64,000 bases of DNA from Lacipirellula parvula (GTDB lineage: Bacteria > Planctomycetota > Planctomycetia > Pirellulales > Lacipirellulaceae), in assembly GCF_009177095.1 (NCBI RefSeq), contig NZ_AP021861.1:4074501-4138500 (forward strand), in the 5' to 3' direction. Below the pieces are notes generated by a model. It was not told the origin of the DNA, did no database searches, and saw nothing but the letters and a program-made list of their open reading frames with translations. The position numbers and the translations under genes are program-made. The stretch's first letter is position 1. Every line of letters starts with the position of its first letter. Positions 1 through 64,000 of the stretch are shown here, piece by piece.

Positions 1-58
1 CGGTGGCGACGCAGAAGTAGCCGATCAGCGGGAACAGGATGCGAATGAGAGCTCCCAT
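1..58 (-). CDS. Start of a membrane protein downstream of fliJ (cut by window edge)
   Basis: Only the first 19 codons are present. The ATG overlaps the fliJ stop by one base (TGATG), so translational coupling within the flagellar operon is likely. The visible residues, MGALIRILFPLIGYFCVAT, look like an N-terminal membrane anchor or signal. This slot after fliJ often holds a MotE-like coiled-coil or other flagellar accessory protein, but the visible part cannot tell which. Calling it a flagellar gene is inference from position. Confidence 0.55.
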   Translation of the reverse strand, partial: MGALIRILFPLIGYFCVAT

Positions 59-504
59 CAGTCATTCGCCTCCCAACGCACCGACGCCACTTCGTCGAGT
101 TGTTTTGTTTCGGCCAAGGTCGCCGCGGCGCGATGGTTGGCTCGCTGGCGTTCTTCGAGCTTATCAAGCACGCGGACTTCTCGATCGGCCTCGACGAGCG
201 CCACGCGGCGACGTTCGACTTCTTCCGCGAGTTTGGCCGCTTGCTCCGCAAGGACTTTGGCTTGTGCTTCGAGCGCTAGCTGATAGCGCTGCGTCGTGAG
301 GAGCCAGGTGACGTCGACCGCGCCTTCGCGCATTGCTGCGCGTTGGCTCTCTAAGTGGTGGGCCGCCTCTGATGCAAGTTCGTCACGCTGTTGCTGCAAG
401 ATTCGTTCGGCTTCGAACGCGGTCGCGAGACGCCCGCGCTGCTCGTCGCGATGAATCTCGCGGAGGCGGCGTAGCGTCTTCAGTCGGAACTTGAATCTGG
501 CCAT
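58..504 (-). CDS. fliJ: FliJ-like flagellar export chaperone/stalk protein
   Basis: This 148-residue protein is almost entirely charged alpha-helix and predicted coiled coil, the hallmark of FliJ, the central stalk that couples the FliI ATPase ring to the FlhA gate. The N-terminus (MARFKFRLKTLRRLRE) has the basic 'FxLxxLxxLRE' pattern typical of the family. Length matches FliJ (about 140-150). It lies 84 bp behind fliI on the same strand and overlaps the next gene by one base. FliJ sequences diverge fast, so the call rests on N-terminal pattern, size and operon position. The gap to fliI contains a 9-bp-stem palindrome belonging to a repeat family found elsewhere in the window. Confidence 0.85.
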   Translation of the reverse strand: MARFKFRLKTLRRLREIHRDEQRGRLATAFEAERILQQQRDELASEAAHHLESQRAAMREGAVDVTWLLTTQRYQLALEAQAKVLAEQAAKLAEEVERRRVALVEADREVRVLDKLEERQRANHRAAATLAETKQLDEVASVRWEAND

Positions 505-519
505 GCTTGTTGCGCTGCT

Positions 520-540
520 CCCCTCCCTGCTAGGGAGGGG
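520..540. repeat. F-family palindrome in the fliI-fliJ gap
   Basis: CCCCTCCCT (520-528) and AGGGAGGGG (532-540) form a perfect 9-bp stem with a 3-nt loop. Near-identical hairpins lie inside flhF and hisD and, as a longer paired form, inside the DUF1080 gene and at 58197-58355. There is no clear U-tract, so a simple terminator is less likely than a dispersed repeat. Confidence 0.75.
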
Positions 541-588
541 CTATTGGCGTGCGTGTTTTTCTTTCTACTTACTCACTTAAACACTTAC

Positions 589-1986
589 TCACTTCTTAAT
601 GACCGGTCCTTGCTGCCGCGGCGGTTGCATCGGCGGCATTTGCTGCTGCCCGCCCATGGCCGGCGCCGGGGCGTTCATGCGGGCGAGGCACTTCGCGGCA
701 AGAGCGATAAGATCCTGCCGCACCTGGGCGATCTCGACCTTTTCTTCGACCTGCTGCTTCAGGAGGCGATGGATTTCTTCGCGCATCTCCACCGCTGCAT
801 CGAGCGTCTTGTTCGCGCCTTTGCGGTAGGCGCCGATCGTGATCAGGTCCTCGTTCTCGGAGTAGGCCGCCAAGAGTTCGCGGATGATTTGCCTCGCCTT
901 TTTTTCGTCGGGCGTCGACAGCTCGTTCGCCAATCGGCTGATGCTGCGAAGGACGTCGATCGCCGGGTAGTGCCCCTTCTCGGCAATGCGGCGCGAGAGC
1001 CAAACGTGGCCGTCGAGTAAGCCGCGGACACAGTCGGCGATCGGCTCGTTTTCGTCGTCGCCTTCGACGAGCACCGAGTAGAAAGCGGTAATGCTGCCTT
1101 GCTCGGTGCGGCCGGCACGTTCGACGAGTCGCGGCAGCAGCGCAAACGTCGACGGCGGAAAGCCGCGGGTCGTCGGCGGTTCGCCGGCGGCGAGGCCGAT
1201 CTCGCGTTGCGCGAGGGCGAACCGCGTGAGCGAGTCCATGACGAGCAGCACGTTCTTGCCGGCGTCGCGGAAGTACTCGGCGATGGTCGTCGCGGTGTAG
1301 GCGGCTTGCACCCGTAGCAGGGCCGGCTCGTTGCTCGTGGCGACGACGACTACGCTCCGGGCGAGACCTGTCGGCCCCAACTCGCGGTGAATAAATTCGT
1401 TGACTTCGCGGCCACGCTCGCCGATGAGGGCGATCACCGTGACGTCGGCTTCAGTGTAACGGGCCATCATCCCCATCACGACGCTCTTGCCGACGCCCGA
1501 GCCGGCGAAGATGCCCAAGCGTTGCCCGCGGCCGCACATCAGCATGCTGTCGATGCAGCGAACGCCGGTGCCGAGCGGCAGGTCGATGCGGGGGCGCTCG
1601 GTAGCGGTAACGCCGTCGTTTTGGATGCGGAAGCGATCGCGCACCATCGGCTGCGGGCGATTGTCGATGCAACGGCCACGCGCATCGACGACTCGACCGA
1701 GAAGCGCGGGCCCGACTTTGAGCATGCGGGAGGTGCGAATCAGCCGCACCGGGCTGCCGCGGCGGACGCCGTCGAGATCGGCGAGCGGCATCACCAACGT
1801 GCGATGATCGCGGAAGCCGATCACTTCAGCTTCGACTTCGCCGCCACCTTGACGGGCAATGCCGACCACGGCGCCGACCGGCGCAGGCATGCCGGCGACG
1901 GCGACGGTAAGGCCGGTCGTCTGCACAACGCTGCCGGTGATTCCGGCAGTCATCGCTTGCTCAAGTTGGGGGGCGTACGTCGACAT
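589..1986 (-). CDS. fliI: Flagellum-specific export ATPase FliI
   Basis: A 465-residue F1-beta-like ATPase that powers entry of substrates into the flagellar type III export gate. Visible motifs: Walker A AGSGVGKS (161-168), GERGRE (189-194), Walker B VLLVMD (246-251) followed by SLTRFALAQREIG, and the RGFPPS segment near 274. The N-terminal third is the beta-barrel domain. The C-terminus ends in a Met/Pro/Gln-rich tail of about 25 residues, longer than in enterobacterial FliI, of unknown role. It sits between fliH and fliJ, its regulator and stalk partner. The ATG at 1986 starts the conserved domain at the expected distance. Confidence 0.97.
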   Translation of the reverse strand: MSTYAPQLEQAMTAGITGSVVQTTGLTVAVAGMPAPVGAVVGIARQGGGEVEAEVIGFRDHRTLVMPLADLDGVRRGSPVRLIRTSRMLKVGPALLGRVVDARGRCIDNRPQPMVRDRFRIQNDGVTATERPRIDLPLGTGVRCIDSMLMCGRGQRLGIFAGSGVGKSVVMGMMARYTEADVTVIALIGERGREVNEFIHRELGPTGLARSVVVVATSNEPALLRVQAAYTATTIAEYFRDAGKNVLLVMDSLTRFALAQREIGLAAGEPPTTRGFPPSTFALLPRLVERAGRTEQGSITAFYSVLVEGDDENEPIADCVRGLLDGHVWLSRRIAEKGHYPAIDVLRSISRLANELSTPDEKKARQIIRELLAAYSENEDLITIGAYRKGANKTLDAAVEMREEIHRLLKQQVEEKVEIAQVRQDLIALAAKCLARMNAPAPAMGGQQQMPPMQPPRQQGPVIKK

Positions 1987-2022
1987 GAAATCCTGCGTGA
2001 AATCGCTTGCGTGCGTATCGAA

Positions 2023-2688
2023 CTACGCGAGCTCTTCCTTAATACGGGCGAGCTGCGTTTCAATTTGCTGATCGATCACGCCGAACTCGGTCACGAGTCG
2101 GCAGCCGCCGGGGGCAATCGCGGGGCTGGCCGTGACGGTGACGTTGGCGAGCGGCGCGAACACCGCGGCAATTTGCTGAACTTGTTTCTTGAGCGTCGAT
2201 TGGTCGGCCGGCGACAGCTGAATCGACATGTCGCCGGTACCGGCGGCGAGTTGCAGCGACTCGCGAACCCACTCCAGCGTGATTTCCGGGCGCCGCGCGA
2301 GTTCACCGCGGATGATCCGCTCGGCCATCGCAGCGGCGAGTTCGATCGCGGTCCGCTCCCAATGCCGCAGCCACTCTTGCTTTGCGTCTTCGACCTGCTT
2401 CGCCGCCGCCTGCAGGGCAGGGGTGAGCGACCGCATTTGCTGGGCGACTTTTTCGTCGAGGATCCGCTCGATCGCCGCTTCCGCCGCTTGCTTACCGGCG
2501 GCCTCGGCCTGTTGCTTGACGGCGGCCGCTTCCTGGCGGGCCTGCTCGACGATCTTCACCGCCTCGGCGCGAATTTGCGCGAGGTACTGGTCGGCCTGAG
2601 CCGTCATATCGGTCAGATCGTACGCAGCGCTACGCAACGTCGGGCCCGACGCGCTCTGACCGCCATGTGTTTTGATGATCGTAGCCAT
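2023..2688 (-). CDS. fliH: Flagellar export regulator FliH
   Basis: A 221-residue FliH/V-ATPase stator-E-like protein that binds FliI and restrains its ATPase until docked at the export apparatus. A helical, Ala/Gln/Glu-rich middle (about 30-125) is followed by the conserved C-terminal globular region, including GGCRLVTEFGVIDQQIETQL close to the end, a strong FliH signature. It lies 36 bp ahead of fliI and 17 bp behind fliG, so co-transcription is likely. Confidence 0.92.
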   Translation of the reverse strand: MATIIKTHGGQSASGPTLRSAAYDLTDMTAQADQYLAQIRAEAVKIVEQARQEAAAVKQQAEAAGKQAAEAAIERILDEKVAQQMRSLTPALQAAAKQVEDAKQEWLRHWERTAIELAAAMAERIIRGELARRPEITLEWVRESLQLAAGTGDMSIQLSPADQSTLKKQVQQIAAVFAPLANVTVTASPAIAPGGCRLVTEFGVIDQQIETQLARIKEELA

Positions 2689-2705
2689 TCGATTCCGTTA
2701 CTCGC

Positions 2706-3860
2706 TTACGCTGCGACCTTGTGAGCCGTTTGCGCGGCGAGGTGGAGCAATTCGTGTTGTGCCGCCCGTAGTTCGATCAGCCGCGTCGGACCGATCGAGC
2801 GAACCGCCATCCGCAACCGAGCGGCCGCGGCCCGCGGCAACTTGGCCGCAACGCGGCGGAGGAACTTTTCGCTCGAACAGGCCAGCGCGAGTTGCACGGT
2901 CCGTTCGTCGGCGGCTTGCAGGGCTCGCAGCAATGCGGCGTCGTTCAGGCGTTCCAGATCGCGGGAGCGATCTTCGAGGAGCGCAGGGTCGAACGCGACT
3001 TCGGTTTCTTCGCCGTATTCGGGGCCGTCGGTCCAGGCTTCGAAGCCGCCTTCTTCGCCTTGGAGGTCGTCTTGAGCGGCGACTAGTTCGCGGGCTTGTT
3101 GGATTGCAAGCTCCAACTCACGCGTCTGCTGGACGCTCAGTGCGGGCGTTGCTCCGTTCGCAGCTACTGCCGTGTGAGCTGCGATATTAAGTGTCGAATC
3201 GCTCGGCGAGATTCTCGCGAGCAGCGAATCGCGCTGGCCTGGCGCCGTCTTGGCGACGATGCGGCGAGCCATTTCGGCGCCCGCGGCCGCTCGGTCGCGG
3301 CGTTGACGTTGCAGTTCGATGCGTTGCTGCAGTTCCGATTCAAGCTCGGTAACGGCCGACTCGTCGGTAACCTGCAGGTTGGCGAGGCGTTCGAAGACCT
3401 CGCCTTGCAGCGTCGGCAGCAATTGTGCGAAGACGGCGGCGCCACGGTCATGGGCCATTCGCGATAAGGCGACGGCGATGGTTTGCGGATGCTCGGCGTT
3501 GAGCAACTCGGCGACCAGCGCGGCTTCGGCCGCCGCGGCCGCTTCTTCGGCTGGCGTCGGCAGCGGCGCGACAGGCGGCGCTGGTTCAACGTTCACCGAT
3601 GCTTGCGGCGCGGAATAGGTAAATTCGACGCCGCTGCTCGCTTCGGCTTCACGCCGGCCCGCGCGGCGGAACTCGGCCAGCACGTCTCGCTGCTCTTCAG
3701 GATCGATTTCGCCCAGGCGATCGTACTCGGCGAGAATCTTGGTCGCTTCCGACGGCGGCAGGCTGTCGAGCATCTGTTCGGCCAACGACTCGTCGATGCT
3801 GGCGACCAGGATCGCAGCGCGGCGGATTCGTTCGTTTTGGTCGTAGTTCATAGCATTCAT
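2706..3860 (-). CDS. fliG: Divergent flagellar rotor/switch protein FliG
   Basis: A 384-residue FliG, which links the MS ring (FliF) to the switch and carries the stator-facing torque helix. The N-terminal FliF-binding domain (about 8-70), the EHPQ motif of the middle domain (123-126) and the C-terminal armadillo domain (about 300-380) are recognisable. Two oddities: an acidic, low-similarity insertion at about 222-295, and a C-terminal torque segment (LRMAVRSIGPTRL, 349-361) with Met-Ala where the acidic pair before the GPxR turn normally stands. Total length exceeds the usual 330-345. Position between fliF and fliH supports the call. A second ATG three codons in is possible. Confidence 0.9.
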   Translation of the reverse strand: MNAMNYDQNERIRRAAILVASIDESLAEQMLDSLPPSEATKILAEYDRLGEIDPEEQRDVLAEFRRAGRREAEASSGVEFTYSAPQASVNVEPAPPVAPLPTPAEEAAAAAEAALVAELLNAEHPQTIAVALSRMAHDRGAAVFAQLLPTLQGEVFERLANLQVTDESAVTELESELQQRIELQRQRRDRAAAGAEMARRIVAKTAPGQRDSLLARISPSDSTLNIAAHTAVAANGATPALSVQQTRELELAIQQARELVAAQDDLQGEEGGFEAWTDGPEYGEETEVAFDPALLEDRSRDLERLNDAALLRALQAADERTVQLALACSSEKFLRRVAAKLPRAAAARLRMAVRSIGPTRLIELRAAQHELLHLAAQTAHKVAA

Positions 3861-3909
3861 GCGGCGTTACGTTGAGCGGCTATCAGCCGCTTCGCGAGCG
3901 AGACCAAAA

Positions 3910-5562
3910 TCAACCGGCGTTTCCAATCCAAGTCCGCAGAATCGCCGCGGCGCCGTCGGGATCTTCCTTCACGAGCTCCGAAAGATCTTCCTTCAGCGAC
4001 GGCCCGCGCTTCAGGCGTAGCTTCGGTCGGCCCGCTTCCGTCTCGCCTCCCTTGCCGCCCGCCTTCGCCGTTTCATTCTTCTTCGGCAAGATGTCGGGAA
4101 GCGAGAAGTCGACGCCTTTGTCGTTGGTGGGGATCGACTTGATCATCGAGCGGAGCATCAAGAGGCTCATCACCGCCATGCCGGCGATGATCAGCGAGCT
4201 GGTATTTTGCTGGGCCCAAACAACGCTCTCGCTGGCGACCGAGGGCTCGGGCGTCGGCGCCGGGGTAAGCGATTGGAAGATCGTGACTTCCACCTTCGAA
4301 AGTTGATCTTCGGCGATCTCCTTTGGGAACAGCTGCCCGACCGCCGCCTTGATCTTCGTCTTCACCTGATCTTCGATGTTCTGCAGCATCGCGGTGTCGG
4401 GGCGATCTTCCGGCTTCGCATCGGGCGTCGTTTCCCGCCAAACGCGGATCAAATACTCGCTCGGCACGGCGATCGCCGCGCGGACGTGCTTCGGCAACAG
4501 GCCGCTTTGCTTGCGAACTTCTTCAACATGCGGCACGAAATTGTCGGTCTGCGTTCGCTCGCTGGTTTGCGTGTTCTCGTTGCGGGCGACGGCGGCGTCG
4601 ACGTTGTTGCGGCCGGGACCTTGAGCGCGGAGGCCGACGGCGCCGCGATCTTCGGTTTGGCGATTGACGCTTTCTTCGGTGTCTTTGCTTTCGCGAATCG
4701 GCGCCAGTTCGCCGTCAGGGCGAATGCTGCGCGACTCGGCGCTGAGCGTGTCGTCGAGTTCGGCGGTCACCTGCACTTGGACGTTAGGGCGAATGTTGCT
4801 GAGGAGCTGCTCGATCCGCGCCCGGGTCTGCTGTTCGTAGAGGGTCTTCGTACGGAAGTAGGGATCGTCATAGGCGTCGGCAATCACTTCGCCGCCGTTG
4901 CCGCCGAACTGGCCGCCGTTGCTACGATCGACGACCATCACCTTGTCGGACGTGAGTCCCGCAATCGAACGGGCGACCGCTTCGCGAATCAGCCGCATCC
5001 GCTGCGGATCGAGGACGGCGCCCGGCGAGGGCATGACGCTGACCGTGGCGGTAATTTCTTCCTTGCCGAACGCTCGCGGTTCGCGGATGTCGTAGAGCAC
5101 CTTGGCGTCTTCCACCCCTTCCATCTCGCTGATCATCATCGAGAGCTGGCGTTCGCGAGCCGCCTTCCAGCGTTGGTCGCGCATCTTGCCGCTTTCGAAG
5201 ATGCCAGTCTCAAGCGAATCTTCCAGCAGCATGTGGAAGTTGGCGGGCAGGGCGCCGGCGTTGGCGATCGCGGCCAGGTAGACCGCCTTCTTACCGCGAG
5301 GAACCATGACGCGGCCTTGCTCGAGCGGCAGCATCTCAAGGCCGGCCTGGCCGAGGGCGGTTTCGATGCGTTGCGTTTCGTGCGGCTGGAGTAGGGCGCC
5401 GCCGAACAGAGGTTCAGCGGAAGTGTTTTGAAAGCCTTGGAACAGGTAGCCCAGGCTGCAGACGATGACGCCGAGCAGCAGCGCCGAAGTGACCCGCGCC
5501 GCGGGGGTCATCGACGCGAAGAGTTCGCGGATCTGTGCGAGAGTTTGGTTTAGAAATCCCAT
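3910..5562 (-). CDS. fliF: Flagellar MS-ring protein FliF
   Basis: This 550-residue protein forms the inner-membrane MS ring, the base of the flagellum. A membrane helix lies at about 25-45 and a second at about 455-474. Between them are the ring-building motifs and the conserved AIAVPSEYLIRVW-type segment. The cytoplasmic tail ends in LKEDLSELVKEDPDGAAAIL, the FliG-binding helix. Length is typical. It is followed by fliG after 49 bp and preceded by fliE after 71 bp. Confidence 0.97.
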   Translation of the reverse strand: MGFLNQTLAQIRELFASMTPAARVTSALLLGVIVCSLGYLFQGFQNTSAEPLFGGALLQPHETQRIETALGQAGLEMLPLEQGRVMVPRGKKAVYLAAIANAGALPANFHMLLEDSLETGIFESGKMRDQRWKAARERQLSMMISEMEGVEDAKVLYDIREPRAFGKEEITATVSVMPSPGAVLDPQRMRLIREAVARSIAGLTSDKVMVVDRSNGGQFGGNGGEVIADAYDDPYFRTKTLYEQQTRARIEQLLSNIRPNVQVQVTAELDDTLSAESRSIRPDGELAPIRESKDTEESVNRQTEDRGAVGLRAQGPGRNNVDAAVARNENTQTSERTQTDNFVPHVEEVRKQSGLLPKHVRAAIAVPSEYLIRVWRETTPDAKPEDRPDTAMLQNIEDQVKTKIKAAVGQLFPKEIAEDQLSKVEVTIFQSLTPAPTPEPSVASESVVWAQQNTSSLIIAGMAVMSLLMLRSMIKSIPTNDKGVDFSLPDILPKKNETAKAGGKGGETEAGRPKLRLKRGPSLKEDLSELVKEDPDGAAAILRTWIGNAG

Positions 5563-5633
5563 CCCTGGTCCTCAGCTAGACGACGCATCCTTGCGTCGAC
5601 GATGGCTCAAACGCCGCCCGACTCGATCGGCCG

Positions 5634-5936
5634 CTAAATCCGAATGTCTTTCACTTCTTGGTAAACCTGCATCATCTTGTTCCGCATCTGCATCATCATG
5701 CGGAAGGCGAGGTCGGCCTTTTGCACTGCCGTGAGCACCGCGGCCGGATCGGCGTCGCCGCCGGTCATTAGCGTTTCGACCGCTTTGTCGGCGTCCATTT
5801 GCATCGAGTTGACGTCGTCGATCGACTTCAGCAGCGCCGATTTGAACGAACCATTGGCCTCGCCGGCAGTCGGCGAGTTCATCGACGGCGACAGCAGCGG
5901 CGTGAACGATTGCGTGGTGCTTTGGATGCTTGTCAT
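5634..5936 (-). CDS. fliE: Flagellar hook-basal body complex protein FliE
   Basis: A 100-residue rod-base protein that joins the MS ring/export gate to the rod. The C-terminal half has the family pattern: VQKADLAFRMMMQMRNKMMQ, then YQEVKDIRI at the very end. Size fits (about 100). The order flgB-flgC-fliE-fliF is the standard bacterial arrangement. Confidence 0.95.
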   Translation of the reverse strand: MTSIQSTTQSFTPLLSPSMNSPTAGEANGSFKSALLKSIDDVNSMQMDADKAVETLMTGGDADPAAVLTAVQKADLAFRMMMQMRNKMMQVYQEVKDIRI

Positions 5937-5986
5937 GGGACTTACTCGCTGAAGGCAGGCTTCGCTTCAGGTTTTCTTAAATCGCT

Positions 5987-6397
5987 CTAGGCCACGATTT
6001 GCAACGAACGGTTCGTTAAATCTTTGGTGATTTCGAGCACGCCGATGTTGGCTTCGTAGGCTCGCGTCGCTTCGAGGGCATCGACGAATTCGGTGGTCAT
6101 GTCGACGTTCGGGTAAGCGACGTAGCCGTCGGCGTTCGCATCGGGGTGGCCCGGTTCGTACTTCATTAGCGGCGCTTCGTTCGAATATTCGACCGAGCCG
6201 ACCTTCACGCCCATCCCGCCGCCGTTAGTGTGCAGATCTGCATCCGCCTGGAAGGTGACGTACCGCGGCGTGTAGGCCTCGGGTTGCCCGGCTTCGTTCC
6301 GCGTCGTCGAAATATTCGCAATGTTCGAGGAGATGGCATTCAGTCGCGTCCGCTGCGCCACCAACCCGCTCGTGCTCACATCGAAGATTGGAAACAT
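5987..6397 (-). CDS. flgC: Flagellar basal-body rod protein FlgC
   Basis: A 136-residue proximal rod protein. The N-terminal FLG_bb_rod region (SGLVAQRTRLNAISSNIAN, about 10-28) and the C-terminal ALEATRAYEANIGVLEITKDL helix define the family. A YPNVDMTTEFVDA segment just before it is the usual FlgC signature. It lies 50 bp ahead of fliE and 124 bp after flgB. The larger gap to flgB is filled by a repeat pair. Confidence 0.96.
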   Translation of the reverse strand: MFPIFDVSTSGLVAQRTRLNAISSNIANISTTRNEAGQPEAYTPRYVTFQADADLHTNGGGMGVKVGSVEYSNEAPLMKYEPGHPDANADGYVAYPNVDMTTEFVDALEATRAYEANIGVLEITKDLTNRSLQIVA

Positions 6398-6425
6398 GGG
6401 AAACTCCTGTCATCACTTGTCGATT

Positions 6426-6505
6426 AAAAGCCACCGGCTCTGCCGGTGGACGAACTAACGACTCGCTTTGCTTGCACTTCGTCCACCGGCAGAGCCGGTG
6501 GCTTC
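6426..6505. repeat. C-family inverted palindrome pair between flgB and flgC
   Basis: Two inverted copies of a hairpin (CCACCGGC, TCT or AGA, GCCGGTGG) with shared flanks AAAAGCC and GGACGAA lie about 25 bp apart. The same pair occurs at 51086-51170 and a single arm at 30879-30910. The REPIN-like pair sits inside a co-directional flagellar operon. Confidence 0.85.
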
Positions 6506-6521
6506 TATGAATTTCTCTTGC

Positions 6522-6977
6522 CTACGCTCGTTCGGTAATGGCCGATCTCAACAACCGGAATTGGGCGTTCATCAAGCTGAGCGCCATGTTGTGGACCTGT
6601 TGATTCTTCGTGATCTCGCTGATCTGCTCTTCCATGCTCGAGTTGTTGTCATCGTGTCGCAGCATGCCGTGAAAGTCGTCGCTGATTGCTGACATTTCAC
6701 GCTCATGTCGCGTGGGGGAGTTTGCCGAAGAGGTAGACATGACCGGCGGCGACGCCGGGGTATACGGATACGGCGCTGGGGCCGCGGGCCGTCTCCGCTC
6801 ATCAATCGCTTCTTGCAAACGACCTTGAAACGCCTCCGATGACAGATCTCGCGTCCGATAGCCGGGGGTATCGAGGTTGGCAATGTTGCCGGCCAAGACG
6901 CCATGCCGCGCTTCGGTGAAGTTGACGACCTGCTCAAGCAGGGGCAACGTCGACGCGTCGAACATCGAAGACATCAT
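6522..6977 (-). CDS. flgB: Flagellar basal-body rod protein FlgB
   Basis: A 151-residue proximal rod protein, first gene of the operon. The N-terminal rod motif (LAGNIANLDTPGYRTRDL, about 28-45) is intact, and the C-terminal helix has the NQQVHNMALSLMNAQFRLLRSAI pattern of FlgB. The middle is Pro/Ala/Ser-rich. The start is MMSSMF; the first ATG lies about 40 bp downstream of the transcription start predicted from the sigma-54 site at 7028-7043. A weak AAGG lies 13 bp ahead. Confidence 0.95.
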   Translation of the reverse strand: MMSSMFDASTLPLLEQVVNFTEARHGVLAGNIANLDTPGYRTRDLSSEAFQGRLQEAIDERRRPAAPAPYPYTPASPPVMSTSSANSPTRHEREMSAISDDFHGMLRHDDNNSSMEEQISEITKNQQVHNMALSLMNAQFRLLRSAITERA

Positions 6978-7027
6978 GGCGGATCAACCTTTCCGTTAGC
7001 GCGAAGCCGTGCGTCGCTGCCCACCAT

Positions 7028-7043
7028 GGCAAGCGACGTGCCG
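7028..7043 (-). promoter_or_regulatory. Sigma-54 (-24/-12) promoter for the flgB operon
   Basis: On the minus strand the site reads CGGCACGTCGCTTGCC. It matches the -24 GGCACG and -12 TTGC elements, with exactly 10 bp between the invariant GG (7042-7041) and GC (7030-7029). Only the flanking T and A/T of the consensus differ. Predicted transcription start is near 7017, giving a leader of about 40 nt before flgB. The next genes upstream encode a GAFTGA-containing sigma-54 activator and its kinase, which supports the assignment. Confidence 0.8.
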
Positions 7044-7045
7044 TT

Positions 7046-7064
7046 GGCAAGCTGGGCGCTTGCC
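7046..7064. repeat. Inverted repeat next to the sigma-54 promoter
   Basis: GGCAAGC (7046-7052) and GCTTGCC (7058-7064) form a perfect 7-bp inverted repeat. A third GGCAAGC lies at 7028-7034, within the promoter itself. It could be a regulator operator; the position, about 30-47 bp upstream of the predicted start, is closer than usual activator sites, so the function is uncertain. Confidence 0.4.
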
Positions 7065-7158
7065 GCGACGTGGTCGCCGCCAACGCGGTCGACTTCAATC
7101 GCGTGAAAACGCCGTGCTCGACCGAAACGTCGGTGCGCACGCTTTCGCGAGAGACTGA

Positions 7159-8745
7159 TTACGCAGTCTTGAGAGATTGATCAACGGCAATATTGGCCGG
7201 ACCGATCGGCGGAAACTGCCGATGACTCGTCAGTCCCCCGGTTTCGCCAAATTCGCGCGTCCGCGGGGCGAAGCCGTAAGAGCGGAGCTTGCCGCTGAGC
7301 GTACGGACGCCGATGCCGAGAGCGGCGGCCGTTTGGCCCCGATTGCCGCCGAATCGCTGGAGGGTGGCGACGATCATCGCCCGCTCCATGTCGTCGAGAT
7401 TTCCTGCCGCGGGCGTGGCTTCAGGAAACGACGGGAGTGTGGTCGCTGCGACGCCGCTCGCCGCGGCGTGGAGCCGAATGCCTTCAGGCTGCTGCAGCCA
7501 GGGGCGGATATCGCAGGCCGCGATCGGCGCCCCGCCGCTCAGCACGCAGGCTCGCGTGATGATGTTCTCCAATTCCCGCACATTGCCGGGCCAGTGATAC
7601 GCGGCCAGCAGGTTGCGGCAATCTTCGGTCAGCTCCAACCGCGGGCGGCCAAGTCGCTTCGCGGCGCGATCGAGAAAGTGATCGGCCAGTAGTTGCACGT
7701 CGTCGCCGCGACTCCGGAGCGGCGGTAGCTCAAGCGGCACCACCGCGAGGCGGTAGTAAAGGTCTTCGCGAAAGCGGCCGCCGGCGATCTCCACCATCAG
7801 ATCGCGATTGGTGCTGGCGATCACCCGTACGTCGGCTTGCCGCGTTTCGCTGGCGCCAACGAGTTCGAACGTCCGCTCCTGCAACACGCGCAGGAGCTTC
7901 GCCTGCAGCGGCAGGTCGATTTCAGTGATTTCGTCGAGGAGGATCGCGCCACCCTTGGCAAGCTCGAATCGGCCGACGCGATCGACGTCGGCCCCGGTGA
8001 ACGCGCCGCGACGGTGGCCGAAGAGTTCGCTCTCCGCGAGCTGCGGCGACAGGCTAGGGCAGTTCAGGCTCACCAGCGGGCCCGCAGCGCGGCGGCTCAC
8101 CGTGTGGACTGCCCGGGCGACCAGTTCCTTACCGGTGCCGCTTTCGCCGCAGATGAGGACTGTCTCGTCGGTCGGGCCCACCTGGCGGATCCGCTCCCGC
8201 AGCAGCCGCATGGCGGGGCTGTCGCCAATCATGCCCATTGCTTCGAGCGAATCGCTGCTGGATGAACGTGACGCTGTCACTCTCGCAGGCGTTACTGGCT
8301 CGCTATCGAGTGACGCGGAGGCGTCGTCGCCGCAGATCCGGCGGCGATCCATCGCTCGCGCGACCAATTCTTCCAAGCGCGTGACGTCGAACGGCTTTTC
8401 CAAATAATCGAACGCCCCGAACCGCATCGCTTCGACCGCCGAGGCGATTGTCGCGTGAGCGGTGATCATGATCACTTGCGTCGGCAGCCGCCGCAGCGAC
8501 ATCTGCCGAATAAACTCGAGCCCATCCATCGCCGGCATTTGCAGGTCGGTAACGACGACGTCGAACGCCGCTCGTTCCAACAGCGGCAGCGCTTCGACGG
8601 CGCTCGCCAAACCGCTCACCTCGTAACCGGCTTGGCGCAGCACGTCGATCACCGATTCCCGCACGGCGGCGTGGTCGTCGACGACCAACACCCGTCCGCG
8701 CGACTCCGGTTCGCCCTTCGCCGATGAATCTGGCTTCGTTCGCAT
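7159..8745 (-). CDS. Sigma-54-dependent response regulator (FlrC/FleR-like)
   Basis: A 528-residue NtrC-family activator. Domains: receiver (about 17-130, phospho-acceptor D67 in VVVTDLQMP), AAA+ domain with Walker A GESGTGKE (200-207), sigma-54 contact loop GAFTGA (247-252) and Walker B ILLDE (268-272), then a Fis-type HTH (about 453-492). All catalytic motifs are intact. The open frame extends upstream to 8805 inside the kinase gene; the ATG at 8745, one base after the kinase stop, is preferred because it yields a normal receiver N-terminus. Position between flgB and a soluble kinase suggests control of the flagellar sigma-54 regulon, by analogy with FlrBC/FleSR. Confidence 0.9.
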
Positions 8746-8746
8746 G

Positions 8747-9652
8747 CTAGGCGGCCATCCCCATCGCACGACGCGGCGGTAGTTCGATCGTGAACGCGGC
8801 GCCACCCTCAGGGCAGTTCATCGCGGTGACGCGGCCGCCGTGGGCCTCGACGATGCGATTGACGATCGAGAGACCCAGGCCAGTGCCGGTCGCCTTGGTC
8901 GTGAAGAACGGGTCGAAAATTTTCCCCTGATTGTCTTCGGGGAGCCCCGGCCCGCTGTCGGCGATTTCGAGTTCTAACCCGCCGCGACGCAAGTACGAGG
9001 TGACTACGAGATCACCGCCGCGCGGCATCGCATCGACTGAGTTGAGCACCAAATTGAGAATCGCCCGCCGCATCATCTCGCGATCGGCCGTGACCAAGGT
9101 ATTCGGCGGCACGTCGACGGAAGTTTCAATCCGCTGGGCGTCGAGCTGCGGCGCCAGGGAATCGAGCACCTCTTCCACCAAATCTTGCAAGATGAAGGAG
9201 CGCCACTGCGGTTCGCGATGGGCGGTGAAACTGAGGAGATCGTTCACGGTTGAATCCAGGGCCGTAAACCCTGCCTCCACTTTGGCCAATACATCGAGGC
9301 TGCCGGAGTCGTCCGACAACCTTCTTCTGAGCAAACTCATGTACAAGTTCACGGGTACTAAGCTGTTGCGCACCTCGTGAGCGACGTGCGACGCCATCCG
9401 GCCCAAGTCGGCCAGCCTCGTCTGCCGTGCGAGCTCTTGATCTTTCTTCGCCAACTCGTCGGTCAGCCGCGCGACTTCGCCTTGTAGCGTTTCGTGGGTT
9501 TGCTGCAACCTCAACGTGGCGTCGTTCCACGCTTCGAGGATTACGGCGAGACTTGGCTCTTCGGCGGATTCGGCGGCATTGTTGCTAGGCGAATCGTAGC
9601 GAGCGGAGTCGTCCGGCTCGTCGTCTTCGATGTGGAGTTTTAGGTTTGTCAT
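8747..9652 (-). CDS. Soluble sensor histidine kinase, partner of the sigma-54 regulator
   Basis: A 301-residue kinase without membrane segments. A coiled coil (about 42-78) leads into the HisKA domain with H92 in the [13 protein letters not shown]-box, then HATPase_c with N-box [11 protein letters not shown]1 DSGPGL and G2 TGLGLSIV. Acidic, low-complexity residues 8-32 form the N-terminus. There is no recognisable PAS domain. Its stop is one base from the regulator start, so the pair is translationally coupled. FlrB and FleS are similarly soluble and monitor flagellar assembly from the cytoplasm; that role here is inferred. Confidence 0.88.
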
Positions 9653-9678
9653 CGTTGGGCTTCGGCTTTTTTTGAGCT

Positions 9679-9707
9679 GCTCCGGCCGGTCGTTGACCGG
9701 CGGCTAC
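9679..9707 (+). repeat. A-family palindrome (forward, CGGTC stem)
   Basis: GCTCCGGC and GCGGCTAC arms flank the hairpin CGGTC GTT GACCG. It lies in the gap between the FlgN-like gene and the kinase. It is one of 18 A-family copies in the window. Confidence 0.85.
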
Positions 9708-9722
9708 CTGGGGCGTGTTTTT

Positions 9723-10142
9723 TCAGCGAGATTGGGCTTGGTAGGCGTCGCGGACGCGGCTTCCTGTCGCGGCGGTTCGCAGTTGCGCGGCGACGAGGTC
9801 GCGGCGTTCGACCATTTGCTGTTCGCCGGCTTGTTCCATCGCCATCACTTCTTGAATCAGTATGCGGCATGCCTCGGCGTCGGCCGCGCAACGGGCGCGG
9901 GCCTCGCTCGATTCCCACTGCCGGCTCTCCGGGGCTTCCGCATGAAACGGTTGCAGTTGCTGCTCGATCGCCTGCAATGCGACGATCAGCTGCTGCTTGG
10001 CCGCTACCAGCCGCAGCAAGTCGGCCATTTCGCCAGCGGCGATCATTTGCATCTGCCGCGTCCCCAACTCGCGCAACTGCGTTAAGCATTTGCGACGCTT
10101 GGAGACCAAGTCGGCCAGCAGTTTTGTGGAATTGTTATGCAT
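9723..10142 (-). CDS. FlgN-like flagellar chaperone (probable)
   Basis: A 139-residue, almost wholly helical protein with heptad-rich stretches and no membrane segment. Size, predicted long antiparallel helices and location at the head of the flagellar kinase/regulator genes fit the FlgN family, which escorts hook-associated proteins to the export gate. Sequence signatures of FlgN are weak, so another coiled-coil export chaperone is possible. It lies 70 bp ahead of the kinase; the gap holds an A-family palindrome. Confidence 0.55.
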   Translation of the reverse strand: MHNNSTKLLADLVSKRRKCLTQLRELGTRQMQMIAAGEMADLLRLVAAKQQLIVALQAIEQQLQPFHAEAPESRQWESSEARARCAADAEACRILIQEVMAMEQAGEQQMVERRDLVAAQLRTAATGSRVRDAYQAQSR

Positions 10143-10179
10143 TGCAGCACGTCGACCGCTTAACGGTTTTTCTGTCGTT

Positions 10180-10249
10180 TGTCAGTGGTCCGTAGTCAGT
10201 TGTCAGTTGCGAAAGACCAGCAACTGACAACTGACCACGGACAACTGAC
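10180..10249. repeat. Inverted heptamer array (CAGTTGT type)
   Basis: The left arm (10180-10210) repeats a 7-bp unit close to GTCAGTT. The right arm (10220-10249) carries the complement (CTGACAA, CTGACCA, CGGACAA, CTGAC). The arms can pair, leaving a loop of about 9 nt. The same heptamer type recurs at 20824, 27839, 29869, 30414 and 41070. Confidence 0.85.
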
Positions 10250-10254
10250 GCCCC

Positions 10255-12681
10255 CTACCACAGACTCATCTGGTTCAACAAATATTCCCACTGCGTTCGC
10301 GTGAAGTTGGTTGCCGTGCGGAAGTCGGTCGTCGGCGGCATCTCTTTCAATACGAGCTTCGCCTGGTCAAGCGTCACGCGGGCTTTCACAGGTTGATCGA
10401 GCCGACGCCAGCACGCCGCCGCTTGGAGAAAGCTCTCCATCGCGATCGGGTCGCTTTGGTACGAAGTGATCACGTTGCCGTACGCCTTCAGTGCTTCCTC
10501 GAATCGCCGCAACTCGAACAATACCGAGCCTTGCAGCATGTAGCAGTTTCGCAACAGCGTCTGCTGCATCGGGTCGCTCGCGTCGCCGCCGCCGAGGGTG
10601 AGCGTTCGCTGCACGTTCAGATAGTTTTCGTGCGCCTTGATCAGCAGTTCGGTCATCTGCGTCCTGGCGTTCAGTCGCTCATTTTCCGTCTTCGACTCCG
10701 CCAACCGCTTCGCCGGCTCTTCGGCCGCGGCGTGGTATGCGCGGCCGATCGTGTAGCGCGCGAGCAGCGTCTCCTTCGAGTCGGGATAGCGTTTCACGGC
10801 TTCGTCGAGACGCTTGATCGATTCGTCGTAGCGCTTTTGCTGGTAGAGCAGCGTGCCCAATTCGAATAGCGAGTCGCGCCACTCGGGGCTCGCTGGCGTG
10901 AGCACGTCCTCCACAAGGTTAGTCACCAGCATCTTTTCAGCTTCGGCAGGCTTGTCGAGCTTCTCGTAAGCCCGCGCCGCCTCCAGACGAGCCTGGTAGG
11001 CGACCGGGTCGAGCGGATACATCTCGACGCATTCGCTGAGCGCTTCGACGGCCAAGTCGAACTTCCGCGCCGCCAGTTCCGATTGCCCCAGCCGCAGCAA
11101 CGCCAGTGGATTGCGACGACGCGACTCGTGATGGAGGTACTCCGCGTAGACCCGTGCCGCATTCGTGTAGCTTTGGCCGTTGAAGTAACTCTCGGCCGCG
11201 TTCCACAAATCATCGACGAATTGCCGCGAGGCGAACCGCAACCGAGCCAGCGCTTCGTACGCGCGGCCGGCCTCGCGGAGTTGCTTGCGGCCTTCTTGCC
11301 GCAGCGTTTCTGTGCCGAGCGGATCTGCCGCCGCTTGCTCAAGTTGCCGCTGGCCCCACTGATCGTGCGTGCGGGCCCGCATTTCGGTCGTCAGCGTTTC
11401 GCCGAACACGGCGTGGAACAAATCGACCAGCGTCAGCGCCTCGGAGTAGAGCCGCTGCTCGATGCACTGATCGAACGCTTCTTTCATCCGGTCGCGGAGG
11501 TCTTCGAGCGGCAGCAGCGAATCGTCGTACCCCTCTTGAGAGTCGATTGCGTGGAGGACGAGCTTGTAATCGACGAGCGCCTTTTCCAGGCGACCGTTGC
11601 GGCGGTGGTAGTCGGCCGCGGCGAGCGCCGCCGTCAGTCCGGCTGCGGTGTCGGGGTAAACTTTGGCGACCTTCGCATACTCGGCTGCGGCGGCGTCGTG
11701 CTCGTTGCTGAGTTCGAAGTAGCGGGCGATCCAGAGCGCCGCCTGCCGCGTGGGCACGTCGTGGCTCACATCAAGCTGCGGCACTTGTTGCAGCTGCCGC
11801 TGGGCTCGCTGCAGCAAATCATTGCGATCTTGCGAAGCGACGGGAAGATCTTCGGCGTCGTCTAAGTCGATGCGAGCGAGCGTCAGCACGCGATTCGCCT
11901 CTTCGACGCCGTTGGCTTTGAGTTTCTGCAGCAGTTCACGCGCCGCGGAGCGACGGCCGAGCCGTAACATCGCCTCGGCGCTCACGAGCGTCGCATGCTG
12001 GCGCTTCTCGTCGCTAAGTTTTGGATCGGCGAGAACCTGCTCATTGTGGCGGAGAGCTGCAGGAAAGTCAGGCTCTTTACCGTCCAGGTGCGCGGTGACC
12101 AACAATGCGTGGATCTCGACGGTCGGCTGCTTCGGATCAAGCAGCGATTCCTCCAAGATGCGAACGGCGTCTTTCGTTTGGCCGCTGCGGACGAGGCTGC
12201 GTCCCAATAAGAAGTTCGCCTGGCCGTGGCGAGATTCGTCGAGGTCAAGTTTCAACGCCTTTTTCAAATAGCGCGCGGCAATCTCGTGCATCGCACGGCG
12301 ACGGCTCGCGGCCGCTTCGAGGTCGGCCTCGTTCGCCTTCACGACGCCGAGCACGAAGAGAGCTGACGCGAGTTGCCGCGGACTGGCCGGCTGTTGCTGC
12401 ATTCGGCCGATCATCGACTTCGCGTCGGCATACTTGCCTTCGTCGAGCGATTTGAGCGCGAGCTGCACGTAGTCGCGTTCGACGACTTCCTCGGCCCACT
12501 GCTCGAACAGACTAAACGCCGCGACGGAGCCGCCGAGCAACGTGAAGATCGTGAGCGCGGCGATCGCCTTTCGCAACTTCGAACCGGTCGCCCAGTGAAG
12601 CATGCGCGTGAGCCGACCTTCCGACGAGGCATGCTCATCGGCCGGCGGCGGCGTTGCGGCGTGTCCGTGCGGGGCTTCCAT
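10255..12681 (-). CDS. Membrane-anchored TPR-repeat protein
   Basis: An 808-residue protein. A basic N-terminus is followed by one membrane helix (about 38-60, AIAALTIFTLLGGSVAAF). The rest, probably outside the cytoplasm, consists of helical repeats with TPR spacing, for example near 70-110, 180-215, 590-630 and 735-765 (YGNVITSYQSDPIA). No enzyme domain is visible. TPR arrays are protein-interaction scaffolds, and similar single-pass TPR proteins are common in planctomycetes. A flagellar or envelope role is suggested only by proximity to the flagellar genes. It is separated from the FlgN-like gene by a heptamer array. Confidence 0.75.
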   Translation of the reverse strand: MEAPHGHAATPPPADEHASSEGRLTRMLHWATGSKLRKAIAALTIFTLLGGSVAAFSLFEQWAEEVVERDYVQLALKSLDEGKYADAKSMIGRMQQQPASPRQLASALFVLGVVKANEADLEAAASRRRAMHEIAARYLKKALKLDLDESRHGQANFLLGRSLVRSGQTKDAVRILEESLLDPKQPTVEIHALLVTAHLDGKEPDFPAALRHNEQVLADPKLSDEKRQHATLVSAEAMLRLGRRSAARELLQKLKANGVEEANRVLTLARIDLDDAEDLPVASQDRNDLLQRAQRQLQQVPQLDVSHDVPTRQAALWIARYFELSNEHDAAAAEYAKVAKVYPDTAAGLTAALAAADYHRRNGRLEKALVDYKLVLHAIDSQEGYDDSLLPLEDLRDRMKEAFDQCIEQRLYSEALTLVDLFHAVFGETLTTEMRARTHDQWGQRQLEQAAADPLGTETLRQEGRKQLREAGRAYEALARLRFASRQFVDDLWNAAESYFNGQSYTNAARVYAEYLHHESRRRNPLALLRLGQSELAARKFDLAVEALSECVEMYPLDPVAYQARLEAARAYEKLDKPAEAEKMLVTNLVEDVLTPASPEWRDSLFELGTLLYQQKRYDESIKRLDEAVKRYPDSKETLLARYTIGRAYHAAAEEPAKRLAESKTENERLNARTQMTELLIKAHENYLNVQRTLTLGGGDASDPMQQTLLRNCYMLQGSVLFELRRFEEALKAYGNVITSYQSDPIAMESFLQAAACWRRLDQPVKARVTLDQAKLVLKEMPPTTDFRTATNFTRTQWEYLLNQMSLW

Positions 12682-12887
12682 GCCAGGCTCGTGACGTGAG
12701 CGCGAAGGCGTCGCAGCGCGCAGCAGCGACGGTCCTTCGGCGAAACTTGAACGAAAATGCCGAGGGCTTGTACAGAAATCGTCGAATCGCTGTCAACCGA
12801 CGTTCCGCTAGCAACGATTTCCGCTCACGCTGCGGAGCGGGATGATCCGATCCGAATTTGAGGGGCCCGACGGAAAGGAGGTTGTCG

Positions 12888-13871
12888 ATGCGCACCACCA
12901 TCATCACTCGCCGCGAAGCGCTGCTGGCATCGCTAGCGGCGGCTAGCGCCTTGCCTTGCGCACGGGCTCTCAGCCAAGAGCTGCTGCCGCCCGCCAACGC
13001 GGCTGCCTCGACTCGGCTCCTCTTCTACAACACCCACTTGCTGCCGACGATCGCCCAGAAAGTGGCTGGCCACCGCGGGCAGGACGACTATCGCACCGCG
13101 GCAATCGCCGCGAAGCTTTATCGCTACGACCTCGTCGGCCTGTGCGAAGTGTTTGAATCGCGCCGCCGCAAGGAAATCATCGAGGTCGTGCAGAGGGACT
13201 CGCGTGACGCCTTTCAGGTGATCGAGCAGCCGAAGCCGTGGGGCCGGCACCTGATCGGCAGCGGCCTAATGCTGCTGTCACGCTACCCGATCATTGGCGA
13301 GCCCCACTTCATCACCTATCGCCATGCGTCGCGCGTGGTGACGAACGGCTGGAAGGCCGACGGATTCGCAGCGAAAGGAGCGATTCACGCCCAACTGCGG
13401 GTGCGCGAGCAGCCGACCGCGCAGATCGACTGCTTTCTCACGCACCTGGAGAGCGTCTCGGCGAAGGCCCGCGGCGAACAGATTGCGGAACTGGCTACCT
13501 TCATTGCCAAGCACGCTAGCCCTGAACGGCCTGCAATTCTCATCGGCGACCTGAACGTCGCCGCCGACGCTCCCGGGATTCCGGCCGCAGAAGACTCGGA
13601 GTATCGACTGCTGACAAGCAAGCTTGCGTTTGGCGAACACCGCTTCGTCGACCTCTGGCCGGCGTTCCACGATACTACTGGCGGAACGAGCGACGCCCTC
13701 GCAAAGGAGCATTGCCGCCGCATCGATTATGCGTTCATCTCGCCGCCGCAACCGGTCGGGCTGACGCTTGAACCCACGGCGATTCGCGTCGAACCGTTTC
13801 TCGATGCGAAGGTTGAGCAGGGGTCGCTCTCCGACCACGCGGCCCTGGAATGCAACTTCGTGTTGCGCTAG
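12888..13871 (+). CDS. Tat-exported endonuclease/exonuclease/phosphatase-family protein
   Basis: A 327-residue protein of the EEP fold (DNase I, sphingomyelinase and phosphatase relatives). The N-terminus has a twin-arginine signal (TITRREALLASLAAASALP), so export is likely. Catalytic landmarks are CEVFE (metal-binding Glu), GDLNV and the terminal SDHAALE. The start at 12888 is chosen because AAGGAGGT (12875-12882) sits five bases before it; the frame stays open upstream to 12858 without such a site. The substrate cannot be deduced; a phosphodiesterase acting on lipids or nucleic acids is most plausible. It is transcribed away from the TPR gene. Confidence 0.82.
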   Translation: MRTTIITRREALLASLAAASALPCARALSQELLPPANAAASTRLLFYNTHLLPTIAQKVAGHRGQDDYRTAAIAAKLYRYDLVGLCEVFESRRRKEIIEVVQRDSRDAFQVIEQPKPWGRHLIGSGLMLLSRYPIIGEPHFITYRHASRVVTNGWKADGFAAKGAIHAQLRVREQPTAQIDCFLTHLESVSAKARGEQIAELATFIAKHASPERPAILIGDLNVAADAPGIPAAEDSEYRLLTSKLAFGEHRFVDLWPAFHDTTGGTSDALAKEHCRRIDYAFISPPQPVGLTLEPTAIRVEPFLDAKVEQGSLSDHAALECNFVLR

Positions 13872-13877
13872 CAGCAG

Positions 13878-13928
13878 TAGCCGCGGCTCAACGAGTTGTT
13901 TGTCGCGAGTACGCGAGCCGCCGGAGCG
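13878..13928 (-). repeat. A-family palindrome with an enlarged loop
   Basis: Standard A-family arms (TAGCCGC and GCCGGAGCG) are present, but the 3-nt loop is replaced by about 25 nt ending in TTTGTCGCGAGTACGC. The same enlarged form recurs at 16275-16324. It is inverted relative to the copy at 14032-14062. Confidence 0.75.
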
Positions 13929-14031
13929 GTTCACGACAGGCATTGCGACTCATCAACAGCGCTATTGGCAATGTTACAAGAACGCTGCGAGCGACTGGCT
14001 CTGCAATCGATCTGGCGGCTCCAACGCACAC

Positions 14032-14062
14032 CGCTCCGGCGGGGGCGTTGCCCCGCGGCTAC
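14032..14062 (+). repeat. A-family palindrome (forward, GGGGC stem)
   Basis: CGCTCCGGC and GCGGCTAC arms flank the stem GGGGC GTT GCCCC, a fourth self-complementary stem variant. It forms an inverted pair with 13878-13928 just past the end of the esterase gene. Confidence 0.8.
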
Positions 14063-14064
14063 CC

Positions 14065-14832
14065 TTAGGAAACCTTGGCGCCGGCGGTGGAAATCCGCTC
14101 CATGATCCAGCGGTCCATGTCTGCCAGCATCGCGGTGGTCAGTTCGTCGTCGCCGGGATACTGCCGCAGCGCGAGCGAGAAGCCGGCCGAGTGGAGCAAC
14201 CGCAAATCGCTCACGACTTCCGCTTGTGGATAGACGTCGCTGTCGCGGCAGCTAGCAAGCAAGATCGGCAGGCCGCGAGCTTCCTTGACGCGATTCAGCG
14301 GGGCGTTGCTGCGAGGCATGGCGCCGCCGATCGAGATCACGCCGGCGAATTGCTCTGGATAGCGGAGAGCCAACCGCAGTGCCATTGTGCCGCCGCTACC
14401 CTGGCCGGCGATGAAGACGCGATTCGAGTGGACATTGAAGCGACGCTTGGCGGCTTCGATGCATTCGGTAACGCGTTCGGCGGCTTCACAAGTCGAATCC
14501 GCACAATGTTCCCAGGTGTGACCGTGGCGACCGGTGTCGGCGCCAACGCCGCGAGCCGCTGCGGCGACGTAGTTACGCACGCTCACATGCGGCATCAACT
14601 GGCGCAGTTCACGCTCGCTGCCGCCGTCGTCGTGCAGCCAGATGAGCAACGGGTAAGCGTAGCCGCGCTCGTAATGGAGCGGGGCGAACAACGCATAATG
14701 GGGAGCCGCTGCACGATCGCGTCGCCGCGGGGCGACCTTGGTCGACGTGCTGGGCTGATTGAAGTTGAGGTGGGTCTCGAACGGAGAGGAAAGCTGAAAA
14801 CTCGACGCCTTGGAGGTTTGCAGGCGATTCAT
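14065..14832 (-). CDS. Phospholipase/carboxylesterase-like alpha/beta hydrolase
   Basis: A 255-residue alpha/beta hydrolase. The LLIWLHDDGG segment (about 62-71) is the oxyanion-loop strand, and the nucleophile elbow is GQGSGG with Ser near 146 of the chosen product. PILLASCRDSDVYP matches the strand that carries the catalytic Asp. The C-terminal catalytic His is not obvious (expected near DDELTT), so activity is uncertain. The start at 14832 (MNRLQTS) is preferred over an upstream Arg-rich extension to 14901. The protein resembles LpqC/phospholipase-type esterases, and the substrate is unknown. Confidence 0.68.
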   Translation of the reverse strand: MNRLQTSKASSFQLSSPFETHLNFNQPSTSTKVAPRRRDRAAAPHYALFAPLHYERGYAYPLLIWLHDDGGSERELRQLMPHVSVRNYVAAAARGVGADTGRHGHTWEHCADSTCEAAERVTECIEAAKRRFNVHSNRVFIAGQGSGGTMALRLALRYPEQFAGVISIGGAMPRSNAPLNRVKEARGLPILLASCRDSDVYPQAEVVSDLRLLHSAGFSLALRQYPGDDELTTAMLADMDRWIMERISTAGAKVS

Positions 14833-15211
14833 AAATCTCTGTCGTCGGGGTCTGGCTGGGACCGTATCGCGGCGAGGTTCCGATGAACGTCGCGGCCACA
14901 CGACCAGGGTTTGTAAACGACCGGGCGGCGCGTGTCAATTCCGCCAATATCCGGCCAACGGCAAACCACGCGTGCTAGCGTGATTGATTCGGACTCGCGC
15001 GAATAGTTACTCGCACCGATGTGGTGCGAACAGACCATTCGCCATTCGAAGTCGAATCCTTCGACAGATAAATTCGACCTGAGAATCCTGGCCATTTTTG
15101 GCCGGGAAGGTAGATCATTCCGAGCGCAGCGAGGAATCTAGCGAGCCAGCTCAAGACGCTAAATTCTTCGCTACGCTCGGAAATGACAACCGTGTCGTTG
15201 CAACCGCGCGA
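14833..15211. other. Gene-free stretch with small palindromes
   Basis: No credible gene was seen. TCGCACC and GGTGCGA form a 7-bp hairpin near 15015-15033. A larger inverted pair (TCATTCCGAGCG, then GAGGAAT; complement near 15165-15187) occupies 15114-15187, just beyond the end of mdh. The latter resembles widespread dispersed 'TCATTCCGAGCG' repeats of bacteria. Confidence 0.6.
15114..15187. repeat. Inverted repeat of the TCATTCCGAGCG type
   Basis: The left arm is TCATTCCGAGCGCAGCGAGG and the right arm is its imperfect complement (TTCTTCGCTACGCTCGGAAA, then TGA). Each arm also contains a small hairpin (CGAGCGCAGCGAG-like). It lies 3' of mdh on the minus strand with no U-tract. Confidence 0.7.
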
Positions 15212-16249
<1,038 letters not shown>

Positions 16250-16274
16250 TTAGCCGCAAGGGGGCGAGGCGGGG

Positions 16275-16473
16275 AGCCGCGGGGCAACAAATTTTTTGTC
16301 GCGAGTACGCGAGCCGCCGGAGCGGAGATAAGTCGAATGCTGAAGGATGAATGCGGAATGCAGAGCTGGGAATTTGGGCGTAACTTCGCCGCGAAAAATG
16401 CTCCTTCAGCATTCCTCCTTCAGCATTCAGCATTTCCGGTCTCCGCTCCGGCCGGTCGTTGACCGGCGGCTAC
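16275..16473. repeat. Composite repeat: reverse A palindrome, heptamer array, forward A palindrome
   Basis: A reverse A-family copy with enlarged loop (16275-16324) and a forward copy (16444-16473, CGGTC stem) enclose an inverted heptamer array (16335-16438). The array units resemble GAATGCT/GAAGGAT on one side and their complement AGCATTC/CTCCTTC on the other. The same architecture, with other heptamers, occurs at 29783, 30366 and 52254. Confidence 0.85.
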
Positions 16474-16481
16474 TTGCGCGG

Positions 16482-17000
16482 CTACCGGCGGAGGGGCTGC
16501 TCGAGCAGGGCGTAGCGCTGGAGGGCCGCTTGCAGCGAGTGGGCCAGGGCGGGGGCTTCTTGCCAGCCGGTGAGGCGGCCTAGCGACGATCCGGCCGGCG
16601 AAATGATCTCCAGCGTCGGGTAGCCGGCCAGCTGGAGCCGCTGGCAAAGCTGCGGCTCCTCGTCGGCGTCAACCAGCACGCAAATAAATTGCGTTGCCAG
16701 CTGGGCGACCGCTGGGTCGGTGAAGGTCGTCCCCTCCATCTTCCGGCAATAGGTGCACCAGTGGGCCGTGAAGAAAACGAGGCACGGCTTGCCCCGCTCC
16801 GCCGCCACTCGGCGACCCAGACCCCAACCCTTCACGAAGGTGATGGCCCCGCGCTGCGTCAGCATGCTGGCATCGAGCTGGATCGGCGCGGGCGCCGATT
16901 CGCCGCCGCTGCCGGAGCCGCCGATCGTTTCGATGCATCCCGCCGAGGTGCAAAGAATCGCCGCGGCCAGCCACCAGTGCGAACGTTGGGAACGAATCAC
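16482..17000 (-). CDS. Thioredoxin-fold lipoprotein
   Basis: A 172-residue protein. The N-terminal signal ends in a lipobox (TSAGC, Cys22), indicating lipid anchoring. The thioredoxin-like domain (about 50-160) has the active site WCTYC (Cys82 and Cys85) after a FFTAHW strand, and cis-Pro in AGYPTLEII. This is the pattern of periplasmic thiol oxidoreductases (thioredoxin_7/DsbD-gamma-like). It starts with GTG; the stop TAG belongs to a TAGCCGCG sequence resembling an A-family end. Divergent from flhA. Confidence 0.8.
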   Translation of the reverse strand: MIRSQRSHWWLAAAILCTSAGCIETIGGSGSGGESAPAPIQLDASMLTQRGAITFVKGWGLGRRVAAERGKPCLVFFTAHWCTYCRKMEGTTFTDPAVAQLATQFICVLVDADEEPQLCQRLQLAGYPTLEIISPAGSSLGRLTGWQEAPALAHSLQAALQRYALLEQPLRR

Positions 17001-17164
17001 AGCGTGCGGGATCCACGGGGCAGGGGAGGGGGTGATAGCAACGTGTATCGCCCTGGCGGGGTGGCGGGCATCAGCGCGGTGCTGGTCGTTCGTTTTGTGA
17101 CGTGATGGGTGGCGTTGGGGTTTTGCTGATTGATATATGTTCGCGCGACGACGGTTGGCCGGAA

Positions 17165-17193
17165 TGCCGCGACCGCCGGTCGCGGCTTTTTTT
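17165..17193 (+). repeat. E-family hairpin with T-run (terminator-like)
   Basis: CCGCGACC, GCC loop, GGTCGCGG, then seven T. Structurally it is an intrinsic terminator for plus-strand transcripts, yet no plus-strand gene ends nearby. The same hairpin is repeated at 22321-22387 and 23296-23321, so it may be a repeat that happens to be terminator-like. Confidence 0.6.
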
Positions 17194-17202
17194 GGGGAGA
17201 TT

Positions 17203-17218
17203 GGGCAATGCGGTTGCA
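17203..17218 (+). promoter_or_regulatory. Candidate sigma-54 promoter for flhA
   Basis: GGGCAATGCGGTTGCA has the invariant GG and GC exactly 10 bp apart and a perfect TTGCA -12 element. The -24 element matches less well (GGCA, then AT instead of CG). The predicted start is near 17229, about 118 nt before flhA. Support comes from the sigma-54 activator in the same flagellar region. Confidence 0.5.
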
Positions 17219-17346
17219 GTCGCGCGGAACATTAACGTTTCTCAACGATCTGGACAGTTTCTGCACAGATTTCTACTCTCCGCCCCGCGACATCGCTGTG
17301 CCAGCATGGTCGCGACTCACACTCTGCGCGAAACGTAACCCCACGC

Positions 17347-19434
17347 ATGGCCTCCGGACCGCTCGCCGCTGTTGACTGGCTGCATCGCCGGCAAGATCTC
17401 ATCTTGCCGCTCGCGATCATCGCCAGCGTGTTGGTGATCCTGGTTCCGCTCCCGCCCGCGCTGCTCGACGTGTTGCTGTCGGCCAACATCGCCCTTTCGG
17501 TGATGGTGCTGCTGACGACCATCTACGTTCGCACGCCGCTCGAATTCAGCATCTTCCCGACCGTGCTGCTCGCGACAACGCTTGCACGGCTCGTGCTTAA
17601 CATCGCCACGACGCGCCTCATCCTCACCCACGCCGCGACGCAAAAAGAAGACGCAGCCGGCGAGGTAATTATGGCGTTCGCCAACTTCGTCGCCGGCGAA
17701 GGTAGCATCGTCGTCGGCATTATCATCTTCATTATCATCGTCGTTATTCAGTTCGTCGTGATCACGAAAGGCGCCACGCGTATCAGCGAAGTCGGCGCCC
17801 GATTCGCGTTGGACGGTATGCCGGGCAAACAGATGGCGATCGACGCCGATCTGAACGCCGGCACGATCGACGAAAAAGAAGCCCAACGCCGGCGCGAAGA
17901 AATCACCCAGCAAGCCGACTTTTACGGCTCGATGGACGGCGCCAGTAAGTTCGTCCGCGGCGACGCCATCGCCGGCATTCTCATCACGCTGATCAATATC
18001 TTCGGCGGTCTCGCGATCGGCGTGCTGCAGTACGGCATGCCGTTCAGCGAAGCCGCCACGCTGTTCACGCGGCTAACGATCGGCGACGGCCTCGTGAGCC
18101 AAGTGCCGGCGTTCTTGATCTCGCTCGCCGCTGGTTTGCTCACGACTCGTAGCACGCAGAAGTCGAACCTGCCTGAGCTGTTTATCACGCAGCTCTTTTC
18201 GCGACCACAGGCGCTCGCCATTACCGGCGGCTTCTTGTTGATCTTGATCGTCACCGATCTGCCGCGAATGCCGCTCCTCATTCTCGCCGGGTCGTGCATC
18301 GGCATCGCGCGGATGATGACGCAAACGGAATCTCGCAACAAAGTCGCCGCCGCCCATACCGCCGCCACCGCCCCGAAGCCTGCCGCCGAAGAGCGGATCG
18401 AAGACTATCTCACGATCGACCCGATGGAGATCGAAGTCGGCGTCGGCCTCATCCGGCTCGCCGACCCGAAGCGCGGCGGCGATTTGCTCGAACGGATCCA
18501 ACGCGTCCGCCAAAGCGTCGCTAGCGAAATTGGCATCATCATGCCGAAGGTTCGCATCCGCGATAACATGCGGCTAGATCCGAACGAATACCGCATCAAG
18601 ATCGCCGACATGACGGTCGCGAACGATCGCGTCGAGCCGAACCAATACCTGGCGATCGACTCCGGCCTTACCACTGGCCCGATCGAAGGGATCGCCACGC
18701 GCGATCCGGCCTTCGGCGCCGACGCCCGTTGGATTCATCCGTCGCGCAAAGACGAAGCCGAAATGCGCGGCTACACGGTCGTCGAACCAGGCGCCGTCGT
18801 CGCGACCCACATGACCGAGGTCTGCCGCCGCCACGCCGACGAAATCCTCACCCGCGACGCGACGAAGCACCTCATCGACGAACTGAAGTCAACGCACCCG
18901 ACAGTCGTCAGCGAACTGATCCCGGGCGCCATGTCGCTGGCCGAAGTCCAGTCGGTGCTCCACCATCTGCTCCGCGAGCAAGTGCCGATCCGGCAGCTCG
19001 GCCTCATTCTCGAAACGCTCGGCGACTACGCGACGCGGACGAAGGATCCGATTTTGCTTTCGGAATACGTTCGCCATCGTCTGGCTCGCCAGATTTGCAC
19101 CCGCTATCGCAATGCCGAAGGGAAGCTCCACGTCATCGCGCTCGACCCGGCGATGGAAGAGCGGATTCGCGCCGGCTTCGATCACAACGAACGAGGCATG
19201 TTCATTCGCATGGCGCCGCAAGCGATCGAAGCGACGTGCCAAGCGATCGGCGCCCAGCTGCAAAAGCTGACCGTCGCGGGGCACACGCCGATCGTACTCG
19301 TCAGCCCGCAAATCAGAGCCGCCTTGAAACAAATCACGGAAAACCATATTCCCCAGCTCGTCGTCCTCAGCTTCAACGAAATCACCCGCGACACGCAGGT
19401 GATGACGCTGGGCCTCGCGTCCGACCACGCATGA
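17347..19434 (+). CDS. flhA: Flagellar export gate protein FlhA
   Basis: A 695-residue integral membrane protein forming the ring-shaped export gate. Eight membrane helices lie in the N-terminal half (about 18-330). The FHIPEP-family signature follows helix four (RISEVGARFALDGMPGKQMA, 145-164, then IDADL). The C-terminal cytoplasmic domain (about 360-690) binds export chaperones and includes the conserved HLSEVLR-like SLAEVQSVLHHLLREQVPIR segment. Length is typical. It begins the plus-strand cluster flhA-flhF-flhG-fliA. Confidence 0.97.
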   Translation: MASGPLAAVDWLHRRQDLILPLAIIASVLVILVPLPPALLDVLLSANIALSVMVLLTTIYVRTPLEFSIFPTVLLATTLARLVLNIATTRLILTHAATQKEDAAGEVIMAFANFVAGEGSIVVGIIIFIIIVVIQFVVITKGATRISEVGARFALDGMPGKQMAIDADLNAGTIDEKEAQRRREEITQQADFYGSMDGASKFVRGDAIAGILITLINIFGGLAIGVLQYGMPFSEAATLFTRLTIGDGLVSQVPAFLISLAAGLLTTRSTQKSNLPELFITQLFSRPQALAITGGFLLILIVTDLPRMPLLILAGSCIGIARMMTQTESRNKVAAAHTAATAPKPAAEERIEDYLTIDPMEIEVGVGLIRLADPKRGGDLLERIQRVRQSVASEIGIIMPKVRIRDNMRLDPNEYRIKIADMTVANDRVEPNQYLAIDSGLTTGPIEGIATRDPAFGADARWIHPSRKDEAEMRGYTVVEPGAVVATHMTEVCRRHADEILTRDATKHLIDELKSTHPTVVSELIPGAMSLAEVQSVLHHLLREQVPIRQLGLILETLGDYATRTKDPILLSEYVRHRLARQICTRYRNAEGKLHVIALDPAMEERIRAGFDHNERGMFIRMAPQAIEATCQAIGAQLQKLTVAGHTPIVLVSPQIRAALKQITENHIPQLVVLSFNEITRDTQVMTLGLASDHA

Positions 19435-19442
19435 AAGAAGGA

Positions 19443-19552
19443 GTGATCGGTGATCAGTGACTGGTGATCGGAAGAAAGCGAGATGCTTCCGACACTCCAT
19501 TACGCTCACTAAGCACTCCCCCGATCACCGATCCCAGATCACCGATCACTAA
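19443..19552. repeat. Inverted heptamer array (GTGATCG type) just before flhF
   Basis: The left arm has successive heptads GTGATCG, GTGATCA, GTGACTG, GTGATCG. The right arm carries the complements and ends seven bases before the flhF ATG. About 50 bp of ordinary sequence separates the arms. Confidence 0.88.
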
Positions 19553-19558
19553 ATCGCC

Positions 19559-20782
19559 ATGGACATCAAAACCTTCCGCGCGAAAACGATGCCGCAAGCG
19601 CTCGACCTGGTTCGCCAAGAACTTGGTCCCGAGGCGATGGTGCTCCACACGCGCGAGCGGCATGCAAGCTTGCTCGGCCGGCTCTTCATCGGTCGCAGCT
19701 ACGAGATCGCCGCGACGCACGTGGAGCGCGAAACTTCCCCTCCCTCGCAGGGAGGGGCCAGGGGAGGTATTGCCGAAGCCACCACTCTCAAAGCATTTAC
19801 AACCACTCGCCGCGAAGCCTCAGACACCTACGACCGCCCGCACTCCACTTCCTTCGACGCCGGCCTCGACCTCTCCGCCGGCCCCTCGCCACTACTCCAT
19901 CCGCCGACCGCATCGCCGCAAATCGCCGAGCTCGAATCGCTCCTCACGCAACTCCGCGCCCGCCAAGGCCAGGCGCCGCGGCGGCAATCGCCTCCGGCAT
20001 TGTTCAACTTGTTCACCGATCTGATCGAAGCCGAAGTCGAAGAGTCGGTCGCCCGTGAATTGGTCGATGGCCTCCGCAACGAACCGGCGTTCGAGCACGC
20101 CGACTCGCGGACTGCTCGCCATCGTCTCGCTCAACTTCTGCAAAGCGATCTCCGCGTGACGGGCCCAATCGATGCGTCGAGCGGATCCGGCCGCGTCGTG
20201 GCGCTCGTCGGCCCCACTGGCGTCGGCAAGACGACGACGATCGCGAAACTGGCGGCGAACTACCGCTTGAAAGAAGGACATCGCGTCGGGCTGATCACGG
20301 TCGACACCTACCGTATCGCCGCCGTCGAGCAGCTCCGCACCTACGCTGAAATCATCGACTTGCCGATGGAGGTGGTCAGCACGCCGCGCGAGATGCGCGA
20401 AGCTGTCGCGAAGATGCGCGACTTTGACCTCGTGCTGATGGATACCGCCGGCCGCAGCCCGCGCGACGAGGTGCGCATCCGTGAACTGCGGACGATGCTT
20501 GCCGAAGCGGAGCCCGATGAAGTTCACCTCGTGCTGAGCGCCGCCTCAAGCGCCCGCAGCCTCGTTGCGGCTGCGGAGAAGTTTATTCCGGTCGGCGTCA
20601 CGGCGGCGATCGTCACGAAGATCGACGAGGCAACCGCGCTCGGCAACGTGCTGTCGCTCGCCCGACGCTGTGATCTGCCGTTCAGCTACCTCACCGACGG
20701 GCAAAACGTGCCGGACGACATTAGCGTGGCGGAAGCGCGGACGCTGGCGAACTTGATTTTGAATGTGCCGGCTGCGGCGTGA
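19559..20782 (+). CDS. flhF: Flagellar GTPase FlhF
   Basis: A 407-residue SRP-type GTPase that fixes flagellar position and number together with FlhG. The N-terminus (MDIKTFRAKTMPQALDLVRQ) is diagnostic. The linker (about 55-145) is variable, then the NG domain: P-loop GPTGVGKTTT (218-227), DTYRIAAVEQLRTYAE, DTAGRSP and TKIDEA. Residues 58-72 (RETSPPSQGGARGG and neighbours) are encoded by an F-family palindrome inserted in frame within the linker. The start codon is only seven bases from a heptamer array, and no good Shine-Dalgarno sequence is visible. Confidence 0.96.
   Translation: MDIKTFRAKTMPQALDLVRQELGPEAMVLHTRERHASLLGRLFIGRSYEIAATHVERETSPPSQGGARGGIAEATTLKAFTTTRREASDTYDRPHSTSFDAGLDLSAGPSPLLHPPTASPQIAELESLLTQLRARQGQAPRRQSPPALFNLFTDLIEAEVEESVARELVDGLRNEPAFEHADSRTARHRLAQLLQSDLRVTGPIDASSGSGRVVALVGPTGVGKTTTIAKLAANYRLKEGHRVGLITVDTYRIAAVEQLRTYAEIIDLPMEVVSTPREMREAVAKMRDFDLVLMDTAGRSPRDEVRIRELRTMLAEAEPDEVHLVLSAASSARSLVAAAEKFIPVGVTAAIVTKIDEATALGNVLSLARRCDLPFSYLTDGQNVPDDISVAEARTLANLILNVPAAA
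19736..19768 (+). repeat. F-family palindrome inside flhF
   Basis: CCCCTCCCT and AGGGAGGGG pair around CGC, followed by CCAGGGGAGG. It is translated as part of the FlhF linker. Closely related elements are found at 520-540 and in hisD. Confidence 0.85.
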
Positions 20783-20786
20783 CGCT

Positions 20787-20816
20787 GGCCCCCGGTTTGA
20801 AGAACCGGGGGCTAAA
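20787..20816. repeat. D-like hairpin between flhF and flhG
   Basis: GCCCCCGGTT and AACCGGGGGC form a 10-bp stem (20788-20797, 20803-20812) followed by TAAAAATT. It resembles the single hairpin at 60394 and the D-family arms. There is no U-tract, so it is unlikely to stop transcription into flhG. Confidence 0.6.
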
Positions 20817-20823
20817 AATTTTG

Positions 20824-20855
20824 CAACTGACGACTGACCACGGACAACTGACTCC
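20824..20855 (+). repeat. Heptamer array, single arm, directly before flhG
   Basis: Heptads AACTGAC, GACTGAC, CACGGAC, AACTGAC end eight bases before the flhG ATG. Only the right arm of the inverted array type is present. Confidence 0.8.
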
Positions 20856-20862
20856 TTCTTAA

Positions 20863-21792
20863 ATGCCTGACCAAGCCGCTCAACTTCGCAAGCTCGTTCG
20901 CGTTGCCGCGCAGGCCGATCCGTCGCTGGCGCCGGGCGGTCCGATCGTGGCGCTCACCGGCAGTCGCGGCGAGATGGGAGTCACCACGGTCGCTTGCCAA
21001 CTTGCACGTGAACTCGCGCGGCTCGGCAAGCAGGTCGTTGTCATCGACGCCAACCTCATCGCTCCGGCAGTCGCACACCACTTCGGCGCCGATCCGCGGC
21101 CCGACCGCACGATCGACGCGCTGCTACGAGGTTCGCGCCGCGCCGCCGAAATTTTGCTCGACGTCGAAGAAAATATCCGCTTACTTCCCGGCGTTGCTCT
21201 CGGCGAACTTGCCCCGCCGCTCGATCGAACAGCCGTCGACCACTTCGCGAGCGAACTGTTGGCCTTGAGCCAACAGTCCGACGCGATCCTTATCGACGCC
21301 GGCAGCGGCATGAACCCCTGGGTCGATCGCCTCTGGCAACTCGCTCGGCAAGTGCTGCTCATCGCCACCCCCGAATCCGAAGCGTTCCTCGACGCCTACG
21401 CCGCGGTGAAGCTCTCGCAACATCATCGCCACAACGACAAGGTGCGACTGCTGCTCAACCGCACGGTCGACGACTGGGAACTCGGCCCGCTAGCAACGCG
21501 GTTCGAAGATACGTGCACGAAGTTCTTGCGGATCACCCCCAAACCAGCCATCGCACTGCCCGAGTTTCTCCGCAGCCGCAAGCAGCCGCCGGTCAACGAC
21601 CGGCCGGAGCGAACCGAGCAAGACCACGCCCCCGCACTTCCAGACGAACCATTCCGCCGCGCCACGCGTTTATTAGCAGCAGACTTGGCGGCCGACTTCC
21701 GCGTCGCTGCGTTGCGATTGGTACGGCCCAAGCAGCAAGCTGCTAGCTCGTCGTTGTTTACAGACGGAAAAGGTCTCTCGCAAAGGCGCTGA
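20863..21792 (+). CDS. flhG: FlhG/MinD-like ATPase with degenerate P-loop
   Basis: A 309-residue ParA/MinD-family protein next to flhF, where FlhG (FleN) limits flagellar number. The fold is evident: VVVIDANLIAP (Walker A' strand and Asp), DAILIDAGSG (Walker B) and LLLNRTVDD. The deviant Walker A, normally KGGVGKT, reads RGEMGVT (35-41): Arg replaces the signature Lys and Val the invariant Lys. Residues 241-250 come from an A-family palindrome, and the last eight residues from a TCTCTCGCAAAGG-type repeat. ATP hydrolysis is therefore doubtful; a structural or nucleotide-sensing role is possible. Confidence 0.85.
   Translation: MPDQAAQLRKLVRVAAQADPSLAPGGPIVALTGSRGEMGVTTVACQLARELARLGKQVVVIDANLIAPAVAHHFGADPRPDRTIDALLRGSRRAAEILLDVEENIRLLPGVALGELAPPLDRTAVDHFASELLALSQQSDAILIDAGSGMNPWVDRLWQLARQVLLIATPESEAFLDAYAAVKLSQHHRHNDKVRLLLNRTVDDWELGPLATRFEDTCTKFLRITPKPAIALPEFLRSRKQPPVNDRPERTEQDHAPALPDEPFRRATRLLAADLAADFRVAALRLVRPKQQAASSSLFTDGKGLSQRR
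21584..21612 (-). repeat. A-family palindrome inside flhG
   Basis: A reverse copy, CGGTC/GACCG stem, in frame. It is translated QPPVNDRPER-like near the C-terminal third, between the conserved core and the terminal helices. Confidence 0.85.
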
Positions 21793-21961
21793 GACGCAAA
21801 GACACGCAAAGAAGACGAGCAAAAAGAACTCAGCGATATTCCTCTTCCACAGAATCAACCAACATCCGTATTCTTCGCGACCGCTCCGCACTTTCGCGCC
21901 CCTGCGAGAGACAACTCAGAGACGCTGAAAGCACTCATCTTAAAATTCTTTTCTCGAAAAC

Positions 21962-21989
21962 TAAACTCGAACGCTCCCCATGCCGATAA
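21962..21989 (+). promoter_or_regulatory. Sigma-28 (FliA-type) promoter ahead of the small membrane gene and fliA
   Basis: The -10 element GCCGATAA (21982-21989) matches the FliA consensus at all eight positions. TAAA (21962-21965) lies 16 bp upstream, one more than the usual 15. The start is predicted near 21996, about 75 nt before the GTG at 22071. Since fliA is the second gene downstream, this implies positive autoregulation. Confidence 0.65.
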
Positions 21990-22070
21990 CACCTGACAGT
22001 CGTCCTGACGGCAACCGCCTGTTAATTTGGCGCGATTGCACCGGCTTTAACGCCACCAGGAGCTTATCGA

Positions 22071-22310
22071 GTGGCTCGCAAATACGCCTGCATCATGGCC
22101 AGCTTGGGGATGACGATCGTCCTCATCCGCTGCCTCCGAGCAGGCGGCGCCTTTGAAACGGCGATCCTGTCAGCCATGTTTTGGACATTCGTCTACGGTT
22201 TTGTCGGCTACGTCATCGGATCCATCGCTCGCAACACGATCGACGAATCGGTCCGCCAGAAACTCGAACGCGAAATTACCGCGTACAAAAAACAACATGC
22301 GAAGGCGTAA
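22071..22310 (+). CDS. Small two-helix membrane protein between flhG and fliA
   Basis: A 79-residue protein with two predicted membrane helices (about 7-25 and 31-53) and a charged helical tail (ESVRQKLEREITAYKKQ). It starts with GTG; AGGAGC lies seven bases upstream, a good ribosome-binding site. No family was recognised. The position between flhG and fliA, and an apparent FliA-type promoter, suggest a flagellar or motility function. The glycine zipper-like second helix (GFVGYVIGSIA) could mediate oligomerisation. Confidence 0.75.
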   Translation: MARKYACIMASLGMTIVLIRCLRAGGAFETAILSAMFWTFVYGFVGYVIGSIARNTIDESVRQKLEREITAYKKQHAKA

Positions 22311-22320
22311 CGCCATGTAA

Positions 22321-22387
22321 TACCGCGACCGCCGGTCGCGGCTTTACCGCAAAAACACCGAAAAAAGCCGCGACCGGTGGTCGCGCA
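22321..22387. repeat. E-family inverted hairpin pair
   Basis: Two inverted copies of the CCGCGACC/GGTCGCGG hairpin (22322-22342 and 22366-22386) sit about 25 bp apart, each bordered by a GGCTTT/AAAGCC edge. It lies between the small membrane gene and fliA. Confidence 0.75.
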
Positions 22388-22493
22388 CGACACAAACAGC
22401 AACACGAGAACGGATTTCTCGCCCACAAATTAAGACTGACGCGGAAGTCGCCCTATCGAGGTGCGTCCCGCCCAAGTCATCACGGAGGATGGC

Positions 22494-23294
22494 ATGTCGA
22501 CGATGATGCTGACCGCGAAGAAGTGCGCCCCTGAGGATATCGCGGATCTATGGGACCAGTTCAAGAAAGATCCGGGCCGCAAGGAACTTCGCAATCGGCT
22601 CATTGAAAACTACCTGCCCCTCGTCAAGTACAACGGCGAACGCATCTGGCAGCGCCTGCCTGACGGCGTCGAGCTCGACGACCTGATCTCCGCCGGCGTC
22701 TTCGGCCTGATGGACGCGATCAACGCGTTCGACATGGGCCGCGGCGTCAAGTTCGAAACCTACTGCGTGCCTCGTATTCGCGGCGCCATGCTCGACGAGC
22801 TCCGCAGCATGGACTGGGTGCCGCGGCTGGTTCGCTCGAAGGCCAGCAAGCTGAACGAGTGCCTGAAGACCCTCGAAGCTTCCCTCGGCCGCGCTCCGAA
22901 CGAAAACGAAATCGCCGAATACATGCAGCTCTCGCTGCAAGAAGTTGAGAAGCTGATCTCCGACGCCAACGCCGTCGGCCTCATCAGCCTCAACAAGAAG
23001 TGGTACGAAACCGACAGCTACAAGGACGTCCGCGAGATCGACATTCTCGAGGACAAGAAGGGCGAAGACCCGACCCGCCGCATCCAGAAGTCCGACCTGA
23101 TGCGTCTCGTCACCAAGGGCCTCAACCGCAACGAGCGGCTGATCATCATCCTCTACTACTATGAGGAGATGACGATGAAGGAAATTGGCGCCACGCTCGA
23201 TCTGAGCGAAAGCCGCGTCAGCCAAATGCACAGCGCCATCGTGCAGCGTCTGCAGGGCCAACTCGGCCGTCGCCGCCCTGAATTCGGCACCTAG
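22494..23294 (+). CDS. fliA: Flagellar sigma factor FliA (sigma-28/WhiG family)
   Basis: A 266-residue sigma factor that directs RNA polymerase to late flagellar promoters. Region 2 (RLIENYLPLVKYNGERIWQR, then LDDLISAGVFGLMDAI and FETYCVPRIRGAMLDELR) and region 4 (LNRNERLIIILYYYEEMTMK, then EIGATLDLSESRVSQMHS) are clear. The ATG at 22494 is chosen because GGAGG lies five bases upstream; the frame opens earlier at a GTG (22461). Candidate sigma-28 promoter at 21962 suggests autoregulation. Confidence 0.96.
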   Translation: MSTMMLTAKKCAPEDIADLWDQFKKDPGRKELRNRLIENYLPLVKYNGERIWQRLPDGVELDDLISAGVFGLMDAINAFDMGRGVKFETYCVPRIRGAMLDELRSMDWVPRLVRSKASKLNECLKTLEASLGRAPNENEIAEYMQLSLQEVEKLISDANAVGLISLNKKWYETDSYKDVREIDILEDKKGEDPTRRIQKSDLMRLVTKGLNRNERLIIILYYYEEMTMKEIGATLDLSESRVSQMHSAIVQRLQGQLGRRRPEFGT

Positions 23295-23295
23295 C

Positions 23296-23321
23296 AAAAA
23301 AGCCGCGACCGGCGGTCGCGG
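23296..23321 (-). terminator. E-family hairpin acting as likely terminator of the G8-protein gene
   Basis: On the minus strand CCGCGACC, GCC, GGTCGCGG is followed by CTTTTTTG, the form of an intrinsic terminator about 50 bp after the stop at 23370. It is also a copy of the E-family repeat. Confidence 0.65.
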
Positions 23322-23369
23322 TCCCATCCGCAAGACATCAAGCGGCGTGCGGAGCAATTCCGTACGCCG

Positions 23370-26300
23370 CTATTCTGCGTAACGGGCTAAACCATTGACG
23401 CCAGGCAGACGGAACGTGTGCCCGGCCACCATGCCGCCGAACGAAATGCCGTACTGGTCGTAGAGCTGGCTGTTGGTCTTGTTGAGCAATTCGTTCGGGA
23501 TCATTCCCGCGGCGACGCTCGACGGGAATGGCACGAAGTTGGGCAGCTGCTCTTCATAGTACAAGTCGTACGCGATGCCGCCGGTGACGAGCCGCACGGA
23601 ATCGTCGTCGTACAACGAAGTCACTCGTCTTAGCAAGAAGTCGTTGAAGTCGTACTTCCCGGACATGTAGACCGCGGTCGCCGTTCGACCTTGCAATTGC
23701 GAGGCGCTCAAGGCGCCAAAGTTGACGTTCACGATGGCTACGGACCGATCCGAGTCGTGCCCCTTTTCCACGAACACGCCTTGCACGGCGGCAATATAGC
23801 CGCCGTAAATGACCGTCGAGCGGCGTACGGGCGCATCGACGCCAATCTCAAATCCCGAGATGTAATTGTTGATCAGGGTCAGGTCGTGCACCATTGAGTT
23901 GGTCTGCACGCCCACGCCCGAGGCATTCGGCAAGAAGCCGAGCAGCTTCGAGTTGCTGACGGTGATTTGTCCGCTGTAGTGGATGTCGATGCCGGCATCG
24001 ATGATGTTCCAAGCAGTGAAGTCATCGATCAGCGAAACGCCGTCCGTCATCTGCGCTTGAAGATGCCAAATTTCGAGCCCCACGCGCGCTGCAAAGGCCG
24101 TGTTGCCGGAGAACAGGCGAATCGGCGCCGCTCCGACCGGGATGGCGGCGCTACCGCCGGCAAGATTCGGATCAATCAGGTGCTCAGCTTCGATCAAGGC
24201 CTTCGAGGAAGCCGTGAAGTAGACGAACGCCGCGCCGCGACTACCCGCGGAAATGTTGTCGACGACCTCCACGTTCGGGCCCTGGAACCAGAAGCCATGC
24301 CCGCCGAAACCAAAATCGTGGATCTCCTTGCGTGCGAACGTTCCGCCCAGCGCTCCCGCCGCGTTGATCGACAGGTTGCGGCGCATGGCGCCCCGTTCGT
24401 TGCCGTCTTCCGTCACAAAGGACGCACCGTAGACGCCGAACGCAACGTTGTCTTCCATCACCACGTTGCTTTGATGATTGACGAAACCCCAGCCAGGGCT
24501 ACCGACGACGACGCTGCCAGTGACGACCGCGGGCGCAACGCCGCTAGCTACGCCCGTGTGATGAAAGTGGAGAGCGTAACGCGCCCGTGGGTTCGTCCCT
24601 GTGCCTGGCTGGAGGACGCCGTTGATCACGACCGGATCGTTGATCGGTACGCTCTTGTCCGTCCGCCCGAACTCGTAGACGCCGATGTTGTGCAGTTCGA
24701 CGTTTGGGTTGCTGGCGAACATGAGGTGGGGACGCTCGGCGATCACCGACGGGTCTTCGGCGACGAGAGCGACGTTGCGAGTGACGTTCGCCACGTAGAC
24801 CGACATCCCCGCGCCGGCAGGCGTGCGGTGATCGACCCACAGGGGCGCCACCGTGACGACCGATCCGTTGATGGCCAGGATCGTCACCTCGTCCGTGAAG
24901 AAGTTCACGTAGGTCGCATTGGTCCCCGTGATCTTCAACTGATCGCCGACGCGCCAGTTGGTCGGGGGCGCGGACAAGTACAGCTTCGTGTCGCCGGCCG
25001 AAGGCTCGATGGCGAAGGTCGTATACTCCGTCTTCGCGGCGCCGACCATCTTGACTTCGCCCATGCTGATCAGCCCGCGGCTGAGGGCGTAGGGATCCCA
25101 GACTCTGTCGATGGGGCCGTTGTCGGCGATGAGGATTCGCGCCGTGAAATTGGCGCCGATCGGCGCCGCCGTGGTGCCGACGTGCAAGACGCCGGTCCCG
25201 GAGACGACGATCGTATCAGCCTTCAACTGCGTGTTGCGATTCGTCACGAAGGTGAGCTTGCCGTCGATTCGCAGCGTTTTAATCGCTTGCGTCATCGTCG
25301 CGTCGAATTGCACCGTGGTTCCCGCGGCGATCTGCACCTTGGCGCCCGCCGTCGGCACGACGCCATTGCGCCAGATCTTCGGATCGCTCCACAGTCCGCT
25401 GGCGATGGTCGAGTGGGTCACGGTGGACAGCGGGACCAACGCGAGGGCGCGCTGCGCCTCCGTCTCCATCCCACTGTGGTTTCCGCGATCCAACCACTCG
25501 TCCACGTCGGGCGGAGTCAGCGCCCCCCCGCTGAGCGTATACTCGGCCCAGTACACGGTCGGCATGCCGAGCAACTGCTCGCGAGTGAGCGCAGCCTGAG
25601 ACTCGTTCGAGAGACTCCACAAGAAGGAGCCCGACGGAATCGACTGGATCTGAGCCACCGTCAACAACGGAATCTGTTCGGGCAGCAAGTAGACGAAGCT
25701 GTTGTAAGTCAACGACTGGACTTGCGCGTCCGACAGCCACGCGAGCTGCTGCGTCGTCAAGCGGGCGATCCACGTGTTCTGGACGTTCAGCGCCCGAACC
25801 TGCGTCGGAGTCAAGGCCGCGATGTTCGCCGCGCTCCAGCGTTCCAGCGAGCCGGCGTCAGGAATGCTGGCGATCTGAGCGGCGGTGAGCAGCGGCACTT
25901 GAGCCGGCGACAGCCGCTCGAACTCGTAGAACTTCAGCAGTTGAACCTGCCCCGTCGTGAGGTACGTCACCTGCGCCGGAGTCAGCAGAGCGACGCCCAT
26001 CTTGCCGACGTTCAGCCATTGGACCTGCGTTTTGTTGAGCGCCGCACGCGTGGCCGCCGGCCACATCGAGAAGTAGTTGAAGCTTCCCTCGCTGATCAAC
26101 GCGATTTGAGTCGTCGACAGGTAGGGAACTTGCACCGGCTGCAAGAAGCGGAAGTCGCGATCGTTCAGCGTCAGAATTTGGGCCGGCGTCAACCAGCCGA
26201 CCTGTGCGTAGGTGAGCCGATGGATCCACACGTTTCGGACGTTCAACGCCTGAACCTGCGGCTGCGTCAGCGCGGCGACGTCCGCGTCGCTCCACCGCTC

Positions 26301-27266
26301 CAGTGCGCCGGGGTCGGGAATCGTGGCGATCTGCGCGGGCGTGAGCCACGGCACCTGCGCGGGCGTGAGCCGCGGAAAGTCGTAGAACTTGAGTTGCTGA
26401 ACTTGCGAAGGAGCCAGCCAACTCACTTGAGTTTCAGTCAGCAAAGCCACGGTGATCTTGTCGACGTTCAGCACTTGGACTTGCATACGAGTGAGCGCCG
26501 CGCGATTGGCCGCGGGCCACATCGAGAAGTAATTCGCGGAGCCTTCCTTGATCGCAGCGGCTTGCAACAAGCTCAGAAACTGAACCTGATTCGTCAGCAA
26601 GAAGCGGAAGTCCGGGTCGTTGAGCGACTGAATCTGCGGGACCGTCAACCAGCCGACCTGATTCGGCGATAGGCGATTGATCCACACGTTTCGCACGTTC
26701 AACGCCTGGACCTGCGGCACCGTCAACGCGGCGACGTTCACGGCGCTCCACCGCTCCAACGAACCGGGGTCCGGAATCGTGGCGATTTGCGCAGGAGTCA
26801 ACCAGGGGACTTGGCCCGGGGTCAGCCGTTCGAATTCGTAGAATTTCAGTTGCTGGACCTGCGGCTGCGTCAGCCAACTGACTTGCGTGTTCGTCAGCAG
26901 CCCGATGCCGACCTTGCTGATGTTGAGCGCCTGAACCTGCGTCTGCGTCATCGCCGCACGGGCGGCGGCAGAGATCGCCACAAACGACGCGACGTCGGGA
27001 ATCGAGGCGACTTGTGCGGTCGACAAGTACGGCATCGTCTCTGGCGTGAGCAGGCCGAATTGCTCGTAGGTCAGCGTCGGCAGCCACGGCGGGACGACCA
27101 CGGCCAGCAGCGCCGGAGCGGTGGCGACCGTCTCGCTGCCGTCGTATTCGTCGGTGGGAAGGATCGACGCCGCGCTCATCACCACGCGGCTCTCAAGCTG
27201 TTCGATCGTCGACTTGCGCGAAAATCCGAACTGCTTCTTCCCGTTAAAACTACCTCTGCCCATCAT
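23370..27266 (-). CDS. Giant exported protein: LExR-type signal, 152-residue tandem repeats, G8 and beta-helix domains
   Basis: About 1298 residues. Near the N-terminus IEQLESRVVMSA matches the planctomycete 'LExRxxxSA' export signal. From about 60 to 575 run Leu-rich units (LTPAQVPWLTPAQIATIP and relatives) arranged in a 152-residue super-repeat, about three copies. Next is a G8 domain (about 622-740, W-P-V-I-G pattern beginning GLWSDPKIWRNGVVP), then a parallel beta-helix-like region (about 860-1190, with HFHHTG and GWGFVNHQSNVVMEDNVAFG), as in CEMIP/PKHD1-like polysaccharide-binding proteins. A cell-surface or secreted glycan-interacting role is inferred. The frame opens at TTG 27293, but ATG 27266 with AAAGG ahead is preferred. 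Confidence 0.85.
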   Translation of the reverse strand: MMGRGSFNGKKQFGFSRKSTIEQLESRVVMSAASILPTDEYDGSETVATAPALLAVVVPPWLPTLTYEQFGLLTPETMPYLSTAQVASIPDVASFVAISAAARAAMTQTQVQALNISKVGIGLLTNTQVSWLTQPQVQQLKFYEFERLTPGQVPWLTPAQIATIPDPGSLERWSAVNVAALTVPQVQALNVRNVWINRLSPNQVGWLTVPQIQSLNDPDFRFLLTNQVQFLSLLQAAAIKEGSANYFSMWPAANRAALTRMQVQVLNVDKITVALLTETQVSWLAPSQVQQLKFYDFPRLTPAQVPWLTPAQIATIPDPGALERWSDADVAALTQPQVQALNVRNVWIHRLTYAQVGWLTPAQILTLNDRDFRFLQPVQVPYLSTTQIALISEGSFNYFSMWPAATRAALNKTQVQWLNVGKMGVALLTPAQVTYLTTGQVQLLKFYEFERLSPAQVPLLTAAQIASIPDAGSLERWSAANIAALTPTQVRALNVQNTWIARLTTQQLAWLSDAQVQSLTYNSFVYLLPEQIPLLTVAQIQSIPSGSFLWSLSNESQAALTREQLLGMPTVYWAEYTLSGGALTPPDVDEWLDRGNHSGMETEAQRALALVPLSTVTHSTIASGLWSDPKIWRNGVVPTAGAKVQIAAGTTVQFDATMTQAIKTLRIDGKLTFVTNRNTQLKADTIVVSGTGVLHVGTTAAPIGANFTARILIADNGPIDRVWDPYALSRGLISMGEVKMVGAAKTEYTTFAIEPSAGDTKLYLSAPPTNWRVGDQLKITGTNATYVNFFTDEVTILAINGSVVTVAPLWVDHRTPAGAGMSVYVANVTRNVALVAEDPSVIAERPHLMFASNPNVELHNIGVYEFGRTDKSVPINDPVVINGVLQPGTGTNPRARYALHFHHTGVASGVAPAVVTGSVVVGSPGWGFVNHQSNVVMEDNVAFGVYGASFVTEDGNERGAMRRNLSINAAGALGGTFARKEIHDFGFGGHGFWFQGPNVEVVDNISAGSRGAAFVYFTASSKALIEAEHLIDPNLAGGSAAIPVGAAPIRLFSGNTAFAARVGLEIWHLQAQMTDGVSLIDDFTAWNIIDAGIDIHYSGQITVSNSKLLGFLPNASGVGVQTNSMVHDLTLINNYISGFEIGVDAPVRRSTVIYGGYIAAVQGVFVEKGHDSDRSVAIVNVNFGALSASQLQGRTATAVYMSGKYDFNDFLLRRVTSLYDDDSVRLVTGGIAYDLYYEEQLPNFVPFPSSVAAGMIPNELLNKTNSQLYDQYGISFGGMVAGHTFRLPGVNGLARYAE
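25560..26825 (-). repeat. 456-bp tandem super-repeat within the G8-protein gene
   Basis: Copies begin at about 26825, 26369 and 25913 (descending). The protein unit of 152 residues ends in phrases such as QQLKFYEFERL and restarts with LTPxQVPWLTPAQIATIPDP. Copies 1 and 2 are most alike; copy 3 decays toward its end. Shorter internal units of roughly 10-13 residues (LTxxQVxxL) are visible. Confidence 0.9.
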
Positions 27267-27838
27267 CGGCCGAACCTTTAGATCTATCGCCAAGCGACGT
27301 GTTGCTATGCATAGACGGCGGAATCATTCCACAGTTGTCTCGGTGCGAGCCGATGCGGGCGCACGACGAGACCGGTAGCCCGGACCGCGCGAAACCTGAA
27401 TCGACTCGAACGCGTTCCCGTGCGTTCTGTTTAAACAGCTAGACCCAACGCAACGCGGCACGATCATCCGATCGCTGCCACGAACCGTAGGCGCCTGCGA
27501 GTGAGATGGAATGGCTCCAGGCATCCCCTAGCCTGGATACGATCTGCCAAAGCGAACGTGCTGCCAGTTGCCGACGACGCAATCGCTGCCTGGGTCCGTC
27601 CGTTGGCGCGAGATGAGAAGCGTGTCTGCTGGCGAGCGTTTTTTACTCGACTGCGTAACTATTTCCAAGCAAATTCCGCGAGGCAATACCTTTTTCGCGG
27701 TTTGCGGCAATTACGCCGATTTTAACTTAGACCTCCCCCTTTTTCTGGGATCGGCCGGAGGGGGCGTGAGGCTCCAGGAAAATGCTGGGCGACGGCCGGC
27801 TGGGGGGTGTGATGGGGTGAATCTGTGGAGGGCCGCAG

Positions 27839-27961
27839 GTCCGTTGTCGGTGGTCAGTTGTCAGTTGTCAGTTGTCAGTTGCTGGGGAGTGCCTTGGGGC
27901 TGGAGCCTGGGATGGAGCCGATGGTTTCCGCAACTGACTACTGACCATTGACCACGGACAA
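27839..27961. repeat. Inverted heptamer array (TCAGTTG type)
   Basis: The left arm (27839-27881) has four near-perfect GTCAGTT heptads in a row. The right arm (27930-27961) has CAACTGA, CTACTGA, CCATTGA, CCACGGA. It is followed 13 bp later by an A-family palindrome. Confidence 0.9.
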
Positions 27962-27974
27962 TCCCTCCAATTTT

Positions 27975-28003
27975 GCTCCGGCGGCTCGTTAAGCCGCGGC
28001 TGC
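27975..28003 (+). repeat. A-family palindrome (forward)
   Basis: GGCTC GTT AAGCC stem with one mismatch between GCTCCGGC and GCGGCTGC arms. It lies downstream of a heptamer array, but the reverse partner on the other side is missing. Confidence 0.8.
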
Positions 28004-28135
28004 GGGGCGAGCGGGAGAGCGCAGTAAGTCAGCCTCTTTCTTGACTTTTTGCGCATTTCACGGTGCAATGGTGATAGCGAAAGCCGCATTTTTCAGGGGT
28101 CCGCGGTCTGTTCGCTACCGGTACAGAGCACCCGC

Positions 28136-29767
28136 ATGACCAATCTTTTCGATCGCTTTCCGCTCAAACTGCGCGCGCTCCTCAGCCGCGGGTCAACGAC
28201 CCGCCGGAGCGGTGATCGGCACACGCCCCTCGGAAGTCGCCCCGGCGGCTCGTTGAGCCGCGGCTACTTGCGCGGTCTGACCCTCATTGAAATGCTTGTC
28301 GCCCTGGCGGTGACGCTGGTGATGATGGCGGCGGTGGTCAACCTGTTCGCCAACATCAGCGGCAGCATCCGCAACCGCCGGGCGGCGATCGAAACTGGCG
28401 CCCAGCTCCGGCAAGTCCGGCAACGGCTGGCGATGGACCTCAACGGCGCCACCTGCCGCGGCACGACCTGGCAGCGGCCGGAGGCGAACCAGGGGTATAT
28501 CGAGATTATCGAGGGGCAGTGGAACGATAAGAATCCGAGCATCCTCATCGACGGCAACACAGGCAACGGCGAACTCGACTACGCCGTTTCGATGGTGCCG
28601 AGCAGCCAGGGCTTCGACTCGGATACGGGCAATTCGGCTGATGGGCGAGCCCTAGGAGTCGGCGCCATCACCGACGCTCGGGCGCTTGGCGACTGGGACG
28701 ATGTCTTAGCGCTCACGACGCAAGACGAGCGCAATCCATTTACTGGCAAGATTCCCTATCTCAATCCAACGACGAACGCGTGGGAAGCGCGGTTTGACGA
28801 CTCGCCTCAGGCCGAGGTCATCTGGTTTGCGGAGCAAAATGGCCTCGGCGGCGGCGGGAACGCTGAACCCGGCATGCGGCGAATCTACCGCCGGGCCCTC
28901 CTTGTGAGACCGAGCACGCAATTCCCGCCGCTCAGCGCGTTTACCGGCACAACCAATCGCCAACTCTTAAACGACTACTACACCAAATACGACGTCTCCG
29001 CTCGGATCGAAGACGGCCGTTTGGTGGGCAACACGCTGAGTGATCTCACGAAGAGAGAGTATCGTTTCAATCACGCATTCGATCCAACGGTAGCACTCAG
29101 CGACTTTCCGCACGCGATGCTGAACTTGCCGAACGGCCAGCCCGACTGGCTCGTGCTGAACAATGCGTTGGCATTCGATCTTCGCATCTTCGATCCAGGA
29201 GCGCCTTTAGTCGGGTCTGCCGGAGCCGTGCTAGAGCCAAGCGACTTAGGCTGGGAAGCAGTGGTTAACGTCACCAATCCGCCTGTCGTTGGGTACGGCG
29301 CTTACTGCGACCTGGGTTGGGGAAAGAGACTCACTGCAGCCGGCTACGCCTACCCGCAAAACGCAGTGCCGGCACTTCCTCTCGGCGTCGCGCCCGCGGC
29401 GTGGTCGCCGATTGTTCCGCAGCCGACCTTGCATATGCCTCATCGAGTCGGCTGGCACCCCAATCCCAACACCCCGGCGACGTTCGTTGATTACCCCGCA
29501 GTCTACGATACGTGGTCCTACCACTACGAGAACGACGGCCTCAATCAGGACGCCTCAGCAACCGATGCTTGGCGTGCGAACACCTTCGACCAAGGGGCCA
29601 ACGGCCTGGATGACGACGGCGCCAATGGCGTCGACGATCGTGGCGAACGCGAAACCTCGCCGCCGTACGACGTGCCGTTGCGGGGCATCAAGGCGATCCT
29701 CCGCGTCTACGAGCCCGATGCCCGCCAAGTCCGCGAGTCGTCGGTAACGCACAGCTTCCAGCAGTAG
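28136..29767 (+). CDS. Pseudopilin (type IV/type II secretion-like) with repeat-built leader
   Basis: A 543-residue protein with a type III/prepilin signal, GLTLIEMLVALAVTLVMMAA (cleavage after Gly47, Glu at +5), as in PilW/PulJ-like minor pseudopilins. The remainder is a large extracytoplasmic domain without a recognised family; DQGANGLDDDGANGVDD near the C-terminus looks like a calcium-binding Asp-rich loop. The 47-residue leader is unusual: residues 17-26 and 36-44 are translated from two inverted A-family palindromes. No other pilus or secretion genes are adjacent, so it is an orphan. The TAG stop belongs to a TAGCCGCG repeat edge. Confidence 0.8.
   Translation: MTNLFDRFPLKLRALLSRGSTTRRSGDRHTPLGSRPGGSLSRGYLRGLTLIEMLVALAVTLVMMAAVVNLFANISGSIRNRRAAIETGAQLRQVRQRLAMDLNGATCRGTTWQRPEANQGYIEIIEGQWNDKNPSILIDGNTGNGELDYAVSMVPSSQGFDSDTGNSADGRALGVGAITDARALGDWDDVLALTTQDERNPFTGKIPYLNPTTNAWEARFDDSPQAEVIWFAEQNGLGGGGNAEPGMRRIYRRALLVRPSTQFPPLSAFTGTTNRQLLNDYYTKYDVSARIEDGRLVGNTLSDLTKREYRFNHAFDPTVALSDFPHAMLNLPNGQPDWLVLNNALAFDLRIFDPGAPLVGSAGAVLEPSDLGWEAVVNVTNPPVVGYGAYCDLGWGKRLTAAGYAYPQNAVPALPLGVAPAAWSPIVPQPTLHMPHRVGWHPNPNTPATFVDYPAVYDTWSYHYENDGLNQDASATDAWRANTFDQGANGLDDDGANGVDDRGERETSPPYDVPLRGIKAILRVYEPDARQVRESSVTHSFQQ
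28184..28267. repeat. Inverted A-family pair inside the pseudopilin leader
   Basis: Reverse copy 28184-28211 (GGGTC/GACCC stem) and forward copy 28241-28267 (GGCTC/GAGCC stem), 29 bp apart, both translated in frame ahead of the peptidase cleavage site. Confidence 0.88.
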
Positions 29768-29782
29768 CCGCGTTCCCGCCAG

Positions 29783-29971
29783 TAGCCGCGGCTCAACGAG
29801 CCGCCGGAGCGAGTTCGGTTTGGCGCTGGCATTCTCTTGCGCAAGTTTGTGCGCAATTGAGTTGCGGCGTCAGTTGTCGGTTGTCAGTTGTCCGTGGCAG
29901 AATGCAGCAACTGACTACTGACCACTGACATTCCTCTGATTCGCTCCGGCGGGTCGTTGACCCGCGGCTAC
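29783..29971. repeat. Composite repeat upstream of the small beta-sandwich gene
   Basis: Reverse A copy 29783-29812 (GGCTC stem), inverted heptamer array 29869-29932 (GTCAGTT type), forward A copy 29942-29971 (GGGTC stem). The forward copy ends four bases before the next ATG. Confidence 0.9.
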
Positions 29972-29975
29972 CTCC

Positions 29976-30368
29976 ATGTTTCTTGCCCACTCCATTCGGC
30001 TGCGCGATCCCTGGCAATGTGCGGCGACGGAGCAGGGAGGAGTTTGCTGGTCGCGGCGGTTTCATCGGCCGACGGGGCTGGAGGCGGACGACCAGTTGCT
30101 GCTCGTCGTCAGCGGGCTGCCGGCTGGCGCGGCGGTTCGGGTGAATGGTTGCACTTTTAGCGGTCAGCAGTCAGCAATCAGCGATCAGCCAGAGAAAGTT
30201 GGCGATGGGCAGTTAGTCGCACCGCAGTTTGATCTCACGTCGATTCTGGCCGATGCGAATGAGATTGAGATCGAGATTCCTCACGATCCGCTCCGGCGGC
30301 TCGTTGAGCCACGGCTGGGGAACTCCTTTCCGTACGACGCGCGGTTGGCGGTGATGGGAAATTCTTAG
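29976..30368 (+). CDS. Small beta-sandwich-like protein bracketed and invaded by repeats
   Basis: A 130-residue protein without a recognised family name. The order RRFHRPTGLEADDQLLLVVS, VRVNG, FDLTSILADANEIEIEI resembles the sugar-binding jelly-roll of glycoside hydrolase family 2 proteins; this is inference. Residues about 62-72 derive from a heptamer arm (30161-30192) and about 105-114 from an A-family palindrome (30289-30318), both in frame. The stop TAG (30366-30368) is the first triplet of another A copy. Composite repeats flank the gene on both sides. Confidence 0.6.
   Translation: MFLAHSIRLRDPWQCAATEQGGVCWSRRFHRPTGLEADDQLLLVVSGLPAGAAVRVNGCTFSGQQSAISDQPEKVGDGQLVAPQFDLTSILADANEIEIEIPHDPLRRLVEPRLGNSFPYDARLAVMGNS
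30161..30192 (+). repeat. Heptamer arm inside the small beta-sandwich gene
   Basis: Heptads GGTCAGC, AGTCAGC, AATCAGC, GATCAGC in a row, translated in frame. There is no opposite arm. Confidence 0.8.
30289..30318 (+). repeat. A-family palindrome inside the small beta-sandwich gene
   Basis: Forward copy, GGCTC/GAGCC stem with one arm substitution (CCACGG for CCGCGG), translated in frame. Confidence 0.82.
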
Positions 30369-30510
30369 CCGCCGGTCAACGACCGGCCGGAGCGAATACC
30401 GTTCGACGGCGGCGTCCGTTGTCAGTTGCTGGTTTTTGCGACCGACGACGGACAACGGACGACTGACATTCTTCTGTAATCGCTCCGGCGGCTCGTTGAG
30501 CCGCGGCTGC
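30366..30510. repeat. Composite repeat downstream of the small beta-sandwich gene
   Basis: Reverse A copy 30366-30395 (CGGTC stem; supplies the upstream gene's TAG stop), heptamer array 30414-30470 (GTCAGTT type), forward A copy 30481-30510 (GGCTC stem). Confidence 0.9.
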
Positions 30511-30768
30511 TGTCGCTTTGTGTCGCTTTTTCGATTTTTCGCGACACTAAGCGTAAGTGGTTGTCATGGTTTTGGTTACGCGCCGTTAGTTGGCGACATA
30601 ATGTCGCGACTAAACGTGTGCTTCAAGATGACCGCTTCACATGGCGCGGAGCGGGGGCGCCAATCATTGCACGTTAGCATGAGTTCGGAACCGCGCGCAG
30701 TCGCGATTTTCGGCCACCCCCTCTACGGGTGATGCTCGCGCGAGAGACCAGCGGAGGAGCCCTCTTCC

Positions 30769-30856
30769 CTAGCCCCGGGCTTCGCCCGGGGGTTGCACCA
30801 CGCGCGATGATGCGTGGCGGAATGGTTACTCACCCCCGGGCAGAGCCCGGGGCTAG
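30769..30856. repeat. D-family inverted palindrome pair
   Basis: The left hairpin is CTAGCCCCGGGC TTC GCCCGGGG and the right is CCCCGGGC AGA GCCCGGGGCTAG, about 35 bp apart, with ACGCG(C)GATGATGCGTGG between. It is related to 39981-40068. Confidence 0.85.
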
Positions 30857-30878
30857 GGATGGGGGCGAGACGTTCTTG

Positions 30879-30910
30879 CACTTCGTCCACCGGCGGAGCC
30901 GGTGGCTTTT
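30879..30910 (+). repeat. C-family palindrome, single arm
   Basis: CACTTCGTCC, then CCGGC GGA GCCGG stem and TGGCTTTT. It is identical in flanks to arms at 6475 and 51142. Confidence 0.8.
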
Positions 30911-31068
30911 CTTTTGGTGCAGCATTTCCGCGCTGCTTGGCCAGCGGCCAAGTTCAACGTAGCCTAGGGCAACGCCTTGGGTCTTTGCCGGCCATTCGAT
31001 CGCTTTGGCTGAAGGCCATACTCACTCTCATCCATCCCCTCCGCTGTCCACTTGGACCAGAGCTTTCG

Positions 31069-32511
31069 ATGACCTCTCCGAATTACGCTCGCCAAATCGT
31101 CGTGCTCGTCTTGCTGCTCGTTGCTCCATCGCTGACAGCCGCGGCGGAGAACTCCAAGTCGAATCAGCTGACGCCGCAGCAGATCGCCGAGGGGTGGATC
31201 AGCCTGTTCGACGGCGAGACGCTGTTCGGGTGGACGCCGACAGGCAAGGCGGATTGGAAGGTCGACGATGGCGCGATCGCGGTGGGCGAGGGGGACGAAG
31301 GGTTCCTCATGACGAACAGCGAGTTTGGGGACTACGAACTGCATGTGGAGTTCAAGGCGCCGGCGACGACCAATAGCGGCGTGTTCTTGCGGACGCCGTT
31401 GAAGCCGACCGATCCGACGAAGGATTGCATCGAGTTGAACATTGCTCCCAAAGACAACCCATTTCCGACGGCGTCGCTGGTAGGACGCTTGAAGGTGAGC
31501 ACCGAGCCCGAGAGCTACCGCGTCGACGATCCCAATCAGACGGTCAAACGCCTCGGCGGACCGGGACGGGCCGTCGATCCCTGGAGCGACGGTTGGCATG
31601 CGTTCGATTTGGTTGTTGAAGGAAACAACGTGCAAATCAAACTCGACGGTGTGCTGCTGACGACTTACATCGCCAACAACGACTCTGTGCCGCCGCGCGG
31701 CCGCATCGGCCTACAGTTCCGCGAGGGGCCGGTCGCGTTCCGCAACGTTCGGTTGAAGCCGCTCGGGCTGAAGCCGATGCTCAACGGCAAAGATCTCGCC
31801 GGGTGGAATGACGATCAGAAGAAGACTAGTAAGTTTGAAATCGTCTCAGCGCAAGCTTCCTCTGGCTCCCTCCCCCTTGAGGGGAGGGCTGGGGAGGGGG
31901 GCGAAGCTGGTACACGCTCCACTCCCCCCTCCCTAACCCTCCCCTCCGGGGGGAGGGGACCAGAAGGGAACATCGAGGGCGATTTCGAACTCCGCGTCAC
32001 CAATGGCAGCGGCCAGCTTGAGAGCGACGCGACCTACGCCGACTTCACGATGCAGTTCGACACCCGCGTCGACGGCGACGGGCTCAACTCGGGCGTCTTC
32101 TTTCGCTGCATCCCGCGCGAGTACATGAACGGCTACGAATGCCAGATCAATAACGTGATGAAGGAGGGCGATCCGACGAAGCCGAGCGACTTTGGCACCG
32201 GAGCCATCTACCGCCGCATCCCGGCCCGGCGGGTGAACGCCCGCGACCACGAGTGGTTCACGACGACGATCGTCGCCACCGGCCCCCATATCGCCGTGTG
32301 GGTGAACGGCCTGCAAGTGACTGACTGGACCGACCCCCGCCCGCCGCACGACAACCCCCGCAACGGCCTGCGGACAGCCGCGGGAACCATCTCGCTCCAG
32401 GGGCATGACCCGACGACCGATATCCGCTTCCGGAACATGCGGATCGGCGAATTGCCGGGAAATACGAACCACGACGGCACGAAGGACACGACGGAAGAAA
32501 AGGCGAAATGA
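31069..32511 (+). CDS. Secreted protein with two 3-keto-disaccharide hydrolase (DUF1080) domains
   Basis: A 480-residue protein. Signal peptide 1-26 (IVVLVLLLVAPSLTAAA). Domain 1 (about 42-225) starts GWISLFDGETLFGW and has TNSGVFLRTPLKPTDPTKDC. Domain 2 (about 232-460) starts MLNGKDLAGWND and has LNSGVFFRCIPREYMNGYEC. The concanavalin-like DUF1080 fold is linked to hydrolysis of 3-keto-glycosides and is abundant in planctomycetes. Residues about 265-299 (GSLPLEGRAGEGG and onward) are a paired F-family repeat in domain 2, and the C-terminal NHDGTKDTTEEKAK is read from an H-family repeat that also supplies the stop. The ATG at 31069 precedes the signal peptide. Confidence 0.85.
   Translation: MTSPNYARQIVVLVLLLVAPSLTAAAENSKSNQLTPQQIAEGWISLFDGETLFGWTPTGKADWKVDDGAIAVGEGDEGFLMTNSEFGDYELHVEFKAPATTNSGVFLRTPLKPTDPTKDCIELNIAPKDNPFPTASLVGRLKVSTEPESYRVDDPNQTVKRLGGPGRAVDPWSDGWHAFDLVVEGNNVQIKLDGVLLTTYIANNDSVPPRGRIGLQFREGPVAFRNVRLKPLGLKPMLNGKDLAGWNDDQKKTSKFEIVSAQASSGSLPLEGRAGEGGEAGTRSTPPSLTLPSGGRGPEGNIEGDFELRVTNGSGQLESDATYADFTMQFDTRVDGDGLNSGVFFRCIPREYMNGYECQINNVMKEGDPTKPSDFGTGAIYRRIPARRVNARDHEWFTTTIVATGPHIAVWVNGLQVTDWTDPRPPHDNPRNGLRTAAGTISLQGHDPTTDIRFRNMRIGELPGNTNHDGTKDTTEEKAK
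31861..31964. repeat. Paired F-family repeat inside the DUF1080 gene
   Basis: 104 bp with inverted ends TCTGG and CCAGA. Each half holds a CCCTCC/GGGAGG palindrome (CCCTTGAGGGG left, CCCTCCGGGGGG right). It matches the intergenic element 58197-58355 in its ends and inner parts, and is in frame. Confidence 0.88.
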
Positions 32512-32552
32512 GGGTAATTCGTCGTGCTCGTCGTGCCGTCGTGGTTCAATTC
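32466..32552. repeat. H-family inverted repeat across the end of the DUF1080 gene
   Basis: The left arm (GAACCACGACGGCACGAAGG, 32466-32485 and on) lies in the coding end, and the right arm (…GTCGTGCCGTCGTGGTTC, to about 32548) after the stop. Related copies: 38313, 48262, 49461. Confidence 0.85.
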
Positions 32553-32660
32553 ATTAATGCGGGTGAGTAGATCAAACAGGGGTCGGGCAATTACAATCGA
32601 ACCCTTGGATTTCCTCGGTGCCCCCTTAGCGCCTTGGCGCCTTCGTGGTCAGCCCCCCCT

Positions 32661-32693
32661 CCCGAACCCTGAACCCCATACCCTGAACCCTCC
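32661..32693 (+). repeat. Heptamer arm directly before argG
   Basis: Heptads GAACCCT, GAACCCC, ATACCCT, GAACCCT, ending one base before the argG ATG. Single arm. Confidence 0.85.
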
Positions 32694-32694
32694 T

Positions 32695-33909
32695 ATGCCC
32701 AGTTGCGTGTTGGCTTACTCCGGCGGTCTCGATACCTCTGTCATTCTCGGTTGGCTTCAGGACGAGGGGTACGACGTCCATGCCGTGTACGTCGATCTCG
32801 GCCAGCCGTGCGAGGATCGCGAGGCGATTCTGAAGAAGGCCCGCGACAACGGGGCGAAGTCTTCGCGGCTGATCGACGTTCGTGAGGAACTGTGCCGCGA
32901 CTTTGCGTTCCCGGTGCTGCAGTGGCAGGCGAAGTACGAGGGGATTTATCTGCTTGGCACGTCGATCGCCCGGCCGCTCATCTCGAAGGTCTGCTTGCAG
33001 GTCGCTCGCGAAGTCGGCGCCGAGGCCTACGCTCACGGCGCAACCGGCAAGGGCAACGACCAGTGCCGGTTCCAACTCGCCGCTGAAGCGCTCGATCCCA
33101 ACGTAAAAATCATCGCGCCGTGGCGGATCAAGAAGTTCCAGGACCTGTTCGCAGGTCGCAGCGACATGATCGCCTACTGCGAGAAGAAGGGGATCCCGGT
33201 GAAGGCGTCGATCGCCAAGCCGTACAGCAGCGACGAGAACTGCCTCCACATCAGCTACGAAGCGGGCAACCTGGAAGACCCGACGGTCGACGGCGTGTCG
33301 ATCATCGACTTCGGCATGACGGTGTCGCCGCAAGAAGCCCCCGATAAGATCGAGACGGTGAAGATCGGTTTCGAGTCGGGCGTGCCGGTAACGATCAACG
33401 GCGTGAAGAAGTCGCCGCTGCAAATGGTCGAGGAGCTGAACAAGATCGCTGGCCGGAACGGCGTGGGGCGGATCGACATCGTCGAGAACCGCTTCGTTGG
33501 CATGAAGAGCCGTGGCGTGTACGAGTCGCCCGGCATGACGACGCTGTACGCGGCGCACTTGGCGCTCGAGCAACTGACGATCGACCGCGAGACGGTCCAC
33601 CTCCGCGATCGCATCAGCCCCGAAGTCGCCGAGATGGTGTACTACGGCTTCTGGTACGTGCCGAAGATGGACGCGCTCATGGCGTTCATGCGTGAGGTGC
33701 AGAAGCCGGTGACGGGCGAAGTGACCGTCGGCCTCTACAAGGGCAACGTCATGATTCAAAGCCGGACGAGCCCGTATAGCCTGTACGACGCGGCGATCGC
33801 CAGCATGGACGAGGCGGGCAACTACGACCAGACCGATGCGGAAGGGTTCCTGCGGATCCAGGGGCTGCCAAGCCGGGTGATGGGGCAGGTACGGCCGCGG
33901 AAGTACTAA
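32695..33909 (+). CDS. argG: Argininosuccinate synthase
   Basis: A 404-residue enzyme joining citrulline and aspartate with ATP in arginine synthesis. The ATP-binding AYSGGLDTS motif is at 7-15. KYEGIYLLGTSIARPLI, GATGKGNDQCRFQ and the SPYSLYDAAIASM C-terminal segment are typical. Length is normal (about 400). The frame continues upstream, but ATG 32695 gives the canonical N-terminus. A heptamer arm occupies the place of a Shine-Dalgarno sequence, so translation probably starts without one. Confidence 0.97.
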   Translation: MPSCVLAYSGGLDTSVILGWLQDEGYDVHAVYVDLGQPCEDREAILKKARDNGAKSSRLIDVREELCRDFAFPVLQWQAKYEGIYLLGTSIARPLISKVCLQVAREVGAEAYAHGATGKGNDQCRFQLAAEALDPNVKIIAPWRIKKFQDLFAGRSDMIAYCEKKGIPVKASIAKPYSSDENCLHISYEAGNLEDPTVDGVSIIDFGMTVSPQEAPDKIETVKIGFESGVPVTINGVKKSPLQMVEELNKIAGRNGVGRIDIVENRFVGMKSRGVYESPGMTTLYAAHLALEQLTIDRETVHLRDRISPEVAEMVYYGFWYVPKMDALMAFMREVQKPVTGEVTVGLYKGNVMIQSRTSPYSLYDAAIASMDEAGNYDQTDAEGFLRIQGLPSRVMGQVRPRKY

Positions 33910-33915
33910 GAGAGA

Positions 33916-34373
33916 TTGCGAGTAGCGGGTTTCGAGTTGCGAGTTGGGTACGGGGAAAAATGCCGTGGCTAGTTATCGCGATTTGAAAGTTTGGCAGTTG
34001 GGCGTTGATATCGCTCTGGAGGTCTACCGAATAACTGGTAACTTTCCCAAAAGCGAGCAGTACGGCCTCACTAGCCAACTCCGCCGGGCGGCTGTGTCGA
34101 TTGCTTCCAACATCGCGGAAGGGCACGCGCGCAAGACGCAAAAGGAACTGCACCGGTTCTGCAACATCGCGAAGGGATCGCTTGCGGAAACTTGAAACGC
34201 AGTTGATCATTGCTCGCGAGCTCGGCTTCGCAGACGGCAAGTCGATGGAAAGTTTGTTTTCCATGACCGACCAAGAAAGCAAAATGCTGAGCGGCTTGAT
34301 GCGAACAGTAAAAGACACGCTGTAGTTCTTCCCGCATTTCACTCGCAACTCGCGACCCGAAACTCGCAACTCC
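33916..34373. repeat. Inverted heptamer arms (GAGTTGC type) enclosing the four-helix-bundle gene
   Basis: The left arm (33916-33950: GAGTAGC, GGGTTTC, GAGTTGC, GAGTTGG) and right arm (34340-34373, complementary heptads) lie about 390 bp apart, with the frameshifted gene between them. The right arm ends two bases before the ABC permease ATG. Confidence 0.82.
33965..34325 (+). pseudogene. Four-helix-bundle protein (S23/IVP-like), frameshifted
   Basis: The sequence MASYRDLKVWQLGVDIALEV, TSQLRRAAVSIASNIAEGHA and ETQLIIARELGF matches the small four-helix-bundle family first seen in 23S rRNA intervening sequences. The frame breaks near 34187: ...GGAAACTTGAAACG has one extra A compared with the expected ...GCGGAACTTGAAACG, ending the first frame at 34195 while the second continues to 34325. 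Either a true pseudogene or a sequencing indel. GTG 33965 is the likely start, with GGGGAAAA ahead. The enclosing heptamer arms make it look like a passenger. Confidence 0.75.
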
Positions 34374-34375
34374 CC

Positions 34376-35995
34376 ATGCTCTTCCGCGAAAACCCCGTTC
34401 TGCAACGCGAGCTGATTTCGAATCTCCGCATGACGCGGGGGTTCTTGCTGTTGTTTGCGTACGTCGCCGGGCTGGGGATGCTCGTTTACGCGGCGTGGCC
34501 GGCGAATCAGACGCTTGATTTGGCTCGGCCGGAGGAAGCGCAGAAGCTCGTCAATCTGTTCTTCTTCGGGCAGTACATTCTCGTCTCGCTAATGACTCCG
34601 AGTTTTGCCGCGGGGGCGATCACCGGCGAACGGGAGCGCGAGAGTTACGAGATGCTGCTCGCCAGCCCGCTGCGGCCGGGATCGATTGTGCTCGGCAAGC
34701 TGCTGGCGTCGCTGACGCCGCTCGCGGAGTTGATGATTTGCTCGCTGCCGATCGTGATGCTGTGCCTGCCGCTGGGGGGCGTCTCGCTTTACGAAGTCCT
34801 CGTCGCTTACGTGGCGATGATCTGCTCGGTGGGGCTGTTCGGGATGATCAGCCTCTGGTGCAGCAGTTTCTTTCAGCGGACGAGCGCGTCGCTGGTGGCG
34901 TCGTACATGCTGATCTTGCCACTGGCGATGGCGGGGGTGCTGGTATGGCGGGCGCTGCAGCAGGCAGCCGAGCTGCGGATCATGGTCGTGCTGGCGATCG
35001 TGCCGATTGCGTGCCTTTCAGTCGGGGCGCTGCTGTGGGCGGACGTTTGCCGGCGGTTGATCAAGCCGCCCGACCTGGGGAGCGGCGGCAAGCAGGCGAT
35101 CGATCTAGAGACCGAAGCGAAGGAAGCGGTCGGGCTGTACATCGAACGCGATCAGTTTCCCGATAAGCTGTTCGCCCCGCCGAAGCGAACGACGTTCCTC
35201 GATGACGACGCCAATCCGATCTACGACAAGGAGATGCGGAGCGAGATCTTCAGCCAGGGAACTCTCATGCTGCGACTGGTCATCCAGATCAGCATGGGCC
35301 TGGCCCTCCCCGTGATGGCGGTCTGCCTGTTCATGCAGCGGCAGTTGGCGCCGTGGTACATCGCCTACGTGCTGCTGTTCAATCTGTTGGTGGGGCCGGT
35401 CTTCTCGGCCGATAGTCTGACGAGCGAACGCGAGCGGTCGACGCTCGACCTCTTGCTGACAACGCTCATCACGCCGTGGCAGATGCTGTGGGGCAAATTG
35501 CTCTCGGGGCTGCGAGTGTCGAGCGTGCTGACGTCGTTCTTGCTGTGGCCGGTGTTTCTCGCGTGCCTGATGCCGGTAGGCTATTGGCCGAATTTGCTGA
35601 CGATGGGGGGCTACTTTCTCATCGTGGGGATCACGGCGACGACGACGGCAATCACGGCACTGTTCTGCTCGACGGTGTTCAAGAAATCGTCGAGCAGCCT
35701 GATGTGCAGCTACCTGGTGCTCGCGACGCTGTTCCTGGCGCCGGTGGCGGCAAATGTGTTCGTACAGACATTCGCGGCGGCATCGAACGCGGCGGGCGTC
35801 GTGGCGGTGGCGCAGGCGACGAGCCCCTTCGCGGCAGCGTTCAACCTGCCGCTGACGCTCGACGAGTGGACGAACGTTGAACGAATCAACACGAACATCT
35901 TCTGGGGCTATCTCGGCTTCTCGGCGCTCTACGGCGGCGTTTTGCTGCTGGCGATGACGCAGTTGTTCAAGGTTCGTTGGCGGGTTTCTGAGTAA
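34376..35995 (+). CDS. ABC-2-type transporter permease (tandem, orphan)
   Basis: A 539-residue polytopic protein. Two ABC2-membrane halves can be seen: the first (about 1-225) with FAAGAITGERERESYEMLLA, the second (about 290-539) with VFSADSLTSERERSTLDLLL. The repeated 'GERERxTxxLLL' motif is the amphipathic coupling helix of ABC-2 exporters (gliding/ABC-type GldF-like). No ATPase gene adjoins; the partner must be elsewhere. The substrate is unknown. The start is two bases after a heptamer arm. Confidence 0.8.
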   Translation: MLFRENPVLQRELISNLRMTRGFLLLFAYVAGLGMLVYAAWPANQTLDLARPEEAQKLVNLFFFGQYILVSLMTPSFAAGAITGERERESYEMLLASPLRPGSIVLGKLLASLTPLAELMICSLPIVMLCLPLGGVSLYEVLVAYVAMICSVGLFGMISLWCSSFFQRTSASLVASYMLILPLAMAGVLVWRALQQAAELRIMVVLAIVPIACLSVGALLWADVCRRLIKPPDLGSGGKQAIDLETEAKEAVGLYIERDQFPDKLFAPPKRTTFLDDDANPIYDKEMRSEIFSQGTLMLRLVIQISMGLALPVMAVCLFMQRQLAPWYIAYVLLFNLLVGPVFSADSLTSERERSTLDLLLTTLITPWQMLWGKLLSGLRVSSVLTSFLLWPVFLACLMPVGYWPNLLTMGGYFLIVGITATTTAITALFCSTVFKKSSSSLMCSYLVLATLFLAPVAANVFVQTFAAASNAAGVVAVAQATSPFAAAFNLPLTLDEWTNVERINTNIFWGYLGFSALYGGVLLLAMTQLFKVRWRVSE

Positions 35996-36050
35996 CCAAT
36001 TTTGGCCAAGCGATTTGGGACGAGGGTTCGAGGGAGAGAACGACGACGCG

Positions 36051-36836
36051 ATGCTGATTTTGATTTCGCCGGCTAAGACGCTCGATTTTTCGCCGCAGCC
36101 CGCCCACGCCGCCACGAAGCCGCAGTTTCTCACGCAGGCCAATCGGCTCGCCAAGCACGCCCAGTCGCTCACGCCGGCGAAACTCGGCCGGTTGATGAGC
36201 ATCAGCCCGAAGCTGGCCGAGACGGCCCGCGGTTACTTCGCCGCCTGGAAGGCGAAGTACGACGCCAAGGGAACCAAGGAGGCGGTGTTCGCGTTTCACG
36301 GCGACGTCTATATCGGACTCGACGCCGATACGCTCTCGACGGACGACCTCCAGTTCGCGCAGGAGCATCTCCGCATTCTGTCGGGCTTGTATGGCGTGCT
36401 GCGGCCGCTGGATCTCATTCAACCCTACCGACTGGAGATGAGCATCCGGCTCGCCGGCGACTACGGCAAGGATTTGTACGCTCACTGGGGCGATGCGGTC
36501 GCGAAGTCGCTGACGAAGGAAGCGAAGCAGGCGGGGGAGGGGGTGATCGTCAACTTGGCGTCGCAGGAGTATTTCGCCGTCGCCGATCGGCCGACGCTGA
36601 AGGGGCGGGTAATTACGCCAACGTTCCGCGAAAAGCACAACGGCAAGTATTCGGTGATCAGCTTTTTCGCCAAGAAAGCCCGCGGGATGATGGCCCGGCA
36701 TCTCATCGAATCGCGGGCCGATTCGCCGGCGGCGATTCTCAAGTTTCGCGCAGGCGGGTATCGGTTCAACGCGGAGCTTTCTACCGAGGATGAACCAGTG
36801 TTCACGCGCGACAAACCGCCGGCAATGAAGGGGTGA
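36051..36836 (+). CDS. yaaA: Peroxide stress protein YaaA (DUF328)
   Basis: A 261-residue protein of the YaaA family, which lowers intracellular free iron during peroxide stress in E. coli. The N-terminal MLILISPAKTLDF, the LSGLYGVLRPLDLIQPYRLEM segment and VNLASQEYF, YSVISFFAKKARG are diagnostic. The ATG at 36051 is preferred to 36015, as GGGAGAG lies upstream and the conserved N-terminus begins here. Length matches the family. Confidence 0.95.
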   Translation: MLILISPAKTLDFSPQPAHAATKPQFLTQANRLAKHAQSLTPAKLGRLMSISPKLAETARGYFAAWKAKYDAKGTKEAVFAFHGDVYIGLDADTLSTDDLQFAQEHLRILSGLYGVLRPLDLIQPYRLEMSIRLAGDYGKDLYAHWGDAVAKSLTKEAKQAGEGVIVNLASQEYFAVADRPTLKGRVITPTFREKHNGKYSVISFFAKKARGMMARHLIESRADSPAAILKFRAGGYRFNAELSTEDEPVFTRDKPPAMKG

Positions 36837-36865
36837 GTTTTGTCGTCGAAACAAAACGCTACTTG

Positions 36866-36955
36866 TGTGGGAGGGGTCTCCGACCCCGACGCCGCGCTGC
36901 AAGGTGAAGCGGCCTGGAATGGTAAGCGAAATCGGCGTCGGAGACGCCTCCCACA
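36866..36955. repeat. B-family REPIN (GTGGGAGG ends)
   Basis: The left end is TGTGGGAGG, then hairpin GGGGTC TCC GACCCC. The right end is hairpin GGCGTC GGA GACGCC, then CCTCCCACA. Outer ends are inverted repeats about 90 bp apart. Related: 55724 and 59221. Confidence 0.88.
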
Positions 36956-37037
36956 ATTGTCACTCGTGAGTCATTCAATCGACGGGCGCAGGGAGTCGCT
37001 TGACGCTCCTCCGATCGGTATGCGATGATCGTCGTTT

Positions 37038-38300
37038 ATGCCCGACGACGCACCGATGACGCCCCCGCCGACGCAGGACGAACTCGACCTGCTTCATTAC
37101 CAATCTCGCTTCGACCGGCCCATTCCGATGAAGGCGCCGGAGTTCAGCCGCGACGAGCGGCTGCGGCATGTCCTGTTCAGTCGGCAATTCTCCGTCGACA
37201 TGCTGGAAGACCTCGCCGGCACGGCCGACATGATCCGCGATCTGTCGAAGGCCCGCTCGGGACAGGACTTCCTGATCAACCTACTGCATCACAAGCGGGC
37301 GATGCTGTACTTCACGCAGCCGTCGACGCGGACGTTCCTCAGCTTCATGGCCGCGTGCCAGATTCTGGGGATCACCTGCAACGAAGTGCGCGACGCCTCG
37401 ACCTCGTCGGAAACGAAGGGCGAGACGCGGTTCGATTCAATCCGCATGTTTAGCAGCTACTTCGACCTGATCATCATGCGGAGCCCGGTCGCGCGGCTGG
37501 CTGAAGCGTGCGCCTACGTGATGAACGACTTGGCGGCGACGGGGAACCGGAGCGTACCGATCATCAACGCCGGATCGGGCGCCGACCAGCATCCGACGCA
37601 GGCGCTGCTCGACATTTACACGCTGCAGCGGTCGTTTCAGTTCGTCAGCCCTAAGGATTCGCCGCTCGGGACGCGCTACGAAGAAATCCGCCGCGAACAT
37701 CCGTCGCTCACGCGCGGGCTGTCGCACAAAGTGTACGGATTCTGCGGAGACATCGGTCGCGGCCGCACGGTGCGTTCGCTGGCGGAGTTGCTGGCCGGGT
37801 ACGAAGGCGTGACGCTGGCGTTTGTTGCGCCCGATCATCCAACGCTTTCCCTTGGCGACGACTTGCGCGAACGGCTGCTGGCCCGCGGCGTGCGGATCTT
37901 TGAAGTCGATTCGCTCGAGGCGCCGATCGACGGCAAGCCGCTCATCGAGCAAGTCGACGCGCTCTACATGACGCGGATTCAAAAAGAGCACAACGTCGCG
38001 GCCGACGTCGAGTCGTTCGCCAAGATCGACTTTGATCGGTACAAGCTCAACCGCGGCCTCGTCGCGCGGATGAAGAGCTACGCGCCGATTTTGCACCCAT
38101 TCCCGCGCGATCAGCACTTTGGCGAGATTCCGCCGGAGATCGACGCCGACCCGCGGGCGATGTACTTCCGCCAGGCTCGCAACGGGATGTGGATTCGGGC
38201 GGCGCTGCTCGCGCATGTGTTCAACGTCGATCACCAGATCTCACGGTTTTATCACGAGCAGTTTGGGGCTTGGAAGCCGACTGGGCTGCAGCGGGTCTAA
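37038..38300 (+). CDS. pyrB: Aspartate/ornithine carbamoyltransferase-family enzyme, long PyrB type
   Basis: A 420-residue enzyme. Carbamoyl-phosphate site FTQPSTRTFLSF (92-103) and GSGADQHPTQALLDIYT (179-195), aspartate-domain MTRIQKEHN and ILHPFPRDQHFGE. These fit aspartate carbamoyltransferase (pyrimidine synthesis) better than ornithine carbamoyltransferase, which would show an HCLP motif. It is about 110 residues longer than E. coli PyrB: a 45-residue N-terminal extension plus insertions near 205-230. No pyrI or dihydroorotase gene adjoins. Confidence 0.82.
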   Translation: MPDDAPMTPPPTQDELDLLHYQSRFDRPIPMKAPEFSRDERLRHVLFSRQFSVDMLEDLAGTADMIRDLSKARSGQDFLINLLHHKRAMLYFTQPSTRTFLSFMAACQILGITCNEVRDASTSSETKGETRFDSIRMFSSYFDLIIMRSPVARLAEACAYVMNDLAATGNRSVPIINAGSGADQHPTQALLDIYTLQRSFQFVSPKDSPLGTRYEEIRREHPSLTRGLSHKVYGFCGDIGRGRTVRSLAELLAGYEGVTLAFVAPDHPTLSLGDDLRERLLARGVRIFEVDSLEAPIDGKPLIEQVDALYMTRIQKEHNVAADVESFAKIDFDRYKLNRGLVARMKSYAPILHPFPRDQHFGEIPPEIDADPRAMYFRQARNGMWIRAALLAHVFNVDHQISRFYHEQFGAWKPTGLQRV

Positions 38301-38312
38301 CGTGGCTCCGTG

Positions 38313-38482
38313 GAATTGCACCACGACGACACGAAGGACGCGACGAAGGGTTCAGGTGTTAGGGTTCAGGGTTCAGAAGAATTGCTGAACCCCGAACCCT
38401 GAACCCTTTTTGCCTTACCCAGCGTTCATCGGCGGTTCCTTCTGTTTTCGTCGTGATCGTTGTGTCGTCGTGGTTCAATTCC
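38313..38482. repeat. H-family inverted repeat with a nested heptamer array
   Basis: The outer arms (GCACCACGACGACACGAAGG at left; complement to 38482 at right) are H-family. Between them 38350-38407 is an inverted heptamer array of GGTTCAG/CTGAACC type. One repeat class thus sits inside another. Confidence 0.88.
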
Positions 38483-38498
38483 TAGTACAGTAGCCGTC

Positions 38499-39215
38499 AT
38501 GGCCCTGCTCATTGACGGCTACAACCTGCTCCATGTGACCGCGATTGTCGGGCATGGGGGGTTGCGCGGCTCGCGGGAGGGGTTGCTGCGGTTTTTGGCG
38601 TCTGCGATCGATCCACGGGAACGGCCGCAGACGACGATCGTGTTCGATGCGGCCGAAGCCCCGCCGAATTTGCCGCGGACGATCGTCTTCGAAGAAATGA
38701 CGATTCACTTCTCGTCGGAGTACGACAACGCCGACGAGTTGATCGAAGAGTTGATCGAAGCCCACAGCGTGCCCAAGTCGCTGCTGGTGGTTTCGAGCGA
38801 TCACCGCCTGCAGCGGGCGGCGCGGCGGCGGAAGGCGCCGTTCGTCGATAGCGACGTGTGGTTCGCCGAGGCGCTGCGGCGTCGCGCGGCGATGAAGGCG
38901 CCGGCGCCGATCATTGCGAAGCCGGCCGGGCCGTTGAGTAGTGATGAGATTTCCTACTGGCTCGCGGAGTTCGGCGACGTCGAAGAGCTGGAGATTTTAC
39001 CACCTCCCGCGCGAAGACGACCGGTTCCCAAACCGCGTGCGACCGGCGATGCGAAACGAACGCCGGCTCAGCTGGCCGGGGAAGCAAAGCCGGCGAAGAA
39101 GAAGGCCACCCCGAAGCGGAAACGGCCGTCGCGCAAGCCGCCGCATGAGAAGGGGAATCTCGCGAATCCTTTCCCGCCGGGGTATGGGGAGGATTTGTTG
39201 GAGGGTGGTTCGTGA
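38499..39215 (+). CDS. NYN-domain (YacP-like) nuclease
   Basis: A 238-residue protein. The N-terminal NYN/PIN-like domain (1-145) begins MALLIDGYNLLH with the catalytic Asp-Gly-Tyr-Asn, and has TTIVFDAAEAPPNL and VVSSDHRLQRAAR with the second acidic residue. YacP-type proteins are RNases involved in rRNA or mRNA decay. The C-terminal third is Lys/Arg/Pro-rich (KPAKKKATPKRKRPSRKP) and likely binds nucleic acid. ATG 38499 is chosen over 38460. Confidence 0.85.
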   Translation: MALLIDGYNLLHVTAIVGHGGLRGSREGLLRFLASAIDPRERPQTTIVFDAAEAPPNLPRTIVFEEMTIHFSSEYDNADELIEELIEAHSVPKSLLVVSSDHRLQRAARRRKAPFVDSDVWFAEALRRRAAMKAPAPIIAKPAGPLSSDEISYWLAEFGDVEELEILPPPARRRPVPKPRATGDAKRTPAQLAGEAKPAKKKATPKRKRPSRKPPHEKGNLANPFPPGYGEDLLEGGS

Positions 39216-39249
39216 CTGGCGCTCACGAGATGGGAACAGGTTCGGGTTT

Positions 39250-39279
39250 CGCTCCGGCGGGTCGTTGACCCGCGGCTAC
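39250..39279 (+). repeat. A-family palindrome overlapping the kinase stop codon
   Basis: Forward copy with GGGTC/GACCC stem. On the opposite strand its TAG edge is the stop codon of the kinase gene at 39276. Confidence 0.87.
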
Positions 39280-39974
39280 TGGGGGAGCGTCATCGTGAAC
39301 GTCGCTCCGCCTGTCGGGGGAGAGTCGGCTGCGAGCGTGCCGTTGTGGAGTGCGACGATTCGCCAGGCTTTCGAGAGGCCGAAGCCGAGGCCGCGGCCCG
39401 CTTCTCGGCCCGAGTAAAACGGGTCGAAGATGTGGGGGCGGATTTCCGGCGCGATGCCGGGGCCGGTGTCGGCGATTACTAGTTGCGTGGCTCCTTCAGT
39501 CGAAGACCACGTCACAACGATCGCGCCGTCGCGGCCGATCGCATCGAGGGCGTTGTCGAGGAGTGCGCGAACGGCGACCTGCAAGTGCGTGGCGTCGGCT
39601 TCCACCACAGGCAGGGAAGTTGCGCTGTCGAAGCGGAGGGCGACGTTGCGGCGTGCAAGTTCGGGCGCTAAGCCGCGAGCTGCTTCGCTGACGACTTCGG
39701 CGAGATTCGTAAGTGCGAGCACCAACTGCGGCGGCCGCGCGAAGAGCATGAGATCAGAGATCATTTCATGCGCACGAAGCGCTTGCTGATTGATCGCCTC
39801 GATCGTCCGCCGCCGCTCGGGATCTCGCTCGTCGCGCAGCAGCGACTGCGCACGAGCGGAGATATTGGCGAGCGGGTTGTTGATCTCGTGGCTGGCGCCA
39901 TAGGCCAGTTCCTTCATCGCATCGAGCTTCGCTTGCTCGAGGCGTGAATCAAAACTGGCGTCGGATGCGGTCAT
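39276..39974 (-). CDS. Soluble sensor histidine kinase, minimal form
   Basis: A 232-residue kinase consisting only of HisKA (H29 in YGASHEINNPLANI) and HATPase_c (DNALDAIG N-box, DTGPGI, GRGLGFGLS). No membrane or sensor domain is present, so it must take its signal from a partner. It lies 120 bp after an excisionase-HTH/receiver gene on the same strand, its likely partner. The final codon is followed by an A-family TAG edge. Confidence 0.87.
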   Translation of the reverse strand: MTASDASFDSRLEQAKLDAMKELAYGASHEINNPLANISARAQSLLRDERDPERRRTIEAINQQALRAHEMISDLMLFARPPQLVLALTNLAEVVSEAARGLAPELARRNVALRFDSATSLPVVEADATHLQVAVRALLDNALDAIGRDGAIVVTWSSTEGATQLVIADTGPGIAPEIRPHIFDPFYSGREAGRGLGFGLSKAWRIVALHNGTLAADSPPTGGATFTMTLPQ

Positions 39975-39980
39975 ACGTAC

Positions 39981-40068
39981 CTAGCCCCTGGCTCCGCCAG
40001 GGGGTGGCGTTACGCGCGACGACGCCAACCGGCATGGAAGCCCACCCCCGGGCAGAGCCCGAGGCTAT
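39981..40068. repeat. D-family inverted palindrome pair
   Basis: Left hairpin CTAGCCCCTGG CTCCG CCAGGGG; right CCCCCGGGC AGA GCCCGAGGCTA. It lies between the kinase and regulator genes. Left and right stems differ from each other (CCTGG and CCGGGC) but each is self-complementary. Confidence 0.8.
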
Positions 40069-40094
40069 AAACGCGGCGACGCCGTGAGCGCAAC

Positions 40095-40676
40095 CTACTT
40101 CACGCCGATCGATTCCACGTCCAGCAACTGGCAAACGCGGGTCACGAGTTGATCCACGTCGAACGGCTTCTTCATGAACTCGTCGGCGCCAGCGTCGCGG
40201 AGTTCTTGAATCTTCTCCTGCTCGACCATGCCCGAGATGCAGATGATCCGGACGTCGTCCATCGTCGCGTCGCTGCGGACGAGGTTGCAGACTTCCTTGC
40301 CGTTGATATCTGGCAGCATCACGTCGAGAACGACCAGATCGGGGCGGAACTCCTTGATCAACATGCCGGCGCCGAAGCCGTTGTTGACGCTGCGGACGTC
40401 GAAGCGGCCGTCGGCGTTCAGGGCGTCGACGATCAGTTCGACCAACGATTCGTCGTCGTCGACGACCAAGATCTTCCGCTTGCCGCTATCGAGGGCGTCG
40501 GTCGGAATGCCATTGTCCCGCATGAAGGCGTACAGCTGGTCGCGCGGAATGCGGCGGAAGCGGCTGCCGGGGACGCGGAAGCCTTTGAGCTGTCCTGAGT
40601 CGAAGCAGCGGATGATCGTCTGCTGGCTGACCTTACAAATCTTCGCGGCTTCGCCGGTCGTGAATACGGTCTTCAT
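40095..40676 (-). CDS. Excisionase-type HTH fused to a receiver domain
   Basis: A 193-residue protein. Residues 4-54 form a MerR/excisionase-like HTH (FTTGEAAKICKVSQQTIIRC, then SRFRRIPRDQLYAFM). Residues about 67-185 form a receiver with acidic pocket DDD (73-75), phospho-site D118 (VVLDVMLPD) and KKPF. In this fusion DNA binding is N-terminal, the reverse of common response regulators; it is well known in planctomycetes. GAGAGGTGG lies ahead of the ATG. Transcription probably starts from the strong sigma-70 site near 40973-41000. Confidence 0.88.
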   Translation of the reverse strand: MKTVFTTGEAAKICKVSQQTIIRCFDSGQLKGFRVPGSRFRRIPRDQLYAFMRDNGIPTDALDSGKRKILVVDDDESLVELIVDALNADGRFDVRSVNNGFGAGMLIKEFRPDLVVLDVMLPDINGKEVCNLVRSDATMDDVRIICISGMVEQEKIQELRDAGADEFMKKPFDVDQLVTRVCQLLDVESIGVK

Positions 40677-40972
40677 GGTCGAACCACCTCTCTCCTTAGC
40701 CGTGGTTGTGCCGCGACCCGAGGGCCGTGACTTTATTGAAGGCGAGCGCGAACGGACGGTTACGCTTGAGTTAGCTCCGTCGAGCGTCCTTGCCGGTCCT
40801 TGTGTGTCTGGTAGGAAACCCTCTGCGATGCCCCCCGAAGTCCCCGTGTGCCCGGAGTCCCCAGTGATGCGTAGTCGCCTGAAGTTCCGGCCACCTACTT
40901 AAAGGTGCAAGGCTGTTTAGACGGCAACGTCATCCATGCCTGCCGAAGCTTCCTGGTTTGCCAACTGGGGGA
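40677..40972 (-). other. Long 5' leader of the HTH-receiver gene
   Basis: About 290 nt separate the predicted start from the ATG, with no gene. The transcript would contain the hairpins GACG UUGC CGUC and CACCU UUAAGU AGGUG, and the segments GGCAAACC, CUAAAC, UUGCAC, GUAGGU in this order, as in the Vc2 cyclic-di-GMP-I aptamer, but the ACGCAAAGCC and GUUACCG parts are missing. CCCCAGT and ACTGGGG at 40964-40970 and 40859-40865 are complementary, though the first may lie at the promoter edge. Confidence 0.4.
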
Positions 40973-41000
40973 ATTATAACGGTCCGGCAAACTGAGTCAA
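40973..41000 (-). promoter_or_regulatory. Sigma-70 promoter for the HTH-receiver gene
   Basis: Minus strand: TTGACT (41000-40995), 16-bp spacer, TATAAT (40978-40973). The -10 is perfect and the -35 differs from TTGACA at one base. Predicted start near 40966. Confidence 0.7.
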
Positions 41001-41069
41001 CATTGATTGAATTGACGCAAAATAAATTGGCACAACAACTTACGTCGTTGTGGCCGGAAACGAGGTTTC

Positions 41070-41139
41070 GTCCGTTGCCAGTAGTCCGTGGTCAGTTGCG
41101 GGACGATGGAGAGCCGTTTTCAACGACTGGCGACTGACT
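41070..41139. repeat. Inverted heptamer array (GTCAGTT type) after mnmG
   Basis: The left arm contains TCCGTTG, CCAGTAG, TCCGTGG, TCAGTTG; the right arm CAACGACTGGCGACTGAC. It is imperfect but retains period 7. Confidence 0.7.
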
Positions 41140-41160
41140 TTTAGACCACAGATAACCTCG

Positions 41161-43053
41161 CTAGCGGCTCCCTTTGCCTTCGAGGTGAACCATCACCAGC
41201 GCGATGTCGGCGGGGGTGATGCCGCTCACACGGCTCGCTTGCGAGAGATCGACCGGACGGATGCGTCCGAGCTTCTCGCGAGCTTCCGCTCGCAGTTGCG
41301 AAATGCGGCCGTAGTCGAAGCTGGCGGGGATCCGCTTCGCGGCGAGGCGGCGTTGCCGATCGACTTCGACTTCCTGCCGCGCGACATAGCCCGCGTACTT
41401 CAAGTCGACGAGCACCTGGCTGGCGACGTCTTCAGAAGTCGCGGCAAGTTCGGGCAGCCGCGCGACAATGTCTGGCCACTCGACTTCCGGCCGCCGCAAC
41501 CGCTGGGCGAGCGATTGCCCCTCCTGCCGCGTCGTTTCGAGGAGTTGGGTAATCCGCGAAATCTCGGCGTACTTCGTTTCGAGCCGTGCGAAGCGATCGC
41601 CATCGGCAAGGCCGACCTCATGCGCGAGCGGCGTGAGCCGGCGGTCGGCGTTGTCTTGCCGCAGCAAGAGGCGGTATTCAGCGCGACTGGTGAACATGCG
41701 GTAAGGCTCATCGACGCCACGAGTGACGAGGTCGTCGATCAGCACGCCGATGTAGGCCTGGTCGCGGGTGAGGATGAGCGGCTCGCGCCCGGCGACGCCG
41801 AGCGCCGCGTTCGCCCCCGCCATCAGCCCCTGAGCCGCCGCCTCCTCGTAACCGGTGGTGCCGTTGATCTGCCCGGCTAAGAACAGCCCAGCCACCTGCT
41901 TCGATTCGAGCGTCGGCCGCAGCTGATCGGGCGGGGCGTAGTCATATTCCACCGCGTAGCCGTAACGCATGATCTCGGCCCGTTCGAGGCCGGGAATCAG
42001 CCGGAACATCGCGTCCTGCACGTCGCGCGGCAAGCTGGTGGAAACACCGTTCACGTAGACTTCGCGGGTGTTCCGACCCTCGGGTTCGAGGAACAGCTGA
42101 TGCTGCGTCTTGTCGGCGAAGCGCACGATCTTGTCTTCGATCGACGGGCAGTAACGCGGCCCGCTGGTGGTGATCTGCCCGCTGTACATCGGCGCCCGCG
42201 AGAGGTTCGCGCGGATGATGTCGTGCACCTGCTCGTTCGTGTAGGTGATGTAGCAGGGAAGCTGCTCGACCTCGAGCCGATCGGTGAGGTACGAAAAGGG
42301 CTGCGGATGTTCGTCGCCCGGCTGCAGTTCGGTGCGCGAGTAGTCGATCGTACGGCCGTTCAGCCGCGGCGGCGTGCCGGTCTTGAAGCGTTCGAGTTTG
42401 ACGCCGAGCCGATTGAGCGCGGCGCTAATGCCTGAGGAAGTTCCTTCGCCACCGCGTCCGCCGGGCGTCTTCGCCTCGCCGGTGTGCATCAGCGCTTGCA
42501 GAAAGGTGCCGGTGGTTAGCACCACCGCACGGGCGCGGTAGATTGCGTCGCCGCGAACGCGGACACCCACGATGCGGGGAGGGTTCAGGTGGCAGGGTTC
42601 AGGGTTCAGCGAAGAGGAATCTGTATTCCCTGAACCCTGAACCCCAACCTCTGAACCCTCCACGAGGATGTCTTCGACCACTTCCTGCCGCAGCGACAGG
42701 TTCTCCTGCTCCTCGCAAAGCCGTTTCACTTCGGCCTGGTAAAGCCGTTTGTCGGCCTGGGCCCGCGGGCTGTGCATCGCGGGGCCCTTGCGGAGATTGA
42801 GCATCCGGAACTGGATGCCAGTGGCGTCGATCACCCGCCCCATGGCCCCGCCGAGGGCGTCGATCTCGCGGACGATTTGCCCCTTGCCGACGCCGCCGAT
42901 CGCCGGGTTGCAGCTCATTTGGCCGACGGTGTCGCAGTTGGTCGTCAGCAGGGCGGTGCGGGCCCCCAGCCTGGCGGCCGCGAGGGCGGCTTCGGTCCCC
43001 GCGTGGCCGGCGCCGATCACCAGAACGTCGAATTCGTACTCACTGTTTGCCAT
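41161..43053 (-). CDS. mnmG: tRNA uridine-5-carboxymethylaminomethyl enzyme MnmG
   Basis: A 630-residue FAD enzyme that, with MnmE, modifies the wobble uridine of tRNAs. N-terminal [10 protein letters not shown] (14-23), [48 protein letters not shown] and the C-terminal SGITPADI are canonical. An insertion at about 132-159 ([18 protein letters not shown] within it), absent from the family, is encoded by an inverted heptamer array between ILVE and RIVGVRV. It sits in a surface beta-strand connection, so the protein may remain active. Confidence 0.97.
42579..42661. repeat. Inverted heptamer array inside mnmG
   Basis: 83 bp with inverted ends GGAGGGTTCAG and CTGAACCCTCC. The left arm heptads are GGTTCAG, GTGGCAG, GGTTCAG, GGTTCAG, and the right arm is complementary. 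Same heptamer as 38350, 32661 and 51181. Entirely coding. Confidence 0.93.
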
Positions 43054-43283
43054 TCCTCCAAATTAGCCCAGGGCCGGCAGCTAGCCTAGCGGCGAGGCTT
43101 TTGCGGGCGCCGGCGGGGAATGCTGGTGCAGCTGTAACGAAACGGCCCGGAAAACGCTACAGCTTCCAGAACCGGCAGGCCGCCGGGGCCGTATGCAGGT
43201 TGGGCTGGCCCCGACCTGCGGTTAGAATCCGGCCGTACCTTTGGGCGGCGCCGACCGCGCTCCGGAGTCAGGGAGATTTTCGC

Positions 43284-44288
43284 ATGCCACGTTCCATGAG
43301 CAGCCTCGCCATCGCCATCCTCGCGTTCATCGTCGTCGCTGCCGGCGCCTACGCGGCTCGCGCCCAAGAACGGGGCGGACTGTTCGCCAACGGCACGCCG
43401 ACGCTCGGCGGCATCGCCGTTTGGTCGGACGAAGTCGTCGACCACAACTGGCGCATTCAAAAGCACGCGGTGATCGGTCACTACCGCCTGATCGATCCAA
43501 GCGACCGCCGGCAAGCCTTCGGCACATTCGATACGTGCCTCGCCAAGCTTAATGAAGTGAAGAAGGCGGAAAACTTTCCGCCGAATCCGAAGGAAGTCGT
43601 CATCGTCCTCCACGGTCTGGGCGCGAGCCGGCAGTTCATGGAAGGCTTGGCTCAGTACATCGAAGAGAACGGAAACCTCGCAACAATTAACGTCGGCTAT
43701 CCGTCAACGATGGAAGACATCGACGCCTACGCGGCTTCGCTCGACAGCGTGATCCGCCATTTGGATGGCGTTGAGCAGGTGAGCTTCGTCGCGCACAGCA
43801 TGGGCAATATTGTCATCCGTCGCCTGCTGGCCAACTACGAGCGTCTCGAACCCGCCATGCGGCCGCCGGTAGAGTTCAAACGAATGGTGATGATCTCGCC
43901 GCCGAATCATGGCGCTGAAATCGCCGACCAGTTTGCCGACAGCAAACTCGTGCAGATGGTGGCGGGCAAGCCGCTTGAGCAATTGGCGCCGTCGAAAGGT
44001 TGGCCTGAACTGGAAAAGCAGCTGGTGACGCCGAACTTTGAGTTTGGCATTATCGCCGGCGGCCAGGGCGACGGCGAAGGCTATCTCGACGCCATCCCCG
44101 GCGACGACGACGGGCTGCTCAGCATCGACACGATGAAGCTCGCGGGTGCGACCGACTTCATTCAGACCAACGGCATTCACCAGATGATGCCGAAGTTCAA
44201 AGAAGTACGGGCGGCGACGCTCAACTTCTTGCTGCATGGCTACTTCGTGTCGCCGCAGGCGATGCACCCGGTCGTCGCGGCGAAGTAG
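43284..44288 (+). CDS. Exported lipase-like alpha/beta hydrolase
   Basis: A 334-residue protein. Signal peptide 1-28 (IAILAFIVVAAGAYAARAQ). VVIVLHGLGASRQFM is the oxyanion loop, nucleophile Ser172 in AHSMGN, and GDDDGLLSIDTMKL supplies the acidic residue, with NGIHQMM the probable catalytic His. The pattern is that of PGAP1/triacylglycerol-lipase-like hydrolases. Start ATG 43284 has AGGGAG upstream. It is divergent from mnmG. Confidence 0.82.
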   Translation: MPRSMSSLAIAILAFIVVAAGAYAARAQERGGLFANGTPTLGGIAVWSDEVVDHNWRIQKHAVIGHYRLIDPSDRRQAFGTFDTCLAKLNEVKKAENFPPNPKEVVIVLHGLGASRQFMEGLAQYIEENGNLATINVGYPSTMEDIDAYAASLDSVIRHLDGVEQVSFVAHSMGNIVIRRLLANYERLEPAMRPPVEFKRMVMISPPNHGAEIADQFADSKLVQMVAGKPLEQLAPSKGWPELEKQLVTPNFEFGIIAGGQGDGEGYLDAIPGDDDGLLSIDTMKLAGATDFIQTNGIHQMMPKFKEVRAATLNFLLHGYFVSPQAMHPVVAAK

Positions 44289-44318
44289 CTTCGCACCGCG
44301 TCAACTTTCGTAAACGCC

Positions 44319-44353
44319 AATAGCCCCGGGCAAGCTTGCCCGGGGCTATTTTT
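44319..44353. terminator. Bidirectional intrinsic terminator
   Basis: A perfect 32-bp palindrome, half-site AATAGCCCCGGGCAAG, followed by further T. It lies between convergent genes ending at 44288 and 44376, and both orientations end in ATT(T) runs. Confidence 0.85.
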
Positions 44354-44375
44354 GGTTGCGATCGATTCGTTGTGA

Positions 44376-45488
44376 TTACGCCGCCGGCTTCAGCTCGAGC
44401 TTCGCCGCTTGTGGCGGAACCGGCTTGGTCTGCTCGGCCTTCGCACACTCCGCACAGGCGGGGAACGCGACGCAGCAGAGGGCGTTCATGAACCGGCGGC
44501 TGCCGAGGTGGGGCTCGATGTAGTGGCTGCTGCCGACGTCGCTGGTGAGCGTTTGTTGGCAGAGCTTGTGGGCATTCTCGCCGAGGCAGTTCGCGTTGAC
44601 GCCGGTCACGCCGACCGCTGGCTTGCAGCGATACGAAATGTTCGGCCAGCGACGCAGGGTGCTATCGGTGCGGTTGCGGGTGACGTAAATCTTCTCCGCC
44701 GCGACGAACGCCTGGCCGTAGCGACCGCCGACGTCGAGCGAGTCGTTGTCGAACGCCGCCGATACCAGGGCGACGCGGAAGTTCGGACGTTCGACGGCTT
44801 CGGCGCCAGCGAGCTTCAAGCCGCGGAGTTCGCCGCCGCCGATGAAGTGAGCGGACACGGCGCCGATGATGCCGCCGTAACTGTGACCGCCGACGGTAAC
44901 GCGTTGGGTCATGCTCATCCGTTGGACAAGCTTCGCCATATAGTAGCCTTGGTATTCGGCGTAGGTGAACTTCGTGCGGAGGTTGCTGAGGATCAGCTGA
45001 CGCGGACGGAGCAGCGGGCGGAGGTGATCAATCTGAGCTGGCCACGACCAGAACACGAGCCGCTTCTTGCCGGGACAGCAGCGCATCTTGCGGTAGACGT
45101 CCCAGCATTGGTCCATGGCGCCCTTGTGCTGCAGGGTGTTGCCATGCGCGAAGATCAGCGTCGGCATGCTCGCCTCTTCAGCAAGCAACTCTTCCCACGA
45201 CGACTTCACAAACCGACGGCAGCTGGCGTCGTAGCGTTGGACGCTGATCCGCTCGAAGCCGGCGTCGAGGTTGTTGCACTTCGGCGCGCAGCGGGTGTTC
45301 ACCAGCCACAGCTCCGGCAGTTCGTGGCAGCAATCGAGCTGGCAGTTGTTCAGGTCGCAGCCGTCGCATTGATCGGGCGTGCAGTATTGGGCCGACGCGG
45401 CGACGGCCATCGCAGCGACGATGATCGCCGCAGCGGCGATGCGCCAGAAGGCCCAGAGAGCGGTTTCGCGAACCAAAGCGGCGTTCAT
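44376..45488 (-). CDS. Secreted Cys-rich alpha/beta hydrolase
   Basis: A 370-residue protein. Signal peptide to about 33 (AAAAIIVAAMAVAASA). A Cys-rich stretch follows (CTPDQCDGCDLNNCQLDCC, 36-54), probably disulfide-bonded. The hydrolase core has LIFAHGNTLQ and the nucleophile elbow GGHSYGG (Ser203), and NDSLDV and SSHYIEP may give Asp and His. Fourteen or more cysteines indicate an extracytoplasmic location. Substrate unknown. Convergent with the lipase gene. Confidence 0.75.
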   Translation of the reverse strand: MNAALVRETALWAFWRIAAAAIIVAAMAVAASAQYCTPDQCDGCDLNNCQLDCCHELPELWLVNTRCAPKCNNLDAGFERISVQRYDASCRRFVKSSWEELLAEEASMPTLIFAHGNTLQHKGAMDQCWDVYRKMRCCPGKKRLVFWSWPAQIDHLRPLLRPRQLILSNLRTKFTYAEYQGYYMAKLVQRMSMTQRVTVGGHSYGGIIGAVSAHFIGGGELRGLKLAGAEAVERPNFRVALVSAAFDNDSLDVGGRYGQAFVAAEKIYVTRNRTDSTLRRWPNISYRCKPAVGVTGVNANCLGENAHKLCQQTLTSDVGSSHYIEPHLGSRRFMNALCCVAFPACAECAKAEQTKPVPPQAAKLELKPAA

Positions 45489-45925
45489 GGGGGAGTCGCT
45501 TTCTTGCTAGCAGAGGGAGTGGATCGGGCCGCGGAAGCGACCGGCTAGTTTTCGATGACCAGCGAAGATGCGGAACTTACGCAAACTTTGCGGCAACGCG
45601 AAAATTTACCCTCTGCGGCGGGAAAACAACGCCCCCTGTCGAAAAATGTGGCGAAAAAACCACACCCCAGGCCGGTCCCCGTCGCCCGACCCGCACGACC
45701 GCTCCGGCTACAGCAGGCCCCACACTACCGCCAAACGCCGGGAGAAAAAGGGTAGACTAGGGGGACTCTCCGCCTGGGGGAAACTGGACTTCGGATTCCC
45801 ACGGTAACGGGTCGATGCTACCCGCATTGCCGGAACAATCGTCTCTGTCGTTCCAACCCGACCCGCTCGCCGACCGACCCAGCCGGCGCCGCGGGGGTGC
45901 GACACGCGACCTCAGGAATAGCCGC
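45489..45925. other. Divergent intergenic region, no gene seen
   Basis: It separates the Cys-rich hydrolase from the BBP7 barrel gene. No repeat of the main families and no clear promoter was seen; a possible -10-like TAGACT lies at 45753-45758. Confidence 0.5.
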
Positions 45926-47215
45926 ATGCGATCGCTTTTCACTCGTCCAGCCTCGGCGCGACTGCTGATAGCCGCGGCGTCGTTTTCCGTCGCCGCGCCC
46001 GCGCTCGGCCAAACGCCGCCGTCGCTTTCGGACACCATCCATCTCGCCAGCGGCGACATATGGTCGGAGAAGTCGACGCCGACGATCCTGGGAACGCCCG
46101 CCAATGCGGTGAAAACGGCGGCGAGTGAAGTCGCTATCTTGCCGGTCGCCGAGGAAGAGGACGGATTGCTTTCCGCCGGGGCGATCGACTCGACCTGCAA
46201 CACGTGCAATGGCGGCGGCGGGGGCGGAGCGGGCAGTTTCTACAACCGCTGCGGCTGCGACCAGCCGCTGTTTCCGTACCTCACCGGTCCCGGCAGCTGC
46301 GACAACTGGTGCGTCGGCCCCCATTGGAACGTCGAAGTCGACGGCATGGCGCTGCGGCGCACCGGCGCCGATTGGGCCCGCGTGGTCGACTCAGTCGCGC
46401 TCAATCCAGAACTGCTCGACCAGTTCGATTACGGCCCTGGCGGACGAATCTTCGTCACCGGCTACAACGATTCCGACTTCGGCATCCAGGTCGGCTACGA
46501 GGGGATCAACAACTACAACGCCACAGCGATGTTCATCGACCCCAATGTCGACCCCAATGACCCTGGCGACGATAGCGTCCGCTCGTTCGACTACCAGACG
46601 ACGTTCAACTCGATTGAACTGAACTTCATGCGGCGGACGACGGCGCCGACGAAAATCTTCGCCGGCTTCCGTTACGTGCAGGCCGACGAAGACTTTACGG
46701 ACGCGCTCACCGTCGCGAAGATCGTGCCCGGGGCGTCTAACCCTGCGACCACCGACGTGTTCACCGACACCGATAACGTCTGGAAGCTTGAAAACCGGAT
46801 GATCGGCTTTCAGCTGGGCGCCCTCCGCGACGCCTGGTCGCTCAACAAGTGGCTCACTGTCGAGCCGTACGGCAACGGCGGCGTCTACTACAACAACTTC
46901 AAACGCGAGCAGTTGCAAAATACGATCAATACGCTCGTCACCGGTCCTGACAACGTGACGCTCGCCCCCGCGACGAGCTCGTCGAGCTACACGCAGTTCG
47001 GCACGTCGCAAACCTTCTCCGAAATTGCTTACATCGGCGAAGTCGGCGTGACGGCCGTGTTCCGCATTAACCAGTGCGTCGCCATCCGCGGCGGCTATCA
47101 GGCGCTAGTGATGGACGGCGTGGGCACTGGTCTCGACGCGTACTTCGAACCGGGCCTCAACGGCACGACCGTGCTTTACCACGGGGCGCGGTTTGGGTTT
47201 GAGTACCAGCGGTAG
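45926..47215 (+). CDS. BBP7-like outer-membrane beta-barrel protein
   Basis: A 429-residue protein. Signal peptide 1-27 (LLIAAASFSVAAPALG). After a Gly/Cys stretch (CNTCNGGGGGGAG, RCGCDQ), alternating aromatic beta-strands run to the C-terminus, which ends in FGFEYQR, an outer-membrane-barrel type end. The pattern WNVEVDGMALRR, FAGFRYVQADEDF, GYQALVMDGV is that of the planctomycete BBP7 (beta-barrel protein 7) family. The start at 45926 has AGGA upstream; the frame is open from 45815. Confidence 0.8.
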   Translation: MRSLFTRPASARLLIAAASFSVAAPALGQTPPSLSDTIHLASGDIWSEKSTPTILGTPANAVKTAASEVAILPVAEEEDGLLSAGAIDSTCNTCNGGGGGGAGSFYNRCGCDQPLFPYLTGPGSCDNWCVGPHWNVEVDGMALRRTGADWARVVDSVALNPELLDQFDYGPGGRIFVTGYNDSDFGIQVGYEGINNYNATAMFIDPNVDPNDPGDDSVRSFDYQTTFNSIELNFMRRTTAPTKIFAGFRYVQADEDFTDALTVAKIVPGASNPATTDVFTDTDNVWKLENRMIGFQLGALRDAWSLNKWLTVEPYGNGGVYYNNFKREQLQNTINTLVTGPDNVTLAPATSSSSYTQFGTSQTFSEIAYIGEVGVTAVFRINQCVAIRGGYQALVMDGVGTGLDAYFEPGLNGTTVLYHGARFGFEYQR

Positions 47216-47221
47216 GCCCGC

Positions 47222-47312
47222 AAATGACGAATGACGAAATCCGAGTGACGAATGGGAGACGCAAGCGTTCTTCCATTCGTCATTCGTCATTCGTCATTCT
47301 GGCTTCGTCATT
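47222..47312. repeat. Inverted heptamer array (ATGACGA type)
   Basis: The left arm has ATGACGA twice, AATCCGA, GTGACGA; the right arm has ATTCGTC three times plus variants. It lies between convergent barrel and TerC genes. Confidence 0.88.
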
Positions 47313-47316
47313 TCTC

Positions 47317-48216
47317 CTAGATCGCTTCCAACGTTTCTTTCTCTTCGGTTACGTGCCGCCGGGCTCGCAGGTTGAGCATTTCAACCATCAGCGCGAAGGC
47401 CATCGAGAAGTAGATGTAGCCGCGCGGGACGTGCGTGTGGAGGCCTTCGGCCACGAGCACGACGCCGATCAAAATCAGGAACGCCAGCGCCAGCATTTTC
47501 ACGCTCGGGTGCCGGTTCACGAAGTTCGCGATTGGCCCGCTGAAGGCGATCATCACCGCGATCGCCAACACGACGGCGGTGATCATGATCGCCAGTGCGA
47601 CCCAGTGGTGCTGGTAATCTTCCGGCCGCACCATGCCGACGGCGGTCAGTACCGAATCGAGCGAGAAAACCATATCGATCGCGATGATCTGCACGAGCAC
47701 CGCGGTGAGCGACGAGTAGACCTTCGTCCCGCCGCTGGCGTGGTGTGGTTCGAGTTGATGGCCAATCTCCCAGGTTGCTTTGCCGAGCAAAAACAACCCG
47801 CCGAGGATCAGCACGAGATCCTTCGCGGTGATCGGGGTGCCTCCCTCTTCGAGCGTCTCAACGACGGCGGGACTGTCGACTTCCGACGGATCGTCCGCCT
47901 TGATCGGCCTGACGTCGTCTTTCGCATCCTTCGGCTCCACTTCTGCCACCACGGGATGCGAGCCCGGCATGTGAAACGGCAGGTCGAAGAGCACCGTCTT
48001 ATCGAGTGTGATCACCCACGAAATCGCGAACAGCAGCGTGATTCGTCCGACCGCGGCGAGTAGCAGGCCCAGCGTCCGGGCCTTCGGCTGATGCTCCGCC
48101 GGCAACTTGCCGGTGAGGATCGCGAGGAAGACGACGTTATCGATGCCGAGCACGATCTCCAAGATCGCGAGCGTCGCGAGGGCGGCCATCGAATTCAACG
48201 TGAACAACTCTTCCAT
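47317..48216 (-). CDS. TerC-family integral membrane protein
   Basis: A 299-residue polytopic protein. EIVLGIDNVVFLAIL (about 20-34) and IDMVFSLDSVLTAVGM (about 185-200) are the two conserved Asp-bearing TerC motifs. It has about seven membrane helices with a long charged loop at about 85-130. TerC proteins export metals (for example manganese) or assist secretion; the older tellurite link is less general. The ligand is uncertain. Confidence 0.9.
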   Translation of the reverse strand: MEELFTLNSMAALATLAILEIVLGIDNVVFLAILTGKLPAEHQPKARTLGLLLAAVGRITLLFAISWVITLDKTVLFDLPFHMPGSHPVVAEVEPKDAKDDVRPIKADDPSEVDSPAVVETLEEGGTPITAKDLVLILGGLFLLGKATWEIGHQLEPHHASGGTKVYSSLTAVLVQIIAIDMVFSLDSVLTAVGMVRPEDYQHHWVALAIMITAVVLAIAVMIAFSGPIANFVNRHPSVKMLALAFLILIGVVLVAEGLHTHVPRGYIYFSMAFALMVEMLNLRARRHVTEEKETLEAI

Positions 48217-48261
48217 GACTCTCTCTTTAATCCCGGACGTTGCCGGTTATTCGCGTTTAAA

Positions 48262-48342
48262 AATTGCACCACAACGGCACGGCGGACACAACGTAGGGAA
48301 TGAATCCTCCCCCGTCGTGTCCGTTGTGCCGTCGTGGTAAAT
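48262..48342. repeat. H-family inverted repeat upstream of terC
   Basis: Left arm GCACCACAACGGCACGGCGG; right arm is its complement ending GTCGTGGT near 48338. Loop about 25 bp. Confidence 0.83.
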
Positions 48343-48373
48343 CCTGTTTTGGGCTCTGAGTGGCGGTTAATTC

Positions 48374-49429
48374 CTAAACCATCCCGCCCAATTTCGCAAG
48401 CAGAAGATCGCACTGTTCGTCGCTGCCGACGCTAATGCGGAGGCCTTCGCCCCACCCGGCGTAGTTCATGTAGCGAACCAGGACGCCGGCGTCCTTCAAC
48501 TGCTGGTAGAGGTCGCGCGACTCCCGCTTGCCGTGCCGGCACCAGACAAAATTCGCCTGCGAGTCGATGCACTCGAAGCCGAGACCGCGCAGGGCCCCCG
48601 TCATTCGCTCGCGGGTGGCGATAATTGCGTCGCGCGTTTTGGCAAAGTACGCCTGATCGTCAATCGCCGCCGTCGCCCCGGCGATCGAGAGCGAATCGCA
48701 GTTGTAGGAGTCCTTCACCTTGATCAACTGCTCGATGATCTGCGGCTGGGCGACCGCGAAGCCGAACCGCAGCCCGGCGAGGCTGTACGACTTGCTGAGC
48801 GTCCGCGTCACGATTACCCGCTCGTTCTCGGCGACCAGGCCAAGGCAGTTCGTCGTCGCGAAGTCGGCGTACGCCTCGTCGACGATGAGTGGGCAGGGGA
48901 GAGCGGCAGCCAGTTTCGCCACCTTGTCGGGCGCGATCACCGTGCCGGTCGGGCTGTTGGGGTTCGGCAAGAAGGCGAGTTGCAGTCGCTCGTTCGCCGC
49001 GGTGAAGGCAGAACCGAGCGTCCAGTCGCTTTTAAAGTCGACCGTCTCTGACTCTGCCCCCTGAATCGCCGCCAGCGTGTTGTAGAGGATGTAGCTCGGG
49101 CGTGGAAAGCGAATCAGCCCCCCCGGCGCTACGAAGCTACGGGTGACGATCGTGAGAATGTCGTCGCTGCCGTTGCCGCACAAAATCCAGTCGGGCGTGA
49201 TGCCGGGCACCTCGTGCTTGAACAGCTCCGCCGCCCGTTCGCGAAACGCGGTCGCCATCGGATCGGGATAGCGCTGCAATCCGCTCTGGCAGACACGACC
49301 AATCGCCGCCTTCACCGCCGGCGAGCAGGGGAAGGGATTTTCGTTCGTGTTGAGTTTGACAAACTCCATCCCCCGCGGCTGCTCGCCGGGAACGTAGCCT
49401 TGCATCGCGGTGATGTTGGGTCGGAACAT
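48374..49429 (-). CDS. hisC: Histidinol-phosphate aminotransferase
   Basis: A 351-residue class I/II PLP aminotransferase of histidine synthesis. KLNTNENPFPCSP, GNGSDDILTIV, FLPNPNSPTGT, VDEAYADF, and the PLP lysine in RTLSKSYSLAGLRFGF are hallmarks of HisC. Length is normal. It lies 130 bp downstream of hisD, with an H-family repeat between, and may share its transcript. Confidence 0.94.
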   Translation of the reverse strand: MFRPNITAMQGYVPGEQPRGMEFVKLNTNENPFPCSPAVKAAIGRVCQSGLQRYPDPMATAFRERAAELFKHEVPGITPDWILCGNGSDDILTIVTRSFVAPGGLIRFPRPSYILYNTLAAIQGAESETVDFKSDWTLGSAFTAANERLQLAFLPNPNSPTGTVIAPDKVAKLAAALPCPLIVDEAYADFATTNCLGLVAENERVIVTRTLSKSYSLAGLRFGFAVAQPQIIEQLIKVKDSYNCDSLSIAGATAAIDDQAYFAKTRDAIIATRERMTGALRGLGFECIDSQANFVWCRHGKRESRDLYQQLKDAGVLVRYMNYAGWGEGLRISVGSDEQCDLLLAKLGGMV

Positions 49430-49460
49430 TTGTTTTTAGCTTTTGTTGACTGCTGAAGCT

Positions 49461-49566
49461 TTACCACGACGGCACAAAGAGCACGACGGAAGAAGAGAAA
49501 CAAGACTTCGAAGAATCCATCTTTTGAATTTTCGTCGTGTCCTTCGTGTCGTCGTGGTTCAATTCT
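49461..49566. repeat. H-family inverted repeat between hisC and hisD
   Basis: Left arm TTACCACGACGGCACAAAGA; right arm complement ending GTCGTGGTTCAATTC. The right arm contains the hisD stop codon (49559-49561). Confidence 0.85.
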
Positions 49567-50980
49567 TTTGAAGACGGATCGCCACGCTGTTTGCATGCCC
49601 GGTAAGGCCTTCCTTCGCGGCGAGGGTGAGGACGTCGTCGGCGATCGCGGCGAGGCCGGTCTCGGTGAAGTGGATCATGCTGTTGGTGCGGAGGAAGTCG
49701 TTCGCCGAGAGGCCGCTCGCGAAGCGGGCCGTCGCCCCGGTTGGCAAGACGTGCGACGGCCCGGCCGCGTAGTCGCCCACCGGCACCGGCGTGTAGGCGC
49801 CGAGGAAAATGGCGCCGGCGTAGCGAATGCGATCGGCCAGCTTTTCGGCAGCTGGTCCCGCGAGGTGGAGGTGCTCGGTGGCGAGTTCGTTCGCGAGCTT
49901 CACCGCTTCGTCGGCGTTCTTCACCAGCACTAGCGCGCCGAACGCCTCAAGCGACGGCCGCGTGAGCTCGCCCCGCTCGAGCGTCGCGAGCTGCTTTTCA
50001 AGTTCCGCCGCCACGGCGTCGATGAGCGGCGCGTGCCAGGTAATGAGAATCGCCGAGCCGGGCGAATGCTCCGCCTGGGCAATGAGGTCGGCCGCAGTGA
50101 AATCGGCCCGCGTCGTCTCGTCGGCGATGACGATCACCTCGCTCGGCCCGGCAATCGAATCGATGTCGACTTCGCCAAAGACATGCTTCTTGGCGAGGGC
50201 CACAAACAGGTTCCCCGGGCCAACAATCTTGTCGACTTTTTCAATTCCCCCTCCCTCGCAGGGAGGGGCTAGGAGAGGGATTCCCGACGCATCAGTCTTC
50301 GCCGTGTTGCCATTAGTCCCGTAAGCGAGCGCCGCCACCGCCTGCGCCCCGCCCGCGCGATAGACCTCGGTGACGCCCAGCTCATGGCAAGTCGCCAGCA
50401 AATCCTGGTTGTAAGACCCAAACGCCGTCGGCGGCGCCACCACGGCGATTTGCTCCACACCCGCCGCCTGCGCGGGGACGACCGTCATGAGCACCGTCGA
50501 CGGATACGCCGCCGCGCCGCCCGGCACGCACACGCCGATTCGCCGCAGCGGCAAGTACCGCTGCGTGAGATAGCCGCCGTGCTCCGTCGGCACGGTCACC
50601 GTCTGATGGAGAATAGCCTGCTGGAACTTCAAAATGCGTTCGCGAATCCGCCGCACCGCATCGAGTAGCTTGGGATTGGCCGCCGCGTGGGCCGCCGCCA
50701 GTTCCGCCGCTGGCACGCGCAGGTCGCTCGCCGTGAGTTGCTTGCCATCAAGCTTGGCCGTGTACTCCAGCAGCGCGGGCAGCCCGCGCTCGCGGACGTC
50801 GCCGCAAATCCGCTCGACCACTTGCACCGGCGTCAGCGGTTCGCCAAATACCTCGATCGTCTTCCGCCGTCCCGCCTCGCTGACGACGTTCCCCTCGGGG
50901 GCCAGCTTCGCCCGCAGCGCGGCAATTTGCGCCGCCGAACCAGGATCGCGAGTGTCGATGCGTGGAATGGCGAGCGGCAT
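49559..50980 (-). CDS. hisD: Histidinol dehydrogenase
   Basis: A 473-residue NAD-dependent enzyme for the last two steps of histidine synthesis. YVPGG-type RRIGVCVPGGAAAYPST, AGGAQAVAALAYGT, KIVGPGNLFVALAK, IAGPSEVIVIAD and the zinc/catalytic EHLHLAGP segment are clear. The family length is about 430; the excess is largely an insertion at about 223-245 (from NGNTAKT to CEGGG) between YGT and IEKVDK, read from an F-family palindrome. This loop precedes the conserved VDKIVGPGN strand. The stop is supplied by an H-family repeat. Confidence 0.96.
   Translation of the reverse strand: MPLAIPRIDTRDPGSAAQIAALRAKLAPEGNVVSEAGRRKTIEVFGEPLTPVQVVERICGDVRERGLPALLEYTAKLDGKQLTASDLRVPAAELAAAHAAANPKLLDAVRRIRERILKFQQAILHQTVTVPTEHGGYLTQRYLPLRRIGVCVPGGAAAYPSTVLMTVVPAQAAGVEQIAVVAPPTAFGSYNQDLLATCHELGVTEVYRAGGAQAVAALAYGTNGNTAKTDASGIPLLAPPCEGGGIEKVDKIVGPGNLFVALAKKHVFGEVDIDSIAGPSEVIVIADETTRADFTAADLIAQAEHSPGSAILITWHAPLIDAVAAELEKQLATLERGELTRPSLEAFGALVLVKNADEAVKLANELATEHLHLAGPAAEKLADRIRYAGAIFLGAYTPVPVGDYAAGPSHVLPTGATARFASGLSANDFLRTNSMIHFTETGLAAIADDVLTLAAKEGLTGHANSVAIRLQKN
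50246..50285 (-). repeat. F-family palindrome inside hisD
   Basis: CCCCTCCCT CGC AGGGAGGGG plus CTAGGAGAGGGATTCC, translated in frame (as GIPLLAPPCEGGG on the minus strand). Nearly identical to the flhF copy. Confidence 0.9.
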
Positions 50981-51085
50981 GGCGGAGAAGCTTGAAGCTG
51001 GCTACGGGATGCAGGATAGTGAGGAACGCTCCAAGGTACCCCGCGGAGGCGGGCGTTTCACCCCCCGTTGAAAACGACGTGCTGT

Positions 51086-51170
51086 AAAAGCCACCGGCTC
51101 CGCCGGTGGACGAAGGAAACGTAAAGTCAGCCCCTGTAGAAGCTCGTCCACCGGCAGAGCCGGTGGCTTT
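51086..51170. repeat. C-family inverted palindrome pair
   Basis: Left CCACCGGC TCC GCCGGTGG, right CCACCGGC AGA GCCGGTGG, each with AAAGCC outside. It lies upstream of the threonine aldolase gene. Confidence 0.88.
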
Positions 51171-51180
51171 CATTTCGAAT

Positions 51181-51209
51181 TCCTGAACCCCGACACCTGA
51201 ACCCTCTCC
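51181..51209 (+). repeat. Heptamer arm directly before the threonine aldolase gene
   Basis: TGAACCC, CGACACC, TGAACCC heptads, ending eight bases before the ATG. Single arm of the GGTTCAG type. Confidence 0.8.
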
Positions 51210-51217
51210 ACTCCCTC

Positions 51218-52243
51218 ATGATCGACCTCCGCAGCGACACGCTCACCCGCCCCACCCCCGCCATGCGGGCCGCCATCGCCGCCGCCGAGGTGGGTGACGA
51301 CGTCTTCGGCGAGGATCCGACCGTCCGCCGCCTCGAGGAACAAACGGCCGACCTGCTGGGCAAGGAAGCGGCCCTGTTCGTCCCCAGCGGCACCATGGGG
51401 AACCAAATCGGCGTGCGGCTCCACTGCGGCGCCGGCGACGAATTCCTCTGCGAGGCCGAGTGCCACATCCTCAACCAGGAGCAGGCCGCCTCGGCCCAGT
51501 TCTTCGGCGTCTTCGGCCGCGGCATCGCCGCCGAAGGGCACCTGCTCACGCTCGGCCACCTCGAAGACAAGATCCGGCCTGACGACGTTCACTACGCCCG
51601 CACGCGGATGGTCTGCCTCGAAAACACCCACAACCGCGGCGGCGGGCGCGTGCTGCCGTTCGCCGAAGTCGAACAGATTTCCGCCTGGGCCGCCGCGAAT
51701 GGTTTGGCCCGCCACCTCGACGGCGCCCGCCTCTTCAACGCCGTCGTCGCCAGTGGCATCGCGGCGAGGGAATGGGGCCGACTGTTCGATACCGTGAGCG
51801 TCTGCTTTAGCAAAGGCCTCGGCGCCCCGGTCGGCTCGGCGCTCGTCGGCACGCGCGACCACATCAAGGAGGTCCGCCGCCTACGCAAAGCCCTCGGCGG
51901 CGGCTGGCGGCAAGCCGGCCTCCTCGCCGCCGCGGCGAGCTTCGCCCTCGACCACCATGTCGACCGGCTCGCCGACGATCACGCGAATGCCCAAATCCTC
52001 GCCGACGCCGTACGGCAATCGCACACGCTGCGGCTCGCGCCGGCGCAAGTCGAGACGAACATCGTCATCTTCGATCTAGACCAACGCCTCGGCACGGCGG
52101 CCGACTTCTGCAAGCGGCTCGCCGAGCACGGGGTCGGCATGTATCCCTTCGGCAAATACCGCGTCCGCGCGGTAACGCATCTCGACGTGACGACGGAGCA
52201 GATCACCCAGGCGGCGGAAATCTTGCTAGAATTATCCGAGTAA
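51218..52243 (+). CDS. ltaE: Low-specificity L-threonine aldolase
   Basis: A 341-residue PLP enzyme cleaving threonine/allo-threonine to glycine and acetaldehyde. N-terminal [53 protein letters not shown] and the PLP lysine in [15 protein letters not shown] are diagnostic. Length is normal. The strand is opposite to the flanking hisD and glutamate dehydrogenase genes. Confidence 0.95.
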
Positions 52244-52253
52244 CCGAGCAAAG

Positions 52254-52417
52254 TAGCCGCCGGTCAACGACCGGCCGGAGCGGAGAGATCTATGATTGCT
52301 GATTGCTGATTGCTGATTTGGAAGGGTAACAGGTAGCTCGTCAGCACATCAGAAATCATCAATCCTAAATCATAAATTCTTTCGTCGCGATCCGGCGGCT
52401 CGTTGAGCCGCGGCTGC
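52254..52417. repeat. Composite repeat between ltaE and the glutamate dehydrogenase gene
   Basis: Reverse A copy 52254-52283 (CGGTC stem), inverted heptamer array 52292-52379 (left arm three GATTGCT in a row; right arm complementary with variants), forward A copy 52389-52417 (GGCTC stem). Confidence 0.9.
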
Positions 52418-52432
52418 TGCAGTTGCGAGTCG

Positions 52433-53668
52433 CTACGCGACGCCAATCAGCGCCGTCGCCTTCGCGACGCGTTCGATGCCGACCATAAACGCTGCGGTCC
52501 GCAGACTCACCTTACGCTCACGGGACAGATTCCACACCGATTCAAACGCCTGCGACATCACTCGTTCGAGTTCTTGCCGCACGCGGTCGAGATTCCAGTG
52601 GTAGAACTGGCGGTTCTGCGCCCATTCGAAATAACTGACCGTCACGCCGCCCGCGTTGGCGAGCACGTCGGGCAGTAGCAGCGTCCCCTTTTTCGCGAGG
52701 ACTTCGTCCGCTTCGGGGCGGACCGGCTCGTTGGCTGCTTCGATGATGATCGGCGCCTTGATGCGGTCGACGTTCGATTCGTTGATCACGCCGCCGAGCG
52801 CCGCGGGAATCAGCACGTCGACGTCGAGCTCCAACAGCTGATCGCCAGGAATCTTTTCGGCTTCCTTGTAACCGGCGAGGGAATTCTTGTTCTGGTTCGA
52901 GTAGCGAATGGCGCCAAGGATATCGATCCCTTCCGCGCGATAGTAGGCGCCGCTCACGTCGCTCACGGCCACCACTTTGCATTCAGCGTCGGCGAGGTAT
53001 TTCGCCGCATGCGAACCGACGTTGCCGAAGCCTTGAATCGCAATTCGCGTCTGCTGAGGTTTGCGGCCCAAGCGGCCGAGGACCTTCAACGTGAGAATGC
53101 CGACGCCGCGACCCGTCGCCTCTTCGCGGCCGGGGATGCCGTAATACTCCACTGGCTTGCCGGTAACGACGCCGGGATTAAAGCCGTGGTACTTGTTGTA
53201 CTGGCTCATGATCCACGCCATCGTCTCGGCGTCGGTGCCCATGTCGGGCGCCGGGATGTCGATATCCGGCCCAATGACGTCGTGAATCTGATCGATGAAC
53301 TTGCGGGTGATCCGTTCCTTCTCGGTACGGCTCAGCGTCCGCGGGTCGACAGCGATACCACCTTTGGCGCCGCCGTAGGGAATGTTCACCACCGCGGTCT
53401 TCAGCGTCATCAGCGCGGCGAGGCTGCGGATCTCGTCGAGATCGACCTGCGGATGATAGCGGAAGCCCCCCTTCATGGGGCCGCGGGCGTTGTTGTGCTG
53501 CACGCGATAGCCAACATAGGTAGCGACTTCGCCCTTGTCGGTCTCGAAGGAGACCTGCACCTGGATTTCGCGGCGGGGAATGATCAGCCGCCGCCGCATG
53601 CTCTCTTTGAGCTCCAACTGGTCGGCCGCGCGGCTGAAATAGAACTGGGCCGCCTCAGAAGATTTCAT
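52433..53668 (-). CDS. Glu/Leu/Phe/Val dehydrogenase (glutamate dehydrogenase)
   Basis: A 411-residue NAD(P)-dependent amino-acid dehydrogenase. RGPMKGGFRYHP (substrate-binding Lys), PYGGAKGGI with the catalytic Lys, PAPDMGTD, and the Rossmann motif IQGFGNVGSHAA are present. Overall similarity is greatest to the hexameric GluDH of about 410-420 residues, so glutamate is the likely substrate, interconverting glutamate with 2-oxoglutarate and ammonium. It is a single gene, without a neighbouring partner. Confidence 0.92.
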   Translation of the reverse strand: MKSSEAAQFYFSRAADQLELKESMRRRLIIPRREIQVQVSFETDKGEVATYVGYRVQHNNARGPMKGGFRYHPQVDLDEIRSLAALMTLKTAVVNIPYGGAKGGIAVDPRTLSRTEKERITRKFIDQIHDVIGPDIDIPAPDMGTDAETMAWIMSQYNKYHGFNPGVVTGKPVEYYGIPGREEATGRGVGILTLKVLGRLGRKPQQTRIAIQGFGNVGSHAAKYLADAECKVVAVSDVSGAYYRAEGIDILGAIRYSNQNKNSLAGYKEAEKIPGDQLLELDVDVLIPAALGGVINESNVDRIKAPIIIEAANEPVRPEADEVLAKKGTLLLPDVLANAGGVTVSYFEWAQNRQFYHWNLDRVRQELERVMSQAFESVWNLSRERKVSLRTAAFMVGIERVAKATALIGVA

Positions 53669-53750
53669 CGTAAGTCCCGGTTGCGGTGCCTGGGTGGTGG
53701 GAACGTCGCCTGGGTGGATAATAAAGCGATTGCCGCGAGCGGGGAAGGCA

Positions 53751-53828
53751 AATGGGAAATGCGAAAGTGGAAAGGGGAGGGCGGTCAGCGTTTATTCCAC
53801 TTTCCACTTTCCACTTTCGCATTTCACC
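53751..53828. repeat. Inverted heptamer array (TGGAAAG type)
   Basis: The right arm has TTTCCAC three times, then TTTCGCA; the left arm has the complementary ATGCGAA, AGTGGAA, AGGGGAG. It is followed 10 bp later by an A-family palindrome. Confidence 0.88.
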
Positions 53829-53837
53829 TTTGGCGTT

Positions 53838-53865
53838 GCCCGGCGGCTCGTTGTGCCGCGGCTAC
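53838..53865 (+). repeat. A-family palindrome (forward, imperfect)
   Basis: GGCTC GTT GTGCC stem with one mismatch. It lies downstream of a heptamer array. A truncated GCCGCGGCTAC lies just after (53874-53884). Confidence 0.75.
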
Positions 53866-53959
53866 TAATACTCGCCGCGGCTACGTGACTGCTACTCAAG
53901 TTTACGTTATTTAACATTACGAGCGGGCGGCCGCGACTGTTCTGCCGCCACGTACCAAT

Positions 53960-55669
53960 ATGCCGCCGGACGATCCGAACCACCTCGACGACATCCCCCG
54001 CAGTAGCCTGCGGCCCCGTCGCCCCAAACCCGATCGCCGCCGACTCTGGCTCGCAAGCAGCGTCGTTTCGGCCGTTGTAGCGGTCGCGTTCATCGCGTAC
54101 CTGCTGATCAGTTCCTTCAGCGCAAACAATCCCCCTCTGCAACCGAGCGAGCCGGGGCGTCCCGCCCCCGGCGCTACAATTCCGAAAGCCTCGCCCGCCA
54201 CGGCCCCCGCGGACGCAATTCCCCCCGCATCGGCAGCCCCTCTCGCCGCAGAACTCGTCGACGATCCGACCGGCCAACTCCTGTGGGGCGAGCCAACCAG
54301 CGGCCCGCCGATCTCGCTCGCCTACGTCCCCGCCGGCACGCAATGCCTCCTCTACTTCCGTCCGGCCGACATCGCACAGCACGCCGAAGGCGAGCGACTC
54401 CGCGCCGCGCTCGGCCCGTGGGGACAGGGCGCCGTCGCGGAACTCGAGTCGCTGCTCGGCGGAAAAGTGAGTGAAGTCACCGCGTTGCTCGTCGCCGTGA
54501 CCGTGAGCGACGACAACAAGCTCGAAACGACGCTGCGCGTGGAGTTCGCGGAGCCGCTCGATAACGCGGCGCTTGTTGAGCGCACGGCGAAAGCAACTAA
54601 TTCCCAAATTGACGGCGTCGCCGTTCGCACACAGAACGGTCGCACCTACTTTCTCGCGAACGAACCTACGCCCGCACTGATTGTCGCGCCCGCCGCGCTC
54701 GCCCAGGACCTCGTCGAATCCGCCGGCGAAGCGCCGCCGCTCGTGCGAGACATCGAAGCCCTCGCCGCACACTCCGATGCCGAGCGTGCGGCCACGCTCC
54801 TCGTCGCGCCGAAGTTCTTGCAAGCGAGCGGCAACGACCTGCTCACCGCCGAAGCGGCGCCGCTCCACGACGTCCTGCAGCGGCTGCTCGGCAACGAAGC
54901 GACCGCCGTCATGCTGAGCGCCGACTTGCGGGACGACTTGTTCCTCGAACTCCGCGCGACGCCGACGCTCAACGTGCCGGCGATTCGCCTCGCCGCGAAA
55001 ATGCGCGAGCGGATCGCCGCGGCGCCGGCGGAGGTCGAGAACCTGATTGCGGACGCCACCTGGCATCCTTACGGCCGCAAGGTGATCGCCCGGCTCCCCG
55101 GCATGCTGCGGATTCTCGCCCGCTTTGCCCGCAGCGGCGTCGACGATCGGCAAGCCGTCGTCAATGCGTATCTGCCGGCAAGGGCAGGGCACAACCTGCT
55201 CACCGCGAGCGAGTTGCTGCTGACGCTGCCGCACGGCGACGACGGAGCAATCGCTAGCGCCGCACCGGCAGCTAAAGCGCCGACGACCACTGCCGACAAA
55301 CTCGCCGCGAAAACTTCGCTCAGCTTCACGAAGGAGTCGCTCGAGCAAGCCGTCGCACTGCTTGCCGAAGACACGGGCCTGGAAATCACCATCGCCGGCG
55401 GCGATCTGCAGCTCGACGGCATCACGAAAAATCAGTCGCTGGGGCTCGATCTGCGCGATCGGCCAGCCGGCGAAATCTTGCTCGAAATCCTCCTCCGGGC
55501 GAATCCCGACCGCCAGGCAACCGGCCCCGCCGACCCGCGGCAGAAGCTGGTCTACGTCATCGAACCGACGACAACAGGCGCTGCGGAACGGATTATCGTC
55601 ACGACGCGAACTGCCGCCGAAAAACGTGGCGATCGGCTGCCCGCAGCATTTCTTTCCCAGACCCGCTAA
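53960..55669 (+). CDS. Single-pass envelope protein with secretin/STN-like C-terminal domain (1)
   Basis: A 569-residue protein of unknown function. A basic N-terminus (RPRRPKPDRRR) precedes one membrane helix (about 29-52, VVSAVVAVAFIAYLLISSF). After a Pro/Ala linker, a domain at about 115-430 is not recognised. The C-terminal SFTKESLEQAVALLAEDTGL, then LQLDGITKNQSLGLDL and LRDRPAGEILLEILLRAN, resemble the short N-terminal (STN) domain of secretins and TonB receptors. The linker SEPGRPAPGA is encoded by a GCCGGGGCG TCC CGCCCCCGGC hairpin (54151-54177). The next gene shares the STN-like feature. Confidence 0.6.
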   Translation: MPPDDPNHLDDIPRSSLRPRRPKPDRRRLWLASSVVSAVVAVAFIAYLLISSFSANNPPLQPSEPGRPAPGATIPKASPATAPADAIPPASAAPLAAELVDDPTGQLLWGEPTSGPPISLAYVPAGTQCLLYFRPADIAQHAEGERLRAALGPWGQGAVAELESLLGGKVSEVTALLVAVTVSDDNKLETTLRVEFAEPLDNAALVERTAKATNSQIDGVAVRTQNGRTYFLANEPTPALIVAPAALAQDLVESAGEAPPLVRDIEALAAHSDAERAATLLVAPKFLQASGNDLLTAEAAPLHDVLQRLLGNEATAVMLSADLRDDLFLELRATPTLNVPAIRLAAKMRERIAAAPAEVENLIADATWHPYGRKVIARLPGMLRILARFARSGVDDRQAVVNAYLPARAGHNLLTASELLLTLPHGDDGAIASAAPAAKAPTTTADKLAAKTSLSFTKESLEQAVALLAEDTGLEITIAGGDLQLDGITKNQSLGLDLRDRPAGEILLEILLRANPDRQATGPADPRQKLVYVIEPTTTGAAERIIVTTRTAAEKRGDRLPAAFLSQTR

Positions 55670-55723
55670 CTGGGCACGGTTCGGGTACAATAAAAACCTG
55701 AGGGGAACTCGCTGATGACCGCT

Positions 55724-55815
55724 TGTGGGAGGGGTCTCCGACCCCGATGACGGTTCGTAGACCGCTCATCGATTGTAGTGGAGAGCGGTGTCGGCGTCGA
55801 AGACGCCTCCCACAG
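55724..55815. repeat. B-family REPIN (GTGGGAGG ends)
   Basis: Left hairpin GGGGTC TCC GACCCC, right GGCGTC GAA GACGCC, outer GTGGGAGG/CCTCCCAC inverted. It overlaps the open frame upstream of the next gene. Confidence 0.88.
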
Positions 55816-55868
55816 TTGCAGCGTCAAAGCTAAGCGAGAACCGGGAACAGAGTCGTTCGAGAGCACGC

Positions 55869-58154
55869 GTGGATCCATTCAAAGTCACCTGCGTCAGTTG
55901 CCGTGCCGTGCTGACGGTGCGCAAGGAGTCGATGATCGGCCAGATCATCGCCTGCCCGCGCTGCAACATGATGGTGCAGGTGATGGCTCCGGCGGGGTAT
56001 GTGCCGTCGGCGCCCGCCGCGGCCGCGCCGAGTCCTGCTGCTACTGCTCCTACCACTACCCCGACGATCGCTACTCATACGGCCGACGCGCCAACCGCGA
56101 CGCCGCCAACGGCGAGCCCCACCGCTCGCCCCGCAAAGACCGCCGCCGCTGCAGCCGCGGTGGCGACGACAATGTTCGATGCGAGCGACGCGCTCGCCGA
56201 CGTTCCCGCCGCGACGCCTGCAGTGCAAACCGCGCCGCCGGCGACTTCGACCGTGGTGGCCTCGACGTTCGACGACGCCGTCGATGCGTTCAGCGATCCG
56301 CCGAGCGCAGGCGCTACTAGCTCCATCATTGAGAGCGCCGCGAACATCCCCTCCGCCAGCGCTACCGCGCCGCCGCCAGCGCCGACGACGCTGCCGCCCA
56401 CGCCATCGTTGTGGAGCCATGTCAAGTTTCCGGCAATGGTTGCCGGCGGCGGACTTGCCGGAGCGGCCGTGATGGTCGGTGCGCTGTCGCTGATCATGGG
56501 AAGCGCTGACGATCCAACGCGGACGCTCGCTCCGCCCGCGCCGGTCGCCACGACTCAACCGAACGGCATCCCCGCGAATCCGACGGCGATTGCCGCGACC
56601 GAACCGGTGGCGCCTGCCGATCCCGCCACGGTCGAGCCAGCGCCCATAACCGACGAGCAGCAACCACCTGTCGAACCTGCGGCTGCAGCGCAAACTGAAG
56701 TTGCGCTCGCCGACGATCCCTTCGCCGCGTCGCCAGCAGCGCCAGCCGACAATCAACTCGCCGCGAACGTGCCGGCCGTTCCCGCCCCCGCCGAGTCAGC
56801 GGAACCCGCCGCGGCGCCTGCCGACGAAGCCGCAACCGCCGAGCCGGAAGCCGAGAAAGAAAAGGACGAGCCGCGGTTGCGGATCGATCCGCTCGACATC
56901 GATCCCGAGGGGCTCAGCCTCTCGACGCTCCGCAGCGGCCCGCCGAAGAACCCGATCGAGGAGAGCCAACTCCCTGAACAGGAGTCGGCCGCGCTCAGCG
57001 TCAACTCGGACGACGCCGCCGGCGCCGATCAACCCGCCGCCGAAGCGCCACCCGCCCCAGACGCCGTCCGCCGTGATCAGCAGGCGGGCGCCCCCACGGC
57101 CGAAAGCGTCGCCGTGCTGCTTGAGCGGAAGACGCCGCAGCTGAAGATTAACAACATGCCGCTCTGCCGGCTGCTCGACCTGTCGGTCCAGATGAGCGGC
57201 ATTCCGATCAGCGTCGCGCCGGAGCAACTCCAACTTGCCGCCGTCTCCGCCGGCCAACCGGCGACCGCCGCCGTCGAAGACGCCACGATTCTCGACTTCC
57301 TCGCCGCCGCGCTGAAGCCGCTCCGCTTGCAGCCGGTGGTGGTCAATGACCAGATTATCCTTATTCGCGGCGGCAACAATCCGCGCCGCGACGTCACCTA
57401 CGCCGTCGACGATCTCGCCGGCGACGAACAAGCGATCGCGCAGCTTGCCGAGAACATTCAAAAGCTGGTGGCGCCCGACACGTGGCAAGCCGCCGGCGGA
57501 ACCGGAACGCTCGCCGTCGACGGCAAGCAACTGAAAGTCTCCGCGGGCGAAGCGGTGCAGTACGACATTCTCCTGCTGCTCGAACGGAGCCGCGCCGCCC
57601 TTGAAAAGCCAGCCCGCAGCAAGTATCCCTCCGCCCTCATCGGCGGCGTCGCCCCGGCGGTCGCCCTGCAAGAACGGCTTGGCGCCCCCGCAACGTTCAC
57701 CTTCTCGCAGTACACGCCGCTGCGAGAAATCTTCCGCCACTGGCAGGAAGAGATGCAAGTCGCCGTGCTCGTCGATTGGCCGGCGCTCGCCGACGTGCGA
57801 CTCTGGCCAAACACGCGCATTGCCTGCAGTTCGAGCGGTACCCCGTGGGAAGCGGCCCTCGACAAGGTGCTCGAACCGCTTGGCCTCGCCTGGCGACCGG
57901 TCGACAAGCGGACGATCGAAATCACGTCGCTCGACAAGGCGGCTGCGGAGCCGATGATTGCGGTCTATCGTTTGACTGCCGACCAACTTGGGACGGTCGA
58001 AGAGCTTGAGCAGCACCTCAAGACGTTCGCCGAATCGGCCGGCGTCAATGCGCCGGGAGTCGCGAACGTCGTCGATAGCGAGCACTCGCTGTTGCTCGCG
58101 CGGCAGCCGGCGCTTGTTCAACGCGAAATCGCTGCTTGGCTGGCGAATCACTAA
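55869..58154 (+). CDS. Zinc-ribbon, membrane-anchored protein with STN-like domains (2)
   Basis: About 761 residues. N-terminal zinc-ribbon: CVSC and CPRC about 20 residues apart (near 9-31). A long Ala/Pro/Thr linker is interrupted by a membrane helix (about 186-212, AMVAGGGLAGAAVMVGALSL), then a second Ala/Pro-rich linker. The C-terminal half (about 430-760) has STN-like units: MPLCRLLDLSVQMSGIPISV and LREIFRHWQEEMQVAVLVDW. The plan is similar to the upstream gene, so the two may act together at the envelope. The frame starts at 55788 inside a REPIN; GTG 55869, just before the zinc ribbon, is preferred. Function unknown. Confidence 0.6.
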   Translation: MDPFKVTCVSCRAVLTVRKESMIGQIIACPRCNMMVQVMAPAGYVPSAPAAAAPSPAATAPTTTPTIATHTADAPTATPPTASPTARPAKTAAAAAAVATTMFDASDALADVPAATPAVQTAPPATSTVVASTFDDAVDAFSDPPSAGATSSIIESAANIPSASATAPPPAPTTLPPTPSLWSHVKFPAMVAGGGLAGAAVMVGALSLIMGSADDPTRTLAPPAPVATTQPNGIPANPTAIAATEPVAPADPATVEPAPITDEQQPPVEPAAAAQTEVALADDPFAASPAAPADNQLAANVPAVPAPAESAEPAAAPADEAATAEPEAEKEKDEPRLRIDPLDIDPEGLSLSTLRSGPPKNPIEESQLPEQESAALSVNSDDAAGADQPAAEAPPAPDAVRRDQQAGAPTAESVAVLLERKTPQLKINNMPLCRLLDLSVQMSGIPISVAPEQLQLAAVSAGQPATAAVEDATILDFLAAALKPLRLQPVVVNDQIILIRGGNNPRRDVTYAVDDLAGDEQAIAQLAENIQKLVAPDTWQAAGGTGTLAVDGKQLKVSAGEAVQYDILLLLERSRAALEKPARSKYPSALIGGVAPAVALQERLGAPATFTFSQYTPLREIFRHWQEEMQVAVLVDWPALADVRLWPNTRIACSSSGTPWEAALDKVLEPLGLAWRPVDKRTIEITSLDKAAAEPMIAVYRLTADQLGTVEELEQHLKTFAESAGVNAPGVANVVDSEHSLLLARQPALVQREIAAWLANH

Positions 58155-58196
58155 TTCGCCCGCACCTTGCTCGCCCGTATGAAACTCGCCTGTGTG

Positions 58197-58355
58197 GTCC
58201 CCTCCCCTTGAGGGGGAGGGTTAGGGAGGGATGAAGGCAGCGGGTACCATGGTTCATTACCCCCTCCCCAGCCGGTGCTGCGCACGGACTACCGCCTCCG
58301 CTCGATCGCCGCTGGCGACCGTGCTCGTTGCTCCCTCAAGGGGGAGGGAGCCAGA
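58197..58355. repeat. Paired F-family element, intergenic
   Basis: The left part holds CCCTCCCC TTG AGGGGGAGGG, the right part CTCCCTCAAGGGGGAGGGAG, then CCAGA. It matches the DUF1080-internal copy at both ends (TCTGGCTCCCTCCCCC). Confidence 0.83.
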
Positions 58356-58375
58356 CAGTTTTGTGGTGGAGTTGG

Positions 58376-59200
58376 TTAGTAACTCGGCGAATTCGCCAAC
58401 CGCTCGAGCAACGCCTCCAGCTCCGCCCCCTCCGGCAAGCGAATCTGCATCAAGTCGCGCAGCGCCTCGCGCACTTCGTCCGCCGTCCGTAGCGTCCGCC
58501 GCTCCGTGTTCCCGCCGAGATGGTGAATCGCGAGCTCGTTGTTCCGCAGCGCATACCGCACGCCCGGCGCCGGCCGCGACGCCATGAGGTGGTTCACGAA
58601 CAGCGACTCGGGATACGTCGACACATACCAGTTGCCGACCTCGTAGTCCGACGGCGCCTGCGGGTCGAGCGTGAAGCGATAGAGCGGAACCCATCCGCCG
58701 CGGATGCTCGCCTGCATGAGGTAATCGTTCTCCCAGCGAATCATGCGGAACGGTTCGTGCGGCGTCGACTGCTCGACGTCGACCGCCAACCGCAACGGTC
58801 CCGTTTGCACCATGCCGCCGAACCCAACGTCGGCGAGATACGACTCGTCGCCGAGGTCGACGCGGATGAGCATGTGCGTCCGCGGCGGAAACGCGTGCGG
58901 ATCGCCGGTGTAAACCACCCGTGCCGCGAGCCGCGTGAGCCGAAAGCCGATCGCCTCGAGCACCGCGCTGAACAATCCGTTCTGCTCGAAGCAATACCCG
59001 CCGCGCTGCTCCTCGACCAACTTCCGCTGAATTGAATCGAGATCAATCCGCACCGGGCGGCGCAACAGCGAGTCGAGATTCTCAAACGGAATCGACTCGG
59101 CATGCCGCCGGTGCAACTCGCGCAGCGTTTCCAACGTCGGCGTCCGCTCGCCGGCATAGCCGATGCGGTGGAAGTAACGGTCGAGGTTGAGGTCAGGCAT
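58376..59200 (-). CDS. nat: Arylamine N-acetyltransferase
   Basis: A 274-residue acetyl-CoA-dependent N-acetyltransferase. The catalytic triad is visible: Cys70 in RGGYCFEQNGLF, His109 in PRTHMLI and Asp124 in LADVGFGG. FENLDSLLRRP near 39 is also conserved. Length is typical (about 270-280). It is a stand-alone gene, reverse strand, followed downstream by an F-family repeat. Confidence 0.95.
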   Translation of the reverse strand: MPDLNLDRYFHRIGYAGERTPTLETLRELHRRHAESIPFENLDSLLRRPVRIDLDSIQRKLVEEQRGGYCFEQNGLFSAVLEAIGFRLTRLAARVVYTGDPHAFPPRTHMLIRVDLGDESYLADVGFGGMVQTGPLRLAVDVEQSTPHEPFRMIRWENDYLMQASIRGGWVPLYRFTLDPQAPSDYEVGNWYVSTYPESLFVNHLMASRPAPGVRYALRNNELAIHHLGGNTERRTLRTADEVREALRDLMQIRLPEGAELEALLERLANSPSY

Positions 59201-59220
59201 CGTGTCACTCCAGTGGACCG

Positions 59221-59311
59221 TGTGGGAGGCGTCTCCGACGCCGATTCCGGTGCGCCGACCGATGCACGTACGGATTGCAAAACGTTATCGGCGTCGGAGA
59301 CGCCTCCCACA
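59221..59311. repeat. B-family REPIN (GTGGGAGG ends)
   Basis: Both hairpins use the GGCGTC/GACGCC stem. Outer TGTGGGAGG and CCTCCCACA. It lies between nat and the DAHP synthase gene. Confidence 0.9.
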
Positions 59312-59334
59312 AGTCCGAAATCGGCGGTGCAACG

Positions 59335-60351
59335 CTACCCCAGCTTCCGATCCATCGCCTCGGCAATCCGCCCGCACTGCTTCATCATCTCGGCGAACTG
59401 ATCGAAGTTCATCGACTGGTAGCCGTCGCTCATCGCCTTGTCGGGGTTCGGATGGACCTCGACGATAATCCCGTCGGCGCCCGCCGCGATCGCCGCCCGC
59501 GACATCGCCGTCACCAAGTGCGTGTGGCCGGTGCCGTGGCTCGGGTCGATCACGATCGGCAGGTGCGTCTTCGCCTGCACGTACGGCACTGAGGCGAGCG
59601 GCAGCGTGAACCGCGTGTGCGTTTCGAACGTGCGGATGCCCCGCTCACAGAGCATGACGTTCGGGTTGCCGGCGTCGAGAATGTATTCCGCGGCCAACAA
59701 CCATTCATCGACGGTCGCGCTCGGGCCGCGCTTCAGCAGCACCGGCCGCGGCGATTTGCCGGCCGCCTCAAGCAACCGGTAGTTCTGCATGTTGCGCGCG
59801 CCAATCTGCAGCACATCGGCGTATTTGGAAACGAGATCGACGTCTTCGCTGGCGACGACTTCCGTCACCACAGCCAGCCCCGTCACGTCGCGGGCCGCGG
59901 CCATCAGCTTGAGGCCCTCTTCCTTCATCCCTTGGAAGCTGTACGGACTGGTGCGCGGCTTGAACGCCCCGCCGCGGAGGGCCGTCGCCCCCGCCGCCTT
60001 CACCGCCTTCGCCGAGGCGATGATCTGCTCCTCGCTCTCGACCGAGCAAGGCCCGGCCATGACGCCGATGTTGACGCCGCCGACCTTCATGCCGAGGGCC
60101 TGCACTACGGTCGGCTCCGACTTGAGCTCCCGGCTGGCAAGCTTGTAAGGCGCCAGAATCGGCAGCACTTCGTCGACCCCGGGCCCGCTTTCCAGCGACC
60201 CGATCCCAGCGATCCGCTCGTCGCCGACGACGGCGATGACGGTCCGCTCAGAACCACGAATAACGTTGGGCTTCAGCCCTTTCGATTCAACATGAGCAAT
60301 CATGGCATTGATATCCGCTTCACTGGCTGAACGTTTCATCACAACAATCAT
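59335..60351 (-). CDS. aroF: 3-deoxy-7-phosphoheptulonate (DAHP) synthase, type I-beta
   Basis: A 338-residue enzyme for the first step of the shikimate pathway. An N-terminal ferredoxin-like regulatory domain (1-75, [17 protein letters not shown]) precedes the TIM-barrel (about 95-335) with [58 protein letters not shown] and [13 protein letters not shown]. This is the AroF/AroG I-beta type with an ACT-like extension. ATG 60351 has GGAG ten bases upstream; a TTG at 60366 is an alternative. Transcription is probably controlled by the attenuator at 60458-60610. Confidence 0.95.
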
Positions 60352-60393
60352 CGGGATGAGCTCCAATACATGGTTTTTCTGCTTTCTGAATGC

Positions 60394-60417
60394 GAGCCCC
60401 CTGGTTCATCCAGGGGG
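60394..60417 (-). repeat. Hairpin just before the DAHP synthase gene
   Basis: CCCCCTGG ATGAA CCAGGGGG on the minus strand, about 43 bp ahead of the start codon. D-like hairpin. It may also influence ribosome access. Confidence 0.6.
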
Positions 60418-60457
60418 GAATTTTGAATTGGCTACGCCCTTTTTCACCCCACCAACG

Positions 60458-60492
60458 AAAAAAGCCCCGGGCGTCCTAGGGCGCCCGGGGCT
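60458..60492 (-). terminator. Intrinsic terminator (attenuator) between the leader peptide and DAHP synthase
   Basis: Minus strand: stem GCCCCGGGCG, loop CCCTAGGA, stem CGCCCGGGGC, then TTTTTTC. It lies 32 bp after the leader-peptide stop and about 107 bp before the DAHP synthase ATG. GACGCCCG in its 3' arm can instead pair with CGGGCGTC inside the leader gene. Confidence 0.85.
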
Positions 60493-60523
60493 TCGGTTGG
60501 TTTGGTGCTTAGCGATGATTCGT

Positions 60524-60610
60524 CTACGCACAACCTCCGGCCACGACGCCCGTTCTAAAAAAGAACGCGTCGGTAAAGCTAAACCAGAAGTAGTACAGAT
60601 ACGTGGTCAT
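60524..60610 (-). CDS. Aromatic-rich leader peptide (28 codons) of the DAHP synthase attenuator
   Basis: A 28-codon frame starts at ATG 60610. Its product carries YLYYFWFSF at 4-12 and FFF at 16-18: three Tyr, one Trp and six Phe, ten aromatic residues in 28. This is the pattern of amino-acid leader peptides such as PheL. The gene stops 32 bp before an intrinsic terminator that precedes the DAHP synthase gene. Codons 20-22 (ACG GGC GTC) include CGGGCGTC, complementary over 8 bp to the terminator's 3' arm. No clear Shine-Dalgarno is seen; the frame is open further upstream, but the ATG fits best. Confidence 0.8.
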   Translation of the reverse strand: MTTYLYYFWFSFTDAFFFRTGVVAGGCA

Positions 60611-60758
60611 CACGGTTGTATTGTCGGCAGGAGATCCGGTTCTAGCAAGAGATTTTTTGCCGGGATTTTTTCGATGAAGACCGAGAGACTTGTTCCAGCA
60701 GCAACGCCGCGTTAGTGACAGCACCAAAAATCTTCACGAAAACTCGCCCGAAATGCCA

Positions 60759-61256
60759 CTACAGCGTTCGCGAAAACCGACGGTAGATCGCGACCGTCAT
60801 CACGCCCGTGATCGCCAAGAATCCCGCCAGAATCCACCAGACTCCGCTGGAGAGTTCCACCGGTTGCGATTCGTTGGCCTTCACCACTAGCAGTTGCAAC
60901 CCCAGGAAGTTGAGCGAGACCAGCCCGGCCATCACCAAGCCGTAGCTGCCGAGCGCCCGGCTCGTTTCGTCGCGTCGCTCGGGAGCGAGCCAATAGTCGC
61001 GGTTCGGCAAATTGACCATGCCCTTTGGCAAGTAACGGACCAGCGCGAACATCCCGGCGAGCAGCGCCGTGGTGAACGTCACGATGCCGACCATCGTCCA
61101 CACGTACGAGTCGCGCGGCATCCACCCATTGGGAACGCCGTTGGCGTTGAAGTGCGATGCGACGACTTCCGGCAACCGGCTGTAAGTGGCGGCCATCGCA
61201 GCGAGGAATCCAAAATAGCCGACGACGGCGATGACTGGCGGGGCGAGTTTTCCCAT
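60759..61256 (-). CDS. DUF1648-domain membrane protein
   Basis: A 165-residue protein with four predicted membrane helices (about 7-26, 52-74, 103-125, 138-158). The segment LPEVVASHFNANGVPNGW between helices one and two is the DUF1648 signature, also found in SdpI-type immunity proteins and other small membrane proteins. The role is unknown. It lies upstream of the DAHP synthase leader on the same strand; co-transcription is possible but not needed. Confidence 0.8.
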   Translation of the reverse strand: MGKLAPPVIAVVGYFGFLAAMAATYSRLPEVVASHFNANGVPNGWMPRDSYVWTMVGIVTFTTALLAGMFALVRYLPKGMVNLPNRDYWLAPERRDETSRALGSYGLVMAGLVSLNFLGLQLLVVKANESQPVELSSGVWWILAGFLAITGVMTVAIYRRFSRTL

Positions 61257-61463
61257 GGCTGGCTTACCTGATTAGCGAAAAACTTCAGCGATCAAGTAGA
61301 TGATTCGCTGCGTAGTGCATGATCTTGGAAGGCTGCAATCGCTGCAATATGGGAGAGAGTTTCAGCAGCGGAAGCCCGCTCGACTCACGCCGACATGGCC
61401 ACGCCGCAGTGCCGTCGAGGCCATGCCACCTACCGCCGCCCGCAGCGCACGATCTCAATAGAC

Positions 61464-62021
61464 CTACGTCCACCCAAACTTCAACAACTCGCGTCCGCAC
61501 TGCGGGCAAGGGGTTCGCAACTTCGCGAGATCGACGCTAGCGATATGGCAGATCGGGCAGTAGACGCCGTCGTCGGGCAGCGGGATCGATTCTCTAATCG
61601 CCGACATCACTAACGCCGCACGATAAACCTCGTCTGCGTCGGCGCCCGGCGCGGGGAGCCCTGCCGCTTCGGGATTAGGAATTCTCGAGTTCAGCTGCGT
61701 CGTGGCAATCCACTCGTCCTTCCCGAGATTCTGATTGTCGTCGATGTTCTCGGTGATATCGAGCTGACTGAACGCGATCTCGTCCGTCGGCATCGTCTCG
61801 ATTTTCCGCAGCCGCAGCGTCAGGGCGCCAGATTTCGCACACTCCGCGCGCGTCCGCGGTTCCGCATGCACGACCGACCAATCGGAATCGACCAAACGCA
61901 ACGACGTCCTGATCGCAAACGTTTCGGGAAGATCGGCAGCCTCCATGCCGGCCGAGGCGAACGCCCCGCCGGTGGCGTCGTCGACGAACGTTACCTCGAC
62001 TTTGTGATTAAACAAATCCAT
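61464..62021 (-). CDS. Protein of unknown function with C-terminal zinc ribbon
   Basis: A 185-residue protein. The N-terminal 130 residues (starting MDLFNHKVEVTFVDDATG) are mixed alpha/beta without a recognised family. The C-terminus has CPIC and CPQC 18 residues apart (VYCPICHIASVDLAKL onward), a zinc ribbon of rubredoxin type. No signal peptide. ATG 62021 is preferred over 62054. No context points to a function. Confidence 0.65.
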   Translation of the reverse strand: MDLFNHKVEVTFVDDATGGAFASAGMEAADLPETFAIRTSLRLVDSDWSVVHAEPRTRAECAKSGALTLRLRKIETMPTDEIAFSQLDITENIDDNQNLGKDEWIATTQLNSRIPNPEAAGLPAPGADADEVYRAALVMSAIRESIPLPDDGVYCPICHIASVDLAKLRTPCPQCGRELLKFGWT

Positions 62022-62167
62022 CAACGACCATCCCCCAGCCACGCAAAAAAACAAAGCCGCTCGTCGGCGAGCCAGCGACGTCGCAAATTTTAGCCGCCGC
62101 GCACGAGTACCGCAAAGAACGCCTGCAACGCTGTCGCCGCGCTAACGACCGCCGCAGAGCTGCGCAT

Positions 62168-62581
62168 TCACCCGCGCAAGATCGCCTCGCCGGTCCGCGG
62201 GTTTGTCAGGGTCACGTTTTCGAGTGCGCGAATACGCCACGTTTCGCCCTGCTTGATCAGCACAGCAAGGATCAGCGTATCGACCTGCTGCGGCCCAGCC
62301 GGGTGAGCGACGCCCGCCGTGAGGCGACTCCAGAAATGGACGACCGCCGCTCCGTCAGCAATGTGCGCGACGTCGAGCAATTCGTTCGCAAGCGTCGAGT
62401 CGCGATAGATCGTTTCGTGGATCGGAGCGTGCAGCGCCACGATCGCATCGCTGCCCCGGACGAAGTGCCCAAAACGATTCACGAACGTCGCGTCCTCGGC
62501 AAACAGGCCGCCGAGCGCGGCCATGTCGTGAGCATTCCAAGCCGCTTGAAATGCAACGGGGGCGTCTTCTGGTCTATTCAT
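62168..62581 (-). CDS. SnoaL-like (SgcJ/EcaC family) protein
   Basis: A 137-residue NTF2-fold protein. AWNAHDMAALGGLFAEDATFVN and the ending WRIRALENVTLTNPRTG fit the SgcJ/EcaC oxidoreductase-like family, whose substrates are usually unknown. Typical length. It stands alone between the zinc-ribbon and desaturase genes. Confidence 0.8.
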   Translation of the reverse strand: MNRPEDAPVAFQAAWNAHDMAALGGLFAEDATFVNRFGHFVRGSDAIVALHAPIHETIYRDSTLANELLDVAHIADGAAVVHFWSRLTAGVAHPAGPQQVDTLILAVLIKQGETWRIRALENVTLTNPRTGEAILRG

Positions 62582-62742
62582 GTTGGTCAGAGTTTGTGGC
62601 GCAGGTTACGCACGATCTCAATCGGGGGCGGCGCAGCCGCAGGACATCGTCGAGACGAATCTGAATCTCGGCGGCTGTCGAACGCAAGATGGATCCGCTT
62701 GTTGCTCCAACACGCCAGTTTGAGCCCTAGCGCCACCAGTTC

Positions 62743-62777
62743 ATAAAAAAAGCGAGGCGCCCATTCGGACGCCTCGC
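62743..62777 (-). terminator. Intrinsic terminator of the desaturase gene
   Basis: AGCGAGGCG (62750-62758) and CGCCTCGCT (62769-62777) form a 9-bp stem; on the minus strand it is followed by TTTTTTT. About 40 bp after the desaturase stop. A T-run on the other side (62784-62790) may allow bidirectional use. Confidence 0.85.
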
Positions 62778-62817
62778 TCGTTGATCTTTTTTAAATCCTG
62801 CGGAAACGCTCGCCGCT

Positions 62818-63825
62818 TTACGCCCGAGCCTTCGGGATATCCCGCACCCGCACCACGTCCCACGCCAGGCCGACCTTTTCCATCATCCAGATCGACCAGT
62901 AGGTGACGTCGACTTCCCACCAGCGGTGGCCCTGACGAGCGACGCGTTGGTAGGCGTGGTGGTTGTTGTGCCAGCCTTCGCCGAAGGCGAGGATGCCGAC
63001 CCACCACAGGTTGCGGCTGTTGTCGGTCGTTTCGTAGTTACGGTAGCCCCACAGGTGCGTTGCCGAGTTGACGAACCAGGTGACGTGCAGGACGTAGACC
63101 ATCCGCACGCCGAGGCCCCAGAGGACCATCGACCAGCCGGCCCAGTTGCCGCCGAGGCCCCAGCTTTCGGGACCGAAGTATCCCATCGCGTAGAGGATAC
63201 CGGCGCAGACCGCATGCGATGGGAGGAAGAGGTAATGGAGCGCGACCATCACCTTGTCCTTCATCATGTCGGGGGCGTAGCGATTGAGAACTTCCGCGTG
63301 CCACTTGCGGCCAAAGTTCGGCATGAACCAGAACGCATGGCTCCACCACGCGCCGTCGGTCGGCGAGTGGGGGTCGCCTTCGTGATCGCTGAAGGCGTGA
63401 TGCTTGCGGTGATTGGCGACCCAAGTGAGCGCCGAGCCTTCGCCCGACAGGCCGCCGAGGAAGGCGAGCAACCAGCGGACGGGGCGATACGTTTGAAAGC
63501 TCTTGTGCGTCAGCAACCGGTGGTAGCCCATGCAAACGCCGAAGCTACCGGTGATGAACGCCAGGACGACGCAAGTGATGAACGCCGGCCAGCTGAAGAA
63601 GAACAGCGCGGCGACGGCCATTACGTGGACCATGCCGATCCAAGAGACGATCGGCCAATTGAAGCCGAATTCCTTGAAGGGGCGCCGAGCGCGAATGTAA
63701 GAGGAAACCATTTTCAGCAGCGCGGCGTTGCTCATCGCCTCGCTGACGTCGATCGCCGTGCCGTTAGGGTCGACTGGCTCGCGCTTCGAGCGTTTCTGTA
63801 AACCCTTGGGGGTGACCGTGGACAT
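62818..63825 (-). CDS. Acyl-CoA delta-9-type fatty acid desaturase
   Basis: A 335-residue integral-membrane di-iron desaturase. The three histidine boxes are GYHRLLTH (HX4H), HRKHH and GWHNNHH, spaced as in stearoyl-CoA/DesC desaturases. About four membrane helices (about 55-100 and 190-250). It introduces a cis double bond into fatty acyl chains and so adjusts membrane fluidity. AAAGGAATC lies about nine bases before the ATG. Confidence 0.93.
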   Translation of the reverse strand: MSTVTPKGLQKRSKREPVDPNGTAIDVSEAMSNAALLKMVSSYIRARRPFKEFGFNWPIVSWIGMVHVMAVAALFFFSWPAFITCVVLAFITGSFGVCMGYHRLLTHKSFQTYRPVRWLLAFLGGLSGEGSALTWVANHRKHHAFSDHEGDPHSPTDGAWWSHAFWFMPNFGRKWHAEVLNRYAPDMMKDKVMVALHYLFLPSHAVCAGILYAMGYFGPESWGLGGNWAGWSMVLWGLGVRMVYVLHVTWFVNSATHLWGYRNYETTDNSRNLWWVGILAFGEGWHNNHHAYQRVARQGHRWWEVDVTYWSIWMMEKVGLAWDVVRVRDIPKARA

Positions 63826-64000
63826 CGGCTGTGATTCCTTTCGTATCGTGAATCAGGTGAGTTCGGCGCGACGCCAAGTCACCGATGGTCGAGGTGTGAA
63901 GCGGGCGATGCGGGCGGGACGAATTGGAAATTGGCGGGGAATGAAGCAGGGCGCTCGCCGAAGTTTTTCACGCCGCCATGGATTGCGCGATTGAGCGCGA
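63826..64000. other. Upstream region of the desaturase gene
   Basis: The final 175 bp shows no gene or repeat; it should hold the desaturase promoter, but no convincing element was seen. Confidence 0.5.

Follow-up and report, generated by a model that had tools for sequence, protein, structure and literature searches.

A predicted leader-peptide attenuator with aromatic codons upstream of DAHP synthase in Lacipirellula parvula and related planctomycetes

Does translation of a short ORF crowded with Tyr, Phe and Trp codons decide whether transcription reaches the DAHP synthase gene behind it? The question is raised by a minus-strand locus of the planctomycete Lacipirellula parvula, within the stretch of 64,000 nucleotides that was analysed (the window). 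We suggest, at a probability of about 93%, that the element is a ribosome-mediated transcription attenuator coupling DAHP synthase expression to the supply of charged aromatic tRNAs. An earlier note on this DNA had proposed leader-peptide attenuation, which is strongly supported here by conservation and covariation, with the pairing arm of the terminator corrected. The features are collected in the table.

Table. Features of the DAHP synthase leader locus (positions in the window)
Feature	Position	Strand	Evidence
Predicted -35 element TTGCTA	60643..60648	minus	conserved spacing pattern, inference
Predicted -10 element GACAAT	60620..60625	minus	conserved position before leader ATG
Leader peptide gene MTTYLYYFWFSFTDAFFFRTGVVAGGCA, 28 codons, ATG...TAG	60524..60610	minus	ORF reading, family and order conservation, composition
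Region 1 outer strand, aromatic codons ACUUCUGGUU (Tyr-Phe-Trp-Phe), pairs with 60533-60542	60582..60591	minus	MFE fold, relatives
Region 1 inner strand CGACGCGUUCU, pairs with 60544-60549 and 60552-60556	60562..60572	minus	MFE fold, covariation
Region 2, antiterminator 5′ strand (GGGCGUC..GGC), overlaps codons past the aromatic block	60540..60551	minus	duplex with region 3
GGCCGGAGGU, outer leader hairpin 3′ strand, Shine-Dalgarno-like	60533..60542	minus	conserved despite frame/stop changes (L007, L008, L020, L022, L033)
Region 3, terminator 5′ arm AAGCCCCGGGCGCCC, common to antiterminator and terminator	60479..60493	minus	terminator scan, alignment, duplex test
Region 4, terminator 3′ arm	60462..60474	minus	covariation of terminator helix
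Intrinsic terminator U-run, six T	60458..60463	minus	sequence; after hairpin in 36/36 aligned leaders
DAHP synthase (3-deoxy-7-phosphoheptulonate synthase), AroA I-beta type, FXD regulatory domain	59335..60351	minus	PF00793 2e-76, PF18152 3e-20, TIGR01361 2.5e-117

The 28-codon frame with ten Tyr/Phe/Trp codons described previously was confirmed by ORF reading and by controls. Its aromatic fraction (10/28, 0.36) is the highest among the window's 286 ORFs of 20-40 codons that begin with ATG, where the runner-up has 0.24, and the ORF stands above all of twenty 128-kb Markov controls (maximum aromatic fraction 0.26, maximum count 8). The locus presents a short ORF rich in codons for the end products, 5′ of a gene of the pathway. 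Among 63 leaders, Phe together with Tyr or Trp is encoded in every one and all three aromatics in 55, and the usual block across the family relatives is Y-F-W-F-S-F-T.

The DAHP synthase, in which PF18152 is N-terminal, starts at 60351, about 107 nt past the U-run. The same genome also encodes a paralogous DAHP synthase, a prephenate dehydratase and two trpE-like proteins; none of their genes was found to have an aromatic leader nearby, so control of this kind appears to be confined, among the genes checked, to the DAHP synthase described here. Between the terminator and DAHP synthase, the window carries a second GC-rich hairpin (60396-60416; CCCCCTGG...CCAGGGGG) that has no T-run; CCCCTGG repeats resembling it are also present in L005, possibly as a dispersed repeat. 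At 59200-59320 an inverted repeat of GGGAGGCGTCTCCGACGCCGAT separates DAHP synthase from an arylamine N-acetyltransferase gene (PF00797).

The arrangement of leader and terminator was found at 37 of the 38 orthologous DAHP synthase loci of the same family, probably Lacipirellulaceae (order Pirellulales): 36 have an aromatic leader within 700 nt, one more (L009) carries it at a greater distance, beyond an inserted ORF, and L016 is the sole family locus that has no such element. The inserted ORF of L009 is small and is accompanied by a TACTCAC repeat run between the attenuator and DAHP synthase. Alignment A1 comprises 36 leaders, and covariance model R1 was searched against 246 genomes of the order, with matches in 125 of them at E<=0.01 and in 114 at E<=3e-6. 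Forty matches were examined. The best 26 (E no higher than 1.1e-6) are all found immediately 5′ of DAHP synthase with an aromatic ORF, and they come from about 20 families of the order. Weaker matches at DAHP synthase are L098, L099 and L101, the last with no recognised ORF; the remaining examined matches (mostly second hits, E 1.6e-4 or worse) do not precede DAHP synthase. Matches with E of about 5e-4 and above are mostly away from DAHP synthase and were discarded as noise. The short frame and its aromatic block, whose recurrence in relatives the earlier note had named as a check, do recur in the family orthologues and across the order.

Downstream of the block, the reading frame is less constrained than the nucleotides. 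The frame after the block, or the stop, differs in five leaders (L007, L008, L020, L022, L033), and the nucleotides GG(G/C)CCGGAGG..GUGCGUAA are kept. Since the frame is preserved as far as the end of the block and shifts later with the nucleotides unchanged, the downstream conservation is at the RNA level; frame slippage 3′ of the block would be anticipated if nothing beyond the block needed to be translated.

The intrinsic terminator lies between the leader ORF and the structural gene. The six T and the GC-rich character noted before were found again, whereas the stem, given as 10 bp, measures 13-14 bp (60494-60461), with the T-run ending at 60458. In the 36-leader alignment the terminator helix has 30 two-sided compensatory cells, compared with 9.0 after shuffling (0/500), and 92% of its cells are paired.

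The 8-bp match from which the earlier note had derived its competing structure is present: CGGGCGTC (60552-60545) is complementary to GACGCCCG (60475-60468) in the terminator 3′ arm. CGGGCGTC, or the neighbouring GGGCGUC...GGC, pairs equally with the 5′ arm GCC...GGCGCCC, because the 5′ arm contains the near-palindrome CCCGGGCGCCC, and the 3′-arm complementarity in the window arises only because the terminator is partly palindromic. In most relatives region 2 pairs less well with the 3′ arm than with the 5′ arm; the 3′-arm pairing is strong mainly where the arm is palindromic, would come too late in transcription, and was rejected. The conserved partner is the 5′ arm rather than the 3′ arm claimed, which makes the competitor a true antiterminator.

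The region 2:3 duplex reaches -19.5 kcal/mol in the window. Across 36 leaders the cognate mean is -21.3 kcal/mol against -17.7 kcal/mol for shuffled partners (z -8.3, 0/20,000 permutations), with the reservation that such duplex permutations ignore shared ancestry and their z values overstate independence. In L018, for example, GCGGUG-A-CGGGGC after the block pairs with the terminator 5′ arm GCCCCG-AG-CACCGC. In a fixed-register alignment, antiterminator covariation did not go beyond shuffles, since the outer portion of the helix is offset by one position from lineage to lineage, and only the register-free duplex test reveals the pairing. This partner-specific 2:3 duplex and the terminator are mutually exclusive.

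The aromatic codons are themselves a strand of a competing leader hairpin, a feature absent from the earlier note. Seven nt before the stop, most leaders carry GGCCGGAGG, which is complementary to the block codons UAC UUC UGG UUU, and the region folds far more stably than dinucleotide shuffles (z -6.2). The outer leader helix is paired in 91% of cells in 36 relatives, and the inner helix just past the block has 35 two-sided compensatory cells, compared with 14.7 after shuffling (0/500), in the 36-leader alignment. When codons 2-12 were matched with the ORF tail, cognate partners surpassed shuffled ones in the family (z -7.3) and, with the same answer, in a separate set of 27 leaders of other families (z -6.1; 0/20,000 each). 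The covariation looked for by the earlier note is thus present in the terminator and the inner leader helix, each at 0/500, and pairing is partner-specific in all three helices. We observed the sequence elements, their conservation and this partner-specific pairing directly.

As the aromatic codons pair with the ORF tail, the block is strand 1 of a protector hairpin, the position that the regulatory codons occupy in trpL and pheL. The protector (1:2) hairpin of the planctomycete leaders includes the regulatory codons. Under synonymous recoding the leader ORFs were not generally more stable (mean z -0.4), and recoding was dropped as a proof of selection on leader folding, being negative overall; the evidence for the hairpin is therefore partner-specific pairing and not overall stability. 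At ribosome-free equilibrium only 20 of the 36 leaders favour the leader hairpin over the antiterminator, the window sequence not being among them.

Another feature absent from the earlier note is the proximity of the promoter to the leader ATG. The pattern TTGC, 16-18 nt (mostly 17), xAxxxT occurs 5′ of nearly all 63 leaders examined, and the distance from the -10 box to the ATG is 6-10 nt in 60 of the 62 leaders in which the box was found, and 6 or 7 nt in 46. Because the box is so close to the ATG, the transcript is predicted to be leaderless or nearly so, with a predicted start near 60613. A generic sigma-70 scan did not call a promoter site at the window locus. The attenuator transcripts of Corynebacterium glutamicum are reportedly leaderless.

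We propose the following scheme; its start of transcription, its termination step and the response to amino acids in cells are inferred. RNA polymerase would start at or just before the leader ATG, with a ribosome trailing behind. When Phe-, Tyr- and Trp-tRNAs are charged, the ribosome would reach the stop codon and mask region 2, so that the 3:4 terminator forms and the gene is off. A shortage of any aromatic tRNA would stall the ribosome in the YFWF-type block and open the leader hairpin; region 2 would then be free to pair with region 3, and transcription would continue.

Modelling suggests that the choice of structure depends on ribosome position. With the RNA truncated behind region 3 and the ribosome represented by a masked footprint, 2:3 pairing is predicted to average 8.3 pairs for a ribosome in the block and 1.3 pairs for one at the stop codon; in 35 of the 36 leaders fewer pairs form in the latter case. 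With the full transcript, the terminator is the predicted equilibrium structure at every ribosome position in most of six leaders, the window included; L011, and partly L024, are predicted to switch even at equilibrium. Where the terminator dominates at equilibrium, antitermination must be kinetic, set by the order of synthesis. Antitermination in classical attenuators rests on the order of synthesis as well.

Three other explanations were weighed. The GGAGG near the leader stop could be a Shine-Dalgarno-like site that parks the terminating ribosome over region 2, so that the element acts mainly by retention. This was suspected from the fixed distance: of 57 leaders with a GGAGG-like motif, 41 have its first match precisely 7 nt ahead of the stop. 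The position of GGAGG, however, is unchanged where the stop lies upstream of or directly at the motif (L007, L008, L097), and partner-specific pairing to the aromatic codons CUUCUGG, with 91% of cells paired, accounts for the motif, which makes the parking site unlikely as the main mode of action. The in-frame conservation of the aromatic codons speaks against a metabolite-binding riboswitch or a T-box in place of a translated leader, even though a structured leader with a terminator 5′ of a biosynthetic gene would suit either. Rfam gave no family match at gathering thresholds, and a relaxed threshold gave only sub-threshold, chance-level scores; for lack of an Rfam match the riboswitch and T-box were rejected, and we consider them the least probable of the three.

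It is also conceivable, and very improbable, that the hairpin is a plain intrinsic terminator ending some small transcript, upstream or independent, and that DAHP synthase is read from its own downstream promoter, the aromatic ORF being incidental. The variable distance from terminator to DAHP synthase and the ORF-sized insert between them in L009 would fit such an arrangement; the conserved aromatic ORF, the antiterminator pairing and the constant association with DAHP synthase do not.

In the E. coli attenuators of pheA (pheL) and trp (trpL), the regulatory codons lie in strand 1 of a protector hairpin (1:2), which competes with a 2:3 antiterminator, and 3:4 is the terminator. The planctomycete element appears to follow the same 1:2 / 2:3 / 3:4 logic. 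Unlike pheL and trpL, it would control the common first step of the pathway (DAHP synthase), with codons for all three aromatics, and its leader is predicted to be leaderless rather than Shine-Dalgarno-based. The closest described case, compared by function and layout only, is C. glutamicum aroR-aroF, where a Phe-Tyr-Phe leader and an attenuator lie upstream of the DAHP synthase gene (PMC11802643, PMC4046766) and are reported to respond to Phe limitation (Neshat et al. 2014, cited in PMC11802643; PMC4046766). Both systems place an aromatic leader peptide and an attenuator before DAHP synthase; the planctomycete element differs in its phylum, in a longer block that usually includes Trp and in the conserved long leader hairpin. 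In Sinorhizobium meliloti trpL-trpE(G), the transcript begins at the leader ATG and the released RNA and peptide act in trans (PMC7298713). That leader-peptide attenuator is a precedent for a transcript starting at the leader ATG; it differs from the present element in responding to Trp only and in belonging to a different operon and phylum.

Neither planctomycetes nor DAHP synthase is named in the main text of a genome-wide survey of attenuators (PMC2965389), and an actinobacterial survey reported no conserved Phe/Tyr elements (PMC1262725). Attenuation in planctomycetes was held by the earlier note to be little described, and in keeping with this we found nothing specific on it in the openly available literature searched.

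Beyond the order, a phylum-wide search under strict filters gave few matches. Three of them, L121, L124 and L125, belong to other groups and precede the same type of DAHP synthase. In family f67 of another class (L117, L118, L123, L127), an analogous attenuator precedes a different DAHP synthase, I-alpha-like as judged from sequence, and may reflect transfer or convergence. The f67 leaders have a GAGG-like sequence before the leader start and not the leaderless layout. On the reverse strand of L128, around 1500, a Phe-rich leader MHLSGRFFFFSNFTTGQVAGGGVS and a terminator precede a chorismate mutase/prephenate dehydratase/DAHP synthase fusion. Aromatic-rich short ORFs were also seen upstream of the same DAHP synthase type in L201, L202, L204, L207 and L209 (groups Deltaproteobacteria, Chloroflexota, Acidobacteriota and Thermodesulfovibrionales), and a Trp-Trp-Trp ORF in L203 (Enterovibrio).

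Taken together, the locus is a well-supported, order-wide and apparently undescribed instance of classical leader-peptide attenuation. The odds seem about even for a wider reading: an ancient, uncatalogued, phylum-wide attenuator class in which one leaderless, self-folding leader ORF senses all three aromatics and gates entry to the shikimate pathway, and which in another class either was transferred to an unrelated type of DAHP synthase or evolved anew in front of it. On this wider reading, given the comparable aromatic leaders ahead of DAHP synthase genes in other phyla, attenuation of this enzyme would be common yet overlooked. Covariance model R1, with helices covarying across the order, is good enough to define a new RNA family. 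For a phylum in which the searched papers describe no leader-peptide attenuation, the element provides a concrete, testable circuit for aromatic amino acid synthesis; as it needs leader translation on a transcript predicted to be leaderless, it would lend itself to studies of how transcription and translation are coupled, and of leaderless initiation, in planctomycetes.
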